Origin: Gammaproteobacteria bacterium
Lineage (GTDB): Bacteria; Pseudomonadota; Gammaproteobacteria; Steroidobacterales; Woeseiaceae
Direction: 5' to 3'
Assembly: GCA_013151645.1 (NCBI GenBank)
Contig: JAADHU010000028.1
Span: 1-64,000 of the forward strand
Length of the DNA stretch: 64,000 nt
A model generated the notes under the pieces. That model did not search any database and had not been told where the DNA came from. It saw nothing but the letters and a program-made list of their open reading frames with translations. A program made the translations under genes and the position numbers. Positions 1 through 64,000 of this stretch are shown one piece after another. The first letter of the stretch is position 1. Every line of letters starts with the position of its first letter.

Positions 1-928
1 TAAAGCGCGCTTTCCGCAGCGCGGCCTGCAACAGTTCTTTTTCCAATTCGCGTACACGATTCTTGAAGTTTGTGGGTAGCAGCATGTCCTTGCGCGAGCC
101 GGTAGCCACCTTCTTCGTTCTCTCAACCCCGCTGGCCCGGAGTCGGTAGGGTGAATCGAAAGGGTCGAACGCGATTGTATCGATCTTCTGTCCACCGTCT
201 CCTGCCCGATAGACCGAGCGTTCGATCGCGTTCTTGAGCTCCCGGACATTGCCTGGCCAATCGTATTTCAACAACGACGAAGCGATCAAAGACGTAAACC
301 CGGCAAAATATTCCTGTTTTAGTTCGCTGACCATGTTGATCGCAAAAGCATGTGCCAAGGGAAGAATATCGTCCGGCCTGTCCCGCAACGGCGGCACGGT
401 GACGACGTCGAAAGCCAGTCGATCGAGAAGATCTTCACGAAAGGCGCCTTGCGCGGCGAGCGCCTGCAAGTCCGCATTGGTCGCTCCGACAATACGGACG
501 TCTACATGCATCGTTTCGCTTCCACCCACCCGCTGGAGCTCACCGTACTCGATGACCCGCAGGATTTTCTCCTGCATCCGCAGCGATATCGTGGCAAGTT
601 CATCCAGCACCAGAGTACCGCCGTCAGCGCGTTCAAAGTGACCGACATGAACCTTTAGCGCACCCGTAAAAGCACCCGCATCGTGGCCAAAGAGTTCCGA
701 CTCCAATATCGATTCAGTGAGCGCGGCGCAATTCACTTTGACCAACGGCTTGTCCCAACGTCCGGACAGAAAGTGCAGCCTCGAAGCAATCAGCTCCTTT
801 CCGGTGCCCCGCTCACCGACCACAAGAACGGGCTTGCTCAACGGCGCGGCGCGGGACACGTGTTCCAGCATTTCCAGGAACGCGGGCGATTCCCCGATAA
901 TGGGTTGTACTCGATCAATGGCGGCCAT
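1..928 (-). CDS. pspF: PspF, sigma54 enhancer-binding activator of the psp operon (C-terminus cut by window edge)
   Basis: Bacterial enhancer-binding protein that remodels sigma54 RNA polymerase to switch on the phage-shock operon. The reading frame starts directly in the AAA+ domain without a receiver domain, as PspF does. It shows a Walker A motif GERGTGKE near residue 29 and the sigma54-contact loop GAFTGA, followed by FERADGGTLVLDE and ATNADL. About 309 residues are visible; E. coli PspF is about 325, so only the end of the Fis-type DNA-binding helix lies outside. It diverges from pspA, the arrangement known for PspF, and PspA normally binds and inhibits it. The start is the first ATG before the AAA+ fold. 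Very confident. Confidence 0.95.
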   Translation of the reverse strand, partial: MAAIDRVQPIIGESPAFLEMLEHVSRAAPLSKPVLVVGERGTGKELIASRLHFLSGRWDKPLVKVNCAALTESILESELFGHDAGAFTGALKVHVGHFERADGGTLVLDELATISLRMQEKILRVIEYGELQRVGGSETMHVDVRIVGATNADLQALAAQGAFREDLLDRLAFDVVTVPPLRDRPDDILPLAHAFAINMVSELKQEYFAGFTSLIASSLLKYDWPGNVRELKNAIERSVYRAGDGGQKIDTIAFDPFDSPYRLRASGVERTKKVATGSRKDMLLPTNFKNRVRELEKELLQAALRKARF

Positions 929-1061
929 GCGGTCATTCTCCCAAAAAACTGCGAAAACTGCCAATAAATGGTTTTATTCGCCATTACAACAAACTCAGTT
1001 CGCCCAGCAAATATGCGATAAATCATCGATAAAACAACGCATTACAGATGTTCGTCGGGGT

Positions 1062-1077
1062 TGGCATAAAATCTGCA
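1062..1077 (+). promoter_or_regulatory. sigma54 (-24/-12) promoter of the psp operon
   Basis: The segment TTGGCATAAAATCTGCAA has GG at 1063-1064 and GC at 1075-1076 with exactly ten bases between them. That is the spacing of the sigma54 consensus TGGCAC-N5-TTGC. It lies about 40 bases upstream of the pspA start and in the gap shared with pspF, which encodes the matching activator. Confidence 0.85.
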
Positions 1078-1116
1078 ACATCCACTGGGTATTTAACGAA
1101 AACTGAGGGCAAAACC

Positions 1117-1803
1117 ATGGGCATATTCACGAGATTCAGTGACATCGTGAACTCGAATATCAGCGCGATTCTCGATAAAGCGGAAGATCCGGAGAAAATC
1201 GTTCGCCTGATGATTCAGGAAATGGAGGACACTCTGGTCGAGGTACGCTCCGCCGCCGCACGCTCTATCGCGGATAAAAAGGATTTGAATCGAAGCCTCG
1301 GCAGCCTCGAAAACGAGCAAAGGGACTGGGATGAGAAAGCGGAGCTCGCATTGCGCAAGGGCCGCGAGGACCTGACCAAGGCTGCTCTGGTCGAAAAATC
1401 GAGAGCATCCAGTGCGATAGCCACGATCAGGGCCGATTACGAGGCTATCGATGTCGGTCTGAGCCAGTTGAACGAAGATATCTCCCGCCTCGAGGCCAAA
1501 CTTCTTGATGCCAAAGCGAGGCAGAAAGCGCTCCTGGCACGCCATAAGACTGCGCATAGCAGGCTGGCCGCGCGTAAGAAAATTCACGACCACAAAATCG
1601 ATGACGCGATGATCCGCTTTGAGCAGTACACACGTCGCATCGATGAGGTAGAAGGGCGCGTTGAAGCCTATGACCTGGGTCTGCCCAAAGACCTGAAGCA
1701 TGAATTCGCCAGTCTCGAGGCAGAGGAAGAAGTCGCACGGGACCTGGACGAGTTGAAGCGACGTGTATCGGCGAGCGAACAAGATACGGCGTCAACCGAG
1801 TAA
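1117..1803 (+). CDS. pspA: Phage shock protein A (PspA/Vipp1 family, ESCRT-III-like)
   Basis: Peripheral inner-membrane protein that forms oligomers on damaged membrane and, when not bound there, inhibits PspF. The protein is 228 residues (E. coli PspA 222), starts MGIFTRFSDIVNSNISAILD, which is the typical amphipathic N-terminal helix, and is otherwise one long charged coiled coil. The start is the ATG after GAGGG; a longer in-frame extension to 1048 is rejected because it would overlap the sigma54 promoter and lacks the family N-terminus. It is the first gene of the operon with pspB and two pspC-type genes. Confidence 0.96.
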   Translation: MGIFTRFSDIVNSNISAILDKAEDPEKIVRLMIQEMEDTLVEVRSAAARSIADKKDLNRSLGSLENEQRDWDEKAELALRKGREDLTKAALVEKSRASSAIATIRADYEAIDVGLSQLNEDISRLEAKLLDAKARQKALLARHKTAHSRLAARKKIHDHKIDDAMIRFEQYTRRIDEVEGRVEAYDLGLPKDLKHEFASLEAEEEVARDLDELKRRVSASEQDTASTE

Positions 1804-1816
1804 GTAGGAGACCGAC

Positions 1817-2044
1817 TTGGACCAAATGATTGGCGTTCTTCTGATCGTAATATTTACGATTCCCGTACCCGTTTTCATCGTGCTGTATTTCGTTACCAAG
1901 TGGAAGCAGTCGCGTGAAATATCGGGTGGAGATGAAAAAATGATGGAGGATCTGTGGCGTTTGTCGTTACGTCTCGAAGAACGGCTGGAGTCGCTGGAAA
2001 CCATTCTCGATAACGAAGTATCTGACTGGAGGAAAAAAGTATGA
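1817..2044 (+). CDS. pspB: Phage shock protein B
   Basis: Small inner-membrane protein that works with PspC to sense membrane stress and release PspA from PspF. It has 75 residues: an N-terminal membrane segment at about residues 5-26, then a basic stretch WKQSRE and an acidic coiled coil with RLEERLESLETIL and a WRKKV end, all typical of PspB. The start is TTG, chosen because TAGGAG lies six bases before it; the next ATG, three codons on, is too far from that site. Its stop overlaps the pspC start by four bases, which indicates translational coupling. Confidence 0.9.
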   Translation: MDQMIGVLLIVIFTIPVPVFIVLYFVTKWKQSREISGGDEKMMEDLWRLSLRLEERLESLETILDNEVSDWRKKV

Positions 2045-2337
2045 GCAGGGACACCTGGAATCTCGACCACGGCAGACTACGCGGTCTTTACCGGGACCGC
2101 GAAAACGGATGGCTCTTCGGTGTCTGCGCGGGTATCGCGGACTATTTCAACTTTCGCACCGGGACAGTCAGGCTAATCGCTGCAGTGTGTCTGTTTCTCT
2201 TCACTTTCCTGACAGCAGCCACCTATCTTGCCGCGACGTTGCTAATTCGGGAAAAACCCCTGATCTATCGCGGACAGCAGACGGAGGGTGAATTTTGGCG
2301 AAGGCGCGACTACCGGGACCGCTGGAGCCATCGATGA
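2041..2337 (+). CDS. pspC: Phage shock protein C (first PspC-domain protein)
   Basis: Inner-membrane partner of PspB in stress sensing. The 98-residue protein has the PspC-domain hallmarks: a basic lead (LYRDRENGWLFGVCAGIADY) and then a membrane segment at about residues 40-68. It is a little shorter than E. coli PspC (119) and ends soon after the membrane segment in a charged tail, so it lacks the long C-terminal leucine-zipper region. That part may be supplied by the next gene. Both ends overlap neighbours by four bases (ATGA), so the three genes are probably coupled. Confidence 0.9.
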   Translation: MSRDTWNLDHGRLRGLYRDRENGWLFGVCAGIADYFNFRTGTVRLIAAVCLFLFTFLTAATYLAATLLIREKPLIYRGQQTEGEFWRRRDYRDRWSHR

Positions 2338-2720
2338 GTCACGACGAATCGCTGCGCAGGAGACGATTCTACCGCGACTCGGATCGGGCGTTCATCGCAG
2401 GTGTATGCGCCGGACTTGCCGACTACTTCGGCTTCAATCTCAAAGTGACGCGTGTCCTGGCCGTATTCGCATTATTCATGGCGATGCCCGCTGCTCTTAT
2501 CGCATACTTTGGCACCGTCCTCCTGGTTCCCTCCCGATCGGAAAACAAGCAACATCGGGAGTACGACCCGGCGTTCCGTCAGGCGCTAAGATCCGACCCG
2601 GTGCAAACGCTTGGAGATGTACGCAGAAGGTATCAGGGCCTGGATAGCCGCCTCGCCCGGCTTGAGCGTTATGTCACATCGTCCCGGTTCAATCTTGATC
2701 AGGAATTCAAGCAGCTCTAG
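2334..2720 (+). CDS. Second PspC-domain protein, with C-terminal helical tail
   Basis: Tandem paralogue of the preceding pspC. The 128-residue product repeats the PspC pattern (FYRDSDRAFIAGVCAGLADYFGF, cut here as two parts FYRDSDRAF and IAGVCAGLADYFGF), a membrane span at about residues 38-62, and then a tail (LDSRLARLERYVTSSRFNLD) resembling the PspC C-terminal coiled coil. The start is the ATG in the ATGA overlap with pspC; an upstream TTG in frame has no ribosome site. It may form a heteromeric sensor with the short PspC, or it may be the protein that contacts PspA. Confidence 0.88.
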   Translation: MSHDESLRRRRFYRDSDRAFIAGVCAGLADYFGFNLKVTRVLAVFALFMAMPAALIAYFGTVLLVPSRSENKQHREYDPAFRQALRSDPVQTLGDVRRRYQGLDSRLARLERYVTSSRFNLDQEFKQL

Positions 2721-2750
2721 GCGTCAAACTGACTGAAAGGAATACCATCG

Positions 2751-2972
2751 ATGAACAATGTTTTCGTATTTGTACTGTTGATTATCTTGATTGGTACGCT
2801 CGGCGGAGTCGCCAAGACCTACCTGAAACAAGGAAAAAGACGATCGGAACAGGATGAGGACGCGGCCGAAATGCAGGCAACTATCGAAAGACTGGAAGAA
2901 CGCATTGAGGTATTGGAGCGAATCGTTACAGAGAAACACATCGATCTGCGACAGGAAATAGCCAGTCTCTAG
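2751..2972 (+). CDS. PspB-like small membrane protein
   Basis: A 73-residue protein with one N-terminal membrane segment (about residues 3-21) and an acidic coiled coil (IERLEERIEVLERIVTEKH) ending in LRQEIASL. This is the same architecture as PspB at the start of the operon, with only weak direct similarity. It begins 30 bases after the second pspC and is preceded by GAAAGGAAT, so it is probably the last gene of the psp transcript. The function is inferred from position and shape only. Confidence 0.75.
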   Translation: MNNVFVFVLLIILIGTLGGVAKTYLKQGKRRSEQDEDAAEMQATIERLEERIEVLERIVTEKHIDLRQEIASL

Positions 2973-2981
2973 GGCGACTGA

Positions 2982-3002
2982 GGAGCGGCCTCCTGCCGCT
3001 CC
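2982..3002. terminator. Hairpin between convergent genes
   Basis: A perfect eight-base-pair stem (GGAGCGGC / GCCGCTCC) with a five-base loop sits in the 46-base gap between the last psp gene and the convergent gene on the other strand. No T-tract follows, so termination is plausible but not proven. Confidence 0.5.
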
Positions 3003-3018
3003 CATCATGCATACGGGC

Positions 3019-3378
3019 TCAGTCGTCCCGACTGCGATAGGTCTGAACGGCCCCATTGAACTCCGCCGCAATCCTCTCCATCTGATCCACGGCCGCGTTG
3101 TACTTCTTGTTCAATAGATCTTCCCGGAGTTGTTCGTCCTCCGCTTCGATACTATCCAGCTCCGAGCGAGCCGCCTTCTCTTCCGCGACGATGCACTCCA
3201 GGTATACTTCCATATCGGCAACAAATTTCTTTACGCTGCGTTGACCGGCCAGCATTTCGTCTTTGGTCGCGCTCAAACCATTGGGCAGTTCGATCCGAGC
3301 GGGGTAGTCGCAGCCGAAAGAAAGCGGCGCAATGGTCAACAGTGAAACGATAGAGAGAGTTTTGAGCATGAGGTTCAT
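3019..3378 (-). CDS. Small exported protein of unknown function
   Basis: A 119-residue protein with an N-terminal signal sequence (MNLMLKTLSIVSLLTIAPLS) followed by FGCDYPARIELPNG. The mature part is mostly helical and acidic, with a conserved-looking Cys pair (CDYP and YLECIV) that could form one disulfide. The lipobox is imperfect, so ordinary signal-peptidase cleavage is more likely than lipidation. The ATG chosen places the signal peptide at the N-terminus; nine further in-frame residues upstream (MSTRSRDRP) are unlikely. No function is recognised. Confidence 0.75.
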   Translation of the reverse strand: MNLMLKTLSIVSLLTIAPLSFGCDYPARIELPNGLSATKDEMLAGQRSVKKFVADMEVYLECIVAEEKAARSELDSIEAEDEQLREDLLNKKYNAAVDQMERIAAEFNGAVQTYRSRDD

Positions 3379-3522
3379 AGGGCGGTCTCTTGATCTGGTT
3401 GACAAATGAACGGCTATTGTCCATTTGCCGGTGAATTCGAACGACTGATTTAATCACGTTGTTCGATCCTAGTGAAGACCCTTCAGCGCAATCGTGCCCG
3501 CGGAAGAAACGATGCTGTTCCG

Positions 3523-5961
3523 TCAGGCAAACAAGGCGCGGTATTTGTCGGTGCCTTCGACCTGCGCGAGCAACAGCTCGAGATAATTGTCTGAACTCAT
3601 CGGTTGCCCGAACAACATGCCCTGTACATAGGTGCAATCCATATTCTGCAGGCGACTGAGTTGTTCCTCGGTTTCAACCCCTTCCGCAACAACGTCCATC
3701 TTGAGGCTGTTCCCCATTTGAATAATGGTCCCTACAATGGTCTCGTCATCCGGGTTGGTAGCGATATCCCGGACGAAAGACTGATCAATTTTCAATGTGC
3801 TGATCGGAAACTGTTGCAAAGCGCTCAGCGATGAATAGCCAGTGCCGAAATCATCAATGGCAAGATGCAGACCCAAAGCATAAAGCTCGTCGAGGAGTCT
3901 AATCGTCCGCTCCGGGTTTTCCATCAACGTGGTCTCTGTGATTTCCAGTTCCAGAGACGTTGGAGAGACTTCGTAACTTCGCAGAATACCCTTGATACGC
4001 TGGATAAAATTCGCTTGCCGCAGTTGTTTAAGGGAGAGATTTACCGATACTCTGCCCGGCGATGAGACCGATCTCTGCCAATACCGAAAATCCTCGCAAA
4101 CCCGATCAAGTACCCACTCACCTATTTCGACAATAAGATTGGTTTCTTCAGCGATCGGTATGAAATCGGACGGCAATATAATGCCCCGGTTCGGCAACTC
4201 CCAACGGACCAGAGCTTCGGCACCGATGACGGCACCCGTTTCGATGTTGTATTTCGGCTGATAATGCACCAGCAGTTCATCTCTCTCGAAGGCCCTTTTT
4301 AGTTTGCTCTTGGTCATCAAGCGCTCAACGGCCGCCTCGTTCATATCCGGCGTGTAGAAAGAAGCCTCATTGCCACCTGTTTTCTTAGCGTGATAGAGAG
4401 CGGCATCAGCGTTGCGCAGCAAGTCGATGACATTGCTTGCATCTTCGGGACAACAGGCGATACCGAGGCTCGCGGTCATAAACACCTCATGGCCCTGGAC
4501 GTAAAACGGATCTGCCAAGCGGTCGAGGATCGTACGTGCGAGTTGTTTAACCTCGCTGAGAGTCTCGCTGCCGGGTTTCAGGCCGTCGACGATCACTGCG
4601 AATTCGTCGCCGGCCAGGCGACCGATAATGCACTTCTTCGGCAAGCAATCGCCGAGGCGCAATGCAACCGTTTCAAGTGTTGTATCGCCTGCGAGGTGCC
4701 CAAAAGTATCGTTCAGTTCCTTGAAGTGGTCGATATCGATATAGAACAACGCCAACGACTCACTGGAACGTTTGCCCCTCGCGATCGCTCGTTGCAGCAA
4801 ATGCTGAAACTGCATGCGATTCGGGATTTTAGTCAGCGCATCGGTTCGTGCGAGGTAGCGAATTCTCTGTTCCGCTTTGCGCCGTTCGGTATTATTCTGG
4901 GCCGCGTAAACGCAGGTCACCGAATGGCCGTCTCCTTCGATGCTCGAACCGGTGTACGAAACCGGTATGCGCAGACCCGACCGGCTTATAAATATGGCCT
5001 CTCCGGGAATGCCTGCCGTGAAATCGGTGTGTAACCGGCCGCTTTTCTCGATATCAACAATGATGTCGATGTTCCTACCGAGTAACTCGTTCGCGGCGTA
5101 CTCCAGCATGCGTGTGGTTGCGTCATTCACGCGAATAATCGAACCCTCTTCATCCGTGACGATGATGGCCTCGTTCATGCCCGACAGCATCTTGTCCACG
5201 TAATCTCGTGACATCGTGGTTTTACGCAGCTTTTCCCTCATTGCGTTAAACACCTGCGCAAGCTCACCGATTTCATCGTGATGCTGGATGCTGATCGGCT
5301 CACCGAAGTTGGAATCGCTCAACTTCAATGCCTGCAACTTCAGTTCACGAATACGCTTCGACTGGTCGCCGACGACAAACCAGATAACGGCACCGCTAAA
5401 GAAGATAACCAGGGCCGCGGCGGCGCCGATGCGCAGAAAGCTGACTCGGCGAGAGGCCGTTTCCGTGGTCAATACCTCATCACGAAATACGGCGGATTCT
5501 GCGTGTACCGCTGCCAATGAGAAGTAGCCGTACACGGTGCCAATCACCTTGTTATCTCGTACAGCATCGTAGCCGAGTCGCAGTGGCTCATGTTGCCCGC
5601 TGTCGGTCTCGGTCACGCCGATTTCACCAGCCGATATTTTCTCGCCACTCAAACGAACAAACTCTATGCCGACCAACTCGGGATCGGTGGCCAGCATTGC
5701 ATCCAGAAAGCTCGCAATAAACACTTCGTCTGCGGGTTCCTGGCGTGCCGCAATGCCATTGGCAATACGGGCCAGGCGATTGCGCGCCTGTCGCTCGAAG
5801 CTCGCGGCCTGACCTTCTTCATACAGTTGCGCGCTTGTCGTCACCAGGTTTCCGGCAAGCAAGCGGTACTGGCCGTAAAAAACGGACAACATGATGCCGA
5901 CAACGGTCACCGCCAGAGCGGCCGTCAGGACAAGATACTTAGGTACAGCGCTACCAGTCAT
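3523..5961 (-). CDS. Membrane receptor with HAMP, PAS, GGDEF and EAL domains
   Basis: Cyclic-di-GMP enzyme of 812 residues. Visible order: membrane helix (about 9-29), periplasmic sensor region, second membrane helix (about 178-200), HAMP linker, PAS domain (about 255-360), GGDEF domain with RLAGDEF in place of the usual GGDEF, and a C-terminal EAL domain with EALVRW, EITETT and DDFGTGYSS. No RxxD inhibitory site precedes the AGDEF motif. The EAL motifs look complete, so phosphodiesterase activity is likely; cyclase activity is uncertain because AGDEF variants can be active or serve only as regulatory sites. It stands alone on the minus strand. Confidence 0.92.
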   Translation of the reverse strand: MTGSAVPKYLVLTAALAVTVVGIMLSVFYGQYRLLAGNLVTTSAQLYEEGQAASFERQARNRLARIANGIAARQEPADEVFIASFLDAMLATDPELVGIEFVRLSGEKISAGEIGVTETDSGQHEPLRLGYDAVRDNKVIGTVYGYFSLAAVHAESAVFRDEVLTTETASRRVSFLRIGAAAALVIFFSGAVIWFVVGDQSKRIRELKLQALKLSDSNFGEPISIQHHDEIGELAQVFNAMREKLRKTTMSRDYVDKMLSGMNEAIIVTDEEGSIIRVNDATTRMLEYAANELLGRNIDIIVDIEKSGRLHTDFTAGIPGEAIFISRSGLRIPVSYTGSSIEGDGHSVTCVYAAQNNTERRKAEQRIRYLARTDALTKIPNRMQFQHLLQRAIARGKRSSESLALFYIDIDHFKELNDTFGHLAGDTTLETVALRLGDCLPKKCIIGRLAGDEFAVIVDGLKPGSETLSEVKQLARTILDRLADPFYVQGHEVFMTASLGIACCPEDASNVIDLLRNADAALYHAKKTGGNEASFYTPDMNEAAVERLMTKSKLKRAFERDELLVHYQPKYNIETGAVIGAEALVRWELPNRGIILPSDFIPIAEETNLIVEIGEWVLDRVCEDFRYWQRSVSSPGRVSVNLSLKQLRQANFIQRIKGILRSYEVSPTSLELEITETTLMENPERTIRLLDELYALGLHLAIDDFGTGYSSLSALQQFPISTLKIDQSFVRDIATNPDDETIVGTIIQMGNSLKMDVVAEGVETEEQLSRLQNMDCTYVQGMLFGQPMSSDNYLELLLAQVEGTDKYRALFA

Positions 5962-6242
5962 TTTGATTCGACCCCGGCGTCGAGCGGAAATTCAATCCGC
6001 TTGAATAGACGATCAACTGCCGGCCAGTTCTTATTATTATTAGCGCAGCAGACTGAAGCGGTCTGCGGTGCGCTCCTTAGGTTGTTCCAGCTAGTTTAAC
6101 ACCCCGACGCTCCAACAAGACAGTGCGAAGAATTTCGGCCCTGTAAATCGGCAAAATTAGCGTCAAATCATGCGTTTGGGCGTAATTCGGGCAAATCCAG
6201 TATCGATTACTGCTCCAGTGTGGTCAGTAATCGCTGGCAGAC

Positions 6243-6638
6243 TTAATCCTGTCGTTTTTCGACAAACTCAAGCGGCTCGGGACGTGTCGTCGTCGTCATT
6301 ACGCCCTCGATGATGGCCCCTTCGGCTACGGCAATAGATGCACCGGTTACCGTGCCGTTGATGCGCGCCGAATCACTGATCTCGACATTTCCGCTCGCTT
6401 CAATACTGCCCTCGACCGTGCCGCTGACGATGACCGTCTCAGCCTTCAGAGTGCCTTTCCAGAAACCTTTCGCGGCCAATGTTACCGAGCCCTGCAGATC
6501 ACAGTCTCCATCGATTTCCCCATTGATCATGAAGTCTCCGCTACCGGTAATGTGCCCGGTGATCTTGCACCCTTCGCTGATCAGTGTTGCCGGGCCGTTT
6601 GACCGGTCGCGCAGGCGGCGCATCTTTGACTGGCTCAT
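6243..6638 (-). CDS. Bactofilin (polymer-forming cytoskeletal protein)
   Basis: A 131-residue protein with the DUF583/bactofilin right-handed beta-helix: repeated short turns such as ITGHITGSGDFMINGEIDG, VTLAAKGFWKGTL, VIVSGTVEGSIEAS and ARINGTVTGASIAV. Bactofilins self-assemble without nucleotide into membrane-associated filaments that scaffold wall enzymes and cell shape. The start is the ATG eight bases after GGAGAAG; six upstream in-frame residues are ignored. Termini are short and partly charged, as in other small bactofilins. No M23 peptidase gene, a common partner, lies beside it. Confidence 0.9.
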   Translation of the reverse strand: MSQSKMRRLRDRSNGPATLISEGCKITGHITGSGDFMINGEIDGDCDLQGSVTLAAKGFWKGTLKAETVIVSGTVEGSIEASGNVEISDSARINGTVTGASIAVAEGAIIEGVMTTTTRPEPLEFVEKRQD

Positions 6639-6771
6639 AACTGTTTCTTCTCCCAATGGCTGTGCCGACTCCGATGCTCATCATAATACGGTCATTGCCG
6701 AATAATTGTGATTGAGTCGTCACCCTGCCAATTGTCCTTCGGCGATGGGCGATGACCCTGGTTCGCGATCA

Positions 6772-6800
6772 TTGGTTCTCTATCAGGGCCGCTGTATAGT
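6772..6800 (+). promoter_or_regulatory. Candidate sigma70 promoter of gshA
   Basis: TTGGTT and TATAGT are separated by 17 bases, with the -10 box preceded by TG. The expected transcript start lies about 28 bases before the TTG start codon chosen for gshA. This is inference from consensus matching only. Confidence 0.5.
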
Positions 6801-6834
6801 GCGCCTATTCTACAGGCACCAGGGATTGCGGCGT

Positions 6835-8403
6835 TTGAACAAGGTATTTGAGGAGAGACTCAAGGCACTGGCAGACCAGGGTCCGGAGAATATTCTTTCA
6901 GGCGGGCTGAAAGGTGTGGAGAAGGAGTCACTAAGAGTGACTCCTTCGGGCTATATGTCGACGCAACCACATCCGATTGAGCTGGGTTCCGCACTGACGA
7001 ACAAGTACCTTACGACCGATTTTTCCGAGGCGCTGCTCGAATTCGTCACGCCGGCCTATCCGCATACGTGGGAGGCCTTGCAGTTTCTGAGCGATATTCA
7101 TCAGTACACCTACGCCCAACTGGAAGACGAGTTGCTGTGGGTGGCGAGCATGCCTTGCGTCATCACTAGCAACGGCGAAATCCCGCTGGCCGAATACGGC
7201 AGCTCAAACGTTGCCAAAATGAAGAACGTCTACCGCAACGGGCTCGGCTACCGTTACGGTCGTAATATGCAAACTATTGCAGGCATCCACTTTAACTATT
7301 CTCTACCGAAATCGTTTTGGTCGGCGTTTCAGGAAATGGAGCGGTGCGATCGTCACGTCAACGCGTTTCGTTCGGCACATTACCTCGGGCTAATCAGGAA
7401 TTTCCGCCGCTTCGGCTGGTTGGTGCTGTATCTATTCGGAGCATCGCCGGCACTGTGCAAATCGTTCGTCAGTGGCACCAAAGTAAACCTGCCTGAACTG
7501 GATGAGGAGTCTTTTTACGAGCCCTACGGTACCTCGTTGCGCATGGGTGATCTGGGCTATACCAGCGATACTCAGGCGGCGATCAACATTTCACTGGACG
7601 ACCTGGATAGTTACGTGCGGGACCTGAGTGCAGCGATCAATACGCCGGAGCCGGCGTACGAGAAAATCGGCATTCGAGTCAACGGAGAGTACCGGCAGTT
7701 GTCGGTGAACAAGTTGCAAATCGAGAATGAGTACTACAGTCCGGTGCGCCCGAAACGAGTGGCGCACTCCGGCGAAAGACCAACAGCGGCGCTGGAGCGT
7801 GGCGGCATTGAATACGTGGAAATCCGCTCACTCGACCTGAATATTTTCGATCCGGTCGGTGTCAACCAAAACGCCATGCGTTTTATGGAGGCATTTCTGA
7901 TCTACTGCGTGTTAAGCGAAAGTCCGCTACTCGATGAGGCCGCTTGTCTGGAAGCGGAGCACAATCAGGGTGGCACATCCAAGCGAGGAAGAGACCCGGA
8001 TTTTCGGCTGCTGCGAGAGGGTCGGGAAGTACCTTTGAGGGATTGGGCAGAAGAGATTCTACAGGGCGTGAGGGCGGTTGCGGAGGTCATAGATCGTGGC
8101 GAATCAAGCGACGATTACGTGCAGGCGACCGATGCGCAGCTAGAACTGGTTCGCAATCCCGAAGCAACCCCTTCGGCCAGAATTCTCGCCGAGCTGCGTG
8201 ATGGAAATACCGGTTTTTTCCGCTTCGCATTGTTGTGCGCGCAGCAGCACAAGGAATATTTCGCGGCGCTCGCACCATTGAGCCCTGAACGTATCGGCAT
8301 GTTTGAAAAAGAGGTGAGCGAGTCAATCAGGCGGCAGGCCGAAATCGAAGCCACCGACGAACAATCCTTCGAGGAATATATTGCCGAGTATTTTGCGTCC
8401 TAG
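6835..8403 (+). CDS. gshA: Glutamate-cysteine ligase, E. coli type
   Basis: Catalyses the ATP-dependent joining of glutamate and cysteine, the first and controlling step of glutathione synthesis in the cytosol. The 522-residue product (E. coli 518) begins NKVFEERLKALADQGPENI and contains GGLKGVEKESLRV, TDFSEALLEFVTPAYP and IAGIHFNYSLP, which are typical of family 1 ligases. The start is TTG nine bases after AGGGA; an in-frame ATG at 6712 is rejected because it lies upstream of the likely promoter and adds 41 residues unlike the family. The gene is monocistronic here; gshB is not in the window. Confidence 0.95.
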   Translation: MNKVFEERLKALADQGPENILSGGLKGVEKESLRVTPSGYMSTQPHPIELGSALTNKYLTTDFSEALLEFVTPAYPHTWEALQFLSDIHQYTYAQLEDELLWVASMPCVITSNGEIPLAEYGSSNVAKMKNVYRNGLGYRYGRNMQTIAGIHFNYSLPKSFWSAFQEMERCDRHVNAFRSAHYLGLIRNFRRFGWLVLYLFGASPALCKSFVSGTKVNLPELDEESFYEPYGTSLRMGDLGYTSDTQAAINISLDDLDSYVRDLSAAINTPEPAYEKIGIRVNGEYRQLSVNKLQIENEYYSPVRPKRVAHSGERPTAALERGGIEYVEIRSLDLNIFDPVGVNQNAMRFMEAFLIYCVLSESPLLDEAACLEAEHNQGGTSKRGRDPDFRLLREGREVPLRDWAEEILQGVRAVAEVIDRGESSDDYVQATDAQLELVRNPEATPSARILAELRDGNTGFFRFALLCAQQHKEYFAALAPLSPERIGMFEKEVSESIRRQAEIEATDEQSFEEYIAEYFAS

Positions 8404-8475
8404 CAGCCTGTTGAAAAAAACCACCCACGGTATTTCGAGCACCGCCATTCGAAAAACCGAGTTTTCGACAGATCG

Positions 8476-9390
8476 CTAGGGCTTGGTCCGTTCGAACGGT
8501 ACGGGCTCGCCGTTTTCATAGGCATATTGGCGGTGCAGCTTCTGCATGCGATGTGTCAATTCGCCCGTGTCGCCATTGCCAATGGTTCGTCCATCCGCCT
8601 CGAGAACGGGTGTCAATTCCCCCATTGTTCCGGTTGTAAAAACCTCGTCCGCCGTATACAACTCGGTGAGCGACAGATTTTTCTCACACGCGGAGATACT
8701 GTTATCAACAGCAATATCGAGAATCATCTGTCGAGTCAGTCCTGGCAGACAGGCGTCGGCAAAAGGGGTAAAAAGACGGCCGTCACGAACAATGAAAATG
8801 TTGGTGTCATTCGTTTCCGAAACGAAACCGTTGACGTCAAGCATGATGGCGCTATCGACTTGCGCGACGTTCGCTTCGATCGTTGCGAGAATGTTGTTTA
8901 ACAGGTTGTTGTGATGGATTTTCGAATCGAGACATTGTGGTGTGTTGCGTCGGGTCGATGCCGTGATTACACGAATGCCGCTATCTGAGTAAACGGGCGG
9001 TTTCCACTCGGCCAGCACAATGAGGCTGCAGCCACTGCGGTTCAGTTTCGGGTTCATGCCGGAGGTAATTTTCTCGCCACGCGTCAACGTCAGGCGAATA
9101 TGGGCGCCATCCCACATACCGTTCGCTTCAAGGGTGCGAAACAAGGCGCCGCGAATCTCATCGGCCGAAGGCACCGCGGCAAACGCCAGTGTCTTTGCTG
9201 AATCCTGTAACCGCGCCATATGACCGCTCAAAGCGGCAATGCGCCCATTGTAGACGCGCAGTCCTTCCCAGACGGCATCGCCACCCTGTACGACACTGTC
9301 AAACACCGAAATTTTCGCATCGTTACGTGCCAGGAGTTGCCCGTTGACGTAGACGACAATGTCAGAATTTCGAGGATCCGGTTCTTGCAC
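8476..9390 (-). CDS. Class IV PLP aminotransferase (branched-chain/D-amino acid type)
   Basis: Fold-type IV transaminase of 304 residues. The PLP lysine is in LDSKIHHNNLLNNIL, and SETNDTNIFIV and TTGTMGELTPV are the phosphate and substrate-loop motifs. It starts VVYVNGQLLARNDAKISVFD and fits branched-chain aminotransferase or D-amino acid transaminase relatives; the true substrate cannot be read from sequence. It lies directly downstream of a sulfotransferase-like gene on the same strand with an 11-base gap, so the two are probably co-transcribed. That pairing suggests it acts with the neighbour rather than being housekeeping IlvE. Confidence 0.85.
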   Translation of the reverse strand: MQEPDPRNSDIVVYVNGQLLARNDAKISVFDSVVQGGDAVWEGLRVYNGRIAALSGHMARLQDSAKTLAFAAVPSADEIRGALFRTLEANGMWDGAHIRLTLTRGEKITSGMNPKLNRSGCSLIVLAEWKPPVYSDSGIRVITASTRRNTPQCLDSKIHHNNLLNNILATIEANVAQVDSAIMLDVNGFVSETNDTNIFIVRDGRLFTPFADACLPGLTRQMILDIAVDNSISACEKNLSLTELYTADEVFTTGTMGELTPVLEADGRTIGNGDTGELTHRMQKLHRQYAYENGEPVPFERTKP

Positions 9391-9401
9391 AGTAATCTCC
9401 G

Positions 9402-10121
9402 CTACGCGCGTAGCGCGTGGTTAAAGAGTAAATCGTAGTAGGGCTGGCATTCGTCCAGCAATTTGTGGAGGGTTTGCGGGCACGGGGACTTGGGTTTATA
9501 CGGCGCAAAGCCGGTGCTCTTGTGCACGGCGTGATACCAGTATTTTTCCCAGACGCCGTCTTCCTTTCGCCGACCGGCAGGCCAGGACAACATTGCCTTG
9601 TCGAAGCGAATGTCGAGGTGCTGGCAAAGTTCGGCCAGGATGCCCGCCGGGTCTGACAACAATTCCCGAGAGTCGATAATCGCGGGCTGCTGCCCTCTTG
9701 CCACAAGGTCAAGGTACAGCTGCCACTGGGTGGCCAGTCCGGTATCGGCCAGACCTGCGTGCGGTAATTGTATGGTCAGAGATTGCAGCATTTCCCCGGG
9801 GTTACGGATCAACAGAATGTTCTCGGTCCGATCCATAAATCCCGTATCGATATCCACCAGGTGATGTGCCATCTGCTTCAGGAAAAGGACCGTTTCAGGG
9901 TCTGCGGGACGGTCCTCCAGCAGCGCAGCCATCACCGCCTCACCGTCGCAATTCATGCTCTCCATGGTCTCATCCCGACCGGGATGTACCGCGTCGCTGA
10001 CGCGCAGGAAATGTCCGTACAACGGTTCGTCGATTACTTGCGTGTCGGCACGCTGCGCGAAGCTGTACATGAGCGCCGTGGATACGTTTCGCGGGCCGGA
10101 CCATAAGCAAATTGTTTTCAC
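9402..10121 (-). CDS. Sulfotransferase-like P-loop protein paired with the aminotransferase
   Basis: A 239-residue protein of the sulfotransferase-like P-loop fold. The N-terminal CLWSGPRNVSTALMYSFAQR is the nucleotide/PAPS-type loop, followed by VIDEPLYGHFL and ILLIRNPGEMLQS, which match the 3'-phosphate-binding strand region. The start is a GTG nine bases after AGGA; longer in-frame starts give an N-terminus unlike the fold. It precedes the aminotransferase gene, probably as the first gene of a two-gene operon. As established knowledge from memory, some plant proteins fuse a domain of this type to a class IV aminotransferase. No substrate is proposed. Confidence 0.75.
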   Translation of the reverse strand: MKTICLWSGPRNVSTALMYSFAQRADTQVIDEPLYGHFLRVSDAVHPGRDETMESMNCDGEAVMAALLEDRPADPETVLFLKQMAHHLVDIDTGFMDRTENILLIRNPGEMLQSLTIQLPHAGLADTGLATQWQLYLDLVARGQQPAIIDSRELLSDPAGILAELCQHLDIRFDKAMLSWPAGRRKEDGVWEKYWYHAVHKSTGFAPYKPKSPCPQTLHKLLDECQPYYDLLFNHALRA

Positions 10122-10337
10122 GCCCTGTTTTCCTGTCGGTACATAACACTCCTGGAAGGGTCGCATTGTACTGAAACTGCCAACGATGCGTGAAAATCGG
10201 CCCCGCAGTGGTGGCGGATTGTGCTGCAGGTCACAAATCGTTGTCCGGATGCTGAGAATCAGGGTCGATTTAACTAAACTGCAGTTGCTTATTGAGTTTT
10301 GTTTCCCGGTATCGACCACCCCTGTCAGGAGTCAGCG

Positions 10338-10928
10338 TTGTTTAAGTCTTTTACCTTTGGATTGATACTTGGCCTGATCGCTGCTGCCGGCCTGCTTTAC
10401 GTCGTCCCCGTTGTCGACCAGGTGCGTGAGCGCTCGATCGTTTCGGTCAAGGCGAACGGTGGCAACCGCGAAACCCTGCACGTGAACCTGCCGATCGACC
10501 GCATTCTCGCCGGTCGGGCAGACCTGCAGACGCCACTGCCGCCGGGGCTCGAATGGCCGGACGACGCACTTCTCTCCGGAACGCAAATCGAACTCTTTAA
10601 AATCAGAAATGCGAATGAAAAAGTAATCGGCGTCGCAAGCCGTATCGTCGGCGGCGGCGAGCAGCCGTTCATTGAATGGGCTATACACATGCCGGCGCGT
10701 GGCACTTCGTACTTTGTGCTGGCAGACGCCGCGAACGAATCAGGCGAGCGTACCGGCAACCTGCGAACCGGCACGCGGGAATTTTCCTCGTTGAGCGGCG
10801 TGGTTGCCGAGCGCTATATCGCGGAGGACACAACAACGAGCGACGGCGTTAGTGGCAGACTGGAGCTGACGACGTCTCTTGTCGCTCAAGCCGAAAAGGT
10901 TGCGCCTGCAGAAGGAGACGAGTTGTGA
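10338..10928 (+). CDS. Membrane-anchored protein of unknown function
   Basis: A 196-residue protein with one N-terminal membrane helix (about residues 3-25: FTFGLILGLIAAAGLLYVV) and an exported or periplasmic remainder containing HVNLPIDRILAGR and PPGLEWPDDALLSG. No cysteine cluster or catalytic motif is seen. The start is TTG, seven bases after AGGAG; the longer ATG at 10299 gives a non-signal extension. Its stop overlaps the GTG start of the next gene by four bases, so the pair is translationally coupled. No family is recognised. Confidence 0.75.
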   Translation: MFKSFTFGLILGLIAAAGLLYVVPVVDQVRERSIVSVKANGGNRETLHVNLPIDRILAGRADLQTPLPPGLEWPDDALLSGTQIELFKIRNANEKVIGVASRIVGGGEQPFIEWAIHMPARGTSYFVLADAANESGERTGNLRTGTREFSSLSGVVAERYIAEDTTTSDGVSGRLELTTSLVAQAEKVAPAEGDEL

Positions 10929-11629
10929 AATACGGACTCTCGCTGCTGCTTGGTATCGTGACTGGTGCGGTAATTTTTTGCTTGTTGTTGTACTTCAATC
11001 CGTTTGCCGGCGGACAAGCGATATCACCGCTGGCCATTACAGACAGCCGTCTGCTGAGCCTGACTTTTTCGTCAGTGCCCGACGAAACCCTGATCCTGAC
11101 CAACGATGGCGAATCGGTTCCGGCGCCATACCCGGCAAAGGTGTTGCAACTGTGGGAGCCGACTATTGCTCATACCAGCGCAATGGTCGTTATGCTGGCA
11201 AACAGTCGTGGTGAGCCGGCCGGGGTCGGTATCAAGATCTGGTCGGAGTCCGAAACAACCGATATCCTCAACGCGGCGCTCATGGTTGACAGCGTCTGGC
11301 ACGTTATTCTGCCGGGCAAGGGCACGTTTCTGGTGGATCAGCAGGAAAACTACTGGTCATATATGCGTGAGGTGGTGATTCCGGCACACCGAAGTTCCGG
11401 CGACAACTGGCGGGGCACCTGGAACGGCGTCATGACAGTTGGGCCGAACGCACTGGGAACTGCGCGCGTGACGGGTGGCAGCGGTGATTTTGCGGGGATC
11501 GCAACCGAGGCCGTCGAATCACGATTAGCCAGCGCCTTCTCAGTCGCTAAAGGACCGGTTGCCATGCGTGGCAGTCTGACGATCATGTTGCCGGATGAAG
11601 CGGTTGACGACGAAGTGGAGTCGGAATAA
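10925..11629 (+). CDS. Second membrane-anchored protein of unknown function
   Basis: A 234-residue protein with an N-terminal membrane helix (LSLLLGIVTGAVIFCLLLYF) and a large extracytoplasmic part containing WSESETTDILNAALMVDSVW and GNALGTARVTGGSGDFAG-like beta-rich text (read here as ALGTARVTGGSGDFAGI). It ends in an acidic tail (DEAVDDEVESE). It begins with GTG inside the stop of the upstream gene and has the same overall topology, so the two probably act together at the inner membrane. It converges on the flavoprotein gene with a six-base gap. The function is unknown. Confidence 0.75.
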   Translation: MKYGLSLLLGIVTGAVIFCLLLYFNPFAGGQAISPLAITDSRLLSLTFSSVPDETLILTNDGESVPAPYPAKVLQLWEPTIAHTSAMVVMLANSRGEPAGVGIKIWSESETTDILNAALMVDSVWHVILPGKGTFLVDQQENYWSYMREVVIPAHRSSGDNWRGTWNGVMTVGPNALGTARVTGGSGDFAGIATEAVESRLASAFSVAKGPVAMRGSLTIMLPDEAVDDEVESE

Positions 11630-11635
11630 CGCGCG

Positions 11636-12853
11636 CTAGCAGGCCATGTCCTTTAGCGCCGTTGCCGTATTCGCCAATACATCCGGGTCGATGATGGCTT
11701 TGTTGGCGATGAGTGTCTTGGCCTGCACAAAGTCACGCGGATTGTTGACTGCATCCACGGCAATCAGGATGCGTTCGCGCAGATACAGGCAGGCGAAGGA
11801 TCGGCTGGCCATGTCACCGCGAATAACCACCTGGTCGTAGCCGGTCGACAGCCCCGCAATCTGTAGCTTGAGATCGTACTGATCGGACCAGAACCAGGGA
11901 ATCTGCGCGTAATGCCTGTCAATGCCGCAAATGTTACTGGCCGCCGTTTTCGCCTGCTCCAACGCATTATGAACCGACTCCAGGCGCAGGTTTGCGCCGA
12001 GCAGGGCGTTCGGATGAAAGGTGCAGTCGCCGATCGCGTAAATCGCCGGATCCGACGTTCGACAATGGTCATCGACGACGATGCCATTGTTCACGGCGAG
12101 GCCGGTCGTCGTTGCGAGTTCCGTGTTCGGAATCACGCCAATGCCGATCAATACAAGGTCGGTTTCGATTCGTTCGCCGTTTACAAGCTCAACAGAAGTA
12201 ACGCGGCCGTCGCCACAAAAACGGCTGATGCTGGTATTGAGCATCAATTCGACACCGTTTTGCCGATGCGTCGCATCATAGAACGCCGAAATTTCAGGCG
12301 AAACGACACGACTCATCACCCGATCGAGCATTTCGATAACGGTAACGCGAGCGCCGAGCTTCGACGCAACTGCAGCGACTTCAAGGCCGATATAACCGGC
12401 GCCAACGATGGTTAGTTTGCATCCGTCATGCAATTGGGAGCGAAGTTCGTCGACGTCGGAAATGGTGCGCAAATAGCAGACGCCCTCGAGGGAGGCGCCG
12501 GGCAGATCGACCCGACGGGGTTCTGCACCGAGCGCCAGTACCAGGGTGTCATACGGCAATACTTTCCCTGTGTCGGTCACGACCGTCTTTGCATCACGAT
12601 CAATCGTCTTAGCGCGCGTGCCAAGCAGCATGTCGACGTTCGCGTCCGCATAAAAATTTTCCGGTTTGACGTAGAGTCGCTCGGCCGATAACTCTCCGGC
12701 GAGAAACTTCTTTGACAACGGCGGTCGCTGGTAGGGGTGCCAGGGCTCCTCGCCAATCAGAGTGATGTTGCCGGAAAAATTCATTTGTTTCAGTGAAGCG
12801 ACGGCCTGCCCGGCGGCATGGCCGGCCCCCACGATTACAACGTTATCGGTCAT
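11636..12853 (-). CDS. FAD/NAD(P)-dependent ferredoxin reductase-type oxidoreductase
   Basis: Cytosolic flavoprotein of 405 residues in the rubredoxin/putidaredoxin/BphA4 reductase group, which passes electrons from NAD(P)H to a small iron-sulfur protein or to oxygenases. It has the FAD dinucleotide fold VVIVGAGHAAGQAVASL at the N-terminus, PYQRPPLSKKFLAGE, the NAD fold LTIVGAGYIGLEVAAVASKL at about residue 148, and the FAD-closing motif IYAIGDCTFHPN. The C-terminal reductase domain contains PWFWSDQYDLKLQIAGL. It lies 20 bases downstream of an SDR gene on the same strand. No ferredoxin or oxygenase gene is adjacent, so its partner is unknown. Confidence 0.9.
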   Translation of the reverse strand: MTDNVVIVGAGHAAGQAVASLKQMNFSGNITLIGEEPWHPYQRPPLSKKFLAGELSAERLYVKPENFYADANVDMLLGTRAKTIDRDAKTVVTDTGKVLPYDTLVLALGAEPRRVDLPGASLEGVCYLRTISDVDELRSQLHDGCKLTIVGAGYIGLEVAAVASKLGARVTVIEMLDRVMSRVVSPEISAFYDATHRQNGVELMLNTSISRFCGDGRVTSVELVNGERIETDLVLIGIGVIPNTELATTTGLAVNNGIVVDDHCRTSDPAIYAIGDCTFHPNALLGANLRLESVHNALEQAKTAASNICGIDRHYAQIPWFWSDQYDLKLQIAGLSTGYDQVVIRGDMASRSFACLYLRERILIAVDAVNNPRDFVQAKTLIANKAIIDPDVLANTATALKDMAC

Positions 12854-12873
12854 TCAGAGTCCTGCCTGTAAAA

Positions 12874-13644
12874 TTACATGGCACTAATGCCACCATCGAT
12901 CCTGATCTCGGTGCCAGTCACAAACTTCGATTCGTCGGAGGCAAGATAGAGGACTGCATACGCGACGTCGTCGGGGACGCCGATGCGACCAATCGGAATT
13001 TGTCGTCCGAGTTTTTCGCGAACCTTGTCCGTGTCACCGTCAACGGCAAGCCCGTCGAGAATCGGTGTGTCGATAAACACGGGGTGTACGGAATTGCTGC
13101 GAATGCCGTTACCGGCCCGGGCGCAATGCAGGGCCACGGACTTGCTGAGATGTCGAACCGCTGCCTTGGCCGAGTTGTAGGAGGCCATATTGTGGCCCGC
13201 AATAATTCCCGAGATCGACGAAATGTTGACGATGGAACCAGCGCCACTTTTCTCCATCAATGGAATGCCGTACTTGCAACCGAGAAACACGCTGTCGAGG
13301 TCGACCGCATGGACTTTCTTCCATGCATCGAACGATTCTTCGACGACGTTGCCGACAGAACCAATGCCTGCATTGTGAACGAGGATATTCAGTCCGCCAA
13401 AATGGTCTTCAACAGCGGCAATAGCCTCCTGCCAGCCCGATTCGTCACTGACATCGTGGCTAAGGGCGGCCGCTCTGCCGGGGGTTTCGGCATTGATCAG
13501 CTTCGCTTGCTGTTGTACACCTTCGGCATTGATATCCGTCAGCAATACGCGTGCCCCCTCGCGTGCCAGCATCATTGCAATGGCCGCACCCAGTCCCTGC
13601 GCGGCACCGGTTACCAGTGCCACCTTATTTTCTACTCGTCCCAT
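12874..13644 (-). CDS. Short-chain dehydrogenase/reductase
   Basis: Classical SDR of 256 residues. The N-terminal Rossmann motif is ALVTGAAQGLGAAIA, followed by ILVHNAGIG, the catalytic Ser in IVNISSISG and the YNSAK pair of Tyr and Lys; the C-terminus is GTEIRIDGGISAM. The Asp after the second strand (LLTDIN) suggests NAD rather than NADP. The ATG was chosen because the Rossmann strand starts five residues later; a further 106 in-frame residues upstream cross a hairpin and have no family match. It is probably co-transcribed with the flavoprotein gene. The substrate (alcohol, steroid or similar) is not readable. Confidence 0.9.
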   Translation of the reverse strand: MGRVENKVALVTGAAQGLGAAIAMMLAREGARVLLTDINAEGVQQQAKLINAETPGRAAALSHDVSDESGWQEAIAAVEDHFGGLNILVHNAGIGSVGNVVEESFDAWKKVHAVDLDSVFLGCKYGIPLMEKSGAGSIVNISSISGIIAGHNMASYNSAKAAVRHLSKSVALHCARAGNGIRSNSVHPVFIDTPILDGLAVDGDTDKVREKLGRQIPIGRIGVPDDVAYAVLYLASDESKFVTGTEIRIDGGISAM

Positions 13645-13668
13645 TTGGATTCTCGTATCGGTACTGTC

Positions 13669-13723
13669 AGCGGGTATTCTACGTGGCTGTTGCCTGCGGT
13701 GACAGCCACGCAGAATACCCGCT
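13669..13723. repeat. Long hairpin upstream of the SDR gene
   Basis: Two 22-base arms match with one mismatch around an 11-base loop: 13669-13690 (starting AGCGGGTATTCT) and 13702-13723. The hairpin lies 25 bases upstream of the SDR start, in the gap to the divergent quinone reductase gene. It lacks a T-tract, so an operator, a 5'-leader structure or a REP-type element are all possible. Confidence 0.75.
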
Positions 13724-13837
13724 GCCGGATGCGCTTCGCCCGACGGTCTCGCGCCTTGCTCAAAAACATCAACATTCCTTAATTTCTCCCGACCAGCTTG
13801 GTATCCTTCGAGCCCGCTCGAACAACCGGAAGAAGAC

Positions 13838-14815
13838 ATGAAAACACACGCGATTCGCATACATGAATACGGTGGCCCTGAGGTCCTGCAGTACGGCGAA
13901 GTAGAGCTGGCGGATCCGGCACCCGGCGAGGCACGCATTCGCCATACGGCAATCGGGCTCAATTTTATCGATACGTACCACCGGACCGGGCTTTACCCGG
14001 TGCCATTGCCGACCGGGCTTGGCAGCGAGGCGGCGGGTATCGTCGATGCCGTGGCAACGGACGTTACGGACGTCAAAGTGGGCGACCGGGTCGTGTATAC
14101 CGGCCGGCCCGCCGATGCGTATTCAGAATATCGCAATTTCGCGGCGAGCCAGCTGGTACCGATTCCCGACGGCATTTCAGACGAGGAAGCGGCCGCGGTA
14201 CTTCTCAAGGGGCTGACGGCCTGGTACCTGCTGCGGCGCAGCTACAAAGTACAGCCGGGCGATCCGATCCTGTTGCATGCTGCAGCCGGCGGCGTGGGAT
14301 CGCTCGCCAGCCAATGGGCGAATCACCTCGGCGCGACCGTAATCGGCGTGGTGAGCACGGCCGACAAAGCGGCGCTGGCTCGCGCACAGGGCTGTCACCA
14401 CATCATCATGACCGACAACGATGACGTCGCGGCGGCGGTTCGAGAGCTGACCGGCGGCGAGGGGGTTGCGGCCGTCTACGATTCCATCGGTCGGGATACC
14501 TTCATCAGTTCGCTGGATGCATTGCGGCCGCACGGTGTGATGGTGACATTCGGCAACGCTTCCGGACCGGTCGATGCGTTCGCTCCGGCAGAACTGGCGA
14601 AACGACACTCTCTTTATGTCACCCGACCGATCCTCTTCGATTTCATTGATACTCGCGAGCGCTTGCTGGAGGCGACCGCGGAGCTTTTCGATGTCGTCGG
14701 CAAAGGTATTGTGAAGATCAACGTCAACCAGCGTTATACGCTGAAGGATGCGGCACAGGCGCATCGGGATCTTGAAGCGCGCAAGACGACGGGCTCGACC
14801 GTGCTGGTGCCCTGA
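13838..14815 (+). CDS. qorA: Quinone oxidoreductase (zeta-crystallin family MDR)
   Basis: Zinc-independent medium-chain reductase of 325 residues that reduces quinones with NADPH. Visible motifs: GLNFIDTYHRTGLYP near residue 40, GSEAAGIV, the linker GLTAWYLLRRS, the nucleotide fold ILLHAAAGGVGSLASQWA, and a C-terminal LKDAAQAHRDLEARKTTGST typical of E. coli Qor (327 residues). No structural or catalytic zinc cysteines are present. The ATG start follows AGAAG. It diverges from the SDR gene and converges on the permease gene, separated by a hairpin. Confidence 0.93.
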   Translation: MKTHAIRIHEYGGPEVLQYGEVELADPAPGEARIRHTAIGLNFIDTYHRTGLYPVPLPTGLGSEAAGIVDAVATDVTDVKVGDRVVYTGRPADAYSEYRNFAASQLVPIPDGISDEEAAAVLLKGLTAWYLLRRSYKVQPGDPILLHAAAGGVGSLASQWANHLGATVIGVVSTADKAALARAQGCHHIIMTDNDDVAAAVRELTGGEGVAAVYDSIGRDTFISSLDALRPHGVMVTFGNASGPVDAFAPAELAKRHSLYVTRPILFDFIDTRERLLEATAELFDVVGKGIVKINVNQRYTLKDAAQAHRDLEARKTTGSTVLVP

Positions 14816-14847
14816 GTCTCTTTTTCTTCGTGATTGCGTGAATCGTC

Positions 14848-14882
14848 ATACCGGGTCGTGGCCTTTGGACATGACCCGGTAT
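14848..14882. terminator. Bidirectional terminator-like hairpin
   Basis: ATACCGGGTC and GACCCGGTAT form a perfect ten-base-pair stem with a 15-base loop between the convergent quinone reductase and permease genes; its right arm just touches the permease stop codon. A T-rich run precedes it on the plus strand, but no clear T-tract follows on either side. Confidence 0.55.
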
Positions 14883-17245
14883 CAGGTAACCGGCACCAAC
14901 GGCCAAAAAATCGGCAAAACCACCATCACCACGACGAACACAATGATCGTCAACGGTACGCCCATCTTGAGGTAGTCGACGAAACGATAGCCACCCGGTC
15001 CCATGATAAGGATATTGGCCGGATGGGAGATCGGGCTGGTAAAACTGGCCGATGCAGCCATCGCAATTGCCATCATGGCGGTTTGCGGTTCAAAGCCCAT
15101 TTCGCCCATCGCTGACATGACGATGGGCGACATCAGCACGACCAGTGCCGCGGTCGGAATGATCATCGTGGCCATGGCCGTGAGTACGTACAAGCCCATG
15201 ATCACAGCCCAAGGCCCCGAGTCGCCCAGCGCATCCATAACATTGGCGGCCAGGTACTGAGCCGCTCCGGTGTCCTGCATCGCGGTGCCGAGCGGCAGCA
15301 TTCCGGCGATCAGAAAAATCGCCCGCCAGTCGATGGCGCGATACGCCTGTTCCATGTTGAGACAGCCGGTCAGCACCATGATGCTGCCGCCGACGACGGC
15401 GGCCACGGAAATAGGTGCGTACCCGGCCATCACACTGGCCACCACGCCGAACATGATGGCCGCTGCCAACGGGGCACGGCGTGTATCCGGTGGCTTTTGC
15501 CCAAGCGGTGTCAACACCAGGAAATCCGAGTCTTCCCCAAGTAGTGCCAGCTTGTCGCGTGGACCAATCATGAGGAGGGCATCACCCACTTGCAGGCGCT
15601 CGTTCGCGAGTTCCGTGCCAACGGTTTCTCCCTCGCGCCAGATACCGGCAAGCTCGATGCCGTAGCGCTCGCGAAAATTAAGCTCGCCGACGGTCTTGCC
15701 GGCCAGTGAGCTGCGCGGATCGAGGGTCGCATCCATCAGAGTCAGGCGCTCGGATTGGAGCGAGCCCATATTGGAGCCAATCCCGGTTTCGACTTCGAGT
15801 TCCTGCAATCCGCGTAAGACGTCGATGTCCTCCGCCTGCCCCTCGATGAGCAACAGATCGCCACCTTCAAGCACTTCGTCGCCGCGCGGGACGATGGTTA
15901 GTATGCCGTCGCGGAAAATGGCTGCGACGCGAAAATCGAAGACATCCGCGAGCCGGCTCTTTGTCAGGGTTGCGCCCGACAGCTCGCTGTCGCTGGGTAG
16001 TCGGACGGCGAACATACGTTCTGCGACGTCATACTTCTCACTCAATTCATCGTCAGATAACTGTCGAACCGAGTCGAAATCCGGAAATTTGTCAAGTGTC
16101 GCGATCGATGCGATTTCGCCTTTTACAAGAATGCGATCGCCGGCACGCAGAGGTACGTAGGCGAGGTTCGTCAGGCGGTAGTTGCCCCGTCTGAATATGC
16201 CGATAACGCTGACATTGAAGCGGCTGCGAAAGCCGGCCAGGCGGATGAGTTCCGATACCAGCGGCGAGCCCTGGTCAATGGTAACTTCCGCGTAGGCGAC
16301 TTTTCCGGCCACCATTGATTTGAGTACCGGCGCCTCTCGCTCGATGATTAGATCACTCCATCGCTGCAGCTCCCTGAACTGATCGACTCGACCCTGGACG
16401 AGGAGACTGTCACCTGCGCGCAGCACCGTCTGGCGACCCGGGAGTGCCTCGCTTCGACCGAATCGAACCAGCGCCAGGATGATGAGGCCGGTCGAGGCGC
16501 CAATCCGGCTGGCGGCGAGCGTCTTGCCAACCAGCAACGAATTTACCGGGACCCGCACGATGAATGTTTGTTCCTGCAGCTTGTAATGTGAACGCAGCCG
16601 ACGCTGACTGCGATGACGCAAGCGCGTGGTACGGGTCCTGGGCAGCAGAAAACGGCCGATAAAGGCAACAAACAAGATGCCGATGCCCAATATCGCACCG
16701 CCGATGGGTGCAAAATCGAACAAACCGAACGGCGCATAACCGTTTTGCGTGAGTGCTTCGGACACCAGCAGGTTCGGTGGCGTGCCGATTAGCGTTGTCA
16801 ATCCGCCGAGCAAGGTTGCGTAGGCTAGCGGCATGAGCAGGCGCGATGCCGGAATTCGCGTGCGGCGGGCCACATCGACCACGACCGGGAGCATCAATGC
16901 CGCGACGCCGATGTTGTTCATGAAGGCCGACAAAATGGCCGCCGTTAACATGATGACGATGATCATCACGATTTCGCGGCGGCCTGCTATGCGTATGACC
17001 TGTTGGCCAATGACGTTTGCAATACCGGTGCGCGTCAGGCCTTCGCTAAGAATGAACATGGCCCAGACAGTGATAACAGCGCCGTTGCTGAATCCCGCGA
17101 ATGCCTCGTTGGAATCAACCAGGCCGGTTACCGCCAGCGTGCCGAGAACAAGAAGTGCCACCAGGTCCATGCGTATGATCTCGCTGATGAACAGAATCAG
17201 CGAGACGGCCAGAATGCCGAGAACCAGTGCTATCTCAAATGTCAT
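14882..17245 (-). CDS. SLC13-family permease with four RCK_C (TrkA-C) modules
   Basis: Inner-membrane transporter of 787 residues in the divalent anion:sodium symporter (DASS/CitT) superfamily. About five N-terminal helices (residues 3-185) include the signature MNNIGVAALMLPVVV and GTPPNLLVSEAL. Then comes a soluble cytosolic region (about 200-560) in which four beta-rich RCK_C-like modules can be made out, each ending in a phrase like RAGDSLLVQG, RAGDRILVKG, EGGDLLLIEG or QVGDALLMIG. The C-terminal membrane half holds PTAALVVLMSPI and SFTSPISHPANILIMGPG. The start is the ATG before FEIALVLG; a GTG 15 codons upstream is unlikely. The substrate could be sulfate, a dicarboxylate or another anion. 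Confidence 0.88.
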   Translation of the reverse strand: MTFEIALVLGILAVSLILFISEIIRMDLVALLVLGTLAVTGLVDSNEAFAGFSNGAVITVWAMFILSEGLTRTGIANVIGQQVIRIAGRREIVMIIVIMLTAAILSAFMNNIGVAALMLPVVVDVARRTRIPASRLLMPLAYATLLGGLTTLIGTPPNLLVSEALTQNGYAPFGLFDFAPIGGAILGIGILFVAFIGRFLLPRTRTTRLRHRSQRRLRSHYKLQEQTFIVRVPVNSLLVGKTLAASRIGASTGLIILALVRFGRSEALPGRQTVLRAGDSLLVQGRVDQFRELQRWSDLIIEREAPVLKSMVAGKVAYAEVTIDQGSPLVSELIRLAGFRSRFNVSVIGIFRRGNYRLTNLAYVPLRAGDRILVKGEIASIATLDKFPDFDSVRQLSDDELSEKYDVAERMFAVRLPSDSELSGATLTKSRLADVFDFRVAAIFRDGILTIVPRGDEVLEGGDLLLIEGQAEDIDVLRGLQELEVETGIGSNMGSLQSERLTLMDATLDPRSSLAGKTVGELNFRERYGIELAGIWREGETVGTELANERLQVGDALLMIGPRDKLALLGEDSDFLVLTPLGQKPPDTRRAPLAAAIMFGVVASVMAGYAPISVAAVVGGSIMVLTGCLNMEQAYRAIDWRAIFLIAGMLPLGTAMQDTGAAQYLAANVMDALGDSGPWAVIMGLYVLTAMATMIIPTAALVVLMSPIVMSAMGEMGFEPQTAMMAIAMAASASFTSPISHPANILIMGPGGYRFVDYLKMGVPLTIIVFVVVMVVLPIFWPLVPVT

Positions 17246-17347
17246 GGACGAGCGATTGCCTACCTGTATCCTTGTGCTGCCATACCCCACGTCAGTAGCC
17301 CTGGGAAGTCACCGGGCACCCAGGTTCGCCTATCCGGAACATTCAGC

Positions 17348-18250
17348 ATGAAGCCAGTTCAAGCCTATCGACCACGCAAGACGCGCCGATCACAATACCA
17401 TGAGATACGGGGTGTTAATTACTGTTTCAACGAATGGGGTGAGGACAACCAGCCTCTGCTCCTCTATTTGCACGGTTGGGGGGACAGCGGCGGCACCTTT
17501 CAACTGGTCGTCGATGAATTGCAGCAGGACTGGCACGTGGTGGCGCCGGACTGGCGTGGATTCGGTCGCTCCGGGCATGCGGGGCAGAGCTACTGGTTTC
17601 CCGACTACCTCGCCGATCTTGACGCGATCCTCGATATTGTCAGCGACGACACGCCGGTACAGCTCATCGGTCATAGCATGGGTGCCAATATCGGCGGCCT
17701 GTATGCCGGCATCTTTCCGCATCGCGTGCGGAGCTTTATTAACGTTGAAGGCTTTGGTCTCGCCGACAGCGAGCCGGCCGATGCACCGCAAAACTACCGC
17801 CGCTGGATCAACAGCGGCAAAGCACCGCTGGAGTACAGGGCTTATCGAAGCTTCGAGGAACTGGTGCCGAGAATCCTGAAACGGAGTCCGGGGATGAGTC
17901 CGCAACAGGCGTTGTACGTTGCGACACAATGGGCTCAACGGGACGCGGACGGTGTGGTCCGAATTCGGGCCGATGCGGCTCACAAGTTGCCCAATGCGGT
18001 GCAATACCGGCGTGCCGAAGCCATTGCGTGTTGGGACAAGGTTGAGGCTCGCGTCTTGCTGGTGCTGGGAGCGGAGACCGATTTTACGAGTGCGTCCAAA
18101 GCATGGATCGATCCGGACGAGTCTAAACATCCGTTTCACGGCGCACCGACGACATCGATTGCCGGAGCGGGTCATATGCTGCACTTCGAGGCTCCCAGGG
18201 CGCTTGCGGCCGTCATCGAGGCATTTTTGGGGGAGCTCGACGCGTCCTGA
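17348..18250 (+). CDS. Alpha/beta hydrolase
   Basis: Cytosolic hydrolase of 300 residues with a complete alpha/beta-hydrolase set: oxyanion motif LLYLHGWGDSGG, nucleophile elbow LIGHSMGANIGG (Ser), an acid in LGAETDF and the catalytic His in AGAGHMLHFE. The family contains esterases, epoxide hydrolases and C-C bond hydrolases; no substrate is indicated. The start is the ATG just before the core fold; a much longer in-frame extension would run antisense through the permease gene and is rejected. It diverges from the permease and precedes the helicase by 65 bases. Confidence 0.88.
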   Translation: MKPVQAYRPRKTRRSQYHEIRGVNYCFNEWGEDNQPLLLYLHGWGDSGGTFQLVVDELQQDWHVVAPDWRGFGRSGHAGQSYWFPDYLADLDAILDIVSDDTPVQLIGHSMGANIGGLYAGIFPHRVRSFINVEGFGLADSEPADAPQNYRRWINSGKAPLEYRAYRSFEELVPRILKRSPGMSPQQALYVATQWAQRDADGVVRIRADAAHKLPNAVQYRRAEAIACWDKVEARVLLVLGAETDFTSASKAWIDPDESKHPFHGAPTTSIAGAGHMLHFEAPRALAAVIEAFLGELDAS

Positions 18251-18315
18251 TCGCTGCAGGACTTGTAAATACATCCAGTACTGTATAAAAAGACAGATCT
18301 TTGCCAGGAATCTTC

Positions 18316-20421
18316 ATGGGACAGGCGGCCGAGGTCGAAAACGACTACCTGGAAATGCTCAATCTCGCCCAGCGCGAAGCAGCTTGCTACGGTCAGCCCG
18401 GCCAGTCCGGCGGCATCGATGCCGGCCCGCTGCTGGTTATCGCGGGTGCCGGTACCGGCAAGACGATGATGCTGGCACATCGAGTCGCTCATTTGCTTAT
18501 CCAGGGGGTCAGTCCGGAGCGGATTTTGTTGTTGACCTTCACGCGCCGCGCCGCCGACGAAATGACGCGGCGCGTCGAAACGATCGTGCGCCGGTCGTTG
18601 GGTAAAGCATTGCCAACGACCTCAGGTATCTTGCCCTGGTCCGGCACCTTTCATTCGGTCGCCAATCGTTTGTTGCGACACTACGCATTGAACCTCGGTC
18701 TGGACCCTGGTTTCTCGGTGCTTGACCGTGGCGATGCCGCGGACGTGATGGATGTCGTGCGCCACGAACTCGGCCTGTCGAAAAAAGCACGCCGGTTTCC
18801 AAAAAAGGAGACCTGCCTCAGCATTTATTCGCGCTGCGTCAACTCCCGGCAGTCGTTACAAGACTCCCTGCAATCCACCTACCCCTGGTGCCTGGATTGG
18901 GAGCCTGAATTGCGCAGCCTGTTTCGGCACTACGTCGAACACAAGCAACACAGTCAGGTGCTCGATTACGACGACCTGCTGCTTTACTGGAATCGACTGG
19001 TGTCGGACGATGAACTGGCGGCTGAAATCGGCGCGTATTTCGATCACGTTCTGGTCGACGAATATCAGGACACCAACCTGTTACAGGCGGAAATTCTGCA
19101 AGCATTGAAACCGACCGGTGCAGGCCTGACCGTGGTCGGGGACGACGCCCAATCGATCTATTCTTTCCGCGCCGCCGAGGTGGAGAATATTCTCGGCTTT
19201 CCGAACCAGTACGACCCGGCCGCCCGCATCGTCAGCCTCGAAGAAAACTATCGCTCCAGTCAACCCTTGCTCGATTCCGCCAATTGCCTGATCGCCGAGA
19301 GTAAACGGCAATATCAGAAGAAGTTATTCTCATCCAGAAAGGGTGGCGATAAACCACACTACGTTACCGTTGAAGACGGCGATGCTGAAGTTGAATACGT
19401 CATCAATACGATTCTCGAAAATCGTGAAGAAGGAATGCAACTCAAGGAGCAGGCCGTCTTGTTTCGCGGTGCACACCACAGCGATCGCCTGGAACTGGAA
19501 CTCGTACGCCGCAACATACCCTACGTTAAATACGGGGGCTTGAAGTTTCTTGAAGCGGCTCACGTCAAAGACTTGCTGGCTATTTTGAAATGGGCCGAGA
19601 ACCCCAAAAACCAGATAGCAGCGTTTCGCGTTCTGAAGCTGCTTCCCGGCATGGGTCCGAGTCTGGCATCGCGTTGTTTCGACCATCTGTCACTAGCCGA
19701 TCATCAGTTCTCGACGTTATCGGAATTCAAGCCGCCCGCGGCTGCACGTGAAGACTGGCCGGCATTTTGTGGTCTGATGCAGTCACTTGCCACGAATTCA
19801 ATCGACGAAGGCAATTGGCAAATTCAATTGAGCGAAGCACGCCGCTGGTACCAGCCGCAACTGGAGCGAATGTACGAACACCTCGAAACACGAGAAGCCG
19901 ACCTCGAACAGCTCGAACAAATATCAGGTCGTTACCCCACCCGGGAACGTTTCCTTACCGAACTCACACTCGACCCGCCCGCAGCCGCCGGCGACCAGGC
20001 CGGCGATCCGTTCCTTGACGAAGATTATCTTGTCTTATCGACCGTGCATTCGGCGAAAGGACAGGAATGGAATTCTGTATTCGTACTCAACGTTGCCGAC
20101 GGTAATTTTCCTTCAGAGTTTGCAACCGGAAAACCCGCGATGATCGAAGAGGAGCGGCGACTCCTGTACGTCGCCATGACTCGCGCAAAACATTCACTCA
20201 GTTTGATCTCACCGCTTCGTTATCACGTTACGCAACAACATCGTCATGGTGACAAGCACGTATACGGCGCGCGCAGTCGATTCATGACGGATCGTTTACT
20301 TCAAACCATGCAGCAAACGTTTCATGGTCGGCATGAGCCGGTTGCAGGGCGGCTGGCACCGCGATCGAACAAGCGGCTGGATGTTGCGGGGGAGATGTTG
20401 GATATGTGGTCCTCTGATTGA
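18316..20421 (+). CDS. UvrD/Rep-family ATP-dependent DNA helicase
   Basis: Superfamily 1A 3'-5' helicase of 701 residues. Motifs in order: Walker A VIAGAGTGKTMMLAHR at about residue 45, Ia LLLTFTRRAADEM, II LVDEYQDTN, III VVGDDAQSIYSFRAA, IV LEENYRSSQ, V STVHSAKGQEWNSVFVLN and VI EERRLLYVAMTRAKHSL. It is close in size to UvrD, but the C-terminus differs and it may be one of the extra UvrD-like helicases common in proteobacteria rather than UvrD itself. The ATG follows AGGAA at a good distance. A long inverted repeat begins six bases after its stop. Confidence 0.92.
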   Translation: MGQAAEVENDYLEMLNLAQREAACYGQPGQSGGIDAGPLLVIAGAGTGKTMMLAHRVAHLLIQGVSPERILLLTFTRRAADEMTRRVETIVRRSLGKALPTTSGILPWSGTFHSVANRLLRHYALNLGLDPGFSVLDRGDAADVMDVVRHELGLSKKARRFPKKETCLSIYSRCVNSRQSLQDSLQSTYPWCLDWEPELRSLFRHYVEHKQHSQVLDYDDLLLYWNRLVSDDELAAEIGAYFDHVLVDEYQDTNLLQAEILQALKPTGAGLTVVGDDAQSIYSFRAAEVENILGFPNQYDPAARIVSLEENYRSSQPLLDSANCLIAESKRQYQKKLFSSRKGGDKPHYVTVEDGDAEVEYVINTILENREEGMQLKEQAVLFRGAHHSDRLELELVRRNIPYVKYGGLKFLEAAHVKDLLAILKWAENPKNQIAAFRVLKLLPGMGPSLASRCFDHLSLADHQFSTLSEFKPPAAAREDWPAFCGLMQSLATNSIDEGNWQIQLSEARRWYQPQLERMYEHLETREADLEQLEQISGRYPTRERFLTELTLDPPAAAGDQAGDPFLDEDYLVLSTVHSAKGQEWNSVFVLNVADGNFPSEFATGKPAMIEEERRLLYVAMTRAKHSLSLISPLRYHVTQQHRHGDKHVYGARSRFMTDRLLQTMQQTFHGRHEPVAGRLAPRSNKRLDVAGEMLDMWSSD

Positions 20422-20426
20422 TTGTG

Positions 20427-20513
20427 GGGTCGCCGGTGGCCATGGTGGGTACCCGGCTCTCTCGGAGGGCCTTGACTCGGTCACCGGGCACCCACCATGG
20501 CCACCGGCGACCC
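20427..20513. repeat. Inverted repeat with 30-base arms (MITE/REP-like or terminator)
   Basis: Arms 20427-20456 (starting GGGTCGCCGGTGGCCATGG) and 20484-20513 match at 29 of 30 positions around a 27-base loop. The arms are far longer than a usual Rho-independent terminator and have no T-tract. Candidates are a small non-autonomous element, a REP-type hairpin, or a structure that ends transcription of the helicase gene. Confidence 0.8.
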
Positions 20514-20689
20514 GGTACTTTCAGTTTTGGTGGTGGCTTGTTCGATCGGGCAATGTACGCTGATTGTCGGTAATCGTGAACTTGATCACGAACTGACTCT
20601 ATTAAATTCGATATACCTTTGTGTGAGTAGTGCGGGATCGGCAAGCCGTACCGCACCGTTGTCCAATCGTGAGAGAGGAGACGATGTTC

Positions 20690-21322
20690 ATGCATAAGCT
20701 GCGAACACACGATCGTGTTGTTGCTGTACAGGACTTGCGTGACTACTTTCGGAACTCCGTCGATACTGCGATCAATAAACAAGGCGTCGCGGTAGATCCT
20801 CATGCTGCGCACTACGTGGTTAACCTGCTGACGCTTTATTCTCGTTCCGATGAGCTTTATGAAGAGCATGGTGATACCTGCGGGTTGCGCCCGCTGGCCA
20901 TGATGATGGCGGATGCCTGCGATGCGCGCAGCCCCGCTGCACGCAATATTTCGTTACAGCGCCTGGGTGATGTCGCGCTTTTTATAGCGGGTTTTTTTGC
21001 GGACGGTCTCGCCAACAAAGTTGTTGATCTCGATTACTATATTTCGATGGGCGGTAGTGCTTACGGATCGTTGTCCGACGAAATGAGTGGGTCGACTCGT
21101 GGCAAAGTATTCGCTGACATTTACCGGGAGTTGGCAGAAAAATTTCAGATCGTGGTCGATGTTCTGCATGAGGTTCGCGATGGGGCGCGACAGGAGTCGG
21201 ATCTGGATTTGTTGCGTACTTACGAAATATGGCTAAAGACCGGCAGTCAGCGTGCGGCGGGACTGTTGCGGAAAAACGGTGTTGTGCCAATTTCCGATTC
21301 AGTCTTTACTCGTCGCCACTGA
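20690..21322 (+). CDS. Hypothetical protein, all-helical, soluble
   Basis: A protein of 210 residues with no signal peptide or membrane span. It is predicted mostly helical and includes LRDYFRNSVDTAINKQGVAV, LTLYSRSDELYEE and LGDVALFIAGFFADGLANKV. A region near the middle (YYISMGGSAYGSL) stands out as conserved-looking. No catalytic motif is recognised. The start is the second of two close ATGs, nine bases from AGGAG; the first, six bases upstream, is only three bases from that site. It sits alone in a patch bounded by repeats. Confidence 0.72.
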   Translation: MHKLRTHDRVVAVQDLRDYFRNSVDTAINKQGVAVDPHAAHYVVNLLTLYSRSDELYEEHGDTCGLRPLAMMMADACDARSPAARNISLQRLGDVALFIAGFFADGLANKVVDLDYYISMGGSAYGSLSDEMSGSTRGKVFADIYRELAEKFQIVVDVLHEVRDGARQESDLDLLRTYEIWLKTGSQRAAGLLRKNGVVPISDSVFTRRH

Positions 21323-21350
21323 AAATTTTGGCAATCCAGATCGGGCGCAC

Positions 21351-21379
21351 AAAAAAAAGACGGTGGCAAAGCCACCGTC
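21351..21379 (-). terminator. Rho-independent terminator for the minus-strand gene
   Basis: On the minus strand, a perfect nine-base-pair stem (GACGGTGGC / GCCACCGTC) with a three-base loop is followed by a run of eight T. It ends the small exported-protein gene and could also stop the convergent gene upstream. Confidence 0.85.
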
Positions 21380-21409
21380 AGTAAAACGAACAAACTGCAA
21401 TTGGGGAAT

Positions 21410-21715
21410 TTAGTCTGTTCCGTTTATTTCCGTTAAGGAAATTCTGTTTCGGCCTACAAAGATCACGTCTCCTGTATGACCTGATAAAGACAACACAGTT
21501 TCAATTTTTTCTTTGGTTGTCTCATCCAATTCGTTGTTGCTGTAAATAGTAATGGCATCGTTCCGCAATTCGCCATCAAGATTGACAAACAAACTGCCGT
21601 TTTCAGTGCCATCGTCGATGGCCACCCACAGTTGCCTGTCTTGCTTTTGGTCCGCAAATACGCTCGCCGCAGCCAGAAGGGTCACAGTCAGAACGACGAG
21701 CTTTATTGCTTTCAT
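21410..21715 (-). CDS. Small secreted protein of unknown function
   Basis: A 101-residue protein with a clear signal peptide (MKAIKLVVLTVTLLAAASVFA) and a predicted cleavage before DQKQD. The mature part of about 80 residues has no cysteine and reads as alternating strands (LWVAIDDGTENGSLFVNLDG). The ATG follows GGAGGAAG, an ideal ribosome site. The gene is monocistronic, with its own terminator on the minus strand and a T-rich upstream region. No family is recognised. Confidence 0.8.
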   Translation of the reverse strand: MKAIKLVVLTVTLLAAASVFADQKQDRQLWVAIDDGTENGSLFVNLDGELRNDAITIYSNNELDETTKEKIETVLSLSGHTGDVIFVGRNRISLTEINGTD

Positions 21716-21933
21716 CTTCCTCCCTGCGGCCCTGCATGATTCTTTGATGCATTGACGGCCGGTTTGGTTGCAATTTTTTTGATATAAGACGAGCTCTCTT
21801 CCCCTTGCCAAGGAACAGGACTCGCAGATCGAGTATATAGACCGCCCTGAAAGGCGGGTTATTACAAAACATGGTGATCCATCGTCACGTATAATTGCGA
21901 TCTTTGGGGTGCGCGTGATCAGGGAGAAATAAA

Positions 21934-22704
21934 ATGAGCAGTGCGGCTACTAATGTATCGGTAAAAGACCATGTTTCGCAGGAGGAGTGGCAGGTTCGGC
22001 TCGACCTGGCCGCGTGTTATCGCCTGATCGCCATGTATGGCTGGGACGATCTCGTTTTCACGCACATTTCGGCGCGAGTTCCCGGGCCCGATGAACATTT
22101 TCTGATTAACGCCTACGGTCTCATGTTCGAGGAAATAACCGCCAGCAACCTGATTAAGGTTGACTTGCAGGGAGAGATTATCCTCGACACCCCCCACTTC
22201 GTTAATCCCGCGGGATTTACGATTCACAGCGCCGTGCATGAAGCCCGCTCAGACGTCGGTTGTGTCCTGCACACTCACACCAAAGCCGGCATCGCGGTTT
22301 CCGCTCAGTCCAATGGTCTCTTGCCTCTGTCGCAAACATCGCTCTTTCCTCTCGCATCACTCGCCTATCATGATTATGAAGGGGTCGCTCTCAACGCAGA
22401 CGAGAAGCCTCGTCTTGTGGCCGATCTTGGCGCCGGAACGTTCATGATTTTGCGAAACCACGGCTTGCTCACTGTCGGTGCGACGATCCCCGACGCGTTT
22501 CTGGCGATGTACATTCTGGAAACGGCCTGCCAGACGCAGATCATGGCGCAGTCAGCGGGCGTCGAATTGACACAAATTAATGAGCGGATATTGGCGGGGA
22601 TTGCTGCGCAGCAGGAAGAGGTTACCAAGGGGCTTGGGGGGCAGTTGGTCTGGCCGGGCTTGTTGCGGAAGTTGGATCGACAGGATTCTTCGTATTGTAG
22701 TTAG
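21934..22704 (+). CDS. Class II aldolase/adducin family protein
   Basis: Zinc-dependent aldolase fold of 256 residues, related to L-fuculose-phosphate aldolase and to adducin head domains. The metal-binding pair is in CVLHTHTKAG, with the third histidine in ILRNHGLLTVG; WDDLVFTHISARVPG and FTIHSAVHEAR are also typical. The ATG lies after GGGAGAAATAAA. Family members act on sugar phosphates or related hydroxy acids; no neighbouring sugar gene defines the substrate. The gene is followed immediately by a tandem repeat array. Confidence 0.88.
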   Translation: MSSAATNVSVKDHVSQEEWQVRLDLAACYRLIAMYGWDDLVFTHISARVPGPDEHFLINAYGLMFEEITASNLIKVDLQGEIILDTPHFVNPAGFTIHSAVHEARSDVGCVLHTHTKAGIAVSAQSNGLLPLSQTSLFPLASLAYHDYEGVALNADEKPRLVADLGAGTFMILRNHGLLTVGATIPDAFLAMYILETACQTQIMAQSAGVELTQINERILAGIAAQQEEVTKGLGGQLVWPGLLRKLDRQDSSYCS

Positions 22705-22730
22705 GATTCTGCGGGGTTCGGTGGGGCGGT

Positions 22731-23272
22731 GCCGATAGAAAACCAGCGGGAGGGCATCCGGAGCGGGATGCTCTCAGACCCGGTCGCGCGTCAGGTCACG
22801 CTCCTACAGCGGTGCCAATAGAATAATTGTAGGAGCGTCACCTGAGACGCGATCCTCTTGAGCTCGGTCGCGCGTCAGGTCACGCTCCTACAGGAGTGCC
22901 GATAGAATAATTGTTGGAACGTCTCGCAGGCACGACCTTCTCAGCCCCGGTCGCGTGTCAGGTCACGCTCCTACAGCGGTGCCAATAGAATAATAGTAGG
23001 AGCGTCACCCGAGGCGCGACCCTCTTAAGCCCGGTCGCGCGTCAGGTCACGCTCCTACAGGAGTGCCAATAGAATATTTGTAGGAGCGTCACCCGAGGCG
23101 CGATCCTCTTGAGCCCGGTCGCGCGTCAGGACACGCTCCTACAGGAGTGCCAATAGAATAATTGTAGGAGCGTCTCCTGAGGCGCGACCTCCTGAGCCTG
23201 ATCGCGTGTCAGGTCACGCTCCTACAGGAGTGCCAATAGAATAGTTGTAGGAGCGTCACCTGAGGCGCGATC
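22731..23272. repeat. Tandem array of six REPIN-like units (83-84 bp each) plus a degenerate copy
   Basis: Units begin at 22781, 22865, 22948, 23032, 23116 and 23199, with a decayed partial unit at 22731-22780. Each unit carries two REP-like arms in opposite orientation: one reading TGTAGGAGCGTCACCTGAGG and, about 20 bases upstream of it, its reverse partner ending CACGCTCCTACA. Each arm can fold on itself (GCGTC with GGCGC). The two arms differ mainly at two positions that pair with each other, so the small hairpin is kept by compensating change. No RAYT transposase gene is in the window. It fills the gap between the aldolase gene and dcd. Confidence 0.9.
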
Positions 23273-23309
23273 ACCACCTGTCGCCCTTGTGGAGATAAAT
23301 CAGCGCTTA

Positions 23310-23876
23310 CTAGGTTTTCGGTAACGTCACGCCCTGTTGGCCCTGATACTTGCCGCCGCGGTCGCGGTATGACGTCTCGCATGCCTCATCCGACTCGAAA
23401 AACAGCATCTGCGCCACACCTTCGTTCGCATAAATCTTGGCCGGCAACGGTGTGGTATTCGAGAATTCCAGCGTAACGTGCCCTTCCCATTCGGGTTCGA
23501 GTGGCGTCACGTTGACGATAATGCCGCAGCGGGCGTAGGTCGATTTGCCGAGGCAAATCGTCAGTACGTTGCGTGGAATACGAAAATATTCGACCGTCCT
23601 GGCCAGAGCGAATGAATTCGGCGGAATAATACAAACATCGCCGCTTTTGTTGACGAAACTGGATTCGTCAAAGTTTTTCGGGTCGACGATGGCCGACTCT
23701 ATGTTGGTAAATACCTTGAATTCGTTCGAGCAACGCACGTCGTAGCCGTAGCTCGACGTGCCGTAGGAGACGATTCGAGTCCCTCCGGATTCACGCACCT
23801 GACCGGGTTCAAACGGTTCGATCATGCCTTGTTCGGCAGCCATCGACCGGATCCAGCGGTCTGACTTGATGCTCAT
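23310..23876 (-). CDS. dcd: dCTP deaminase
   Basis: Homotrimeric enzyme converting dCTP to dUTP for thymidylate synthesis. The protein is 188 residues (E. coli 193), with the family strings [49 protein letters not shown] (catalytic Glu) and [13 protein letters not shown] at the end. The reading frame overlaps the end of apbC by four bases, so dcd is translated as the second gene of that pair. This apbC-dcd linkage is common in gammaproteobacteria. Confidence 0.96.
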
Positions 23877-24964
23877 CCGGTATTCTCGACGACAATCTTC
23901 GGGAAGAGTTTGCTGTAATCCTTGCCCCGAATGGCAAGGCGTGCAGCCATGCGGCGAGCGATCTGGCGATAGCTCTGCGCATGCGCACCCTGCGGATTAG
24001 CAACCACGGTCGGCGTTCCGCTGTCAGTTTGTTCGCGTATCCTGATATCGAGTGGCAACTGCCCCAAGAGCTCCACCTCGAAGTCGGCCGCCATCTTCTC
24101 ACCGCCTCCGCTACCAAAAATCGATTCCTCAAGGCCGCATTTGCTGCAGATATGGGTACTCATGTTTTCGATGATGCCCAGCACCGGAATGGACACCTTG
24201 CGGAACATCTGCAGACCCTTACGCGCATCCAGCAGTGCGATATCCTGCGGCGTCGTTACAATCACCGCACCGCTGACAGGAACCTGCTGCGATAACGTCA
24301 GCTGGATGTCGCCGGTGCCCGGCGGCATGTCGACAATCAGGTAATCGAGATTATCCCAGCGAGTCTGAGTGAGCAGTTGATTCAGGGCGGACGTCACCAT
24401 CGGTCCGCGCCACACCATGGGCTGATCGGCATCGGTCAGGAAACCGATCGACATGATCTGCACATCGTGTCCGATCAACGGATTCATCGTCTCGCCATCA
24501 TCGCTGGTCGGACGCTGCCCGGACACACCGAACATCAGCGGCTGTGACGGTCCGTAAATGTCGGCATCCAGGACACCGACGCGTGCACCGTCTTGCGCCA
24601 GCGCCAGCGCGAGATTCGCCGCCGTGGTCGATTTGCCGACACCGCCCTTGCCAGAGGCGATGGCAATAATATTGCTGACGTTTTCGAGCGGTTTTAGCGT
24701 TTTCTGCACGCCATGCGCCTTGATGCGGGAGGTAACGGTCATGTCCACGCCGCCGCCGCCGAGAACGCCGGCTGCGATATCGGCGAAAAACGCCTCGTAT
24801 TCGGCAATACAGGTCGCGGCCGGAAAGTCGAGTTCAAGCTCGACCTTGGCCTGCGCACCGTCGATCTCGGCACGGAGGACTTTGCCAACATCGCGCAGCG
24901 GATGGTCCATACCTGGCACGATCGCCCCGGCCAGGGCACTTTTCAGGTCAGAATCTGAAGACAA
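23873..24964 (-). CDS. apbC: ApbC/Mrp-type iron-sulfur cluster carrier ATPase
   Basis: P-loop ATPase that binds and transfers Fe-S clusters in the cytosol. Of its 363 residues, the first 90 form the MIP18-like N-terminal domain; then come the deviant Walker [45 protein letters not shown], and the cluster-binding CSKC motif in [10 protein letters not shown]. It matches E. coli Mrp (369). The start is a TTG seven bases after GGAG; a GTG two codons upstream is too close to that site. It is followed by dcd with overlapping codons. Confidence 0.93.
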
Positions 24965-24970
24965 GATCAC

Positions 24971-25329
24971 ACTCCATGGTTATTTATTAGGTTAAATTGG
25001 CCGCAACCTGCAGCTCGCCGATTTCGGAGCGTCATTGTAGCGAAGGTTGGACGTGCATAATGCCCCAATTTTGACCTGCTGCGGAATTAATCGGCCGGCG
25101 CTGGACGCCGCATCTGGCCGCGCCCGGTGTGTCATAATATGCTATTGGGTCAGCACGGATGCAATGACAGATGGGTCACTTGTTCGACGCCTGGCGGATA
25201 CATACACGGAACCAAGATTGGCAGATTCGATACTCAAGCCGCACATGATCCGGACGCAGGAATGTTGAATTCAGGCGCGATTATCGGTGCGCTGATGCCC
25301 GGGTCAATTGCAGCCACGGGATCGCGATC
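24971..25329. other. Non-coding gap upstream of the HEAT-kinase gene
   Basis: About 360 bases between divergent genes. Two short plus-strand frames (73 and 68 codons) are present, but neither has a good ribosome site or a protein-like composition. A possible -10 element (CATAAT at 25133-25138) is seen without a convincing -35. Promoters for both flanking genes must lie here, but none can be fixed. Confidence 0.5.
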
Positions 25330-27735
25330 GTGAGCCTCTTCGGCGGATTTCGAGCGGACCAGCTGATCAGCCAGTTGGTCAGCGAGTCCGACGTCAATTC
25401 AGCGTCGGCGAACAAATTAATCAGTCGCCTCAAGGACATTGGCCCCAAGGTGATTCCGAAAGCGATCGAAGCGCTCGCCATGAGCGACAAAAAACTCACG
25501 GTCGCCTTCGTCGATATCCTGGCCAGTCAGGTCAGCGACAAAACCCTGCCTTACTACAAAGAAGGTCTCGCCGACGGCGGTGAACGGGTGATCGCAGGAA
25601 CCGCGTGGGCATTGTCGAGCAGCCACAACTACAACGCCAACAATCTACTGGATTTTCTGGACGACGCGGAAGTATCGAAACCCGCGCTGATCGAAATCCT
25701 CAAGGTGCACAAGCAGGACCTGAACGTTCACGAATTACTGCGCCGCGCGTACGATCTCGAACCCAATGAAAAAGCCGCGATTTTCCAGATCATCGAAGAG
25801 GTTGCGAACGCTGACATGGTGCCGGATCTGATCAACCGAATGGGCGGCAAGGACCCCATGATCAAAGTACACCTGATCAACCTGCTGAATAAGTTTGAAA
25901 GCACCGATATCAATCACGCGCTGGAGATGCAGCTGGGCGATACCAGCAAGTTCGTCAGGAGCGCCGCGCTTGGCGCACTGGGCAAGCGCAAGGGAACTAT
26001 CAACATTGATCGCGTCAGCAAGCTTCTGAATGACCCCGACCTCGACGTTCAAAACAAAGCCGTGGACGTTATTATCAAGGTCAACCATCCGGACACGATC
26101 AAGTATCTGGTCGATGCGCTAAAGGACGAGTCGGAATACACTCGCCGCGCTGCGGTGGAAATCCTCAATGAAATTGGCGACGCCAGTTCGATAAAAGACC
26201 TGCTCGATGCCATTAAAGACGATGACTGGTGGGTACGCGCCAGAGCGGGCGATGCGCTGGCCGAGATTGGCGGCCCGAAAGTAGTCAATGCCGTACTGGA
26301 ACTGGTTAAAGACAAAGACGAGGATATTCGCCGCACCGCCATCGAAATTCTCAACGCAACCAAAGACGAACGAGCGGTCGAGCACCTCATTAAGGCGACC
26401 AACGACAAGGACTGGTGGGTACGCGAAAGAGCGGTGGATGCGCTTGCGCATATCGGCAGCTCGAAGGCGCTGCCAAGACTGATAGAAATGCTCGGCAGCA
26501 ATCCGAAAACCGATACCGTGGTGGTGCGCGCGCTGGGCAAGCTGGGTGGCGTCGACGTAATCGACAAGCTCGTGCCGTTGCTGAATCGGCCCGAACGTGA
26601 CGTCAAGATCGAAGCAATCAAGGCTATCTCGCACCTGGCCGACGAATCGCACGCTGATTCCATCCGCAATGTATTGCAAAAACTCAAAGGGTCGGATGAC
26701 GCCACGATTATTAACAGCGCTGACAAAGCCATTAAGGAAATCAACGCCAAGTTTTCAAGTGCTGTGCTGGAAGAAAATGTACGCGCAGAGAAGATGTCCG
26801 AGCATACCCGGACGTTGCTTATCGACAATGAAGATATCGAGAGCATCATCGCCGCCGCCGCACCCGAACCGGTCGCCGCGGAGCCTCCCAGCGTTCTGGA
26901 CGTATCGACTCTGGAACCCGGCGAGATTATCGATGGGCGTTACAAATACATCGAGAAAATCGGTAAGGGCGCTTTCGGTACAGTGCTGTTGATGGAGGAC
27001 CAGGTCGTCGATGAGCGCCTGATTCTCAAGTTCCTGAACTCCAACGTTTCTTCTGACGAAGAGATGTTGAAGCGATTCGTCCATGAACTGCGCTATTCAA
27101 GAAAAATCACCCATCACAACGTCATCCGCATCTACGATTTCCTGCATTTGCAGGGTGCATACGCCATATCGATGGAATATTTTCCGTCACACACTCTCAC
27201 CGGCGAAATGCCCGACAGCAAACCCATGTCCTTCGTGAAGGCCCTTCAATACTCCAACGACATGGCAACCGGAATGGCAGTGGCGCACGAAGCCGGTGTC
27301 ATTCATCGCGATCTGAAGCCGGCCAATATTCTCGTCAACAGCGACGGCCTGCTAAAAATTGTGGATTTCGGTGTCGCGGCTGCCGCCAGCAGCGGCGATA
27401 CACAGCTGACCAAAACCGGATACGTGATCGGCTCGCCCAAGTACATGGCGCCGGAACAGATTCTGGGCAAGAAGGTCGACAAGACCGCCGACATTTACAG
27501 CATTGGCGTCATCATGTACGAGATGGTGACCGGCGTACCGCCTTACAGTCGAGGTGACCACATGTCGGTGATGTACCAGCATGTGCAGGGCAAGGCGAAA
27601 CTTTGCCAGGAATTGAACCCCGAGGTACCCGACGATTACGCCGCCCTCATCGGCAAGGCGATGTCCGTGGACAAATCGAAGCGTTTTCAATCCATGGAAG
27701 AGCTGACCGACGCATTGAGCGGCATCAATTTGTAG
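25330..27735 (+). CDS. HEAT-repeat protein fused to a Hanks-type Ser/Thr kinase
   Basis: An 801-residue cytosolic protein. Residues 60-490 form about a dozen HEAT-type helical repeats; two neighbours share the phrase DWWVRARAGDALAEIG / DWWVRERAVDALAHIG. A short Ala/Pro linker (AAAAPEPVAAEPPS) leads to a complete kinase domain (about 536-801): glycine loop IGKGAFGTV, Lys in RLILKFL, catalytic HRDLKPANIL, DFGVAAA, and APEQ. There is no membrane helix or PASTA domain. The GTG start is accepted because the protein begins normally there. Two PilT-type ATPase genes follow, 84 bases and then no gap, so the kinase probably regulates or is regulated by pilus machinery (inference). Confidence 0.9.
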   Translation: MSLFGGFRADQLISQLVSESDVNSASANKLISRLKDIGPKVIPKAIEALAMSDKKLTVAFVDILASQVSDKTLPYYKEGLADGGERVIAGTAWALSSSHNYNANNLLDFLDDAEVSKPALIEILKVHKQDLNVHELLRRAYDLEPNEKAAIFQIIEEVANADMVPDLINRMGGKDPMIKVHLINLLNKFESTDINHALEMQLGDTSKFVRSAALGALGKRKGTINIDRVSKLLNDPDLDVQNKAVDVIIKVNHPDTIKYLVDALKDESEYTRRAAVEILNEIGDASSIKDLLDAIKDDDWWVRARAGDALAEIGGPKVVNAVLELVKDKDEDIRRTAIEILNATKDERAVEHLIKATNDKDWWVRERAVDALAHIGSSKALPRLIEMLGSNPKTDTVVVRALGKLGGVDVIDKLVPLLNRPERDVKIEAIKAISHLADESHADSIRNVLQKLKGSDDATIINSADKAIKEINAKFSSAVLEENVRAEKMSEHTRTLLIDNEDIESIIAAAAPEPVAAEPPSVLDVSTLEPGEIIDGRYKYIEKIGKGAFGTVLLMEDQVVDERLILKFLNSNVSSDEEMLKRFVHELRYSRKITHHNVIRIYDFLHLQGAYAISMEYFPSHTLTGEMPDSKPMSFVKALQYSNDMATGMAVAHEAGVIHRDLKPANILVNSDGLLKIVDFGVAAAASSGDTQLTKTGYVIGSPKYMAPEQILGKKVDKTADIYSIGVIMYEMVTGVPPYSRGDHMSVMYQHVQGKAKLCQELNPEVPDDYAALIGKAMSVDKSKRFQSMEELTDALSGINL

Positions 27736-27819
27736 AAATGTGCGGCCGCGCACTGGAACGGTGCCGCAAATCCGCCTAGGATACGCGTAAGTTTTTGATT
27801 TTTGGTATCCGGATCGCCT

Positions 27820-28914
27820 ATGCCGCGCATTGATTCCTTCCTGAAGCTGGGGCTCGCCCAGGGTTGTTCGGATGTACACCTTGCCGTGGGCATACCGCCG
27901 ATGTTGCGCATGAACGGCGACCTGATGCCCATCAAATTTCGTGATCTCGCCGATACGGAACTTGAAAGTTACATCATGGAGATTCTGAGCGACTCGCAAA
28001 AGGAGCTGTTCTATTCCGGCCACGATCTCGACTTTTCCTACGTTGGCGAAGAAGGCGGCCGCTTCCGCGTCAATCTGTTTCGCAAAGACAGTGGCATCGG
28101 TGCGGTCTTTCGGTATATCCCGGACGAAGTACCCACCCTCGAAAAACTGAACATGCCTGCGGTACTGCGTGATTTTTGCGATTTCCACCAGGGAATGGTG
28201 CTGGTGACCGGTTCGACCGGTACCGGTAAATCGACGACGCTGGCCGCGATGATCCATCATCTCAACAGCACCCGCAGCCTGAATATCATCAGCCTTGAAG
28301 ACCCCATCGAGTTCGTCCATCCCAGCGACAAATCACAGGTGATCCAGCGTGAACTGGGCACTCATCTGACCAGCTTTGCCGATGGCGTGAGATCGGCAAT
28401 GCGAGAAGATCCCGATGTCGTCCTGGTCGGCGAGTTGCGTGACGCGGAAACCATCTCAATGGCGATGACGGCCGCCGAAACCGGTCACCTCGTGCTGGGC
28501 ACCCTGCACACCACCAGTGCGGTCAAGACCATCGATCGAATCATTGACGCGTTGCCCGGCGAATTGCGCGAACAAACCAAAAGCTTCCTCGGTCAAAGTC
28601 TCAAGGCCGTGGTCACCCAGGTGCTGGTCAAAACGCCTGACGGCAGAGGTCGCAAAGCCGTACTGGAAATCCTCATCAGCAACCGGGCAATCGCCAAGCT
28701 CATCACGACGGACCAGACCCACCAGATTCCGGCACAGCTGCAGACCGGCCGAAATGTCGGTATGCAATCGATGGATCAGGCCTTGCTGGAAGCCATCGAT
28801 GCCAATGAGGTCGATCCGAACGATGCCGTTCGATACGCGAGTGACAAGAAGCGCTTCCAGCGTTTCATCGGCGACAGTATGGCGGTGCCAACAATGAAAT
28901 CTGAAGACCAATGA
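27820..28914 (+). CDS. PilT/PilU-family type IV pilus ATPase (first of two)
   Basis: Hexameric retraction-type ATPase of 364 residues. The N-terminal PAS-like part (SDVHLAVGIPPMLRMNGDL) is followed by Walker A GSTGTGKSTTLAAM (about residue 131), the Asp box ISLEDPIEFVH, Walker B DPDVVLVGELRD and the His box GTLHTTSA. The late segment AIAKLITT takes the place of the AIRNLIRE motif of canonical PilT. It is related to both PilT and PilU but fits neither perfectly. The ATG is preferred over a TTG six codons upstream. It overlaps the next ATPase gene by four bases. Confidence 0.9.
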   Translation: MPRIDSFLKLGLAQGCSDVHLAVGIPPMLRMNGDLMPIKFRDLADTELESYIMEILSDSQKELFYSGHDLDFSYVGEEGGRFRVNLFRKDSGIGAVFRYIPDEVPTLEKLNMPAVLRDFCDFHQGMVLVTGSTGTGKSTTLAAMIHHLNSTRSLNIISLEDPIEFVHPSDKSQVIQRELGTHLTSFADGVRSAMREDPDVVLVGELRDAETISMAMTAAETGHLVLGTLHTTSAVKTIDRIIDALPGELREQTKSFLGQSLKAVVTQVLVKTPDGRGRKAVLEILISNRAIAKLITTDQTHQIPAQLQTGRNVGMQSMDQALLEAIDANEVDPNDAVRYASDKKRFQRFIGDSMAVPTMKSEDQ

Positions 28915-30026
28915 GCGAAGTAGCACGCAACAAGATTGATGCCTATCTGCTCGACGCCCTGCGGCAGAAGAGCTCGGACCTGCATTTTATTTCGGGCGAT
29001 CCACCTCGCGTACGAATCCACGGGGCGCTGCAATTACTCAACGATCAGAAGTTGACCATTGATGGCGTGAAAGAAGCGCTCTACGAAATCATGAGCGGCA
29101 CCATGCAGCGCGATTTTGAGACCAATGACGCGGTCGATTTTGCTTACGATATTCCCGGTGTCTCGCGTTTCCGCGTCAACATCATGCGCCACCTGAACGG
29201 TATTGGCGCCGTATTCCGGGCAATACCGTCGAAGGCGCTGACGTTGGACCAGCTCGACATGCCCCCGATCGTGCATGACTTGTGCAAGCAGACGCAGGGG
29301 ATGATCCTGGTTACCGGCAAGACCGGATCCGGCAAGTCCACGACGCTGGCGGCAATGATCGATGCCATCAACAAACGACTGAAAGGACATATCCTCACTA
29401 TCGAGGACCCTATCGAGTTTGTGCATCAGCGCCAAAACTGTCTTATCAGTCAACGTGAAGTCGGCGTTCACACGGAGTCGTTTGCCGACGCGCTGCACTC
29501 GGCATTGCGCGAGGATCCCGACGTCATCCTGGTGGGTGAGCTGCGTGATCTGGAAACCATCGGCGTCGCCGTTACCGCGGCCGAAATGGGCATTCTGGTC
29601 ATGGGCACGCTGCACACCAATGGCGCCGCCGCGACCATTGATCGGCTGGTCAACTCATTTCCGGCCGACAAGCAGAGTCACATCCGCACCATGCTGTCGA
29701 CGTCGCTGCGCAGCGTAATTTCTCAGCAATTGCTGCCAACCAAGGACAAACAGGGTCGGGTCGCGGCATTGGAAATTCTCGTCAATACGTCGGGTGTCGC
29801 CAACCTTATTCGTCAGGGCAAGCTGGACCAGATTGAAACCGCGATGCAAAGCGGCAGCGCTTCGGGCATGCAAACGATGGATTCGGCATTGATGAAGCTG
29901 GTTGAAAACGGCGAAATCGAGGGTAGCGAAGCTTACTTGCAGGCAAATAACAAGGCGAAGTTCAAATCCTTCCTGCCAGATGAAGACATGCCAGCGGAAA
30001 TCGACAGTCATCTTGTGAACGAATGA
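28911..30026 (+). CDS. PilT/PilU-family type IV pilus ATPase (second of two)
   Basis: Second retraction-type ATPase, 371 residues, translationally coupled to the first. Motifs: SSDLHFISGDPPRVRIHGAL, Walker A GKTGSGKSTTLAAM (about residue 137), ILTIEDPIEFVH, Walker B DPDVILVGELRD and MGTLHTNGAA. The C-terminal GVANLIRQ is closer to the PilT motif than in the first protein. Two different ATPases in one operon recall the PilT/PilU pair, in which PilU needs PilT for force. The canonical pilT-pilU locus, normally beside yggS and proC, is not in this window, so these may be additional paralogues under control of the upstream kinase. Confidence 0.9.
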   Translation: MSEVARNKIDAYLLDALRQKSSDLHFISGDPPRVRIHGALQLLNDQKLTIDGVKEALYEIMSGTMQRDFETNDAVDFAYDIPGVSRFRVNIMRHLNGIGAVFRAIPSKALTLDQLDMPPIVHDLCKQTQGMILVTGKTGSGKSTTLAAMIDAINKRLKGHILTIEDPIEFVHQRQNCLISQREVGVHTESFADALHSALREDPDVILVGELRDLETIGVAVTAAEMGILVMGTLHTNGAAATIDRLVNSFPADKQSHIRTMLSTSLRSVISQQLLPTKDKQGRVAALEILVNTSGVANLIRQGKLDQIETAMQSGSASGMQTMDSALMKLVENGEIEGSEAYLQANNKAKFKSFLPDEDMPAEIDSHLVNE

Positions 30027-30158
30027 TCACCCCATGTGCCAAGCGGCTCCCGCTCATGGCATAATCCCTCCCCAGTCCTGGCGCCGAAGCAGACATCGTG
30101 CCGGCCACAGACCTTTTCACTCACAAGCACCGCTTGTAAAGACTCGAAGTTCCCACCG

Positions 30159-32165
30159 ATGACAATCCCGATCCGTAAAATCATGGTCAGCAGCGCCCTG
30201 CCCTATGCCAATGGCTCCATTCACATGGGCCACCTGGTCGAATACCTGCAATCCGATATCTGGGCGCGTTTCCAAAAGCAGCGTGGACATCAATGTACCT
30301 ACGTGTGCGCCGCGGATGCCCATGGCACGCCGATCATGATCAAGGCCCGCCAGCAAGGGGTGTCGCCGGAAGAACTGGTGACGAGAGTCGCTGCGGAGCA
30401 GCATGAGGACCTTAAGGCATTCGGCGTCGCCTTCGATAATTTCCACACGACGGACTCAGAGGAATGCCGGCAGATCGTCTACCGCATCTACCACGAACTG
30501 AAGAAAGCCGGCTACATCTACACCAAAGTCATTGAGCAGGCCTATGACGAGCAGGAAAACATGTTCTTGCCGGACCGTTTTGTACGCGGGACCTGTCCAC
30601 GCTGCAAAAGCGAGGATCAATACGGTGATGCCTGCGAATCCTGCGGTGCGACCTATTCGCCCAACGACCTGATTGAGCCTATTTCCGTGCTTTCTGAAAC
30701 CCGACCGGTGTGGAAAGATTCGGAGCATTATTTCTTTCGGCTGAGCAAATTTGCGGACCGGCTGCGCGGATGGATGGAATCGGCACAATTGCATCCGCAT
30801 ATCACCAGCAAGCTGGAGGAATGGTTTACGGCTGGATTGCAGGACTGGGATATTTCGCGCGATGCTCCCTATTTCGGCTTTAAAATTCCCGACACGGATG
30901 ACAAATATTTTTACGTCTGGCTCGACGCCCCGATCGGATACCTCGCCAGTTTCATGAACCTGTGTGCCCGCCGAGAGGATCTCGATTTCGACGCGTACTG
31001 GAATGCAGACAGTGCCAATGAGGTGTATCACTTCATCGGCAAGGACATTGTGTATTTTCATACTTTGTTCTGGCCCGCTGTTCTCGACGGCGCCGGTTTC
31101 CGCACGCCGACCAGCGTGTTCGCACACGGGTTTCTAACGGTCAACGGCAAGAAAATGTCGAAGTCGCGCGGCACTTTTATCAATGCGCGGACCTACCTGG
31201 ACAACCTCAACCCGAGTCACCTGCGCTATTACTATGCCGCCAAGCTCGGTGCGGGAATGGATGACATTGACCTCAACCTCGACGACTTCATAGCCAGAGT
31301 CAATTCGGACCTGATCGGCAAGCTGGTCAACATCGCCAGCCGCTGCGCCGGTTTTATCAGCAAGCGGTTCGATAGCAATCTTTCAGCAACGCTTGAAAAC
31401 GAGACACTTTTCGCCGAGTTTTCGGCAGAGTCCGAAACGATTGCAGACCATTATGAGAAACGGGAATATTCGAAAGCCATGCGCATCGTTATGGCGTCCG
31501 CCGACAAAGCGAACCGCTATATCGAAAGCAAGAAACCGTGGCTCATGATCAAAGACGAATCCCGGGCTGAGGAAGTCCAGGCCGTTTGCACGCAGGGACT
31601 GAACCTGTTTCGCACATTGATGATTTACCTGACACCGGTATTGCCGGCAATGGCCAGCGATGTACAAAAATTGTTTCGCGAGGATCCGTGGAACTGGGCA
31701 CAGGCATCGACGCCGCTGCTTGGTCGGCGTATCAATCGTTATGAACCGTTACTCACGCGCGTGGAAGCGTCACAGGTTGAACGTATGGTAGAACAATCCA
31801 AAGACACCGTTGAGATAGCCGACGACGCTGATGAGTCGAACACGATTTCCATTGATGATTTTATGAAAATCGATCTGCGTGTCGCACGAATCACGCATGC
31901 TCAGGCTGTCGACGGAGCCGACAAGCTTCTGCAACTGACACTGGACCTGGGCGACGAGACTCGCAGCGTTTTTGCCGGCATCAAGGCCGCCTACAAGGCC
32001 GAGGATCTGGTCGGTCGACACGTTGTGGCCGTCGCCAATCTCGCGCCACGGAAAATGCGCTTCGGGGTATCCGAGGGCATGGTCCTTGCATCGGGACCGG
32101 GCGGGTCGGATATTTTCCTGCTGTCGGTTGACGATGGCGCTACCCCGGGCATGCGTGTCAAATAG
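30159..32165 (+). CDS. metG: Methionyl-tRNA synthetase
   Basis: Charges tRNA-Met in the cytosol. The protein is 668 residues (E. coli 677), with class I signatures HMGH near residue 22 and KMSKS near 331, a zinc-knuckle pair CPRC and CESC around residues 146-160, and a C-terminal EMAP-like tRNA-binding domain ([15 protein letters not shown] onward) that makes the dimer. The start is the ATG before [18 protein letters not shown]; an in-frame upstream extension of 41 residues has no family counterpart. The rnf operon follows after 92 bases; metG upstream of rnf (with apbC close by) is a common gammaproteobacterial neighbourhood. Confidence 0.97.
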
Positions 32166-32257
32166 CTGGAACTGGTCGACCTCAAAGTCCTACAATAGGA
32201 TGAGCGCATCGCGACGATTCATGAAGAGTCCGGGCTAGGCAAAATTTACGGGGTATC

Positions 32258-32839
32258 GTGACCGACATTATTCTCATCCTGGTCGGAACAGTACTGGTCA
32301 ACAACTTTGTACTGGTCCGCTTTCTCGGCCTTTGCCCGTTCATGGGCGTATCCCGCAATCTGGAGGCGGCATTCGGCATGTCGCTGGCGACCGCGTTCGT
32401 GCTGACGCTTTCTTCAGCGGTCAGTTACCTCTTGCACCAATACGTGCTCGTACCGTTGAACATCGAGTATCTTCGCACCATTGCTTTTATTCTCGTGATT
32501 GCCGCAAGTGTGCAGTTTACGGAGATCATGGTGCGCCGCTTAAGCCCGCTTCTTGACCAGGTGCTCGGCATTTTCATTCCATTGATCGCAACAAATTGTG
32601 CGGTCCTCGGCGTCGCGCTGTTGAATGTTCAACAAGCGAAAGGCCTGGTGCAATCCGTATTTTTCGGGTTTGGTGCCGCCGCCGGGTTTGCGCTGGTCCT
32701 GGTTCTTTTCGCCGCCATGCGTGAAAGAGTCGAAGCGGCTGATGTGCCTGTCGCTTTTCGCGGCACTGCGATCGCCTTGATGACAGCAGGCTTGATGTCG
32801 CTGGCGTTCATGGGGTTCTCGGGCATGGCACGACCATGA
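32258..32839 (+). CDS. rnfA: Electron transport complex subunit RnfA
   Basis: Integral inner-membrane subunit of the Rnf (Rsx) complex, which couples NADH:ferredoxin electron transfer to an ion gradient. The 193-residue protein (E. coli RsxA 193) has six helices and the conserved [18 protein letters not shown] at the N-terminus and [17 protein letters not shown] in the middle, where the Cys residues hold the intramembrane Fe-S cluster with RnfE. The start is GTG. It is the first gene of rnfABCDGE-nth and pairs in antiparallel topology with RnfE. Confidence 0.96.
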
Positions 32840-32849
32840 CGGCGGCTCC

Positions 32850-33344
32850 ATGTGGATAGCAGTCGCGACCATTACCGTCATTGCGCTAACGTCTGGCCTG
32901 TTGCTCAGTTATGCCAGCAGTCGACTACCGGCGACGTCCGATGACCTCGTTGAACGGGTGAACGGTTTGCTGCCACAAACCCAATGTGCCCAGTGCGGGT
33001 TTCCCGGCTGTCGGCCCTATGCCGCCGCCATCGTTGCGGGAACCGCAAACATTAACCTTTGCCCACCCGGTGGCGACGATACGATTCGCCGAGTCGCTGA
33101 ACTGTTGGGTCGAAATGTCGTCGCCCTTGAGGAAGCCGCCAATACCGATATGGTGAAATCCGTCGCCGTCATCGACGAATCATTGTGTATCGGTTGTTTG
33201 CATTGTCGCAATGCCTGTCCCGTTGATGCGATTGTCGGTGCGCAGCAACTCATGCACACAATTATCGCCTCCGAGTGCACGGGCTGTGAGTTGTGCCTGC
33301 CGCCGTGCCCGGTTGACTGCATTAGTCTCGAGATTGTGCGATGA
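32850..33344 (+). CDS. rnfB: Electron transport complex subunit RnfB (ferredoxin-type)
   Basis: Membrane-anchored iron-sulfur subunit that takes electrons to or from ferredoxin. In 164 residues there is one N-terminal membrane helix (about 2-20), the Fe-S motif TQCAQCGFPGCRPYAAAI with a later Cys (NLCPPGG), and two ferredoxin [4Fe-4S] motifs CIGCLHCRNACP and CTGCELCLPPCP. It is shorter than E. coli RsxB (192) at the C-terminus but all cluster ligands are present. The last codon overlaps the rnfC start by four bases. Confidence 0.95.
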   Translation: MWIAVATITVIALTSGLLLSYASSRLPATSDDLVERVNGLLPQTQCAQCGFPGCRPYAAAIVAGTANINLCPPGGDDTIRRVAELLGRNVVALEEAANTDMVKSVAVIDESLCIGCLHCRNACPVDAIVGAQQLMHTIIASECTGCELCLPPCPVDCISLEIVR

Positions 33345-34876
33345 GTGCGGCACCGACTTACGACCTTGGCAAGCTTCACGGCGGACTGCGACTACCCGGC
33401 GAGAAATCGGTTTCAACCACCGGGCCGGTTTTGCAGGCGCCAATTCCCGATCAGCTCGTGTTGCCATTGACGCAACACGTTGGCAATCCGTCTCAGCCGA
33501 TCGTCGGTATCGGCGAGCACGTCCTGAAAGGACAGCTTATCGCCGATACTGACGGCAGCCTGGGAGCCCCGGTGCATGCATCTTCTTCGGGCAAAATCGT
33601 CGCAATCGAACCCTGGCCGGTATCACGCCGCCATGGCGCGACCGCTCCGTGCATTGTTATTGAATGCGACGGGCAGGATCAGGCCATCGAAACGACGGAA
33701 ATCGTTGTCGATTATGCGCAGCTGGATCCGGACTCGTTACTGAAGAAGATTCTGCAAGGCGGCATTGTCGGACTCGGGGGAGCGGTATTTCCAACGGCAC
33801 AAAAGCTCATGCAGGCCGTAACGGCACCGCTCGACTATCTGATCCTGAACGGTGTCGAATGCGAACCCTATATCAGTTGCGACGACATGCTGATGCGCGA
33901 ACACGCGCATGACGTACTTCGCGGCGCACAGATTCTGATGCACGCGCTCAGTTTGTCGCACTGTCATGTCGCCGTGGAGAGCGATAAACCACAAGCAATG
34001 ATTGCGCTTGGCGAGGCACTCGGTGAAATCGCTGACGACCGCATCGTCCTGAAGCAGGTGCCGACGATCTACCCGTCCGGTGGCGAGGATCAACTGGTAC
34101 AGCTCGTCACCAACAAGGAAGTCCCGACGGGCGGCTTACCGACCGATGTGGGCTGTGTCGTGCAGAACGTTGGCACCGCGGCTGCCATCAATCGTTGGGT
34201 CGTGCACGGTGAACCGCTGATCTCTCGTATAACGACCATCACCGGTGGCGGTGTTGTGCAACCGGTCAATGTGCACGCGCGCATCGGCACCACCATTGCC
34301 GACATTGTGCATCTTGCCGGTGGCTATACGGATCAGGCCAATCAGTTGGTCATCGGCGGTCCAATGACTGGCAAGTCAATTTCCACCGATCGCGTACCGC
34401 TCGTCAAGGCAACCAACTGTGTGCTGGTGCTGGTCGATGAAGTTCCCCTGGAAAACCCCAGACCTTGTATCCGTTGCGGCGAATGTGCGGAGGTTTGTCC
34501 GATCCAATTGCTGCCGCAGCAGCTTTACTGGTTCTCCTGCGCGGACAATGAAACAAAGTTGCGCGAATTCGGCCTGACGGATTGCATCGAGTGCGGCTGC
34601 TGCGACCTGGTTTGCCCAAGTCATATCGCGCTCACGGCCGACTTTCGCATGGCCAAAGCCCGCATGCGAGAACTGGCTGACGAAAAAGCACGCGCAAAAC
34701 GGGCACGCCAGCGCTATGAAACACGAAATCTGCGCGTTCTTATCGAGCAGGAAAAACGCGATGAGGAACTGGCCGCGCAAAAAGAGACGGCACGGGAAAT
34801 CGGCCCCGAAGCCATTAAGGCAATCGTTGCCCGTGCCAGGAAAAAATCGCCCGGCGATCAGGACGAGGATATATAG
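33341..34876 (+). CDS. rnfC: Electron transport complex subunit RnfC
   Basis: Peripheral NADH/FMN-binding subunit of the Rnf complex, related to NqrA and Nuo51. The 511-residue protein has the N-terminal biotinyl-lipoyl-like part (LGAPVHASSSGKIVAIEP), the nucleotide motif GIVGLGGAVFPTAQK, and two [4Fe-4S] motifs CIRCGECAEVCP and CIECGCCDLVCP. A basic and acidic coiled coil (ARAKRARQRYETRNLRVL) ends the protein. The long alanine-rich C-terminal extension of enterobacterial RsxC is missing; length varies widely in the family. Confidence 0.95.
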   Translation: MSAAPTYDLGKLHGGLRLPGEKSVSTTGPVLQAPIPDQLVLPLTQHVGNPSQPIVGIGEHVLKGQLIADTDGSLGAPVHASSSGKIVAIEPWPVSRRHGATAPCIVIECDGQDQAIETTEIVVDYAQLDPDSLLKKILQGGIVGLGGAVFPTAQKLMQAVTAPLDYLILNGVECEPYISCDDMLMREHAHDVLRGAQILMHALSLSHCHVAVESDKPQAMIALGEALGEIADDRIVLKQVPTIYPSGGEDQLVQLVTNKEVPTGGLPTDVGCVVQNVGTAAAINRWVVHGEPLISRITTITGGGVVQPVNVHARIGTTIADIVHLAGGYTDQANQLVIGGPMTGKSISTDRVPLVKATNCVLVLVDEVPLENPRPCIRCGECAEVCPIQLLPQQLYWFSCADNETKLREFGLTDCIECGCCDLVCPSHIALTADFRMAKARMRELADEKARAKRARQRYETRNLRVLIEQEKRDEELAAQKETAREIGPEAIKAIVARARKKSPGDQDEDI

Positions 34877-34879
34877 GTA

Positions 34880-35935
34880 ATGGATTTCGAGCGACGCGAT
34901 GCACCGTTTGTAACACCGGCGACCGATGTGTCTTCGATGATGCGAGAGGTTCTGTATGCATTGATCCCGGCCGCTATCGCGTATGTCTGGTATTTTGGTC
35001 CCGGGCTGATTCTGAATTTTATTGTCGCGGCGTTGTTTTGCGTGGCTGGCGAGGCGGTCATGCTGCGTGCGCGGGGCCGCTCGGTCGAAACCGGCCTGTC
35101 TGATTTCAGCGCATTGGTAACGGCGGCCCTGATCGCGTTCGCGCTACCCGCGCTCATACCGTGGTGGATCACGGCAACGGCCGCCTTGTTCGCTGTGGTC
35201 GTCGCGAAGCACCTCTATGGCGGCCTTGGATTTAATATTTTCAACCCGGCCATGGCCGGTTATGTCGTCGTGATGATCGCGTTTCCGCTGCACCTGAATC
35301 TATGGGCAGCACCGGACATGGGGGATCTCGACTATCACTATCTCACGCTCTTCGAAACAGCACGCTATACGCTGACCGGCACCTTTCCGGATTACCTGAG
35401 TTTCGATTCGATCAGCCGAGCCACGCCGCTTGATACGGTCAAAGCGGGCTTGCGGGACCTGCGCACTTTTGAGGAAATTCGGGTAAACCCGTTAATGGGT
35501 GATTTCGGTGGTCGCGGCTGGGAATGGATCGGCAACTTTACGGCCATCGGCGGCGCCTGGTTGTTGGCACGCAAGATCATTCGCTGGCAAATTCCCCTCG
35601 GCGTGCTCGCCGGCCTGCTGGTTCCGTCCGGTATCGCGTATTTTCTTGACCCAGGCGTACACGCGAGCCCGGGGTTTTACCTGTTCAGTGGCGGTACCAT
35701 GCTGTGCGCGTTTTTTATCGCAACCGACCCGGTGTCTGCGGCCACCAGCAACAAGGGACGATTGATTTACGGACTGGGTGTTGGCTTTTTAATCTATGCC
35801 ATACGCCGCTGGGGCAGCTATGCGGACGGCGTCGCGTTTGCCATTCTCCTGATGAACCTGACTGTGCCGACGATTGACTACCTGACCAAACCGCACATCG
35901 TCGGTCATGTTAAATCCACGCAGGACTCTCAATGA
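34880..35935 (+). CDS. rnfD: Electron transport complex subunit RnfD
   Basis: Membrane subunit carrying a covalent FMN and forming part of the ion path, homologous to NqrB. The 351-residue protein has about nine helices, GGLGFNIFNPAMAGYVVV near residue 115, and the flavinylation motif SRATPLD in which Thr182 is the expected phosphoester attachment site. DPVSAATSNKGRLIYG near the C-terminus is also diagnostic. It starts three bases after rnfC and its stop overlaps the rnfG start. Confidence 0.95.
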   Translation: MDFERRDAPFVTPATDVSSMMREVLYALIPAAIAYVWYFGPGLILNFIVAALFCVAGEAVMLRARGRSVETGLSDFSALVTAALIAFALPALIPWWITATAALFAVVVAKHLYGGLGFNIFNPAMAGYVVVMIAFPLHLNLWAAPDMGDLDYHYLTLFETARYTLTGTFPDYLSFDSISRATPLDTVKAGLRDLRTFEEIRVNPLMGDFGGRGWEWIGNFTAIGGAWLLARKIIRWQIPLGVLAGLLVPSGIAYFLDPGVHASPGFYLFSGGTMLCAFFIATDPVSAATSNKGRLIYGLGVGFLIYAIRRWGSYADGVAFAILLMNLTVPTIDYLTKPHIVGHVKSTQDSQ

Positions 35936-36597
35936 TGAATGGCAATGACCGGGAACCTGCGGCCAACGTCTGGGCAGGCGGGCTCATCCTCGCCGTCCTC
36001 GCCGCGATCTGCACTGCACTGGTTGCGTTCACCTATCGCATCACCGCACCGAGGATCGCGGCGAACGAACAAGCCTATCTCGAACAAAGCCTCGCCCCGT
36101 TGCTGGAGGGCATCCCCTATACCAACAGTCTGTCCGAATCGACGCTCGTCATCCCGCCACCCCATGAATTGCCAGGTAAGGGGCCTGCAATTGTCTATCG
36201 GGTTTATGCCGACGACAAACCGGTCGCTGCGCTTTTCGTCGTCACTGCCGAGGATGGGTTCTCGGGACCGATTAAGCTCTTGATTGGCATCGACACTTCA
36301 ATGAGCATCACCAGTGTGCGAATCCTCGAGCATCGGGAAACACCGGGCCTTGGCGACCTGATTGAATCTTCGAAATCCGACTGGCTGACGCAACTGGATA
36401 ACACGTCGCTGGAGGCACCACCGCGGGACTCGTGGTCCATCAAGCGTGACGGCGGCGTATTCGACCAGCTGACCGGTGCTTCGATCACCCCTCGCGCCAT
36501 CATCAAGGCCGTCAAAAGAACCTTGTTATACTTTGAAGAAAACCGCGACAGCGTATTCGAAACCGAACCGCCGTCGCAGAACGGGCCGTCTGCATGA
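35932..36597 (+). CDS. rnfG: Electron transport complex subunit RnfG (flavin-binding)
   Basis: Single-span subunit with a periplasmic FMN domain, homologous to NqrC. The 221-residue protein has one N-terminal helix (about 13-35) and a C-terminal FMN domain. The attachment motif reads DQLTGASITPRAIIKAV, so residue 184 is Ser where Rnf/Nqr proteins usually have Thr (TGAT). The hydroxyl needed for ApbE-type flavin transfer is kept. The gene lies between rnfD and rnfE with four-base overlaps on both sides. Confidence 0.94.
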   Translation: MMNGNDREPAANVWAGGLILAVLAAICTALVAFTYRITAPRIAANEQAYLEQSLAPLLEGIPYTNSLSESTLVIPPPHELPGKGPAIVYRVYADDKPVAALFVVTAEDGFSGPIKLLIGIDTSMSITSVRILEHRETPGLGDLIESSKSDWLTQLDNTSLEAPPRDSWSIKRDGGVFDQLTGASITPRAIIKAVKRTLLYFEENRDSVFETEPPSQNGPSA

Positions 36598-37265
36598 CTG
36601 ACAACAACACGATCCTGCAAACATTCCGCAATGGTCTCTGGGACGACAACCCGGGACTCGTGCAACTGCTGGGGCTCTGCCCGCTACTTGCCATCACCAC
36701 AACATTTGTCAACGGATTGGGACTCGGAATAGCCACACTATTCGTCGTCACATGTTCGAACGTGCTGGTGTCTGCCACGCGCGCCTGGATTCGAAGCGAA
36801 ATCCGCATTCCGATGTACGTGCTGATCATCGCCAGCCTGGTCACTTGTATCGAACTGATTTTCAAAGCCTACATGCCCGCGCTCGATCGGACTCTGGGTA
36901 TTTTTATTCCGCTGATTGTCACTAATTGTGCGATTGTCGCTCGTGCCGAGGTGTTTGCGTCCCGCAATCCGATTGGCGCGAGCATGCTCGACGGCCTGGC
37001 CATGGGCACAGGCTTTGCAGCGCTGCTGTGTGCCATCGGTGCATTTCGCGAACTCATCGGCCGCGGCTCGATCATGGCCAACCTCGATATGTTTTTCGGT
37101 GGTGAACCACTATCCGGCCTCGTGATCGTCGATGGCGGCTTCCTGCTCGCCGTTTTACCGCCCGGCGCATTTTTTAGTCTGGCGCTGGCCGTTGCCGGCA
37201 AGAACCATCTTGATCGACGTCGGAAAAACGCGGCGAAGCAAGGCGACCGTATTCATGTCCGTTGA
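36594..37265 (+). CDS. rnfE: Electron transport complex subunit RnfE
   Basis: Integral membrane partner of RnfA, homologous to NqrD. Of 223 residues, six helices are visible, with NPGLVQLLGLCPLLAITTT near the N-terminus and FIPLIVTNCAIVARAEVFAS in the middle; the two Cys positions match those of RnfA that bind the shared cluster. Its N-terminal WDDNPGLV is standard for the subunit. It ends the six rnf genes; nth begins 12 bases later, as in E. coli. Confidence 0.95.
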   Translation: MTDNNTILQTFRNGLWDDNPGLVQLLGLCPLLAITTTFVNGLGLGIATLFVVTCSNVLVSATRAWIRSEIRIPMYVLIIASLVTCIELIFKAYMPALDRTLGIFIPLIVTNCAIVARAEVFASRNPIGASMLDGLAMGTGFAALLCAIGAFRELIGRGSIMANLDMFFGGEPLSGLVIVDGGFLLAVLPPGAFFSLALAVAGKNHLDRRRKNAAKQGDRIHVR

Positions 37266-37277
37266 TGCGCTTCACTC

Positions 37278-37925
37278 GTGAACAAGGACAAGCGCACGGA
37301 AATCTATTCACGCCTGCGGGCGCTGGATCCCCATCCAACCACTGAATTGGAATACAGCAGTCCGTTTGAACTGCTCATCGCCGTCATACTCTCGGCACAA
37401 GCGACCGACATCGGCGTGAACAAAGCGACCGGAAAACTCTACCGCATCGCCAATACGCCGCAAGCAATCCTGGAACTTGGCGTCAGCGGTCTGAAGCGAT
37501 ATATCAAGACGATCGGACTCTACAATACAAAAGCCGAAAACATCATCAAGACCTGTCGCCTGTTGCTGGAAAGACACCACGGAGAGGTTCCAGGTACCCG
37601 GGAGGAGCTTGAGGCCCTGCCCGGCGTCGGGCGTAAAACAGCCAATGTCGTACTGAACACGGCCTTTGGCCAGCCTACCATCGCCGTGGACACGCACATT
37701 TTTCGTGTCGCGAACCGCACCGGACTGGCGAAAGGCAAGACACCGTTGGAGGTAGAAAAGCGTTTGACGAAGCTGACGCCGCAGGAATTTATGCTCGATG
37801 CTCATCACTGGCTCATCCTGCACGGGCGCTACGTGTGCAAAGCCCGCAAGCCCGAGTGCCCGCGATGTGCCATTGCCGATCTGTGCGAATATCGGCACAA
37901 GACGGTTGCCGGGGAGAGCGCATGA
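37278..37925 (+). CDS. nth: Endonuclease III (DNA glycosylase/AP lyase)
   Basis: Base-excision repair enzyme for oxidised pyrimidines. The 215-residue protein (E. coli 211) has the helix-hairpin-helix LPGVGRKTANVVLNTAFG with the catalytic Lys, the catalytic Asp in VDTHIFRVANR, and the C-terminal [4Fe-4S] ligands spaced C-x6-C-x2-C-x5-C (CKARKPECPRCAIADLC). The start is GTG. It is coupled to DUF1841 by an ATGA overlap and follows rnfE, the conserved rnf-nth order. Confidence 0.96.
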   Translation: MNKDKRTEIYSRLRALDPHPTTELEYSSPFELLIAVILSAQATDIGVNKATGKLYRIANTPQAILELGVSGLKRYIKTIGLYNTKAENIIKTCRLLLERHHGEVPGTREELEALPGVGRKTANVVLNTAFGQPTIAVDTHIFRVANRTGLAKGKTPLEVEKRLTKLTPQEFMLDAHHWLILHGRYVCKARKPECPRCAIADLCEYRHKTVAGESA

Positions 37926-38344
37926 TATTCGGCGAGAACCGCTCCGAGTTGCGGCAGATGTACGCGGATGCCTGGCGAAAATTCTGTGCCGACGAGCTGC
38001 TGACGCCGCTGGAAGCGCAAATTGCAGCCGTCGTCGAAGAACACCCGGAATACCAGGCGCTTGTCTCGGGGGGTGCTATCGAAGCCTCGTTTACGGCCGA
38101 CGGTGGACAGACAAATCCCTTCTTGCACATGGGCTTACACCTTGCTCTTCGAGAACAGGTGAGCACTGACCGACCGCCCGGCATCGCGGCCACCCATCGG
38201 CGCCTGGCGCAAAAAAACGGCAATCCACATACCGCTGAACACAGCATGCTCGAAGCGCTGGCGGAAACGCTGTGGGAGGCGCAAAGCGAGAATCGCGCGC
38301 CCGATGAAATAAAGTACATGGAGCGGCTGCGGCGCCTGTCCTGA
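37922..38344 (+). CDS. DUF1841 family protein
   Basis: A soluble protein of 140 residues in the proteobacterial DUF1841 family, whose biochemical role is unknown. Typical text is FHMGLHLALREQVSTDRPPG-like (here FLHMGLHLALREQVSTDRPP), HTAEHSMLEALAETLWEAQ and an N-terminal RSELRQMYADAWRKF. Several conserved His residues (HMGLH, HTAEH) could bind metal. It overlaps the end of nth by four bases, so it is co-translated with a repair enzyme; that linkage is seen in other gammaproteobacteria. Confidence 0.88.
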   Translation: MIFGENRSELRQMYADAWRKFCADELLTPLEAQIAAVVEEHPEYQALVSGGAIEASFTADGGQTNPFLHMGLHLALREQVSTDRPPGIAATHRRLAQKNGNPHTAEHSMLEALAETLWEAQSENRAPDEIKYMERLRRLS

Positions 38345-38433
38345 TCGCGTGGTATTCATCCGCCGTTGTAATAATCTGCGGCAGGTCATGGTCTAATAAG
38401 GGGACTCCATTCCTACACAATGCATTGATTTCC

Positions 38434-39297
38434 ATGGCGACAGCGACAAAAAACTACCCGGTTTCCGGTGCAGGTCTCGGTCTGCGACGAGGATTCATCG
38501 ACAAGCTCATGGCGGCACCTCCGACCGAGGTCGACTTCATGGAAGTGGCTCCCGAGAACTGGATCCATGTCGGTGGCAAGCTCGGCAAGAAGTTTCGTTT
38601 CTTTACGGAACGATACCCGGTCCTGATACACGGTTTATCGCTCAGCATCGGAGCGCCGTCACCACTCAACGAAGCACTCGTTCGCGATATCAAGGATTTT
38701 ATGCGCGTTCATGACATTGGTTTCTACTCAGAACACCTGAGTTACTGCGGGGATGATGGCCAGCTATATGACCTCATGCCACTCCCCTTTACGGAGGAAA
38801 CCGTCAAGTACGTTGCGGCGCGTATTCGACGCGTACAGGACATCCTGGAACAACGCATGGCGATCGAAAACGTGTCTTACTACGCCCCTGCCGACACGAC
38901 GATGACCGAGGCCGACTTCCTGAATGCCGTCATAGAGGAAGCGGACTGCGATCTCCTGCTGGACATCAACAATATTATCGTCAACAGCATCAATCACAAA
39001 TACGACGCGCGCGACTTCATGTTGGCGATGCCCGCTGACCGACTCAGCTACTTCCATTTGGCAGGACACTACGTTGAAGCGGAAGATCTGCGTATCGACA
39101 CTCACGGCGATGCCGTGATTGACCCTGTCTGGAACCTGCTCGGCGAAGCCTACGCACATTTCGGACCGGTACCCACATTGCTCGAACGCGACTTTAATTT
39201 TCCGCCGATGGCCGACCTGTTAGCGGAAGTTCGACGCATCAAGTCGATGCAGGAAGAAGCGCACACGCAGCGATCCGCGGAGGTCGCCAGTGCCTAA
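38434..39297 (+). CDS. MNIO-family multinuclear iron oxygenase (DUF692; HvfB/BufB type)
   Basis: TIM-barrel enzyme of 287 residues. MNIO enzymes use two or three non-haem irons to modify cysteine (thiooxazole, oxazolone/thioamide) in ribosomal peptides that bind copper. Likely metal ligands are visible: VLIHGLSLSIG, FYSEHLSY, MAIENVSYY, LLLDINNIIVN, YFHLAGHYVE and LERDFN. The ATG is chosen over a TTG three codons upstream; neither has a strong ribosome site. It is followed, with an eight-base overlap, by its usual partner DUF2063. No precursor peptide gene (DUF2282 or other) is found on either side. Confidence 0.9.
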   Translation: MATATKNYPVSGAGLGLRRGFIDKLMAAPPTEVDFMEVAPENWIHVGGKLGKKFRFFTERYPVLIHGLSLSIGAPSPLNEALVRDIKDFMRVHDIGFYSEHLSYCGDDGQLYDLMPLPFTEETVKYVAARIRRVQDILEQRMAIENVSYYAPADTTMTEADFLNAVIEEADCDLLLDINNIIVNSINHKYDARDFMLAMPADRLSYFHLAGHYVEAEDLRIDTHGDAVIDPVWNLLGEAYAHFGPVPTLLERDFNFPPMADLLAEVRRIKSMQEEAHTQRSAEVASA

Positions 39298-40060
39298 GAC
39301 AGCTGACTTTAAGGAAAAGCAGTACGCTTTTGCGGCACACATACGGGACCCGGACAACAATCCTGCGCCAACGGGTATCGAGGATCGCCGTATGGCGATT
39401 TACCGGGAGCTGTTTTTCAACAACCTGTTGAATTTGCTCAGCACCACTTTTCCGGTTTTGACGAAACTGCACAGCGGCGAGAAATGGCGCTCGTTCATTC
39501 GCCAGTTCATGGTCGCGCATCAGGCGCAAACACCGTATTTCCTGGAAATCCCGAAAGAGTTTCTGGCTTTCCTCGAAAATGAATACGAAACGAACGACGA
39601 TGACTTCCCGTTCCTGCTGGAACTGGCCCACTACGAATGGGTTGAGCTCGCACTGTCCGTCTCGGAAGAATCGAACGACGACCTGACGGTCGATGCCGAC
39701 GACGATTTTCTGGGCAGCATACCCGTGAAATCACGACTCGCCTGGCCTCTGACCTATCGCTTCCCGGTGCACCGTATCTCCGAGTCCTTTAAACCCGATG
39801 GCGAGAGCGATCAGCCCACCTTCATGGTCATTTACCGAGATCGGCAAGACGAACTGGGCTTTATGGAATTGAATCCCGTCACTGCACGCTTGCTGGAACT
39901 CATCGCTGAGAATGAAAGCAGGAATGGTCGTGAGCTGCTTGAAGCGCTTGCCCGGGAGATCAGCTATCCCGATCCTCCGGCGTTGATCGAACACGGTTTG
40001 ACAGCGATGCAGGAAATGCGAGCCGCAGAAATCCTGATCGGCACAAGGATCGGATCGTAA
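39290..40060 (+). CDS. DUF2063 family MNIO partner protein (HvfC/BufC type)
   Basis: Partner that presents the precursor peptide to the MNIO enzyme. The 256-residue protein begins with the family N-terminal helical domain (FAAHIRDPDNNPAPTGIEDRR cut here as FAAHIRDPDN; MAIYRELFFNNLLNLLSTTF; VAHQAQTPYFLEIPKEFL) and ends in a winged-helix-like region (LNPVTARLLELIAENE). The GTG start lies six bases after GGAGG inside the MNIO gene, a strong site that supports coupling. Pairing with DUF692 is diagnostic. The substrate is unknown because no precursor is visible. Confidence 0.9.
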   Translation: MPKTADFKEKQYAFAAHIRDPDNNPAPTGIEDRRMAIYRELFFNNLLNLLSTTFPVLTKLHSGEKWRSFIRQFMVAHQAQTPYFLEIPKEFLAFLENEYETNDDDFPFLLELAHYEWVELALSVSEESNDDLTVDADDDFLGSIPVKSRLAWPLTYRFPVHRISESFKPDGESDQPTFMVIYRDRQDELGFMELNPVTARLLELIAENESRNGRELLEALAREISYPDPPALIEHGLTAMQEMRAAEILIGTRIGS

Positions 40061-40129
40061 GCGATATAGCCGCGCCGGATTCAACAAACAGCACTCCCAA
40101 CAACAATTCACTCAATCGGAGACGGAATA

Positions 40130-40732
40130 ATGCAATTTCTCATACGTATGCAGGGATGGATGAATGCAACGAAAGCCGCAGACTTTCTCGGTCCGCTGGC
40201 CCTCAGGCTGTATCTCGTACCGGTATTCTGGGTGGCAGGCACCAACAAGCTCGATGGCATGGACGATGTTATCGCCTGGTTCGGGAACCCGGATTGGGGC
40301 CTGGGCCTGCCCTTTCCAACGCTGCTGGCGTGGCTCGCCGTCGGTTCTGAAGTACTCGGCGCCATTGCATTGTTAATCGGTCTCGGCACGCGCTGGTTTT
40401 CAATTCCCCTGATGGTCACCATGCTGGTCGCCGCATTCAGCGTGCACTGGAAAAACGGCTGGCAAGCGATTGCTGACCCAATGAGTCCGTTCGCGAATGA
40501 AAATGTTGCGGGTGCGATAGATCGACTGGACAAAGCGAAAGACCTGCTCAAGGAACATGGCAATTACGACTGGCTGACGGAAACCGGTAACTTTGTGATC
40601 TCGAACAACGGCATCGAGTGGGCCATCACGTACGCCGTGATGCTGCTCGCCCTGTTCTTCAGTGGTGCCGGCAAGCTCAGCCTCGATCACTTGATTGCGA
40701 CACGATTCGCCGTCAACGGCAGCAAGTTATAA
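40130..40732 (+). CDS. DoxX-family membrane protein
   Basis: Inner-membrane protein of 200 residues with four membrane helices, matching DoxX: LRLYLVPVFWVAGTNKLDGM near residue 25, LAWLAVGSEVLGAIALLIGLG and a final LLALFFSGAGKLSLDHL. It has an insertion of about 55 residues between helices three and four. DoxX genes often sit in MNIO/DUF2063 (buf/hvf) operons, so a role in redox or quinone-linked processing is likely there. The ATG follows GGAGACGGAATA. It ends the three-gene operon. Confidence 0.88.
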   Translation: MQFLIRMQGWMNATKAADFLGPLALRLYLVPVFWVAGTNKLDGMDDVIAWFGNPDWGLGLPFPTLLAWLAVGSEVLGAIALLIGLGTRWFSIPLMVTMLVAAFSVHWKNGWQAIADPMSPFANENVAGAIDRLDKAKDLLKEHGNYDWLTETGNFVISNNGIEWAITYAVMLLALFFSGAGKLSLDHLIATRFAVNGSKL

Positions 40733-40821
40733 GATCGTCGGGTCGGATGTGAATAACGACAGGGCCGCGATCACGTTGCCCTGTAGCCATTCCGTCCAAA
40801 GCCAACTGAGGTATCAGAAAG

Positions 40822-42336
40822 ATGCGCGATTTCCTGTTTCACGCCATGAGCATTCTGCAAGCGATGTCAGCAGTGCTCGTTTTCCTGCTGGGCCTTGGTC
40901 TGTTCGCAATCATCGTCATGTATGTCGTCGACAAGACCCAGACGCGCAGCGCCATTCGTCGAAACTTTCCGGTGGTCGGCCGGTTTCGTTATTTTTTCGA
41001 GAACCTCGGTGAGTATTTCCGGCAGTATTTTTTCGCGCAGGATCGCGAGGAGATGCCGTTCAACCGGGCGCAGCGCTCCTGGGTATACCGGGCCGCGAAA
41101 AACCTCGATAACACCATTGCTTTTGGCTCAACAAGAGACCTGCGACCGGTTGGTACCGTCATTTTTGTTAACTGCCCTTATCCGGTTCTGGAAACCAGCA
41201 TTGCGAAAACCTCGCCGCTGACCATTGGTCCCCATACATCGCAACCTTACGTAACCGATTCCATATTCAACGTTTCGGCGATGAGTTTTGGAGCAATCTC
41301 AAGACCCGCTGTACTGGCATTGTCTAAAGGTTCAGCGATGGCCGGCAACTGGATGAATACCGGCGAAGGCGGGCTGTCGCCGTACCACCTGGAAGGTGGT
41401 GCCGATATAGTATTTCAAATTGGCACCGCGAAATACGGCGTACGCAACGAGGACGGCAGCCTCAGCGACGAAAAGCTAAAGGAAGTTGCCGCGCACGATC
41501 AGGTTAAAATGATCGAACTCAAGTTGAGCCAGGGGGCGAAACCGGGCAAAGGCGGCATCCTTCCGGGAGCCAAAGTGACCAAAGAGATCGCGAAGATTCG
41601 CGGCATTCCACCGGGTGCCGATTCGATCAGCCCGAACCGCCATCCAGAGGTGGATTCAGGTGAAGACCTGCTCAACATGATCAATCATATTCGCGACGTC
41701 ACGGGCCTGCCGGTCGGCTTCAAGGCGGTCATCGGTGCCTACGGTTGGCTCGACGAGCTATTTACGTTGATACACGAACGCGGTATTGAATCGGCGCCCG
41801 ACTTCATCACCGTCGATTCAGGCGACGGTGGCACCGGTGCCGCCCCCATGAGCCTGATGGATAGCGTTGGCTTGCCGTTGCGCGAAAGCCTGCCGCTGCT
41901 CGTTGACATGATTGACCACCACGGCCTTGGTGACCGAATTTTTGTCATCGCAAGCGGCAAACTGATCACTCCGACCGAGGCCGCATGGGCATTGTGCGTG
42001 GGCGCTGATTTCATTAATTCAGCGCGCGGCTTCATGTTTTCGCTGGGATGTGTCCAGGCACTGCAGTGCAACAAGAATACCTGCCCAACCGGTATCGCCA
42101 CGCACGAAAAACATTTGCAACGAGGTCTGGACGTTGCAGATAAAGCCGAGCGGGTTCATCAATACTCGAAAAACATCCGCAAGGAAATCGGCATCATTGC
42201 GCATTCCTGTGGCGTCAGTGAACCACGGCAATTGAAACGTTTTCACTGTCGCGTGGTCGGTGAAGATGGCCGCTCTACGCCGCTTGATGAACTTTATCCC
42301 CCGCAAAGCGCAGAGTCAGCGGCTACCGTTTCTTAG
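40822..42336 (+). CDS. Membrane-anchored FMN glutamate synthase-like protein
   Basis: A 504-residue protein with an N-terminal membrane helix (about 13-36) and a glutamate-synthase central FMN barrel: NVSAMSFGAISRPAVLALSKG, NTGEGGLSPYHLEGG, GAKPGKGGILPGAKV, SGDGGTGAAPMSLMD and ASGKL. A 3Fe-4S motif with spacing C-x5-C-x4-C (CVQALQCNKNTCPTGIATH) is intact. The amidotransferase domain of GltB is absent, so it cannot produce glutamate from glutamine alone. Such stand-alone proteins are widespread and of uncertain function. Its last 14 bases overlap the convergent lpd gene. Confidence 0.88.
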   Translation: MRDFLFHAMSILQAMSAVLVFLLGLGLFAIIVMYVVDKTQTRSAIRRNFPVVGRFRYFFENLGEYFRQYFFAQDREEMPFNRAQRSWVYRAAKNLDNTIAFGSTRDLRPVGTVIFVNCPYPVLETSIAKTSPLTIGPHTSQPYVTDSIFNVSAMSFGAISRPAVLALSKGSAMAGNWMNTGEGGLSPYHLEGGADIVFQIGTAKYGVRNEDGSLSDEKLKEVAAHDQVKMIELKLSQGAKPGKGGILPGAKVTKEIAKIRGIPPGADSISPNRHPEVDSGEDLLNMINHIRDVTGLPVGFKAVIGAYGWLDELFTLIHERGIESAPDFITVDSGDGGTGAAPMSLMDSVGLPLRESLPLLVDMIDHHGLGDRIFVIASGKLITPTEAAWALCVGADFINSARGFMFSLGCVQALQCNKNTCPTGIATHEKHLQRGLDVADKAERVHQYSKNIRKEIGIIAHSCGVSEPRQLKRFHCRVVGEDGRSTPLDELYPPQSAESAATVS

Positions 42337-43834
42337 GCATATACAAGTCCGTCAGCGTTCCTTCAAACGCTTCCGCCGCGAACGCGATGGTTTCGGACAA
42401 TGTTGGATGCGGGTGCACGGTGAGACCTATATCCGCGGCGTCCGCCCCCATCTCTACCGCGAGTCCCACTTCCGCAATCAGCTCACCCGCACCGGGCCCG
42501 ACAATGCCACCGCCGAGCACTCTGCCGCTGCTCTTGTCGAACAGCAGCTTCGTAAAGCCTTCATCACGACCGAGCGATAATGCGCGGCCACTCGCGGCCC
42601 AGGGGAATTGCGCTTTCTCATACTCAATGCCGTCGCGTTTCGCGTCGGACTCCGTGAGACCGACCCATGCGATTTCCGGGTCTGTGTAAGCCACCGACGG
42701 AATCGTGCGAGCGTCAAAAGCGCTCTTCTCACCCGCCGCCACTTCGGCGGCGACTTTGGCCTCATGAGAGGCCTTGTGGGCAAGCATCGGTCCCGGCACG
42801 AGATCGCCAATCGCAAATATATGTGGCGCGCTGGTCTGCATCTGTTTGTTGACGGCAATGACACCGCGCTCATCGACTGCTATGCCGGCATTGCCGGCAT
42901 CCAGTTTATCGCCATTCGCGCGACGCCCCACGGCAATCAGGACGCGATCATAAAGCTGTGCAATTGGCGCGTTCTTACCCTCGAAACTAACCTCGATCCC
43001 GGCCGCCGTTGCGTGCATGCCGGTGACTTTTGTGCCCAGCATGATGCTGTCATAGCGCTTTTTGATGATTTTCTGAAAGGGACGAACCAGGTCAGGATCG
43101 GTGCCGGGCATGAGCGAATCCATTAGTTCAACGACGCTCACTTCCACGCCCAGCGCGTTGTAAACGCAGGCCATTTCGAGGCCGATAATGCCGCCGCCGA
43201 CAACCAGCAGTCGCTTCGGCAAGGGATCCAGTTCGAGTGCACCGCTGGAATCCACGATACGTGGATCATCCGGAAGACCCGGAATACGGATACTTTGTGA
43301 GCCTGCGGCAATGATGCATTTTTCAAAATCCACGAACTCGCCATTGTCCAGTACCAGACGGTTGGCCGAATGAAATTTCGCGGTACCTTGCAAGACGGTG
43401 ACTTTGCGCTGTTTTGCAAGTTGTTCGAGCCCGCCCGTCAGGCGACCGACGATCTCATTCTTCCACTGGCCGATTGCCGCTGCATCGATCACTGGTTTGC
43501 CGAAAACAACGCCATGAGCAGCCATCGCCTCAGCCTCATCGATCACTTTTGCAGCATGCAGCAATGCTTTGGACGGAATGCAGCCAACGTTAAGGCAGAC
43601 GCCGCCCAGATTCGGATAGCGCTCGACGAGAATCACTTGCATACCCAGGTCCGCCGCACGGAATGCCGCCGTGTAGCCACCTGGGCCCGCTCCGATCACG
43701 ACCAGCTCGGCGTTATGGACCACTCCCTGATCCGGCGTCAGCGCCTTCTCCTGAATCGTGGTCGCGGAAGATATCGCCGCATCCCGTTCAGCGGGATCCA
43801 TGACGATGGTTGAATCGTGAGTCTCGTCGGACAC
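42323..43834 (-). CDS. lpdA: Dihydrolipoyl dehydrogenase (E3)
   Basis: Flavoprotein that reoxidises dihydrolipoyl groups of the pyruvate dehydrogenase complex with NAD. The 503-residue protein carries the FAD fold VVIGAGPGGYTAAFRAADLG, the redox disulfide GGVCLNVGCIPSKALLH, the NAD fold LLVVGGGIIGLEMACVY and the dimer-interface HPHPTLSE. About 40 residues precede the FAD fold, more than usual for E3 (about 475), so the true start could be internal (ATG12 or a later GTG). Third gene of aceE-aceF-lpd, overlapping aceF by one base. Confidence 0.95.
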   Translation of the reverse strand: MSDETHDSTIVMDPAERDAAISSATTIQEKALTPDQGVVHNAELVVIGAGPGGYTAAFRAADLGMQVILVERYPNLGGVCLNVGCIPSKALLHAAKVIDEAEAMAAHGVVFGKPVIDAAAIGQWKNEIVGRLTGGLEQLAKQRKVTVLQGTAKFHSANRLVLDNGEFVDFEKCIIAAGSQSIRIPGLPDDPRIVDSSGALELDPLPKRLLVVGGGIIGLEMACVYNALGVEVSVVELMDSLMPGTDPDLVRPFQKIIKKRYDSIMLGTKVTGMHATAAGIEVSFEGKNAPIAQLYDRVLIAVGRRANGDKLDAGNAGIAVDERGVIAVNKQMQTSAPHIFAIGDLVPGPMLAHKASHEAKVAAEVAAGEKSAFDARTIPSVAYTDPEIAWVGLTESDAKRDGIEYEKAQFPWAASGRALSLGRDEGFTKLLFDKSSGRVLGGGIVGPGAGELIAEVGLAVEMGADAADIGLTVHPHPTLSETIAFAAEAFEGTLTDLYMPKKR

Positions 43835-45441
43835 TAGGGAATCGCCTCGAGCAAACCATCGACATTCGACAGTGCCTTACCTAGAAACGTCGTAAACCGG
43901 ACAGCGTAGGCACCGTCGATGACTCGATGGTCGTAGGAAAACGACAGCGGTAACATCAATCGTGGTTTGAATTCCGAGCCATTCCAGACCGGCTGCATTG
44001 ATGACCGGGACACACCCAGTATGGCCACTTCCGGCGCGTTTACGATCGGGGTAAACGCCGTGCCACCAATACCGCCCAGGCTCGAAATCGTAAAACTCGC
44101 TCCCTGCATCTGCTCTGCTTTCAATTTGCCTTCACGCGCCGCCAGCGAAAGCTCCGCCAGCTCCTTCGCCAATTCGTATACGTCTTTCTTGTCGGCGTCC
44201 CGAATGACCGGCACCATCAGTCCGTTCTCCGTTTCGGCGGCGAAACCCAGATGACAGTATTGCTTGTGAGCCAATGACAGGCCGTCTTCCGTCAACGATG
44301 AATTTACTTTTGGGTACGCCTGCAGCGCGGCGACGCAGGCTTTCAATATAAACGCCAGAGGCGTCAGACTAATGCCATTTTCTTTGGCTGGCCCCTTTAG
44401 CTGCTGGCGCCTGGCTTCCAGTTCGGTGATATCCGCAAGATCATGCTGCGTAACGTGCGGGAGATTAAGCCAGCTCGCCTGCAATCGTGGTCCGGATATT
44501 TTTTGAATGCGGGTCAGCGGTTGCACATCGATAGCACCAAACCTGGCGAAATCAACAACGGGAACTTTCGGCAAGCCACCGCCGGATGCAGCACCGCCGG
44601 TCATGATCTGCTTGACGAATGCTTTGACGTCGTCGTGCAGAATACGTGACTTCGCACCGCTACCGTTCACCTGCACCAAATCCACGCCCAACTCTCGAGC
44701 CAGCTTGCGCACGGACGGACTTGCGTGGGCCTTCGAGAAACCGGCTTCATTTATTGCGGGCAGGCTGCTTCCCGGCGGCGATGACGGCGCGGGCTTTTTC
44801 TCAGCGGAAATTGCGGCAACCGTGACCGTTTTCTCCACAGGTTTCGATGCCGGCTCAGCCGTATCCACGGCATCAATAATAACCAGCGGCGATCCTTCCG
44901 ATACAGTATCTCCGACCTTGACCAAAACGGACTCTACCGTTCCTTTCGCGGTACTTGGAACATCCATGGCCGCCTTGTCGGTTTCAAGCGTCAGCAACGG
45001 GTCTTCAACATTGACCTCATCGCCAACCGACACATGCACTTCGATGACCTCGACGTCCGTGAAATCACCAATATCGGGTACGGCTACCGTTTGTTTTCCG
45101 ATCGATGCCGGTAGCGGCGATACGGGCGATGTCATCACCGTCGTGTCGCCCTGCATAATCTTCGCTTCTATTGCGGGCGTCACCAGGACGGTGTCACCGA
45201 CTTCGATCAGCATTTTTCCGATGACATCTCCCGTCGAAAGCCGGTCGCCGACGGTGACATTCAACTCGACGATGGTACCGCTGACCGGTGCCGGCACGTC
45301 GATGGACGCCTTGTCCGTTTCAAGCGTAATGAGGCCGTCTTCTTTTGATACGACATCACCCGCAGCAACCAGCACCTCGATGACCTCGACATCGTCAAAG
45401 TCGCCGAGGTCGGGAATTACGATATCAATATGATTCGCCAC
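43834..45441 (-). CDS. aceF: Pyruvate dehydrogenase E2 (dihydrolipoyl acetyltransferase)
   Basis: Core of the pyruvate dehydrogenase complex. The 535-residue protein has two lipoyl domains with lysines in ETDKASID (about residue 44) and ETDKAAMD (about 160), an Ala/Pro linker, an E3-binding domain (ASPSVRKLARELGVDLV) and a C-terminal acetyltransferase domain with FTISSLGGIGGTAFTPIVN and the active-site DHRVIDGAYAV. Two lipoyl domains, as in Pseudomonas, versus three in E. coli. It follows aceE by 20 bases and shares the minus-strand operon with lpd. Confidence 0.96.
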   Translation of the reverse strand: MANHIDIVIPDLGDFDDVEVIEVLVAAGDVVSKEDGLITLETDKASIDVPAPVSGTIVELNVTVGDRLSTGDVIGKMLIEVGDTVLVTPAIEAKIMQGDTTVMTSPVSPLPASIGKQTVAVPDIGDFTDVEVIEVHVSVGDEVNVEDPLLTLETDKAAMDVPSTAKGTVESVLVKVGDTVSEGSPLVIIDAVDTAEPASKPVEKTVTVAAISAEKKPAPSSPPGSSLPAINEAGFSKAHASPSVRKLARELGVDLVQVNGSGAKSRILHDDVKAFVKQIMTGGAASGGGLPKVPVVDFARFGAIDVQPLTRIQKISGPRLQASWLNLPHVTQHDLADITELEARRQQLKGPAKENGISLTPLAFILKACVAALQAYPKVNSSLTEDGLSLAHKQYCHLGFAAETENGLMVPVIRDADKKDVYELAKELAELSLAAREGKLKAEQMQGASFTISSLGGIGGTAFTPIVNAPEVAILGVSRSSMQPVWNGSEFKPRLMLPLSFSYDHRVIDGAYAVRFTTFLGKALSNVDGLLEAIP

Positions 45442-45461
45442 TCACCTGCTCCGATACGTCA

Positions 45462-48125
45462 TCACAGCGTCACCGGATCCGGTTTTTCCGGATCGATGCC
45501 GTATTTCTCGATGGCCTGCATCACGGTCTGCTGGTCAAGCACACCATCATCGGCAAGTGCTTTCAGAGCCGCTACCGCGATGTACCGCTTGTCCACCTCG
45601 AAATGATCACGCAGTGCAGCGCGGCCGTCGCTGCGTCCGTAACCGTCGGTGCCCAACGACACGAACTGCCCGGGGATCCAGCGCTGAATCTGATCAGGTA
45701 CGATTTTCATGTAGTCGGTCGCGGCGATATACGGCCCTTTTCGTTCGCCAAGGCAGGATTCAATGTAACTCTTCTTCGCGGATTCCTGCGGATGCAACTG
45801 ATTCCATCGTTCAATCTCCAGCGCGTCGCGCCGCAACTCGTTAAAGCTGGTCACGGACCATACATCCGTGGGCAGACCGAAATCTTCCATCAACAAATCA
45901 GCGGCGGCCAGTACTTCCCTGAGAATTGTTCCGGAGCCCATTAACTGCGGTCGGACCTGTCCCTGTCCGCCAACCTGCAACAGGTACATACCACGCAGGA
46001 TACCGTCTTCGACGCCCGCCGGCATCGGCGGCTGCACGTAATTTTCGTTCATGCAGGTAATGTAATAAAAAATATTCTCCTGTTCGCCGATCATGCGACG
46101 CAGGCCGTCCTGAATAATCACCGCCAGTTCATACGCATAGGTCGGATCGTAGGAGACGCAATTGGGCACGGTGGATGCGTGGACAAGGCTGTGTCCGTCC
46201 TGGTGCTGCAAACCCTCGCCCGCCAGCGTCGTTCGACCGGCCGTGCCGCCCATCAGGAAGCCGCGCGACTGCAAATCGCCCCCGGCCCAGATAAAATCGC
46301 CAATACGCTGAAAACCGAACATCGAATAATAAATATAAAACGGGATCATCTGCGTGTCGTGATTGCTGTACGACGTGCCGGCGGCCAGCCATGAACAAAA
46401 TGCGCCACCCTCGTTGATGCCTTCCTCAAGTATCTGACCCTTCCTGTCCTCGCGATAGAACATCAGTTGCTCCGCATCCTGCGGCGTATACAGCTGCCCC
46501 TTGGAAGCGTAGATGCCAATCTGCCGGAACATGCCTTCCATGCCAAAAGTACGCGCTTCATCCGGCACGATCGGCACGATGTTCTTGCCGATCTGTTTGT
46601 CGCGAATCAGTGTCGTCAGTATGCGCACAAAGGCCATGGTGGTGGACGCTTCGCGTTCCCCCGTGCCTTCCAGTTGCGACTTGAACATTTCCAGTGGCGG
46701 TACCTCCAGCGGAGCCGGGCTTGAGCGCCGTTGTGGCAGAAAGCCACCCAGTGACCGCCGACGCTCCTGCAAATATTCCATTTCGGGACTATCGGCGGCG
46801 GGCTTGAAATACGGAACATCCGCAATGTCTTTGTCCGCAATCGGGATATTGAAACGATCTCTGAATTCCTTCAGTGCATCGACGTCCATCTTCTTTTGTT
46901 GATGCGCAATATTCTGCCCTTCACCGGCCTCGCCCATGCCGAAACCCTTGACCGTTTTCGCCAGAATTATTGTCGGCCGGCCTTCGTGTTTTACCGCTGC
47001 GTCGTAGGCCGCATACACTTTACGCGCATCATGCCCGCCCCGATTGAGTCGCCATACATCCTCATCGGACATATTGGCAACCATCGCCCGGGTTTCCGGG
47101 TAGCGACCGAAAAAATGCTCCCGAACATAGGCACCGTCTTTCGATTTGAAATTCTGATACTCGCCGTCAACGCACTCTTCCATCACTCGCCGCAACAGCC
47201 CCTCGTCATCGCGTGCCAACAAGGGATCCCACCGCGACCCCCAGACCACCTTGATGACGTTCCAGCCGGCACCGCCGAACGCGGCTTCGAGTTCCTGAAT
47301 AATTTTTCCGTTGCCACGCACAGGCCCGTCGAGTCGTTGCAAATTACAATTGACGACAAAAACCAGATTGTCGAGACCTTCGCGCACGGGCATCGTAATC
47401 GCGCCCATGGATTCCGGTTCGTCCATCTCACCATCGCCCAGGAAGCACCAGACCTTGCGGTCACTGAACGGAACCAGATCGCGGTTTTGCATGTAACGCA
47501 TAAAGCGCGCCTGGTAGATCGCCATCATCGGGCCCAGGCCCATGGACACCGTCGGGAACTGCCAGAAATCCGGCATTAGCCACGGATGAGGATACGACGA
47601 CAAACCACCGCCGCCTACTTCTTTGCGGAAGCGGTTCAACTTCGCCTCGTCGAAGCGGCCTTCGAGGAAAGCGCGCGCATAAATACCCGGTGCGGAATGG
47701 CCTTGCATAAACACCATGTCGCCGCCGTGCGTGTCCGTCGGCGCGCGCCAGAAATGATTGAAGCCCACCTCGTACAGGGTGGCCGACGAGGCATAACTGG
47801 AAATGTGGCCACCGAATTCCGTGCTCTCCCGATTCGCGTGCAAAACCATGGCGATCGCGTTCCAGCGAATATAGGCTTCGATGCGTTTCTCGACGGCGCG
47901 ATCCCCCGGATACTCCGGCTGTCGCCCGACAGCAATCGTATTCAGGTACGCGGTGTTCGGACTGTAGGGCAGATAAGCACCGGATCGACGCGCAAAGTCG
48001 ATCATCTGGTTTAACAGAAAATGAGCCCTGTCCGGTCCGTGTTGCCGCAGCACGGAATCGATCGACTCCAGCCACTCCCGCGTTTCGGTTGGATCGTTAT
48101 CGTCAAATCGGCTGAAATCACTCAT
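45462..48125 (-). CDS. aceE: Pyruvate dehydrogenase E1, homodimeric type
   Basis: Thiamin-diphosphate enzyme that decarboxylates pyruvate and acetylates the lipoyl groups of AceF. At 887 residues it has exactly the E. coli length. The ThDP/Mg motif is GDGEMDEPESMGAI ... VVNCNLQRLDG, and HFWRAPTDTHGGDMVFMQGH and GEAGEGQNIAHQQKK are typical. It is first in aceE-aceF-lpd on the minus strand; no pdhR-type regulator precedes it, and the gene upstream diverges after about 150 bases. Confidence 0.97.
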   Translation of the reverse strand: MSDFSRFDDNDPTETREWLESIDSVLRQHGPDRAHFLLNQMIDFARRSGAYLPYSPNTAYLNTIAVGRQPEYPGDRAVEKRIEAYIRWNAIAMVLHANRESTEFGGHISSYASSATLYEVGFNHFWRAPTDTHGGDMVFMQGHSAPGIYARAFLEGRFDEAKLNRFRKEVGGGGLSSYPHPWLMPDFWQFPTVSMGLGPMMAIYQARFMRYMQNRDLVPFSDRKVWCFLGDGEMDEPESMGAITMPVREGLDNLVFVVNCNLQRLDGPVRGNGKIIQELEAAFGGAGWNVIKVVWGSRWDPLLARDDEGLLRRVMEECVDGEYQNFKSKDGAYVREHFFGRYPETRAMVANMSDEDVWRLNRGGHDARKVYAAYDAAVKHEGRPTIILAKTVKGFGMGEAGEGQNIAHQQKKMDVDALKEFRDRFNIPIADKDIADVPYFKPAADSPEMEYLQERRRSLGGFLPQRRSSPAPLEVPPLEMFKSQLEGTGEREASTTMAFVRILTTLIRDKQIGKNIVPIVPDEARTFGMEGMFRQIGIYASKGQLYTPQDAEQLMFYREDRKGQILEEGINEGGAFCSWLAAGTSYSNHDTQMIPFYIYYSMFGFQRIGDFIWAGGDLQSRGFLMGGTAGRTTLAGEGLQHQDGHSLVHASTVPNCVSYDPTYAYELAVIIQDGLRRMIGEQENIFYYITCMNENYVQPPMPAGVEDGILRGMYLLQVGGQGQVRPQLMGSGTILREVLAAADLLMEDFGLPTDVWSVTSFNELRRDALEIERWNQLHPQESAKKSYIESCLGERKGPYIAATDYMKIVPDQIQRWIPGQFVSLGTDGYGRSDGRAALRDHFEVDKRYIAVAALKALADDGVLDQQTVMQAIEKYGIDPEKPDPVTL

Positions 48126-48271
48126 ATTTAGTCAACAACAGGCCTTTACAGCTGAGCCAGCAATTATGTGGCGTGAATAAATTAAGGTGTCCTGCTAGGA
48201 TCACCGCACTCGCCGAGCCCACGATCTTCGACTGCTCGGTGGCGTCTCATTGATTTTGCGTATTATGGCTC

Positions 48272-49837
48272 ATGCGGGCCACAAAGGTTAGTGCTGAAAT
48301 GTCGCGTCTCGCTTTTAATAAGTTCATCGGAAACCAATTAAAGATCAGCCAATCCGTAGGCCAGCCGGACGCCAGCACTTTTAGCGGCATTGACCAGCTA
48401 CTGGTCGTCCTCCCGGAGAAGATTGCCGACTCAGCCTGGCGCCAGATCCCCGGCGGAAGCCGATTGAAGACACTGCTCAAGCGCCAGCTAGCGGGCCGTG
48501 TGCCGGCCGTTTCCAGCCATTTGGACAACAAACGACAAACGACCATTCACCTGGGACACCTGGATGCCGATCACGAGCCCTTTGAACGCCTGACGTCGGC
48601 GCGCAAGCTGGTCGCGGCCGCCCTGCGGGAAAAAGCCGGTACCGTCGGCCTTTGGGTGATCGGTTTTAAAGCGGCCGATCAGCAGGGGTTGATCGAGGAT
48701 ATGCTGTCCGCGGCGCTCGCCGCGGCCTGTCCGCTACCGGCGTTCAAAGCGAAAGACACACCCCGGCGCATCAAGTCGCTGCGCATCATCGGCATTAAGA
48801 AGAAAATCGATGTCCGCCGTGTGAAAGCAGAAGCCAGCGGTAACAACCTGGCCCGTTGTCTCACCGCTCTGCCGCCGAACAAACTGGACGCACGCGAGTA
48901 CGTAAAATTGCTGCGTGAGCTTGCGCGAACCAATAGCTGGCAGTTCAAAAAGTACGGCGTTGGCGAGTTAAAAAAGATGGGGGCTGGCGCCTTTCTGGCG
49001 GTCGCCCAGGGCAACGCCGACGACAGTGCCGCAATCGTTCGTCTGCGATACCGACCAGCCGGTCAATCAAAATCACCAGTGCTTAGCCTCGTTGGCAAGG
49101 GCATAATATTCGATACCGGCGGCACCAACCTGAAACCTTTCACGTCGATGCTCGACATGCACATCGACATGGGGGGCAGTGCGGTAGCAGTTGGCACCCT
49201 GCAGGCACTCACTGATCTTGGTGTACCGTTTGCGATCGATTGCTGGCTGGCCATTACCGAGAATCGCACGGGTCCAACCGCTTACAAATCGCAGGATGTT
49301 GTGACGGCAGCGAACGGCACTACCATCCAGACTATTCACACGGATGCCGAGGGCCGCATGGCGCTTGCGGATACCCTGGTTTTTGCCAGCAGGGACAAAC
49401 CGGCTTTCATTCTTGACTATGCCACGCTCACCGGCGCTTGCATGACGGCTATAACCACCCGCTATAGCGGCGTGTTCACCAACCACCCCGACCTGCATCC
49501 GGTGCTGAAAAAGAGCGGCCGTGACAGTGGCGAACGCGTGTGGCCATTCCCGATCGGTAAGGAGTTTCTCGAAGAACTAAAGAGCGACACGGCCGACTTG
49601 ATGCAATGTTCGGCCAACGGCGGCGGAGATCATATTCTGGCGGCGAGTTTTCTCAACGAATTCGTGGATGCGAAAATTCCGTGGGTACATGTTGACCTGA
49701 GCGCCTGTAAGCGCAAAGGCGGCCTGGCTCACATTCCCACCGATATCACGGGCTTTGGCGTACGCTTTTCGCTGCATCTCATCCTCGACAAGAACGTTCT
49801 CAATGAGACCCGAAGGCGACGGGAGTCGGGCCAATGA
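48272..49837 (+). CDS. M17 (leucyl aminopeptidase) family protein with variant motif
   Basis: Two-metal aminopeptidase fold, 521 residues. The metal-binding core reads VGKGIIFDTGGTNLKP, DMHIDMGGSAVAVGTL and IHTDAEGRMALADTLVFAS. The classic NTDAEGR signature therefore has His (residue 356) in place of Asn, while the metal ligands Asp and Glu and the Arg are kept. The N-terminal macrodomain-like part is present. Likely a cytosolic peptidase, but substrate range cannot be assumed equal to PepA. Two ATG starts are possible, 27 bases apart; the first is given. rnt follows 25 bases later. Confidence 0.87.
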   Translation: MRATKVSAEMSRLAFNKFIGNQLKISQSVGQPDASTFSGIDQLLVVLPEKIADSAWRQIPGGSRLKTLLKRQLAGRVPAVSSHLDNKRQTTIHLGHLDADHEPFERLTSARKLVAAALREKAGTVGLWVIGFKAADQQGLIEDMLSAALAAACPLPAFKAKDTPRRIKSLRIIGIKKKIDVRRVKAEASGNNLARCLTALPPNKLDAREYVKLLRELARTNSWQFKKYGVGELKKMGAGAFLAVAQGNADDSAAIVRLRYRPAGQSKSPVLSLVGKGIIFDTGGTNLKPFTSMLDMHIDMGGSAVAVGTLQALTDLGVPFAIDCWLAITENRTGPTAYKSQDVVTAANGTTIQTIHTDAEGRMALADTLVFASRDKPAFILDYATLTGACMTAITTRYSGVFTNHPDLHPVLKKSGRDSGERVWPFPIGKEFLEELKSDTADLMQCSANGGGDHILAASFLNEFVDAKIPWVHVDLSACKRKGGLAHIPTDITGFGVRFSLHLILDKNVLNETRRRRESGQ

Positions 49838-49862
49838 ATGCAGTGCACACTGAGCTTCAACG

Positions 49863-50531
49863 ATGAATGACGGATTTGCCATAGCCGACCGATTTCGGAG
49901 TTTTTTGCCCGTCGTCGTCGATGTTGAAACCGGTGGTTTCAATTCAAATACGGACGCACTTCTGGAGATTGCGGCGGTATTGGTCGATCCGCAGGCCGAT
50001 GGCTCGTTGATTCGGGGCGAGACGTTCCGCTATCACGTGAAACCCTTCGAGGGCGCGAACATGGAAGCCGCCTCGCTGGCCGTCAATGGCATTGACCCCA
50101 ATCACCCGCTACGACCTGCAATCGATGAGCGCGATGCGTTGCAACGCATTTTTCGAGAAGTGCGTCGCGCAGTCAAAGACCAGGGATGCACGCGCGCCAT
50201 TCTGGTCGGGCACAATGCGGCGTTCGATCTCGGTTTCCTGAATGCAGCGCTGGAACGAACGGGAATCAAACGTAACCCGTTTCACCCCTTCAGTTGCTTT
50301 GACACCGCGACCTTGTGCGGTGTCGCTTACGGCCAGACCGTGCTGGCACGCGCGGTGAAAGCAGCAGGCATGGATTGGGATGAGCAGCAGGCGCATTCGG
50401 CAGCATACGACGCCGAAATCACCACCGACATTTTTTGCGATATCGTCAATCGCTTCCGGCCGATCTTCGAATCCGCCCGCCCGCGGAACTGGCACAACGA
50501 GAAAGAAACGGCGGTGCCGTCAGATAGTTAA
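49863..50531 (+). CDS. rnt: Ribonuclease T
   Basis: DEDD-family 3'-5' exonuclease that trims tRNA and other stable RNA 3' ends. The 222-residue protein (E. coli 215) shows [21 protein letters not shown] (the DxE pair), [18 protein letters not shown] and the [14 protein letters not shown] ending of the DEDDh type. Conserved [17 protein letters not shown] matches RNase T rather than other members. Transcribed after the M17 peptidase gene and convergent with grxD. Confidence 0.95.
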
Positions 50532-50540
50532 ACGATCCCG

Positions 50541-50879
50541 CTAAGCGGACTCCGCTCCGGGCTCCTCATCGCCAACCGCCTTTATCAGGCTTTGCAACTC
50601 GCCCGAGTGGTACATTTCCACGATGATATCGCAACCACCAACAAGTTCGCCATTCACGTATAGCTGCGGAAATGTTGGCCAGTTCGAATATACTTTCATG
50701 CCCTCGCGAATCTCAGGGTCCTCGAGAATATTCACCGTGGCATAGGGGTTGCCGATCGCATTTAGCGCCGCCACCGTCTGACCCGAAAAACCGCATTGGG
50801 GGAAATCCGGCGTACCCTTCATGTACAAAAGTACCGAATTGTTGTCCAGCTGTTCTCTGATTCTGTCGTTAATATCCAC
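50541..50879 (-). CDS. grxD: Monothiol glutaredoxin (Grx4 type)
   Basis: Cytosolic CGFS-type glutaredoxin of 112 residues that binds a [2Fe-2S] cluster with glutathione and delivers it to Fe-S proteins. The family core is present: LLYMKGTPDFPQCGFSGQTV, the cis-Pro region NWPTFPQLYVNGE and the GGCDIIVEMYHSGEL end. E. coli Grx4 has 115 residues. It stands alone on the minus strand and converges with rnt after a 9-base gap. With ApbC in the same window it suggests normal Fe-S traffic. Confidence 0.96.
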   Translation of the reverse strand: MDINDRIREQLDNNSVLLYMKGTPDFPQCGFSGQTVAALNAIGNPYATVNILEDPEIREGMKVYSNWPTFPQLYVNGELVGGCDIIVEMYHSGELQSLIKAVGDEEPGAESA

Positions 50880-50938
50880 GTTTACTCACTCTGTTCAGTC
50901 AATGGTTTGATGCGATATATGACCGGTTTACCGGTTGT

Positions 50939-51280
50939 TCAAGTCGTATTGATACTAATCTGATTGTCAACGCGCACGACACCGCTGATATCAATCGCCA
51001 TTCTGACTGCGCGATCACGCTGCGTAAAGCTTCCGGCGATACCGTGCAGCGTGACGATGCCGTTGTGCGTCTCAACCCGTAACCGCAGTGGCCCCAGCGC
51101 GTCATCCGCTGCAAACCGGCTGCGGATGGCGGTCGAGATTCGCTCATCCGCGGAGATTTGGGCGCCACCGCGACTGTCCTGACCGATCGAGCTGCCAGCT
51201 GACTTCCCCGATGAGCCCAGCAACATAGACGTGCAACCGCCAATCGTCAGCATCATTGCCAGTATCGCGAGCAATTTCAT
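50939..51280 (-). CDS. BON-domain lipoprotein
   Basis: Small envelope protein of 113 residues. The signal MKLLAILAMMLTIGGC ends in a lipobox (IGGC), and one BON domain follows (ISTAIRSRFAADDALGPLRL, VTLHGIAGSFTQRDRAVRMA, VRVDNQIS), related to OsmY and to the BON domains of DolP. BON domains bind phospholipid or other envelope components. The ATG chosen gives the signal peptide directly; 19 more in-frame upstream residues are ignored. Confidence 0.85.
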   Translation of the reverse strand: MKLLAILAMMLTIGGCTSMLLGSSGKSAGSSIGQDSRGGAQISADERISTAIRSRFAADDALGPLRLRVETHNGIVTLHGIAGSFTQRDRAVRMAIDISGVVRVDNQISINTT

Positions 51281-51459
51281 ACTTTGTCTCTGCAAATCAT
51301 ATAGGGCCGATATTGTACTCGACTGGCCTAAAGGCACAATCCGACTTTATAATGGGCCCACGGTCGCGACTGGTAGGAAGCCGCGGCTTCGCCGACAGAA
51401 ATACCGGCAACATCGAGAATCATTATAAAAACCAATCACTCCCTTGGGGGAATCAAGAT

Positions 51460-52071
51460 ATGAATCCATTGAATACGGTAAGCGGCACTATCATTGCGGG
51501 CGTCGTCCTGGCATGTGTGATCGCGCTATTCACTCCAGGCGAAGCATCGCTCCTTTCGGCCGTAAATGCAGGCACACTCTGGCTGCACGTACTGTCCGGC
51601 ATTACCTGGATCGGCCTGCTTTATTATTTCAACTTTGTGCAAGTACCGGCATTGGCTGAAGCTGCCAGCGATGACGGTGGACCCGGCGGCGCCGGTATCA
51701 CCAAATACGTCGCGCCGCGCGCGTTGTGGTGGTTCCGATGGGGCGCCGCCTTTACCTGGGTCACGGGCGCAAGCTACCTGGGCCACGCGGGACTTCTCGA
51801 TGATGCGTTTGCACTGGGAATGCTTGGCGACACCATCAATGTGTATGCCATGACCATCGGTTTCGGCGCATGGCTTGGCACTTTCATGTTGTTTAATGTC
51901 TGGATTCTCATTTGGCCAAACCAAAAGAAAATTCTTGGCATGGTCGAAGCCACGGCCGACGAAATTGCAAAGGGCAAGCGCATTGCCTTCCTGGCCTCTC
52001 GCTCCAATACGTTGATGTCCATTCCGATGGTCATGAGCATGGTTGGCGCGCACCACGGATTCATGATGTAA
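51460..52071 (+). CDS. PuuD-like (urate hydroxylase family) multi-span membrane protein
   Basis: Inner-membrane protein of 203 residues with about five helices, matching the membrane domain of the PuuD urate hydroxylase family: LWLHVLSGITWIGLLYYFNFVQ near residue 42, WFRWGAAFTWVTGASYLGH and TIGFGAWLGTFMLFNVWILIWPNQK. The His in these helices may bind haem. The cytochrome-c tail of true PuuD is missing, so a urate function is not supported; it may be a related small redox protein. The ATG follows GGGGGAATCAAGAT. A clear terminator follows. Confidence 0.78.
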   Translation: MNPLNTVSGTIIAGVVLACVIALFTPGEASLLSAVNAGTLWLHVLSGITWIGLLYYFNFVQVPALAEAASDDGGPGGAGITKYVAPRALWWFRWGAAFTWVTGASYLGHAGLLDDAFALGMLGDTINVYAMTIGFGAWLGTFMLFNVWILIWPNQKKILGMVEATADEIAKGKRIAFLASRSNTLMSIPMVMSMVGAHHGFMM

Positions 52072-52094
52072 ATACTACTTCGTTGAGGTAACGA

Positions 52095-52125
52095 GAGACC
52101 CGGCCACGCGCCGGGTTTCTTTTTG
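52095..52125 (+). terminator. Rho-independent terminator
   Basis: A ten-base-pair stem with one mismatch (GAGACCCGGC / GCCGGGTTTC), a five-base loop and a T-rich end (TTTTT) lie 24 bases after the PuuD-like gene and before nadC. Confidence 0.85.
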
Positions 52126-52138
52126 GATACCGGATGAC

Positions 52139-52996
52139 ATGACTATCGATGAAACTCTGCAAGAAGACATACGGGCAACCGCTGCGCGCGTATTACTGGA
52201 AGACATCGGCACGGGCGACGTGACCGCTGACCTGATTCCAGCGGACGCAATAATCGACGCGACACTGATCACCCGAGAAACGATGACCATGGCGGGTCGC
52301 CCCTGGGTCGACGAAATATTTCACCAGCTGGATGCCAACATTGCTCTGCAGTGGCCGGTTAACGATGGCGATAGCGTGGCCGCCGGCACCATCATTTGTC
52401 GGCTGCAAGGACCCGCCCGCGCTGTCCTTAGCGGCGAACGGGCCGCGCTCAATATTCTGCAGACGCTATCCGCAACGGCCACACTGACGTCCGAATACGT
52501 CAGGGCCGTCGCCGATACTGACTGCCAAATCCTGGACACTCGCAAAACGCTTCCGGGCTTGCGGCGGGCACAGAAGTATGCGGTCCGCTGTGGTGGTGGC
52601 TGCAACCATCGCATGGGATTGTTCGACGCCATCCTGATCAAGGAAAACCACATCATGAGCGCAGGCAGTATTGGTGCCGCAATCGGTGCTGCCCGACAAT
52701 TACACCCGGACCTGTCGATAGAGATAGAAGTCGAATCGCTGGCCGAGATGCGTGAGGCGCTGGCGGAAAATGTCGAACGCCTGCTACTCGATAACTTTTC
52801 ATCAGAGCTGCTGGCCGGTGCCGTTGCAATGAATCAGGCGGAAGGCAATCCGCCGGCGGAACTCGAAGCATCGGGCGGAATGACGATCAATGAAGTAGCG
52901 GCTGTCGCGAGAACCGGCGTGGATTACATTTCTGTTGGCGCTATTACGAAAAACATTCGGGCTGTCGACCTGTCGATGCGCTTCACAACGAGCTAA
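52139..52996 (+). CDS. nadC: Nicotinate-nucleotide pyrophosphorylase (quinolinate phosphoribosyltransferase)
   Basis: Forms nicotinate mononucleotide from quinolinate and PRPP in de novo NAD synthesis. The 285-residue protein (E. coli 297) has ILDTRKTLPGLRRAQKYAV, RCGGGCNHRMGLFDAILIKENHI, IEIEVESLAEMREAL and the C-terminal EASGGMTINEVAAVARTGVD. All are standard phosphoribosyl and quinolinate contacts. nadA and nadB are not in the window. It converges with the GGDEF/EAL gene after a 4-base gap. Confidence 0.96.
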   Translation: MTIDETLQEDIRATAARVLLEDIGTGDVTADLIPADAIIDATLITRETMTMAGRPWVDEIFHQLDANIALQWPVNDGDSVAAGTIICRLQGPARAVLSGERAALNILQTLSATATLTSEYVRAVADTDCQILDTRKTLPGLRRAQKYAVRCGGGCNHRMGLFDAILIKENHIMSAGSIGAAIGAARQLHPDLSIEIEVESLAEMREALAENVERLLLDNFSSELLAGAVAMNQAEGNPPAELEASGGMTINEVAAVARTGVDYISVGAITKNIRAVDLSMRFTTS

Positions 52997-53000
52997 CTCG

Positions 53001-55703
53001 TTAATTCTGCGTCGAGGGCGTGCTGCCGAGGTCGCGTGCACCGGTGATGCCGATGGCAACCGGTTTGGGTTCCGCAACGCCGTAGCCTTGCGCATAGTCA
53101 ACACCCATGCCTTTCAGCATCGTGATGATCTCTTCATTCTCGGCAAACTCGGCAATGGTCTGCTTGCCCGTCAGGTGACCGATCTCGTTAATCGAGCGCA
53201 CCATTTCACGATCGATGGGATCGTGCAATATTTCCTTGACGAAACTGCCGTCGATTTTGAGGAAATCCACCGGAAAATGCTTAAGGTAGCCGAATGACGA
53301 TAGCCCGGTACCAAAATCATCCAGCGCAAATTTGCAACCCAGTTCCTTCAGGGCGTTGATAAATCGATTTGCCTGCGAATAGCTGGCAATGGCGGCCGTT
53401 TCCGTGATCTCGAAACAGATCTTGGTCGCATCGAGGCCGCTCATCTGGAATTGCTCGATAACAAAGGGCAGGAATTTGTCATCGCCCAGACTCTGGCCCG
53501 ACAAGTTAATTGAGCACAATGCGAGGCGTTCACGTTCATCGGCCTCAGAGACCAGCCAACGGAAGGTGTTAGTGATAACCCAGCGATCGATGCGCGGTGT
53601 AATGCTGTAGCGCTCCGCAGCTTCAATGAACAAGCCTGGAGCGACAATCGCGCCGGACTCATCTCGCATTCGCAACAATATTTCGTAGTGAACGCCCGTC
53701 TCTTCCATTTGCAGCGGCAAGATGGTCTGGCGGAACAACTCAAAGCGGTCGTCCTCAAGTGCCGTGTTGATTCGCGCCGCCCATTGCTGCTCGCGCCGAC
53801 GCCGCATCAGATCAATATCGTTCTCACGGAAACTGTGGATACGATTCCTGCCGGCCTCTTTCGCCGCGGCACAGGCGCTGTCGGCCGCACTGATCAACGA
53901 AGCAACGTCTTCGTTGTCGGCAGAGATGGGCACGACGCCAATGCTGACACCCAGCCGGAAACTGCGATCGTCCCACATGAATTTGAATTCGCTGACCGCC
54001 ACGCGCAGAACTTCCGCCGTCTGCATCGCTTCTTCCAGACTGCAGCTTTCGAGCAACACACCGAATTCATCACCGCCGAGCCGCGCCAGCGTGTCGCGCC
54101 AGCGAATTTTGGATTTCAACAGTGCGCCGAGCTGGCCCAGCAGTGCATCGCCCGCGCTGTGGCCGCACGAATCATTGACGATTTTGAACTGGTCGAGATC
54201 GAGATAACAAAGCGCATAGGATGTTTCCCTCGCTTTCGCACTTTTTAAGGCACGCTCCAGGCGGTTCTCGAACTCACGCCGATTCACCAGGCCGGTCAGA
54301 ATATCGTGACTCGCATGGTAGGAAAGTCGCCGATTGAGTTCGCGCGACTCACTGACATCGTGGAAAACCAATACACCACCGGTGACATCACCCTTGCCAT
54401 CTCGAATCGGTGACGCAGTGTGCTCTACATAGAGTTCATTGCCGTCACGCCGAATGAGTAACGTCGGGCGCACCGACTTGATCGGACGATTGCGCCGGAT
54501 AGAAACGGCCAGTGGATTTTCGAGCGGCTCACAGGTTTCTTCGTGGAAACCGCGGAAAATTTCGTCAATGGGTCGACCGCTGGCGTCATCGACCTTCCAG
54601 CCGGTCAGTCCCTCGGCGATCGGGTTGATGTACTCGACATTGTAATCGGCATCAATGGTAATGACGCCATCGCCGATCGAACGCAACGTAATCTGCGCGC
54701 TCTCTTTTTCGCGAAACAATGCTTCTTCATAGAGCTTGCGGTCGGTGATGTCCACTTCCACGCCAATCAGGCGAATCAACCGTCCTTTATCGTCCTGCAG
54801 CGCCTTCGCCCGGCTTGTCATCCAGCGCCACTCACCGTTCTGGTGCTTCATGCGGTGCACGCTTTCAAACAGTGGTGTCTTCCCTTCAAGATGATCGCGC
54901 ATTTTGCCCTGTACGCGGGCCATATCGTCCGGATGAACCAGCCGATACCAGTCCGGCAATATGTCTTCCTCATCGAGTTCGTAGCCGAGCATCTCCCGCC
55001 ATCGCCGCGAAAGCTTGATGCGTTTCGTGGCGCCATCGAAATCCCACACGCCGTCGTGCGCAATCAGGTTAACCAGATCTTTACGCTCTTCAAGTGCCGC
55101 CAGCTGCTCCGTCGAACGCATGCGTTCAAGGCCAGACGCCAGCGACGAGCCAATCAGTTTCATCAACAAATGCAGGTTCGCGTCCCAGGCTTCGACCGGC
55201 CGTTCATTGGCAAGTGCCAGAAATCCGGCGATTTCACCGCGCACAGCAAAACCGATAATCAGACAGGAGCCAATGTGCAGTTCCGCCAGTCGCCGATATT
55301 CTGCGTCGGCGACGTTTGGCCCGTCCCCCAGGTCCGCAATTTCGATAAGGCGCAAGTGTCCTAGCCGTTTGTTGAGCCACGGCCAATGTGACAACGATTC
55401 GCTCGTCAACGCATCGGGGTTACAAGTGCAGAACACCGAACTCGATGACAGCACCGTTTCAATGATCGAACCGTCGGCGCTGAACAACGCCAGAAACGCG
55501 GCGTCACAACCAGTCGCATCGGGCAATTCGGCGAAGTTGCTGCGCAATTGATCGAGAAAGTGATCCGCATCCAGATTCTGGATATTAACGGCGATTTTCG
55601 TCTGCAGTGCATCAACAGCGCCGCGATTTCGTTCGCCTGCCCTGGGCCGCCGATTTCGTATCGGAACGGGGCCCGCCTGCTTTTCGCTGGACGGTGTGTT
55701 CAT
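53001..55703 (-). CDS. GAF-PAS-PAS-GGDEF-EAL signalling protein
   Basis: Cytosolic c-di-GMP protein of 900 residues without a clear membrane span. Order: a GAF-like N-terminal region (about 40-200), PAS with PAC (about 215-335, WDFDGATKRIKLSRRWREML), a second PAS (about 340-455), a GGDEF domain with intact LGGDEFG and an RxxD inhibitory site (RWRD) five residues before it, and a C-terminal EAL domain. The EAL signature is YEILLRM, with Ile for Ala; EITETAA and DDFGTGLSS remain. It is probably a cyclase with product inhibition; phosphodiesterase activity is uncertain. Confidence 0.92.
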   Translation of the reverse strand: MNTPSSEKQAGPVPIRNRRPRAGERNRGAVDALQTKIAVNIQNLDADHFLDQLRSNFAELPDATGCDAAFLALFSADGSIIETVLSSSSVFCTCNPDALTSESLSHWPWLNKRLGHLRLIEIADLGDGPNVADAEYRRLAELHIGSCLIIGFAVRGEIAGFLALANERPVEAWDANLHLLMKLIGSSLASGLERMRSTEQLAALEERKDLVNLIAHDGVWDFDGATKRIKLSRRWREMLGYELDEEDILPDWYRLVHPDDMARVQGKMRDHLEGKTPLFESVHRMKHQNGEWRWMTSRAKALQDDKGRLIRLIGVEVDITDRKLYEEALFREKESAQITLRSIGDGVITIDADYNVEYINPIAEGLTGWKVDDASGRPIDEIFRGFHEETCEPLENPLAVSIRRNRPIKSVRPTLLIRRDGNELYVEHTASPIRDGKGDVTGGVLVFHDVSESRELNRRLSYHASHDILTGLVNRREFENRLERALKSAKARETSYALCYLDLDQFKIVNDSCGHSAGDALLGQLGALLKSKIRWRDTLARLGGDEFGVLLESCSLEEAMQTAEVLRVAVSEFKFMWDDRSFRLGVSIGVVPISADNEDVASLISAADSACAAAKEAGRNRIHSFRENDIDLMRRRREQQWAARINTALEDDRFELFRQTILPLQMEETGVHYEILLRMRDESGAIVAPGLFIEAAERYSITPRIDRWVITNTFRWLVSEADERERLALCSINLSGQSLGDDKFLPFVIEQFQMSGLDATKICFEITETAAIASYSQANRFINALKELGCKFALDDFGTGLSSFGYLKHFPVDFLKIDGSFVKEILHDPIDREMVRSINEIGHLTGKQTIAEFAENEEIITMLKGMGVDYAQGYGVAEPKPVAIGITGARDLGSTPSTQN

Positions 55704-55991
55704 AGGGCTCTATTCGCCGCATGGGTCAAATACATCAAATCACTCAATCTTCGTTGTGGGTGACGCGATTTAACATTTTCATTGTCGACTTGCGTGCTGC
55801 CTGATGCAGTAGGCGCATTTTGACAGGTTACCGCAGGAATACAAGGTAAGTGACTGTAATATTTATGTCTTCTTCGTATTCTTGCAGATCACCCTGCGCC
55901 TAATCGGCTGTTTAACCGGCGCCACGTCAACCGTCTCCCACCGCTGGCGTTATAGCCCGTAACCCTCATGATTTTCGATAAGGAGACGAAC

Positions 55992-57896
55992 ATGAACCTT
56001 TCCAACAACCGCCTGCCCGGCGTGAGCCACCGAACGATATGGATGTCCGTAACGCTAGTGCTCTTTGCGTTACTCCTCACGGCCTGTGGCGGCGGCGGGG
56101 CAGCGACTACCGCAACCCCGGCACCCATCGCCGTCGGTTGTAACCCGGCCGATCCCGCCACAAGTTCCGAATGCGGCACGTTATTTATCGGCATAACCGA
56201 TGCCGACGGCGATTTTCTAAGCTATACCGTGGATGTCGTCTCGTTGCTGCTTGAGAAAGCCGACGGCTCTGTCATTGAGACACTGCCAAACACCACACGG
56301 ATCGATTTTTCTCAATACGTCGATTTGACCGAGTTCGTCTCGGCCGCGACCGTACCGCCCGGCGTTTACGTCGCCGGTACGATCAGTCTCGACTACACGG
56401 ACGCCGAGGTCATTGTCGAAGCCAATGGCGAGGCCAAGGAAGCCATCGTCGTCGATACGAATGGTGTCGCGCTGACGCAAGCTGACTTGAAAATTGTGCT
56501 GCCGGACGACAGTCATCTGCGCATTACGCGAGGACTCGCGTCTTTGCTGACGATCGATTTCGACCTCGCCGCGTCTCACACCGTTGACATCGCATCGACG
56601 CCAGCGATCGCAACCGCGGAGCCTTTCATCGTCGCCGAGATTGATCCGGTAGACAGCAAGGACATTCGCGTACGCGGCCTTTTTGTTGAGGCGAACGAAG
56701 CCGAGATGGTGTACACCGTCGCGATACGACCATTCCATGATCGTGTCGGTGACTTCGGCCAGGTACAGGTTTACGTCACTGACGACACCGAGTTTGAAGT
56801 CAATGGAGAGATGTTTGCCGGTAGCGAGGGCCTGCGCGCCCTCAACGTCGCCGGTCGCGGAACGCTGACCGTCGCTCAAGGCACGTTAAACGTTGCCGAG
56901 CGAGCATTCACCGCGAACATCGTACTCGCTGGCAGCAGCGTGCCTGGCGGCGAAGTTGACGCCGTTAAAGGCAACGTGATTTCCCGCAACGGCAACGAAC
57001 TCGTTGTGCGGGGTGGCACGGTTATCTTGCGGGACGAACGTGCATTTTTCCGCGATGACATCACGGTTACCGTCGGCCCGGATACCCGCGTTTTCAAAAC
57101 GACGTTTGACGGTCAGTTGACGACCGACGCGATTTCGGTGGGTCAAAACGTCACCATCCGCGGTGAAGTGACCGTACGGGACGAAAGTGGTTTGCACATG
57201 GATGCAACGGCCGGTGTCGTACGTATGAACGTGACCCACCTGAGTGGTACCGTAAACACCGTCATGCCCGGGCAAATAGACATTGCCTTGCACGCCATTG
57301 ACCGCCGCAGGGCCGATCTCTTCGACTTTAGCGGTACCGGCATGAGTGCAGACACCGATGCTGATCCGACCAACTATGAAGTGTCTACCGGCAATCTTCT
57401 GATGCCGTTCCAGTCGAGTGGCAAACCGGTTGTCGTTTTCGGTTTCCCGAATGACTTCGGCGCAGCACCACCGGATTTTGCGGGACGAACGATTGTCGAC
57501 TTTACAGAGGTACGCAGTGTCCTGGGTGTTGGCTGGGGAGCCGCAGGCACAACGGCACCGTTTCTCTCCATCGGTCCGGACGGCCTGTTGCTGGACAACC
57601 AGAACGTGGATATTGACCAGCGACATTACATCAAGAGCGGTCCGGTTCTGATTGACCTGACCGCGCTCGATTCCGGCACGCTGATCGCACCGCGCGAAAC
57701 CGGCCGTAAATTGTTCATCCTGAAAACGACGGACAGCCTGCAGCTGTATGCCGACTTCAGCGAGTTCACCACGGCCGTGTCGAATGAACTCGGCGCAGGT
57801 TCAACCGCACGATCGATGTTTGCTCGCGGCCAGTACGACGCTGCCAGCAACACGTTCTCAGCGTACAAGATTGGCGTCTATTTGCTGGAGCCGTAA
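55992..57896 (+). CDS. DUF4382/DUF5666-type lipoprotein
   Basis: Large envelope lipoprotein of 634 residues. The signal ends in the lipobox LLTAC, followed by a Gly/Ala/Thr linker. The first part (GTLFIGITDADGDFLSYTVD and LLLEKADGSVIE) matches DUF4382; the rest is built of repeated beta modules of the DUF5666 type such as DIRVRGLFVEANEAE, GEVDAVKGNVISRNGNELV and HLSGTVNTVMPGQ. Function unknown; DUF4382 proteins may be carbohydrate-binding. The ATG is chosen after AAGGAGACGAAC. Preceded by a 290-base gap with no gene; a strong terminator follows. Confidence 0.85.
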   Translation: MNLSNNRLPGVSHRTIWMSVTLVLFALLLTACGGGGAATTATPAPIAVGCNPADPATSSECGTLFIGITDADGDFLSYTVDVVSLLLEKADGSVIETLPNTTRIDFSQYVDLTEFVSAATVPPGVYVAGTISLDYTDAEVIVEANGEAKEAIVVDTNGVALTQADLKIVLPDDSHLRITRGLASLLTIDFDLAASHTVDIASTPAIATAEPFIVAEIDPVDSKDIRVRGLFVEANEAEMVYTVAIRPFHDRVGDFGQVQVYVTDDTEFEVNGEMFAGSEGLRALNVAGRGTLTVAQGTLNVAERAFTANIVLAGSSVPGGEVDAVKGNVISRNGNELVVRGGTVILRDERAFFRDDITVTVGPDTRVFKTTFDGQLTTDAISVGQNVTIRGEVTVRDESGLHMDATAGVVRMNVTHLSGTVNTVMPGQIDIALHAIDRRRADLFDFSGTGMSADTDADPTNYEVSTGNLLMPFQSSGKPVVVFGFPNDFGAAPPDFAGRTIVDFTEVRSVLGVGWGAAGTTAPFLSIGPDGLLLDNQNVDIDQRHYIKSGPVLIDLTALDSGTLIAPRETGRKLFILKTTDSLQLYADFSEFTTAVSNELGAGSTARSMFARGQYDAASNTFSAYKIGVYLLEP

Positions 57897-57970
57897 ATTG
57901 AAGGTGTCGATGTAGTCCTTCTTGCGACTGCCGGGGTTATCCCCCGAAGTCTCCGGCAGGCCTGGCTCCG

Positions 57971-58002
57971 ACCCCGCACTGAAAGGTGCGGGGTTTTTTT
58001 TT
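57971..58002 (+). terminator. Rho-independent terminator
   Basis: A perfect stem CCCCGCAC / GTGCGGGG with a six-base loop is followed by nine T, 75 bases after the lipoprotein gene. This is the clearest terminator in the window. Confidence 0.95.
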
Positions 58003-58063
58003 GCGTCCATCCACCTGACACGCGACCCCACTAAAGCCGATACGAGCGCAACAGTCTGCTAGC

Positions 58064-59086
58064 ATGCCTCCCATGGAAGACCTAAGCGAACTTATCGATC
58101 TTGCCAAGCGCCTCCCGAAGGCCGAGCTGCATTTGCACATCGAAGGCAGCCTTGAGCCCGGCATGGTCATGCAAATGGCACAGCGAAATCGCATTGACTT
58201 GCCGTTCAAATCAAGCGAGGAACTCGAGGCACTTTACGATTTCAGGGATCTGCAATCGTTTCTAGACCTTTACTTCCTCGCGACCAATGTTTTGCAAACC
58301 GAACAGGATTTCTACGACCTGACCTGGGCCTACCTGGAGCAATGCAAGGCAGAAAACATCGTACATACCGAAATCTTCTTCGACCCCCAGAGTCATACTC
58401 ATCGGGGAATTCCGCTCAGGGTTGTCATTGACGGCATTCATGGTGCGTTGACCGAGGCCAAATCCGAACTGGACATCAGCAGTCGCCTTATTCTGTGTTT
58501 TCTCCGTCACTTGCCGGCCGACGATGCCTTGGCTACCTGGCAATCAGCCGAGCCTTTCCTGGACCGTATTGACGGCGTCGGACTCGACTCGGCCGAAAAA
58601 GATTTCCCGCCGGAACTGTTTACTGCTGTATTCCAACTGGCGCGGGAAGCCGGGCTGAAAACCGTCGCACACGCCGGTGAGGAAGGCCCTCCTGCATACA
58701 TTCGCCAGGCCGTGGACTTGCTGCAGGTTTCCCGGATCGACCACGGCGTCCGTATAACAGAAGATGCCGCCCTGCTGGCAGAAATCGCCCGCCGGCAAAT
58801 TCCGTTGACGGTGTGCCCTCTTTCGAATACCCGCCTGTGCGTCTACGAATCAATGCAGGAACATCCGTTGCTGGAATTGTTAAAGCAAGGATTGCTGGTG
58901 ACCGTCAATTCCGACGATCCCGCGTATTTTGGCGGCTATTTGCAACAGAATTTCGTGGCTGTCATCGATGCCTTGAAGCCGAACCGGGAGCAGGTGCTGC
59001 AGTTAGTCCGCAACGGCTTTGTTGCCAGCTTCCTGGATGAGGCCAGTCAGTCTCGATGGCTGGATGAAATCGAGCAAAGCAACTGA
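58064..59086 (+). CDS. Adenine deaminase of the adenosine-deaminase-like family
   Basis: Zinc-dependent purine deaminase of 340 residues. Metal and catalytic motifs are LPKAELHLHIEGSLEPG, VAHAGEEGPPAYI, RIDHGVRITED and VNSDDPAYFGGYLQ. The pattern FRDLQSFLDLYF, TEIFFDPQSHTHRG and CFLRHLPADDAL is that of the fungal Aah1 and Pseudomonas PA0148 group, which prefers adenine over adenosine; this is family knowledge, not measured here. Two ATG starts lie nine bases apart. Likely role: purine salvage, adenine to hypoxanthine. Confidence 0.88.
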   Translation: MPPMEDLSELIDLAKRLPKAELHLHIEGSLEPGMVMQMAQRNRIDLPFKSSEELEALYDFRDLQSFLDLYFLATNVLQTEQDFYDLTWAYLEQCKAENIVHTEIFFDPQSHTHRGIPLRVVIDGIHGALTEAKSELDISSRLILCFLRHLPADDALATWQSAEPFLDRIDGVGLDSAEKDFPPELFTAVFQLAREAGLKTVAHAGEEGPPAYIRQAVDLLQVSRIDHGVRITEDAALLAEIARRQIPLTVCPLSNTRLCVYESMQEHPLLELLKQGLLVTVNSDDPAYFGGYLQQNFVAVIDALKPNREQVLQLVRNGFVASFLDEASQSRWLDEIEQSN

Positions 59087-59100
59087 AGGATAAGGAAAAA

Positions 59101-59176
59101 TGGTGCCGGTACGCGGAGTCGAACCACGGACTTCCACATTACGAATGTGGCGCTCTACCAACTGAGCTATACCGGC
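59101..59176 (-). tRNA. tRNA-Thr (anticodon CGT)
   Basis: Read on the minus strand, the 76-base sequence folds as a normal cloverleaf: acceptor GCCGGTA pairing with TACCGGC, D-arm AGCTCAGTTGGTAGAGC, anticodon stem CCACA/TGTGG with loop TTCGTAA, T-arm with GGTTCGACTCC, and an encoded CCA end. Anticodon CGT decodes ACG threonine codons. Confidence 0.97.
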
Positions 59177-59273
59177 TTTGAGCCGTTTTTCGGTACGTCG
59201 CGGTAGCGACGTCTGGCGGCGCGAGAGTATAGCGCCGCCATGTCTCGATCACCAGTGTGGCCGGTGAGATTCG

Positions 59274-59681
59274 TCAGATTTTCCTGTCGCGAATCTTGAT
59301 CAGGACGTCGACGTTCTCCAGTTCCGTACCCGGCGGCAATGGCGGCAGGTTCATGATACGGATTTGCTCGTCGGGGATGTCGCTCAACTCACCGATATCG
59401 ACGTGATAAAAATGATGATGCGGGTGAATCGTTGAGTCATAGAATGTGCGGCTCGGGTCCACGTGCAGTGCTCTCACAAGACCTTTTTCGGCAAACAGAT
59501 GCAGGGTGTTGTATACGGTCGCCTTGGATACGCGACTGCCTTTCTTGCGCAACATCGCCAGAATCTGGTCGGCCGCCAGATGCTGCGGTTTATCCAATAG
59601 AATCCCTGCTACTTCAAGGCGTTGCGATGTAACCGCGATTCCGAATTCCGTCAAACGGGTCTGAATGTCCATTCGAGACAT
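59274..59681 (-). CDS. Fur-family transcriptional regulator (Irr-like, no structural-zinc cysteines)
   Basis: DNA-binding repressor of 135 residues. The winged helix includes LTEFGIAVTSQRLEVAGILL and SKATVYNTLHLFAEKGLVRA; the dimer/metal region includes HPHHHFYHVDIGELSDIP. The CxxC pairs that bind structural zinc in Fur, Zur and PerR are absent: the protein has no cysteine. The HHH patch and the text after it recall Irr, the haem/iron regulator known mainly from alphaproteobacteria. The ATG follows AAGGATCTGACG. It is transcribed away from the pilin operon. Confidence 0.88.
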   Translation of the reverse strand: MSRMDIQTRLTEFGIAVTSQRLEVAGILLDKPQHLAADQILAMLRKKGSRVSKATVYNTLHLFAEKGLVRALHVDPSRTFYDSTIHPHHHFYHVDIGELSDIPDEQIRIMNLPPLPPGTELENVDVLIKIRDRKI

Positions 59682-59851
59682 CGTCAGATCCTTTAGATTG
59701 AGTCCAATTGCCCAGTATAAGCGAAAATCGTTCTCATTTGACCAGTGCACGCACGCTTTGAGCGCGAAAACGCCTTGTTTTGGCCAGTTTGTGGCTGCTG
59801 ACCCTGTTCCGTACTGCGTTATTCTCGTGTCCTCGAACAAGGAGGTTCGCG

Positions 59852-60391
59852 ATGAATCAACGCCGACACTGGACCGGTTACAGCCTGTATGAGTTACTCA
59901 TGACACTCGGCCTCGCGGCCATCATTTTCGGCCTGGGACTGCCGTCATTCGGCCGTCTCATCGCGGACAAGCGACTATTGGTCGAGAGTACGGCGCTCTT
60001 CCACGCGGTGCACCGCGCGCGCCAGGAATCCATCGTCAGACGTCGCGTTGTCAGTATTTGCCCGAGCGTTGACGCACTGTATTGCGACGCCGACGGGGAC
60101 TGGTCCCGGGGCTGGATCGTTTTTGCCAACAAGGGCTGGACCGGACTGGATATACGTGACGACACCGAGACCCTGATCAGTCAGCATCGCGTCGGCGATA
60201 GCGCACGCATCGAGGCAAACCGGGCAATTTTTTCCTTCCGCTCGACACACAAGAGAGCCACCAACGGGACTGTGATCGTCTGCGACCGCAGCGGCCGCGC
60301 CGAAGCACGAGCCGTCGTCATCAGTTATACCGGCCGGCCCCGGGTTGCACGCCGGAACACCCGTGGCGTGCCGTACCGGTGTGCGGATTAA
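59852..60391 (+). CDS. fimT: FimT/GspH-type minor pseudopilin (first)
   Basis: Type IV pilus minor pilin of 179 residues. The prepilin peptidase site is TGYSLYELLMTLGLAAIIFG, with Tyr rather than Phe at +1 and the essential Glu at +5, followed by the hydrophobic helix. The C-terminal part has the GspH/FimT beta fold text VVSICPSVDALYCDADGDWS-RGWIVFAN. Start ATG six bases after AAGGAGG, an ideal site. First gene of the cluster fimT, fimT, pilV, pilW, pilX, small gene, pilY1. Confidence 0.9.
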   Translation: MNQRRHWTGYSLYELLMTLGLAAIIFGLGLPSFGRLIADKRLLVESTALFHAVHRARQESIVRRRVVSICPSVDALYCDADGDWSRGWIVFANKGWTGLDIRDDTETLISQHRVGDSARIEANRAIFSFRSTHKRATNGTVIVCDRSGRAEARAVVISYTGRPRVARRNTRGVPYRCAD

Positions 60392-60490
60392 GTTAAGTCA
60401 TTGTGATCGAATTCGACCGTCCGTCGGTCATCAGCGGCCGCTGGTCGGATACTCGACGTGACGCTCGCTCCGGCAACGTATATTAGCGCC

Positions 60491-61084
60491 ATGAAAACGC
60501 AGTCTCAAAAAGGCTTCACGCTGTTCGAATTGCTGATTACGATGTTGATCGTCGGCGTGGTAATGACACTTGGCTTGCCCAACCTCACCTCATTCGCGCA
60601 AAACAGCCGCGTGACAACCACCGCCAATGACTTGCTTGCCAGCTTGTACCTGGCACGCTCGGAAGCGGCTCGATCAAAGACCAACATTACGATCTGCGGC
60701 AGCCAGTCCCCCATGGCGGCAAATGCCGCTTGCGATGGCACGTTTGACGACGGCTGGATCGTTTTCGTTGATTCAAACCTCCCCGCTGCGGTACGTGACG
60801 TCGTGAATGAAAATGTACTAAAAGCTTATCCGGCCATTGACAGCGAACTCGACATCGTGACCAACGGCGGCGCAACGTATTTCAGTTTCGCCGGCACCGG
60901 ACTCGGGCGTGGCAACATCAATGGCACCGCCCTGCAAGCGGCAAGAATCTGTGATGATCGTGGCAACGTGACCGTCGTCGGCGACAGCGACTCGGCGGCA
61001 AGAGTCCTGATCATCACGCCGATTGGCCGGGCAACGGTATTGCGCGACGTTGCGCAGATCACGGCACAAGGCGGCTGTCCATGA
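60491..61084 (+). CDS. fimT: FimT/FimU-type minor pilin (second)
   Basis: Second GspH/FimT-domain pilin, 197 residues. The leader is MKTQSQKG, cut before FTLFELLITMLIVGVVM, so +1 is Phe and +5 Glu. The C-terminal domain has ITICGSQSPMAANAACDGTF-DDGWIVFVD and a Cys near the end (QGGCP). In Pseudomonas FimU-PilV-PilW-PilX-PilE prime pilus assembly with PilY1; this gene is in the FimU position. It overlaps pilV by four bases. Confidence 0.92.
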   Translation: MKTQSQKGFTLFELLITMLIVGVVMTLGLPNLTSFAQNSRVTTTANDLLASLYLARSEAARSKTNITICGSQSPMAANAACDGTFDDGWIVFVDSNLPAAVRDVVNENVLKAYPAIDSELDIVTNGGATYFSFAGTGLGRGNINGTALQAARICDDRGNVTVVGDSDSAARVLIITPIGRATVLRDVAQITAQGGCP

Positions 61085-61599
61085 GCGACAGTCACATCCA
61101 TGCAGTCCTTATCGGGAACAACACAGTGAAACCGAATTCCGAAATGCGTATCAGGACCACGGTAGCCGGTTTTTCACTGGTTGAAGTTTTGATCGCACTG
61201 GTCATTATGTCGGTCGGCATGCTCGGCATCGCCGGTCTTTATGTGCACACAATGCAGGCCGGTCGCACCTCGCTTTTCCGCCACCATGCAGTCACGCTGG
61301 CAGGCGATATCGCGGATCGCATTCGCGCCAACCCGCTGGCCGGTGTCGGCTACATCGTGGCCGGCGTCGACAACAACTGTGTTGACGGTGGCGTCGATTG
61401 TACAAGCACCGAGATGGCGCAAAACGATATTTTTCTGTGGGAGCAGCAGGCGGACGATACTTTACCTGCCGGTACCGTCAACATCGTTTTTAATAATGGC
61501 ATCGTCCCGAGTACCTACCAGATTACCGTGAGCTGGAACGAGGCGGGACAGAATCCGCCGCCGCAATATCGAATCACCATTCCGGTCTTCGGGATTTGA
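61081..61599 (+). CDS. pilV: PilV-type minor pilin
   Basis: Minor pilin of 172 residues with the prepilin motif AGFSLVEVLIALVIMSVGML; cleavage before Phe, Glu at +5. The first ATG gives an unusually long leader of about 30 residues and lies in the ATGA overlap with the previous gene; an ATG at 61144 would give a leader of nine residues, which is more normal. The mature domain has one Cys pair (NNCVDGGVDC). Third pilin of the minor-pilin set. Confidence 0.9.
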   Translation: MSDSHIHAVLIGNNTVKPNSEMRIRTTVAGFSLVEVLIALVIMSVGMLGIAGLYVHTMQAGRTSLFRHHAVTLAGDIADRIRANPLAGVGYIVAGVDNNCVDGGVDCTSTEMAQNDIFLWEQQADDTLPAGTVNIVFNNGIVPSTYQITVSWNEAGQNPPPQYRITIPVFGI

Positions 61600-61603
61600 T
61601 GCC

Positions 61604-62611
61604 ATGAAACACCGTCTACTTCGAATGCCGCTATCGTCTCGCCATCACGCGGGTGTCACACTGGTTGAACTCATGGTATCGCTCGCCATCGGCTCGTTTT
61701 TGATGATTGGCGCGATTCAGATCTACAGTCAAAGTCGCCACGCCTACGTAATCAATGATTCCATAGCGCGCGTCCAGGAAACGGCACAATTCGCTATGGA
61801 CACCATCGAGGCGGATTTGCGCATGGCCAGCAACTACGGCCGCAGCAGCCGTAGCGATACGATAGAAGGACGTTCAGTACCCGGCAACGATAACCCCTAT
61901 AACCTGGTGATTGACGGCGCCTGTGGTGTTACCTGGATCCTCAATTTAACCCAGCCTGTCGAAGGCGATAACAACAACTACGGTCTGTTGTGTGCGGCGA
62001 CCGGTGCTGGTGGTGCCCAGGCGAACTCGGATACGATCACCATGAGACGTGCGACGGTAGCGGCAACGGCATTGCAGCCCGGCCGCCTGCAAATACAATC
62101 GACGCGCCTGCAAGGGCAGATCTTCGATGATGGCGTAAGACCGGCCTCGTTCGGTGCGCCGCCATTGTCGGAAACGCATGACCTGCTGGTGAACTCCTAT
62201 TACGTTGCGGCAAATTCGACCCTGATTCCGGGAGTTCCCACGTTGCGCCGCAAGACGCTTGGCGTGAATGGTGGCGCGCCACAAATAACCGATATTGAAG
62301 TCGCACCCGGTGTCGAAAATATGCAGTTGCAGTTTGGCGTCGACATGAACGGCGACAACAGCGTGGATCGATACGTCAATCCGGGCGATCCGGTGATCGA
62401 TCCCGCCGTTGGCATTGGCGGCGGCTGGGTGCCGACCGCGCGCGTGATGACGGCCAGAATCTGGCTGGTGGTGCGCTCAATCTCGGTAGAAACCGGCATT
62501 GTTGACCTGAAGGACTACGAACCCGGTGACGTCGATCTTGGCGTACCCAACGATCAGTTTCGGCGTCTGATGGTGTCGAAAACAATACTGCTGCGCAACA
62601 CCAGAACGTAG
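61604..62611 (+). CDS. pilW: PilW-type minor pilin
   Basis: Large minor pilin of 335 residues. The prepilin motif is HAGVTLVELMVSLAIGSFLM, with Val at +1 and Glu at +5; the family text VQETAQFAMDTIEADLRMA follows. The C-terminal half includes the typical VENMQLQFGVDMNGDNSVDR. It begins four bases after pilV and forms, with the neighbouring pilins, the tip complex that carries PilY1. Confidence 0.9.
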   Translation: MKHRLLRMPLSSRHHAGVTLVELMVSLAIGSFLMIGAIQIYSQSRHAYVINDSIARVQETAQFAMDTIEADLRMASNYGRSSRSDTIEGRSVPGNDNPYNLVIDGACGVTWILNLTQPVEGDNNNYGLLCAATGAGGAQANSDTITMRRATVAATALQPGRLQIQSTRLQGQIFDDGVRPASFGAPPLSETHDLLVNSYYVAANSTLIPGVPTLRRKTLGVNGGAPQITDIEVAPGVENMQLQFGVDMNGDNSVDRYVNPGDPVIDPAVGIGGGWVPTARVMTARIWLVVRSISVETGIVDLKDYEPGDVDLGVPNDQFRRLMVSKTILLRNTRT

Positions 62612-62634
62612 CAGGAATATAGCAGGGCATAGCG

Positions 62635-63108
62635 ATGAAATATTATTCAGGCAAACGAAACCAGGGTGGCGCGGCGCTTATTGTCGGGCTCATTTTGCTG
62701 GTCGTGATCACTGTACTTGCCATTTCCGGCATGAATACGGCGACGACCGAAATCGCGATGGCGAGAAATGATCAAAGCAATGAGAACGCTTTCCAGGCAG
62801 CCGAGACCGGACTTGAACAAGCATTGGCGCAGGGCAGTTTCAATACGGTCACCCCGGTGACGCTGACGCAGACCATCAACTCCGGTTATGACGAAATCAG
62901 TGTGGATATCACTTTCGAAAGCTCAACGATCGTGCCGGACCGCGCCTTTAGTCTGGGCGTCGGCAGTGGCATTGCGGCTTATCATTTCAATGCGATATCG
63001 ACAGCGGATTCGAAACGAATTGCAGCCGGGCCCGCGACCGATCGTGATGCGTCGGCCGTTCATTCTCAGGCATTTTATAAAATTGGCCCGGAGTCATCGA
63101 CGTTGTAA
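62635..63108 (+). CDS. pilX: PilX-type minor pilin
   Basis: Minor pilin of 157 residues. The N-terminal helix GGAALIVGLILLVVITVLAI is typical for PilX, where the prepilin site before Ala is less conserved, and ATTEIAMARNDQSNENAFQA with AAETGLEQAL is the PilX hallmark. A short variable domain follows. ATG start 23 bases after pilW. It precedes the small exported gene and pilY1. Confidence 0.9.
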   Translation: MKYYSGKRNQGGAALIVGLILLVVITVLAISGMNTATTEIAMARNDQSNENAFQAAETGLEQALAQGSFNTVTPVTLTQTINSGYDEISVDITFESSTIVPDRAFSLGVGSGIAAYHFNAISTADSKRIAAGPATDRDASAVHSQAFYKIGPESSTL

Positions 63109-63147
63109 ATCGATGATGATCCGATTCAGGACTTGGAGAACCAGCAA

Positions 63148-63489
63148 ATGAAAATATTAAGATCTTCGCTTTTCGGCCTGGCGCTTGCCGTCAGTCTGTC
63201 AGCGACAGCGGATATGCGGACGATCGCTGCGGCTTATGAAGTGGCCCTCAGCGACATTCAAATGCCGGCTTCCGAAAACGGTGTTTTGGCCTTCAAACAA
63301 TGTTCGACCTGCGATCTTGAGGTTGTCAGCGTTAACGACCACACGCAATACGTTCTCGATCACGAAGACCTGGAGCTTGCCGATTTTCGCCGCTCTCTTG
63401 CGACAGTACGCGATCGATCAGCCGTCAGCGTCACCGTAAAACACCATTTGGAATCAGACACCATTGTGCGGGTCTCGGTCAGTTTGTAG
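63148..63489 (+). CDS. Small exported protein between pilX and pilY1
   Basis: A 113-residue protein with a signal peptide (MKILRSSLFGLALAVSLSATA) and a mature part holding one CSTC motif and many acidic residues (HEDLELADFRRSLATVRDRS). No prepilin site is seen, so it is not a pilin. The ATG lies nine bases after GGAG. Its place between pilX and pilY1 suggests a periplasmic helper of pilus-tip assembly, but no family is recognised and this is inference. Confidence 0.8.
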   Translation: MKILRSSLFGLALAVSLSATADMRTIAAAYEVALSDIQMPASENGVLAFKQCSTCDLEVVSVNDHTQYVLDHEDLELADFRRSLATVRDRSAVSVTVKHHLESDTIVRVSVSL

Positions 63490-63524
63490 CGATCCGGGAC
63501 GACTTAAGAGAAAGGGATAAGATC

Positions 63525-64000
63525 ATGAAGATCGACACGAACAGAGTCACATGGACGAGCCTTGCCTGCGCATTTACGCTTGTATCGGGTGCGCCGGCCT
63601 GGGCCGACGACACCGAATTACTTTTGGTCACGCCGGCGAGCGCCGCGAATACGTTCGATACCAATATCCTCATGGTTATCGATTCGTCGGGCAGCATGGG
63701 TTCGGACGAAGAGGTCAACCAGCCCTACGACGGCACTACGACTTATCCGACTGGCCCGGGCAGCTGCGATGCCAGCAAAATGTATTGGAGCACGACCGGG
63801 GTTACACCGAATTGTAACGCCGGTAATGACCGCTTCATCGACAAGACGTCGTTTTTGTGTGCCGAGGCAACACGACAGGTCGACGGCATTGGAATCTACA
63901 AAGATTTAATGGTACAGCATCGCGTGGATAATACCGGCGCCGTTCGCTGGGAGAATCTGGAATCGGGAAATATGACCGATATCGTGGAATGCCGGGCTGA
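63525..64000 (+). CDS. pilY1: PilY1-type pilus tip adhesin (C-terminus cut by window edge)
   Basis: The first 158 residues of a large secreted protein. A signal peptide ends near APAWA, followed by ANTFDTNILMVIDSSGSMGS, the start of a von Willebrand A-like domain with the MIDAS pattern DSSGSMG, and cysteine-containing segments such as SCDASKMYW and FLCAEATRQV. This is the normal N-terminus of PilY1, the calcium-regulated tip protein. The beta-propeller part lies beyond the window. It closes the minor pilin operon visible here. Confidence 0.9.
   Translation, partial: MKIDTNRVTWTSLACAFTLVSGAPAWADDTELLLVTPASAANTFDTNILMVIDSSGSMGSDEEVNQPYDGTTTYPTGPGSCDASKMYWSTTGVTPNCNAGNDRFIDKTSFLCAEATRQVDGIGIYKDLMVQHRVDNTGAVRWENLESGNMTDIVECRA

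Follow-up and report, generated by a model that had tools for sequence, protein, structure and literature searches.

The hvfB-hvfC-hvfX operon in the 64,000-nucleotide stretch of gammaproteobacterial DNA analyzed here (the window) very probably belongs to a split captophorin-type pathway, i.e., a pathway for a thiooxazole copper peptide, in which the precursor gene hvfA is located elsewhere in the genome behind a gene pair encoding an ECF sigma factor and a DUF3379 protein, and in which both halves form one regulon (probability about 0.8). The identities of the genes, the single precursor identified, the conservation of the split, a promoter-like signal common to both halves, and the excess of this signal in genomes with DUF3379 are all observed by sequence.

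Our analysis of positions 38434-40732 confirmed these to be an MNIO/DUF2063/DoxX operon without an adjoining precursor, as the original prediction had proposed. The first gene, hvfB (38434..39297, + strand, with an alternative TTG start at 38425), encodes an MNIO (formerly DUF692) peptide maturase, which scores 420.7 bits against NF003818 (cut-off 360) and 339.1 bits against Pfam MbnB_TglH_ChrH, matches the solved structure PDB 3bww (E=3.6e-73), and stays under the BufB cut-off (NF050167, 262.5 bits vs 310). It overlaps by 8 bases with hvfC (39290..40060, +), which encodes the DUF2063/PME1 partner protein (NF050145, 305.7 bits, cut-off 142; PF09836 and PF22106), and this is followed by hvfX (40130..40732, +), which encodes a DoxX-family membrane protein (NF050144, 237.4 bits, cut-off 80; PF07681). 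Woeseiaceae have two kinds of DoxX gene after hvfC, one with ~71-90% and the other with only ~30% identity to the hvfX of the window (the loci contrasted were L077-L078 and L087-L092, among others, vs L067-L069 and L072-L073).

Immediately upstream of the operon are a DUF1841 gene that is a conserved neighbor of hvfB (37925..38344, +; PF08897, 168.3 bits) and an endonuclease III gene (37278..37925, +; PF00730 and PF00633), which we take to be nth, with genes further upstream that are presumably rsxG and rsxE. Downstream of hvfX is a gene (40822-42336) matching a glutamate-synthase domain of Pfam, and we assume an opposite-strand gene downstream of the operon to be lpdA. Both the nth-DUF1841 neighborhood and the upstream gap of ~90 bases had been described correctly, with 89 bases separating the DUF1841 stop at 38344 from the ATG at 38434 (80 to the TTG at 38425). 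The absence of a small exported Cys-rich frame from the operon also held when 37200-42400 was scanned in six frames, stop to stop: there was no EGxCG-like motif in any frame, and the 12 listed frames with at least five Cys were the nth frame itself or other-frame readings across longer genes. An overlooked small precursor inside the operon is ruled out by this six-frame motif scan and by the loci of relatives. No RNA element in 37000-43000 reached the Rfam gathering score.

The genome containing the window (3.96 Mb, 83 contigs, completeness 98.06) has one MNIO match only, and it contains a gene for an HvfA-type precursor of 161 aa on a contig other than that of the operon (G000:C76:14790-15275, equal to L066:6791-7276; NF050137, 37.4 bits, cut-off 19.5). 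This hvfA gene is in line with the ECF-DUF3379 gene pair, between hemB and tag. Examination of the HvfA N-terminus by eye showed a positive start, a hydrophobic stretch and an A-D cleavage-like site; the hydrophobic start segment together with SPFAMTTLSAGYM is followed by nine EG[S/K]CG motifs, eight of which are EGSCG, not EGKCG. The gene contains a 39-bp tandem repeat in 7.1 copies, a repeat number that may be wrong because the assembly is a draft. A genome-wide search with NF050137, the HvfA repeat domain, at E<=1 identified this place only, with three hits in one frame, and the narrower HvfA equivalog model NF050188 gave 29.7 bits on the protein, far under its cut-off of 95. The exact EGKCG DNA pattern also occurs in one place in this genome (C76), vs one for the backwards control, and we regard this place as more than chance because the surrounding gene is HvfA-like.

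The first search suggested by the original prediction, for a DUF2282 (bufferin) precursor, led nowhere: PF10048 has no match in this genome, and such a precursor is rejected. The prediction had otherwise left a choice between a precursor encoded elsewhere and another substrate for the enzyme; the former is favored by the single HvfA-family gene on C76 and by the EGKCG-type residues of the enzyme, and the HvfA-family and DUF2282 searches of this genome gave no positive sign of the latter. The operon is an ordinary HvfBCX set, and its MNIO is probably not orphaned, with the precursor most likely in trans.

HvfB carries R18-R19, N179/N180, D222, H224 and D253-F254, as checked by script. By motif, not by numbered alignment, R18-R19 and D253-F254 correspond to residues described in PMC12668002 for catalysis and EGKCG-type specificity, and the site-3 residues of PMC13419390 are matched by N179/N180, D222 and H224. 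In these two papers, the corresponding residues are reported to be required for activity or to govern the choice of EGKCG-type substrates, with Arg-Arg and Asp-Phe tied to EGKCG substrates (PMC12668002). Across the 80 named hvfB loci, the double-Arg motif is present in 72 and ERDFN in 79, and a second, bufferin-type MNIO in one Woeseiaceae genome (G009) has ERDDN in place of ERDFN.

We searched 149 genomes from the same genus, family and order, including the genome under study, with those numbered G000-G090 taken as the Woeseiaceae set by inferred family assignment. Counts of hvfA used the A1 profile at E below 1e-10, because NF050137 at E<=0.001 misses the genome under study; A1 includes the HvfA of this genome, so that its A1 E-value there does not count as independent evidence. 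Before counting, we dropped eight A1 hits at E>1e-3 (most in large frames, and three being second hits in genomes that also have a true one). In the linkage count, hvfB hits had to exceed the curated cut-off, with MNIO hits under it (bufferin-type) left out, and for co-occurrence across the 149 genomes the hvfB fragments of G020 and G069 were counted as well. In Woeseiaceae, 70 genomes contain hvfB over the cut-off, 71 contain hvfA, and 67 contain both. With the two fragments counted, both genes are present in 97 of the 149 genomes, hvfA only in 2, hvfB only in 10 and neither in 40, i.e., presence or absence agrees in 137 of 149 (Fisher p 2e-24, a value that ignores phylogeny). The 10 genomes with hvfB and no hvfA and the four Woeseiaceae genomes with hvfA and no over-cut-off hvfB, two of which are G020 and G069, include several incomplete ones. 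The hvfB gene of G020 (C10:9685-10444) is in two pieces with an apparently broken frame, in a genome that retains hvfA.

The split of hvfA from hvfB is the rule in Woeseiaceae, where none of the 67 genomes with both genes has them linked. In 65 of these genomes the two genes are on different contigs, which does not by itself prove distance, and in the 2 genomes that provide the one-contig evidence they are 2.1 and 2.4 Mb apart (in G006, the gap would be 1.7 Mb the other way round if the 4.06-Mb contig is circular). In other families of the order, 28 genomes contain both genes, with 24 not having them on one contig and 4 having them within 1.2 kb; the linked hvfA of one such locus (L040) has 38% identity to the N-terminus of the HvfA under study.

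Neighborhoods in relatives showed the same arrangement from both sides. For example, 49 of the 50 nearest hvfB loci from named genomes (L067-L116) have DUF1841 upstream, the remaining one (L103) being cut by a contig end, and none contains an HvfA-like frame with at least three EGxCG-like motifs, some of these contigs being short. A further 30 more distant hvfB loci (L117-L146) include 20 with an HvfA-like frame, and in ten of these gammaproteobacterial loci (L117, L119, L122-L126, L130, L140 and L145) hvfA is located between DUF1841 and hvfB. A precursor directly upstream in relatives, which the original prediction had named as evidence against itself, is found in these ten more distant loci and in none of the 50 nearest. 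We also inspected 40 hvfA loci of relatives, 28 from Woeseiaceae and 12 from other families. Every Woeseiaceae locus contains a DUF3379 homologue and 27 of the 28 an ECF gene (L149 is cut by a contig end), with hemB divergent ahead of ECF-DUF3379-hvfA wherever the locus extends far enough, and with tag directly after hvfA in most loci and kilobases off in some (L166, L168 and L169). ECF and DUF3379 genes are both present in 9 of the 12 loci from other families, and are absent from L176, L177 and L182. BLAST with the HvfA under study failed at a few loci where the profile matched (e.g., L174, L179 and L183). In a second genome of the same genus, hvfA is 92% and the ECF gene 95% identical to those of the genome under study.

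That the split is an artefact of assembly or binning, with hvfA truly beside hvfB or derived from another organism, is extremely unlikely; this draft assembly has 83 contigs, but the DUF1841-hvfB junction without hvfA recurs in the 49 nearby loci above, hemB-ECF-DUF3379-hvfA loci are present in relatives that include the other genome of the same genus, and two near-complete assemblies place hvfA and hvfB megabases apart. A simple history would be that hvfA was once located between DUF1841 and hvfB and is now behind the ECF gene in Woeseiaceae; duplication followed by loss would fit equally, because several genomes (G094, G105, G113 and G118) hold two hvfA genes.

The same data bear on whether HvfBC instead acts on a different substrate, either an exported Cys peptide or a protein, with the HvfA-like protein being an unmodified repeat protein. 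We consider this to be improbable: although hvfA and hvfB are unlinked and each is found alone in some genomes, the repeats are EGSCG and not EGKCG, and the HvfA equivalog model is not reached, the agreement in presence and absence, the promoter-like signal common to both genes, the EGKCG-enzyme type of the HvfB specificity residues, and a related hvfA directly adjoining hvfB in 4 of 28 other-family genomes all argue against it.

The signal common to both halves, GTAATA[A/T]-N15-GGTC, was spotted by side-by-side reading of upstream sequences. In the window, an ECF-type promoter-like site, TGTAATAA-N15-GGTCT (38367..38394, +), is located 39 bases before the hvfB ATG, and a matching site before the ECF-DUF3379-hvfA genes (G000:C76:13420-13447) is located 6 bases before the ECF start codon. 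With a spacer of exactly 15 bases, the signal precedes hvfB in 50 of 51 loci (missing in L079) and the ECF gene in 34 of 36 (missing in L158 and L185). Allowing spacers of 14-16 over the 1.13 Mb of hvfB and ECF loci gave 87 hits, 84 of which are these hvfB and ECF sites, with one of the three remaining hits in the window at 21865, one in L159 and one in L174. Pairwise identity between loci is 97-100% in the boxes, a figure partly built in by selecting rows by pattern, vs 31 and 36% in the spacer, 30 and 33% in the 20 bases upstream, and 40 and 60% in the 15 bases downstream. The signal is absent at four linked hvfA loci (L251-L254), and from the 30 more distant hvfB loci save for GTAATAG variants in L129 and L134. 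Given this common promoter-like signal, the split halves are probably switched on jointly.

We counted a strict form of the signal, [G/T]GTAATA[A/T]-N15-GGTCT, using the reversed motif as a control. The genome under study contains 7 strict sites vs 0 for the control, and a shorter pattern with one mismatch allowed gave a small excess there, 83 vs 60. Strict sites number 133 vs 15 in the 90 genomes with DUF3379, and 10 vs 6 in the 59 without; after removal of the hvfB and ECF sites, which are the source from which the motif was read, the counts are 57 vs 15 and 7 vs 6, respectively. The 143 strict sites comprise 64 before hvfB, 15 before ECF genes and 64 elsewhere, with the gene behind these last sites inspected for part of them only; ECF sites are few in the strict count because those of Woeseiaceae mostly read GGTCA. 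There is no strict site in 11 of the 90 genomes with DUF3379, and 7 of the 59 without DUF3379 contain one. Sites closely like the hvfB signal of G067 are present in two small genomes with no hit for either hvfA or hvfB (G048:C33:11424-11451 and G064:C44:13380-13407), perhaps as a remnant.

The other five of the 7 strict sites in the genome under study precede genes for two thioredoxin-fold AhpC/TSA-family proteins (C11 and C28), for a protein resembling PLP decarboxylases (30.1 bits, cut-off 27) and for a DUF547 protein, as well as an ORF of the window. This last copy of the signal (21839..21866, - strand) is located 123 bases before a putative exported ORF of 101 aa (21410-21715, -) that has no Pfam match. 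Relatives of both redoxins are divergent in G111, from another family, with one site each. Strict sites also precede bufferin operons, which are targets outside the motif derivation: in G009 the site is before a BufA2 precursor gene (NF050166, 128.5 bits, cut-off 60), after which comes the second MNIO, and in G141 it is before a DUF2282 precursor gene (90.3 bits, cut-off 22.4) and its MNIO. G141 lacks both hvfA and an over-cut-off hvfB, and has a looser form of the signal before its ECF-DUF3379 genes. Several other sites (e.g., in L222, L240, L241 and L245) precede genes without an evident link.

It is conceivable, if unlikely, that the genes belong together while the signal is that of another sigma factor or a different element, with the hvfA-adjacent ECF regulating other genes. 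G007, which retains ECF-DUF3379 without hvfA, hvfB or the signal, would fit this, as would the many signal sites that are not at MNIO genes; against it are the two boxes at a fixed 15-base spacing close before the ECF and hvfB start codons of the genome under study, the excess of sites in DUF3379 genomes with hardly any in those without, and the signal before both the ECF gene and the bufferin operon of G141. Autoregulated ECF promoters are located before the ECF's own gene, and the signal precedes the ECF's own gene in like manner, which again favors control of both halves by the hvfA-adjacent ECF. In G007 (L247, on C59), the ECF-DUF3379 pair is between hemB and tag, and part of the N-terminus seems to be repeated within the DUF3379 ORF.

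The ECF protein under study contains sigma regions 2 and 4 (PF04542, 46.8 bits, and PF08281, 51.3 bits, each exceeding its cut-off; TIGR02937, 73 bits, cut-off 42.9). In 28 of 35 aligned DUF3379 proteins, HxxxCxxC, which we take to be the zinc-type anti-sigma (ZAS) motif, is present in the first 60 residues, where the protein under study has HASACTSC and 7 of the 35 lack the motif. In the numbering of the protein under study, His127, Cys170 and His179 are invariant (35/35), His130 is present in 33 of 35, and a hydrophobic stretch near residues 92-112 resembles a membrane helix by eye. Based on gene position, HxxxCxxC, the conserved residues and the helix-like stretch, DUF3379 is likely to be a membrane-anchored anti-sigma factor. 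A single-sequence search of DUF3379 against solved structures found nothing credible (best E=0.59), and a simple scan of the forward strand of the DUF3379-hvfA interval, with hits at chance level, found no sigma-70-like promoter or terminator.

From these features we infer how the system might be switched on. An envelope signal, either copper or thiol/oxidative stress, would act on the DUF3379 protein as a membrane-anchored anti-sigma factor, and the freed ECF sigma would recognize the GTAATAW-N15-GGTC promoter, transcribing from it both its own operon, with hvfA cotranscribed, and the unlinked hvfBCX. HvfC would then present HvfA to HvfB, which would convert the Cys in the EGxCG repeats to 5-thiooxazole, and the modified HvfA peptide would be exported and bind Cu(I).

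The hvfABCX (oxazolin) system of Haemophilus influenzae, with RpoE2, shares the enzyme and its partner, the DoxX protein and the repeat precursor with the system here (PMC13419390 and PMC7907618). Since PMC7907618 describes RpoE2 as controlling both MsrAB and the doxX-hvf cluster under hypochlorite, it is already known that hvf genes can be under ECF control together with redox repair, and ECF-sigma control alongside envelope redox-repair genes is likewise predicted here from sequence. The two systems differ in that the H. influenzae precursor is in the same operon, whereas here it is behind a separate ECF-DUF3379 pair, and in that the anti-sigma factor HrsE is a cytoplasmic protein of 67 aa, whereas here the partner is larger with a membrane-helix-like stretch (by eye). 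The fontiphorin/captophorin class (PMC12668002) combines an EGKCG-type precursor with an MNIO and a PME1 partner, and has Arg-Arg and Asp-Phe residues as here; it is described as a gene cluster, and the precursor here differs in having 13-residue repeats with one EGSCG each. The HvfABCX/captophorin pathway usually, though not obligatorily, clusters the precursor with the MNIO, and here they are not clustered. Bufferins BufA1/BufA2 with a sigma factor and NrsF share the MNIO, DUF2063 and DoxX core and differ in precursor and Cys pattern, with the sigma/NrsF genes reported in Buf1 clusters (PMC12452194). The same source counts, within its largest MNIO cluster, ~4,000 enzymes without any of the four described precursor types adjoining, hundreds of which have some small Cys-bearing ORF directly upstream, and it notes that a distant MNIO might modify unlinked precursors, or that these might stay unmodified (PMC12452194).

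DUF3379 is named in no paper of the open-access library searched, and the open-access literature matches listed contain no report of a Woeseiaceae-type hvfA/hvfB split or a DUF3379-linked regulon. As far as checked, three features are new: the split throughout the family, the ECF-DUF3379 pair in front of hvfA, and a promoter-like signal linking the two halves. Woeseia sp. is listed among the groups that dominate copper surfaces in seawater (PMC6917582).

These findings pair one such "orphan" MNIO set with its likely precursor using a genome-wide family search, co-occurrence and a common promoter-like signal, a route that is usable for others, and they provide DUF3379 with a candidate site for sensing and a role that can be tested. 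A more tentative proposal, to which we give somewhat less than even odds, is that DUF3379 spans the membrane as an anti-sigma factor, that its outer domain (with His127, Cys170, His179 and His130) senses copper or thiol stress directly, and that it commands a dispersed regulon of HvfA, BufA1 and BufA2 thiooxazole metallophores and redoxins; if true, precursor dose and enzyme dose would be set from separate loci by one switch.
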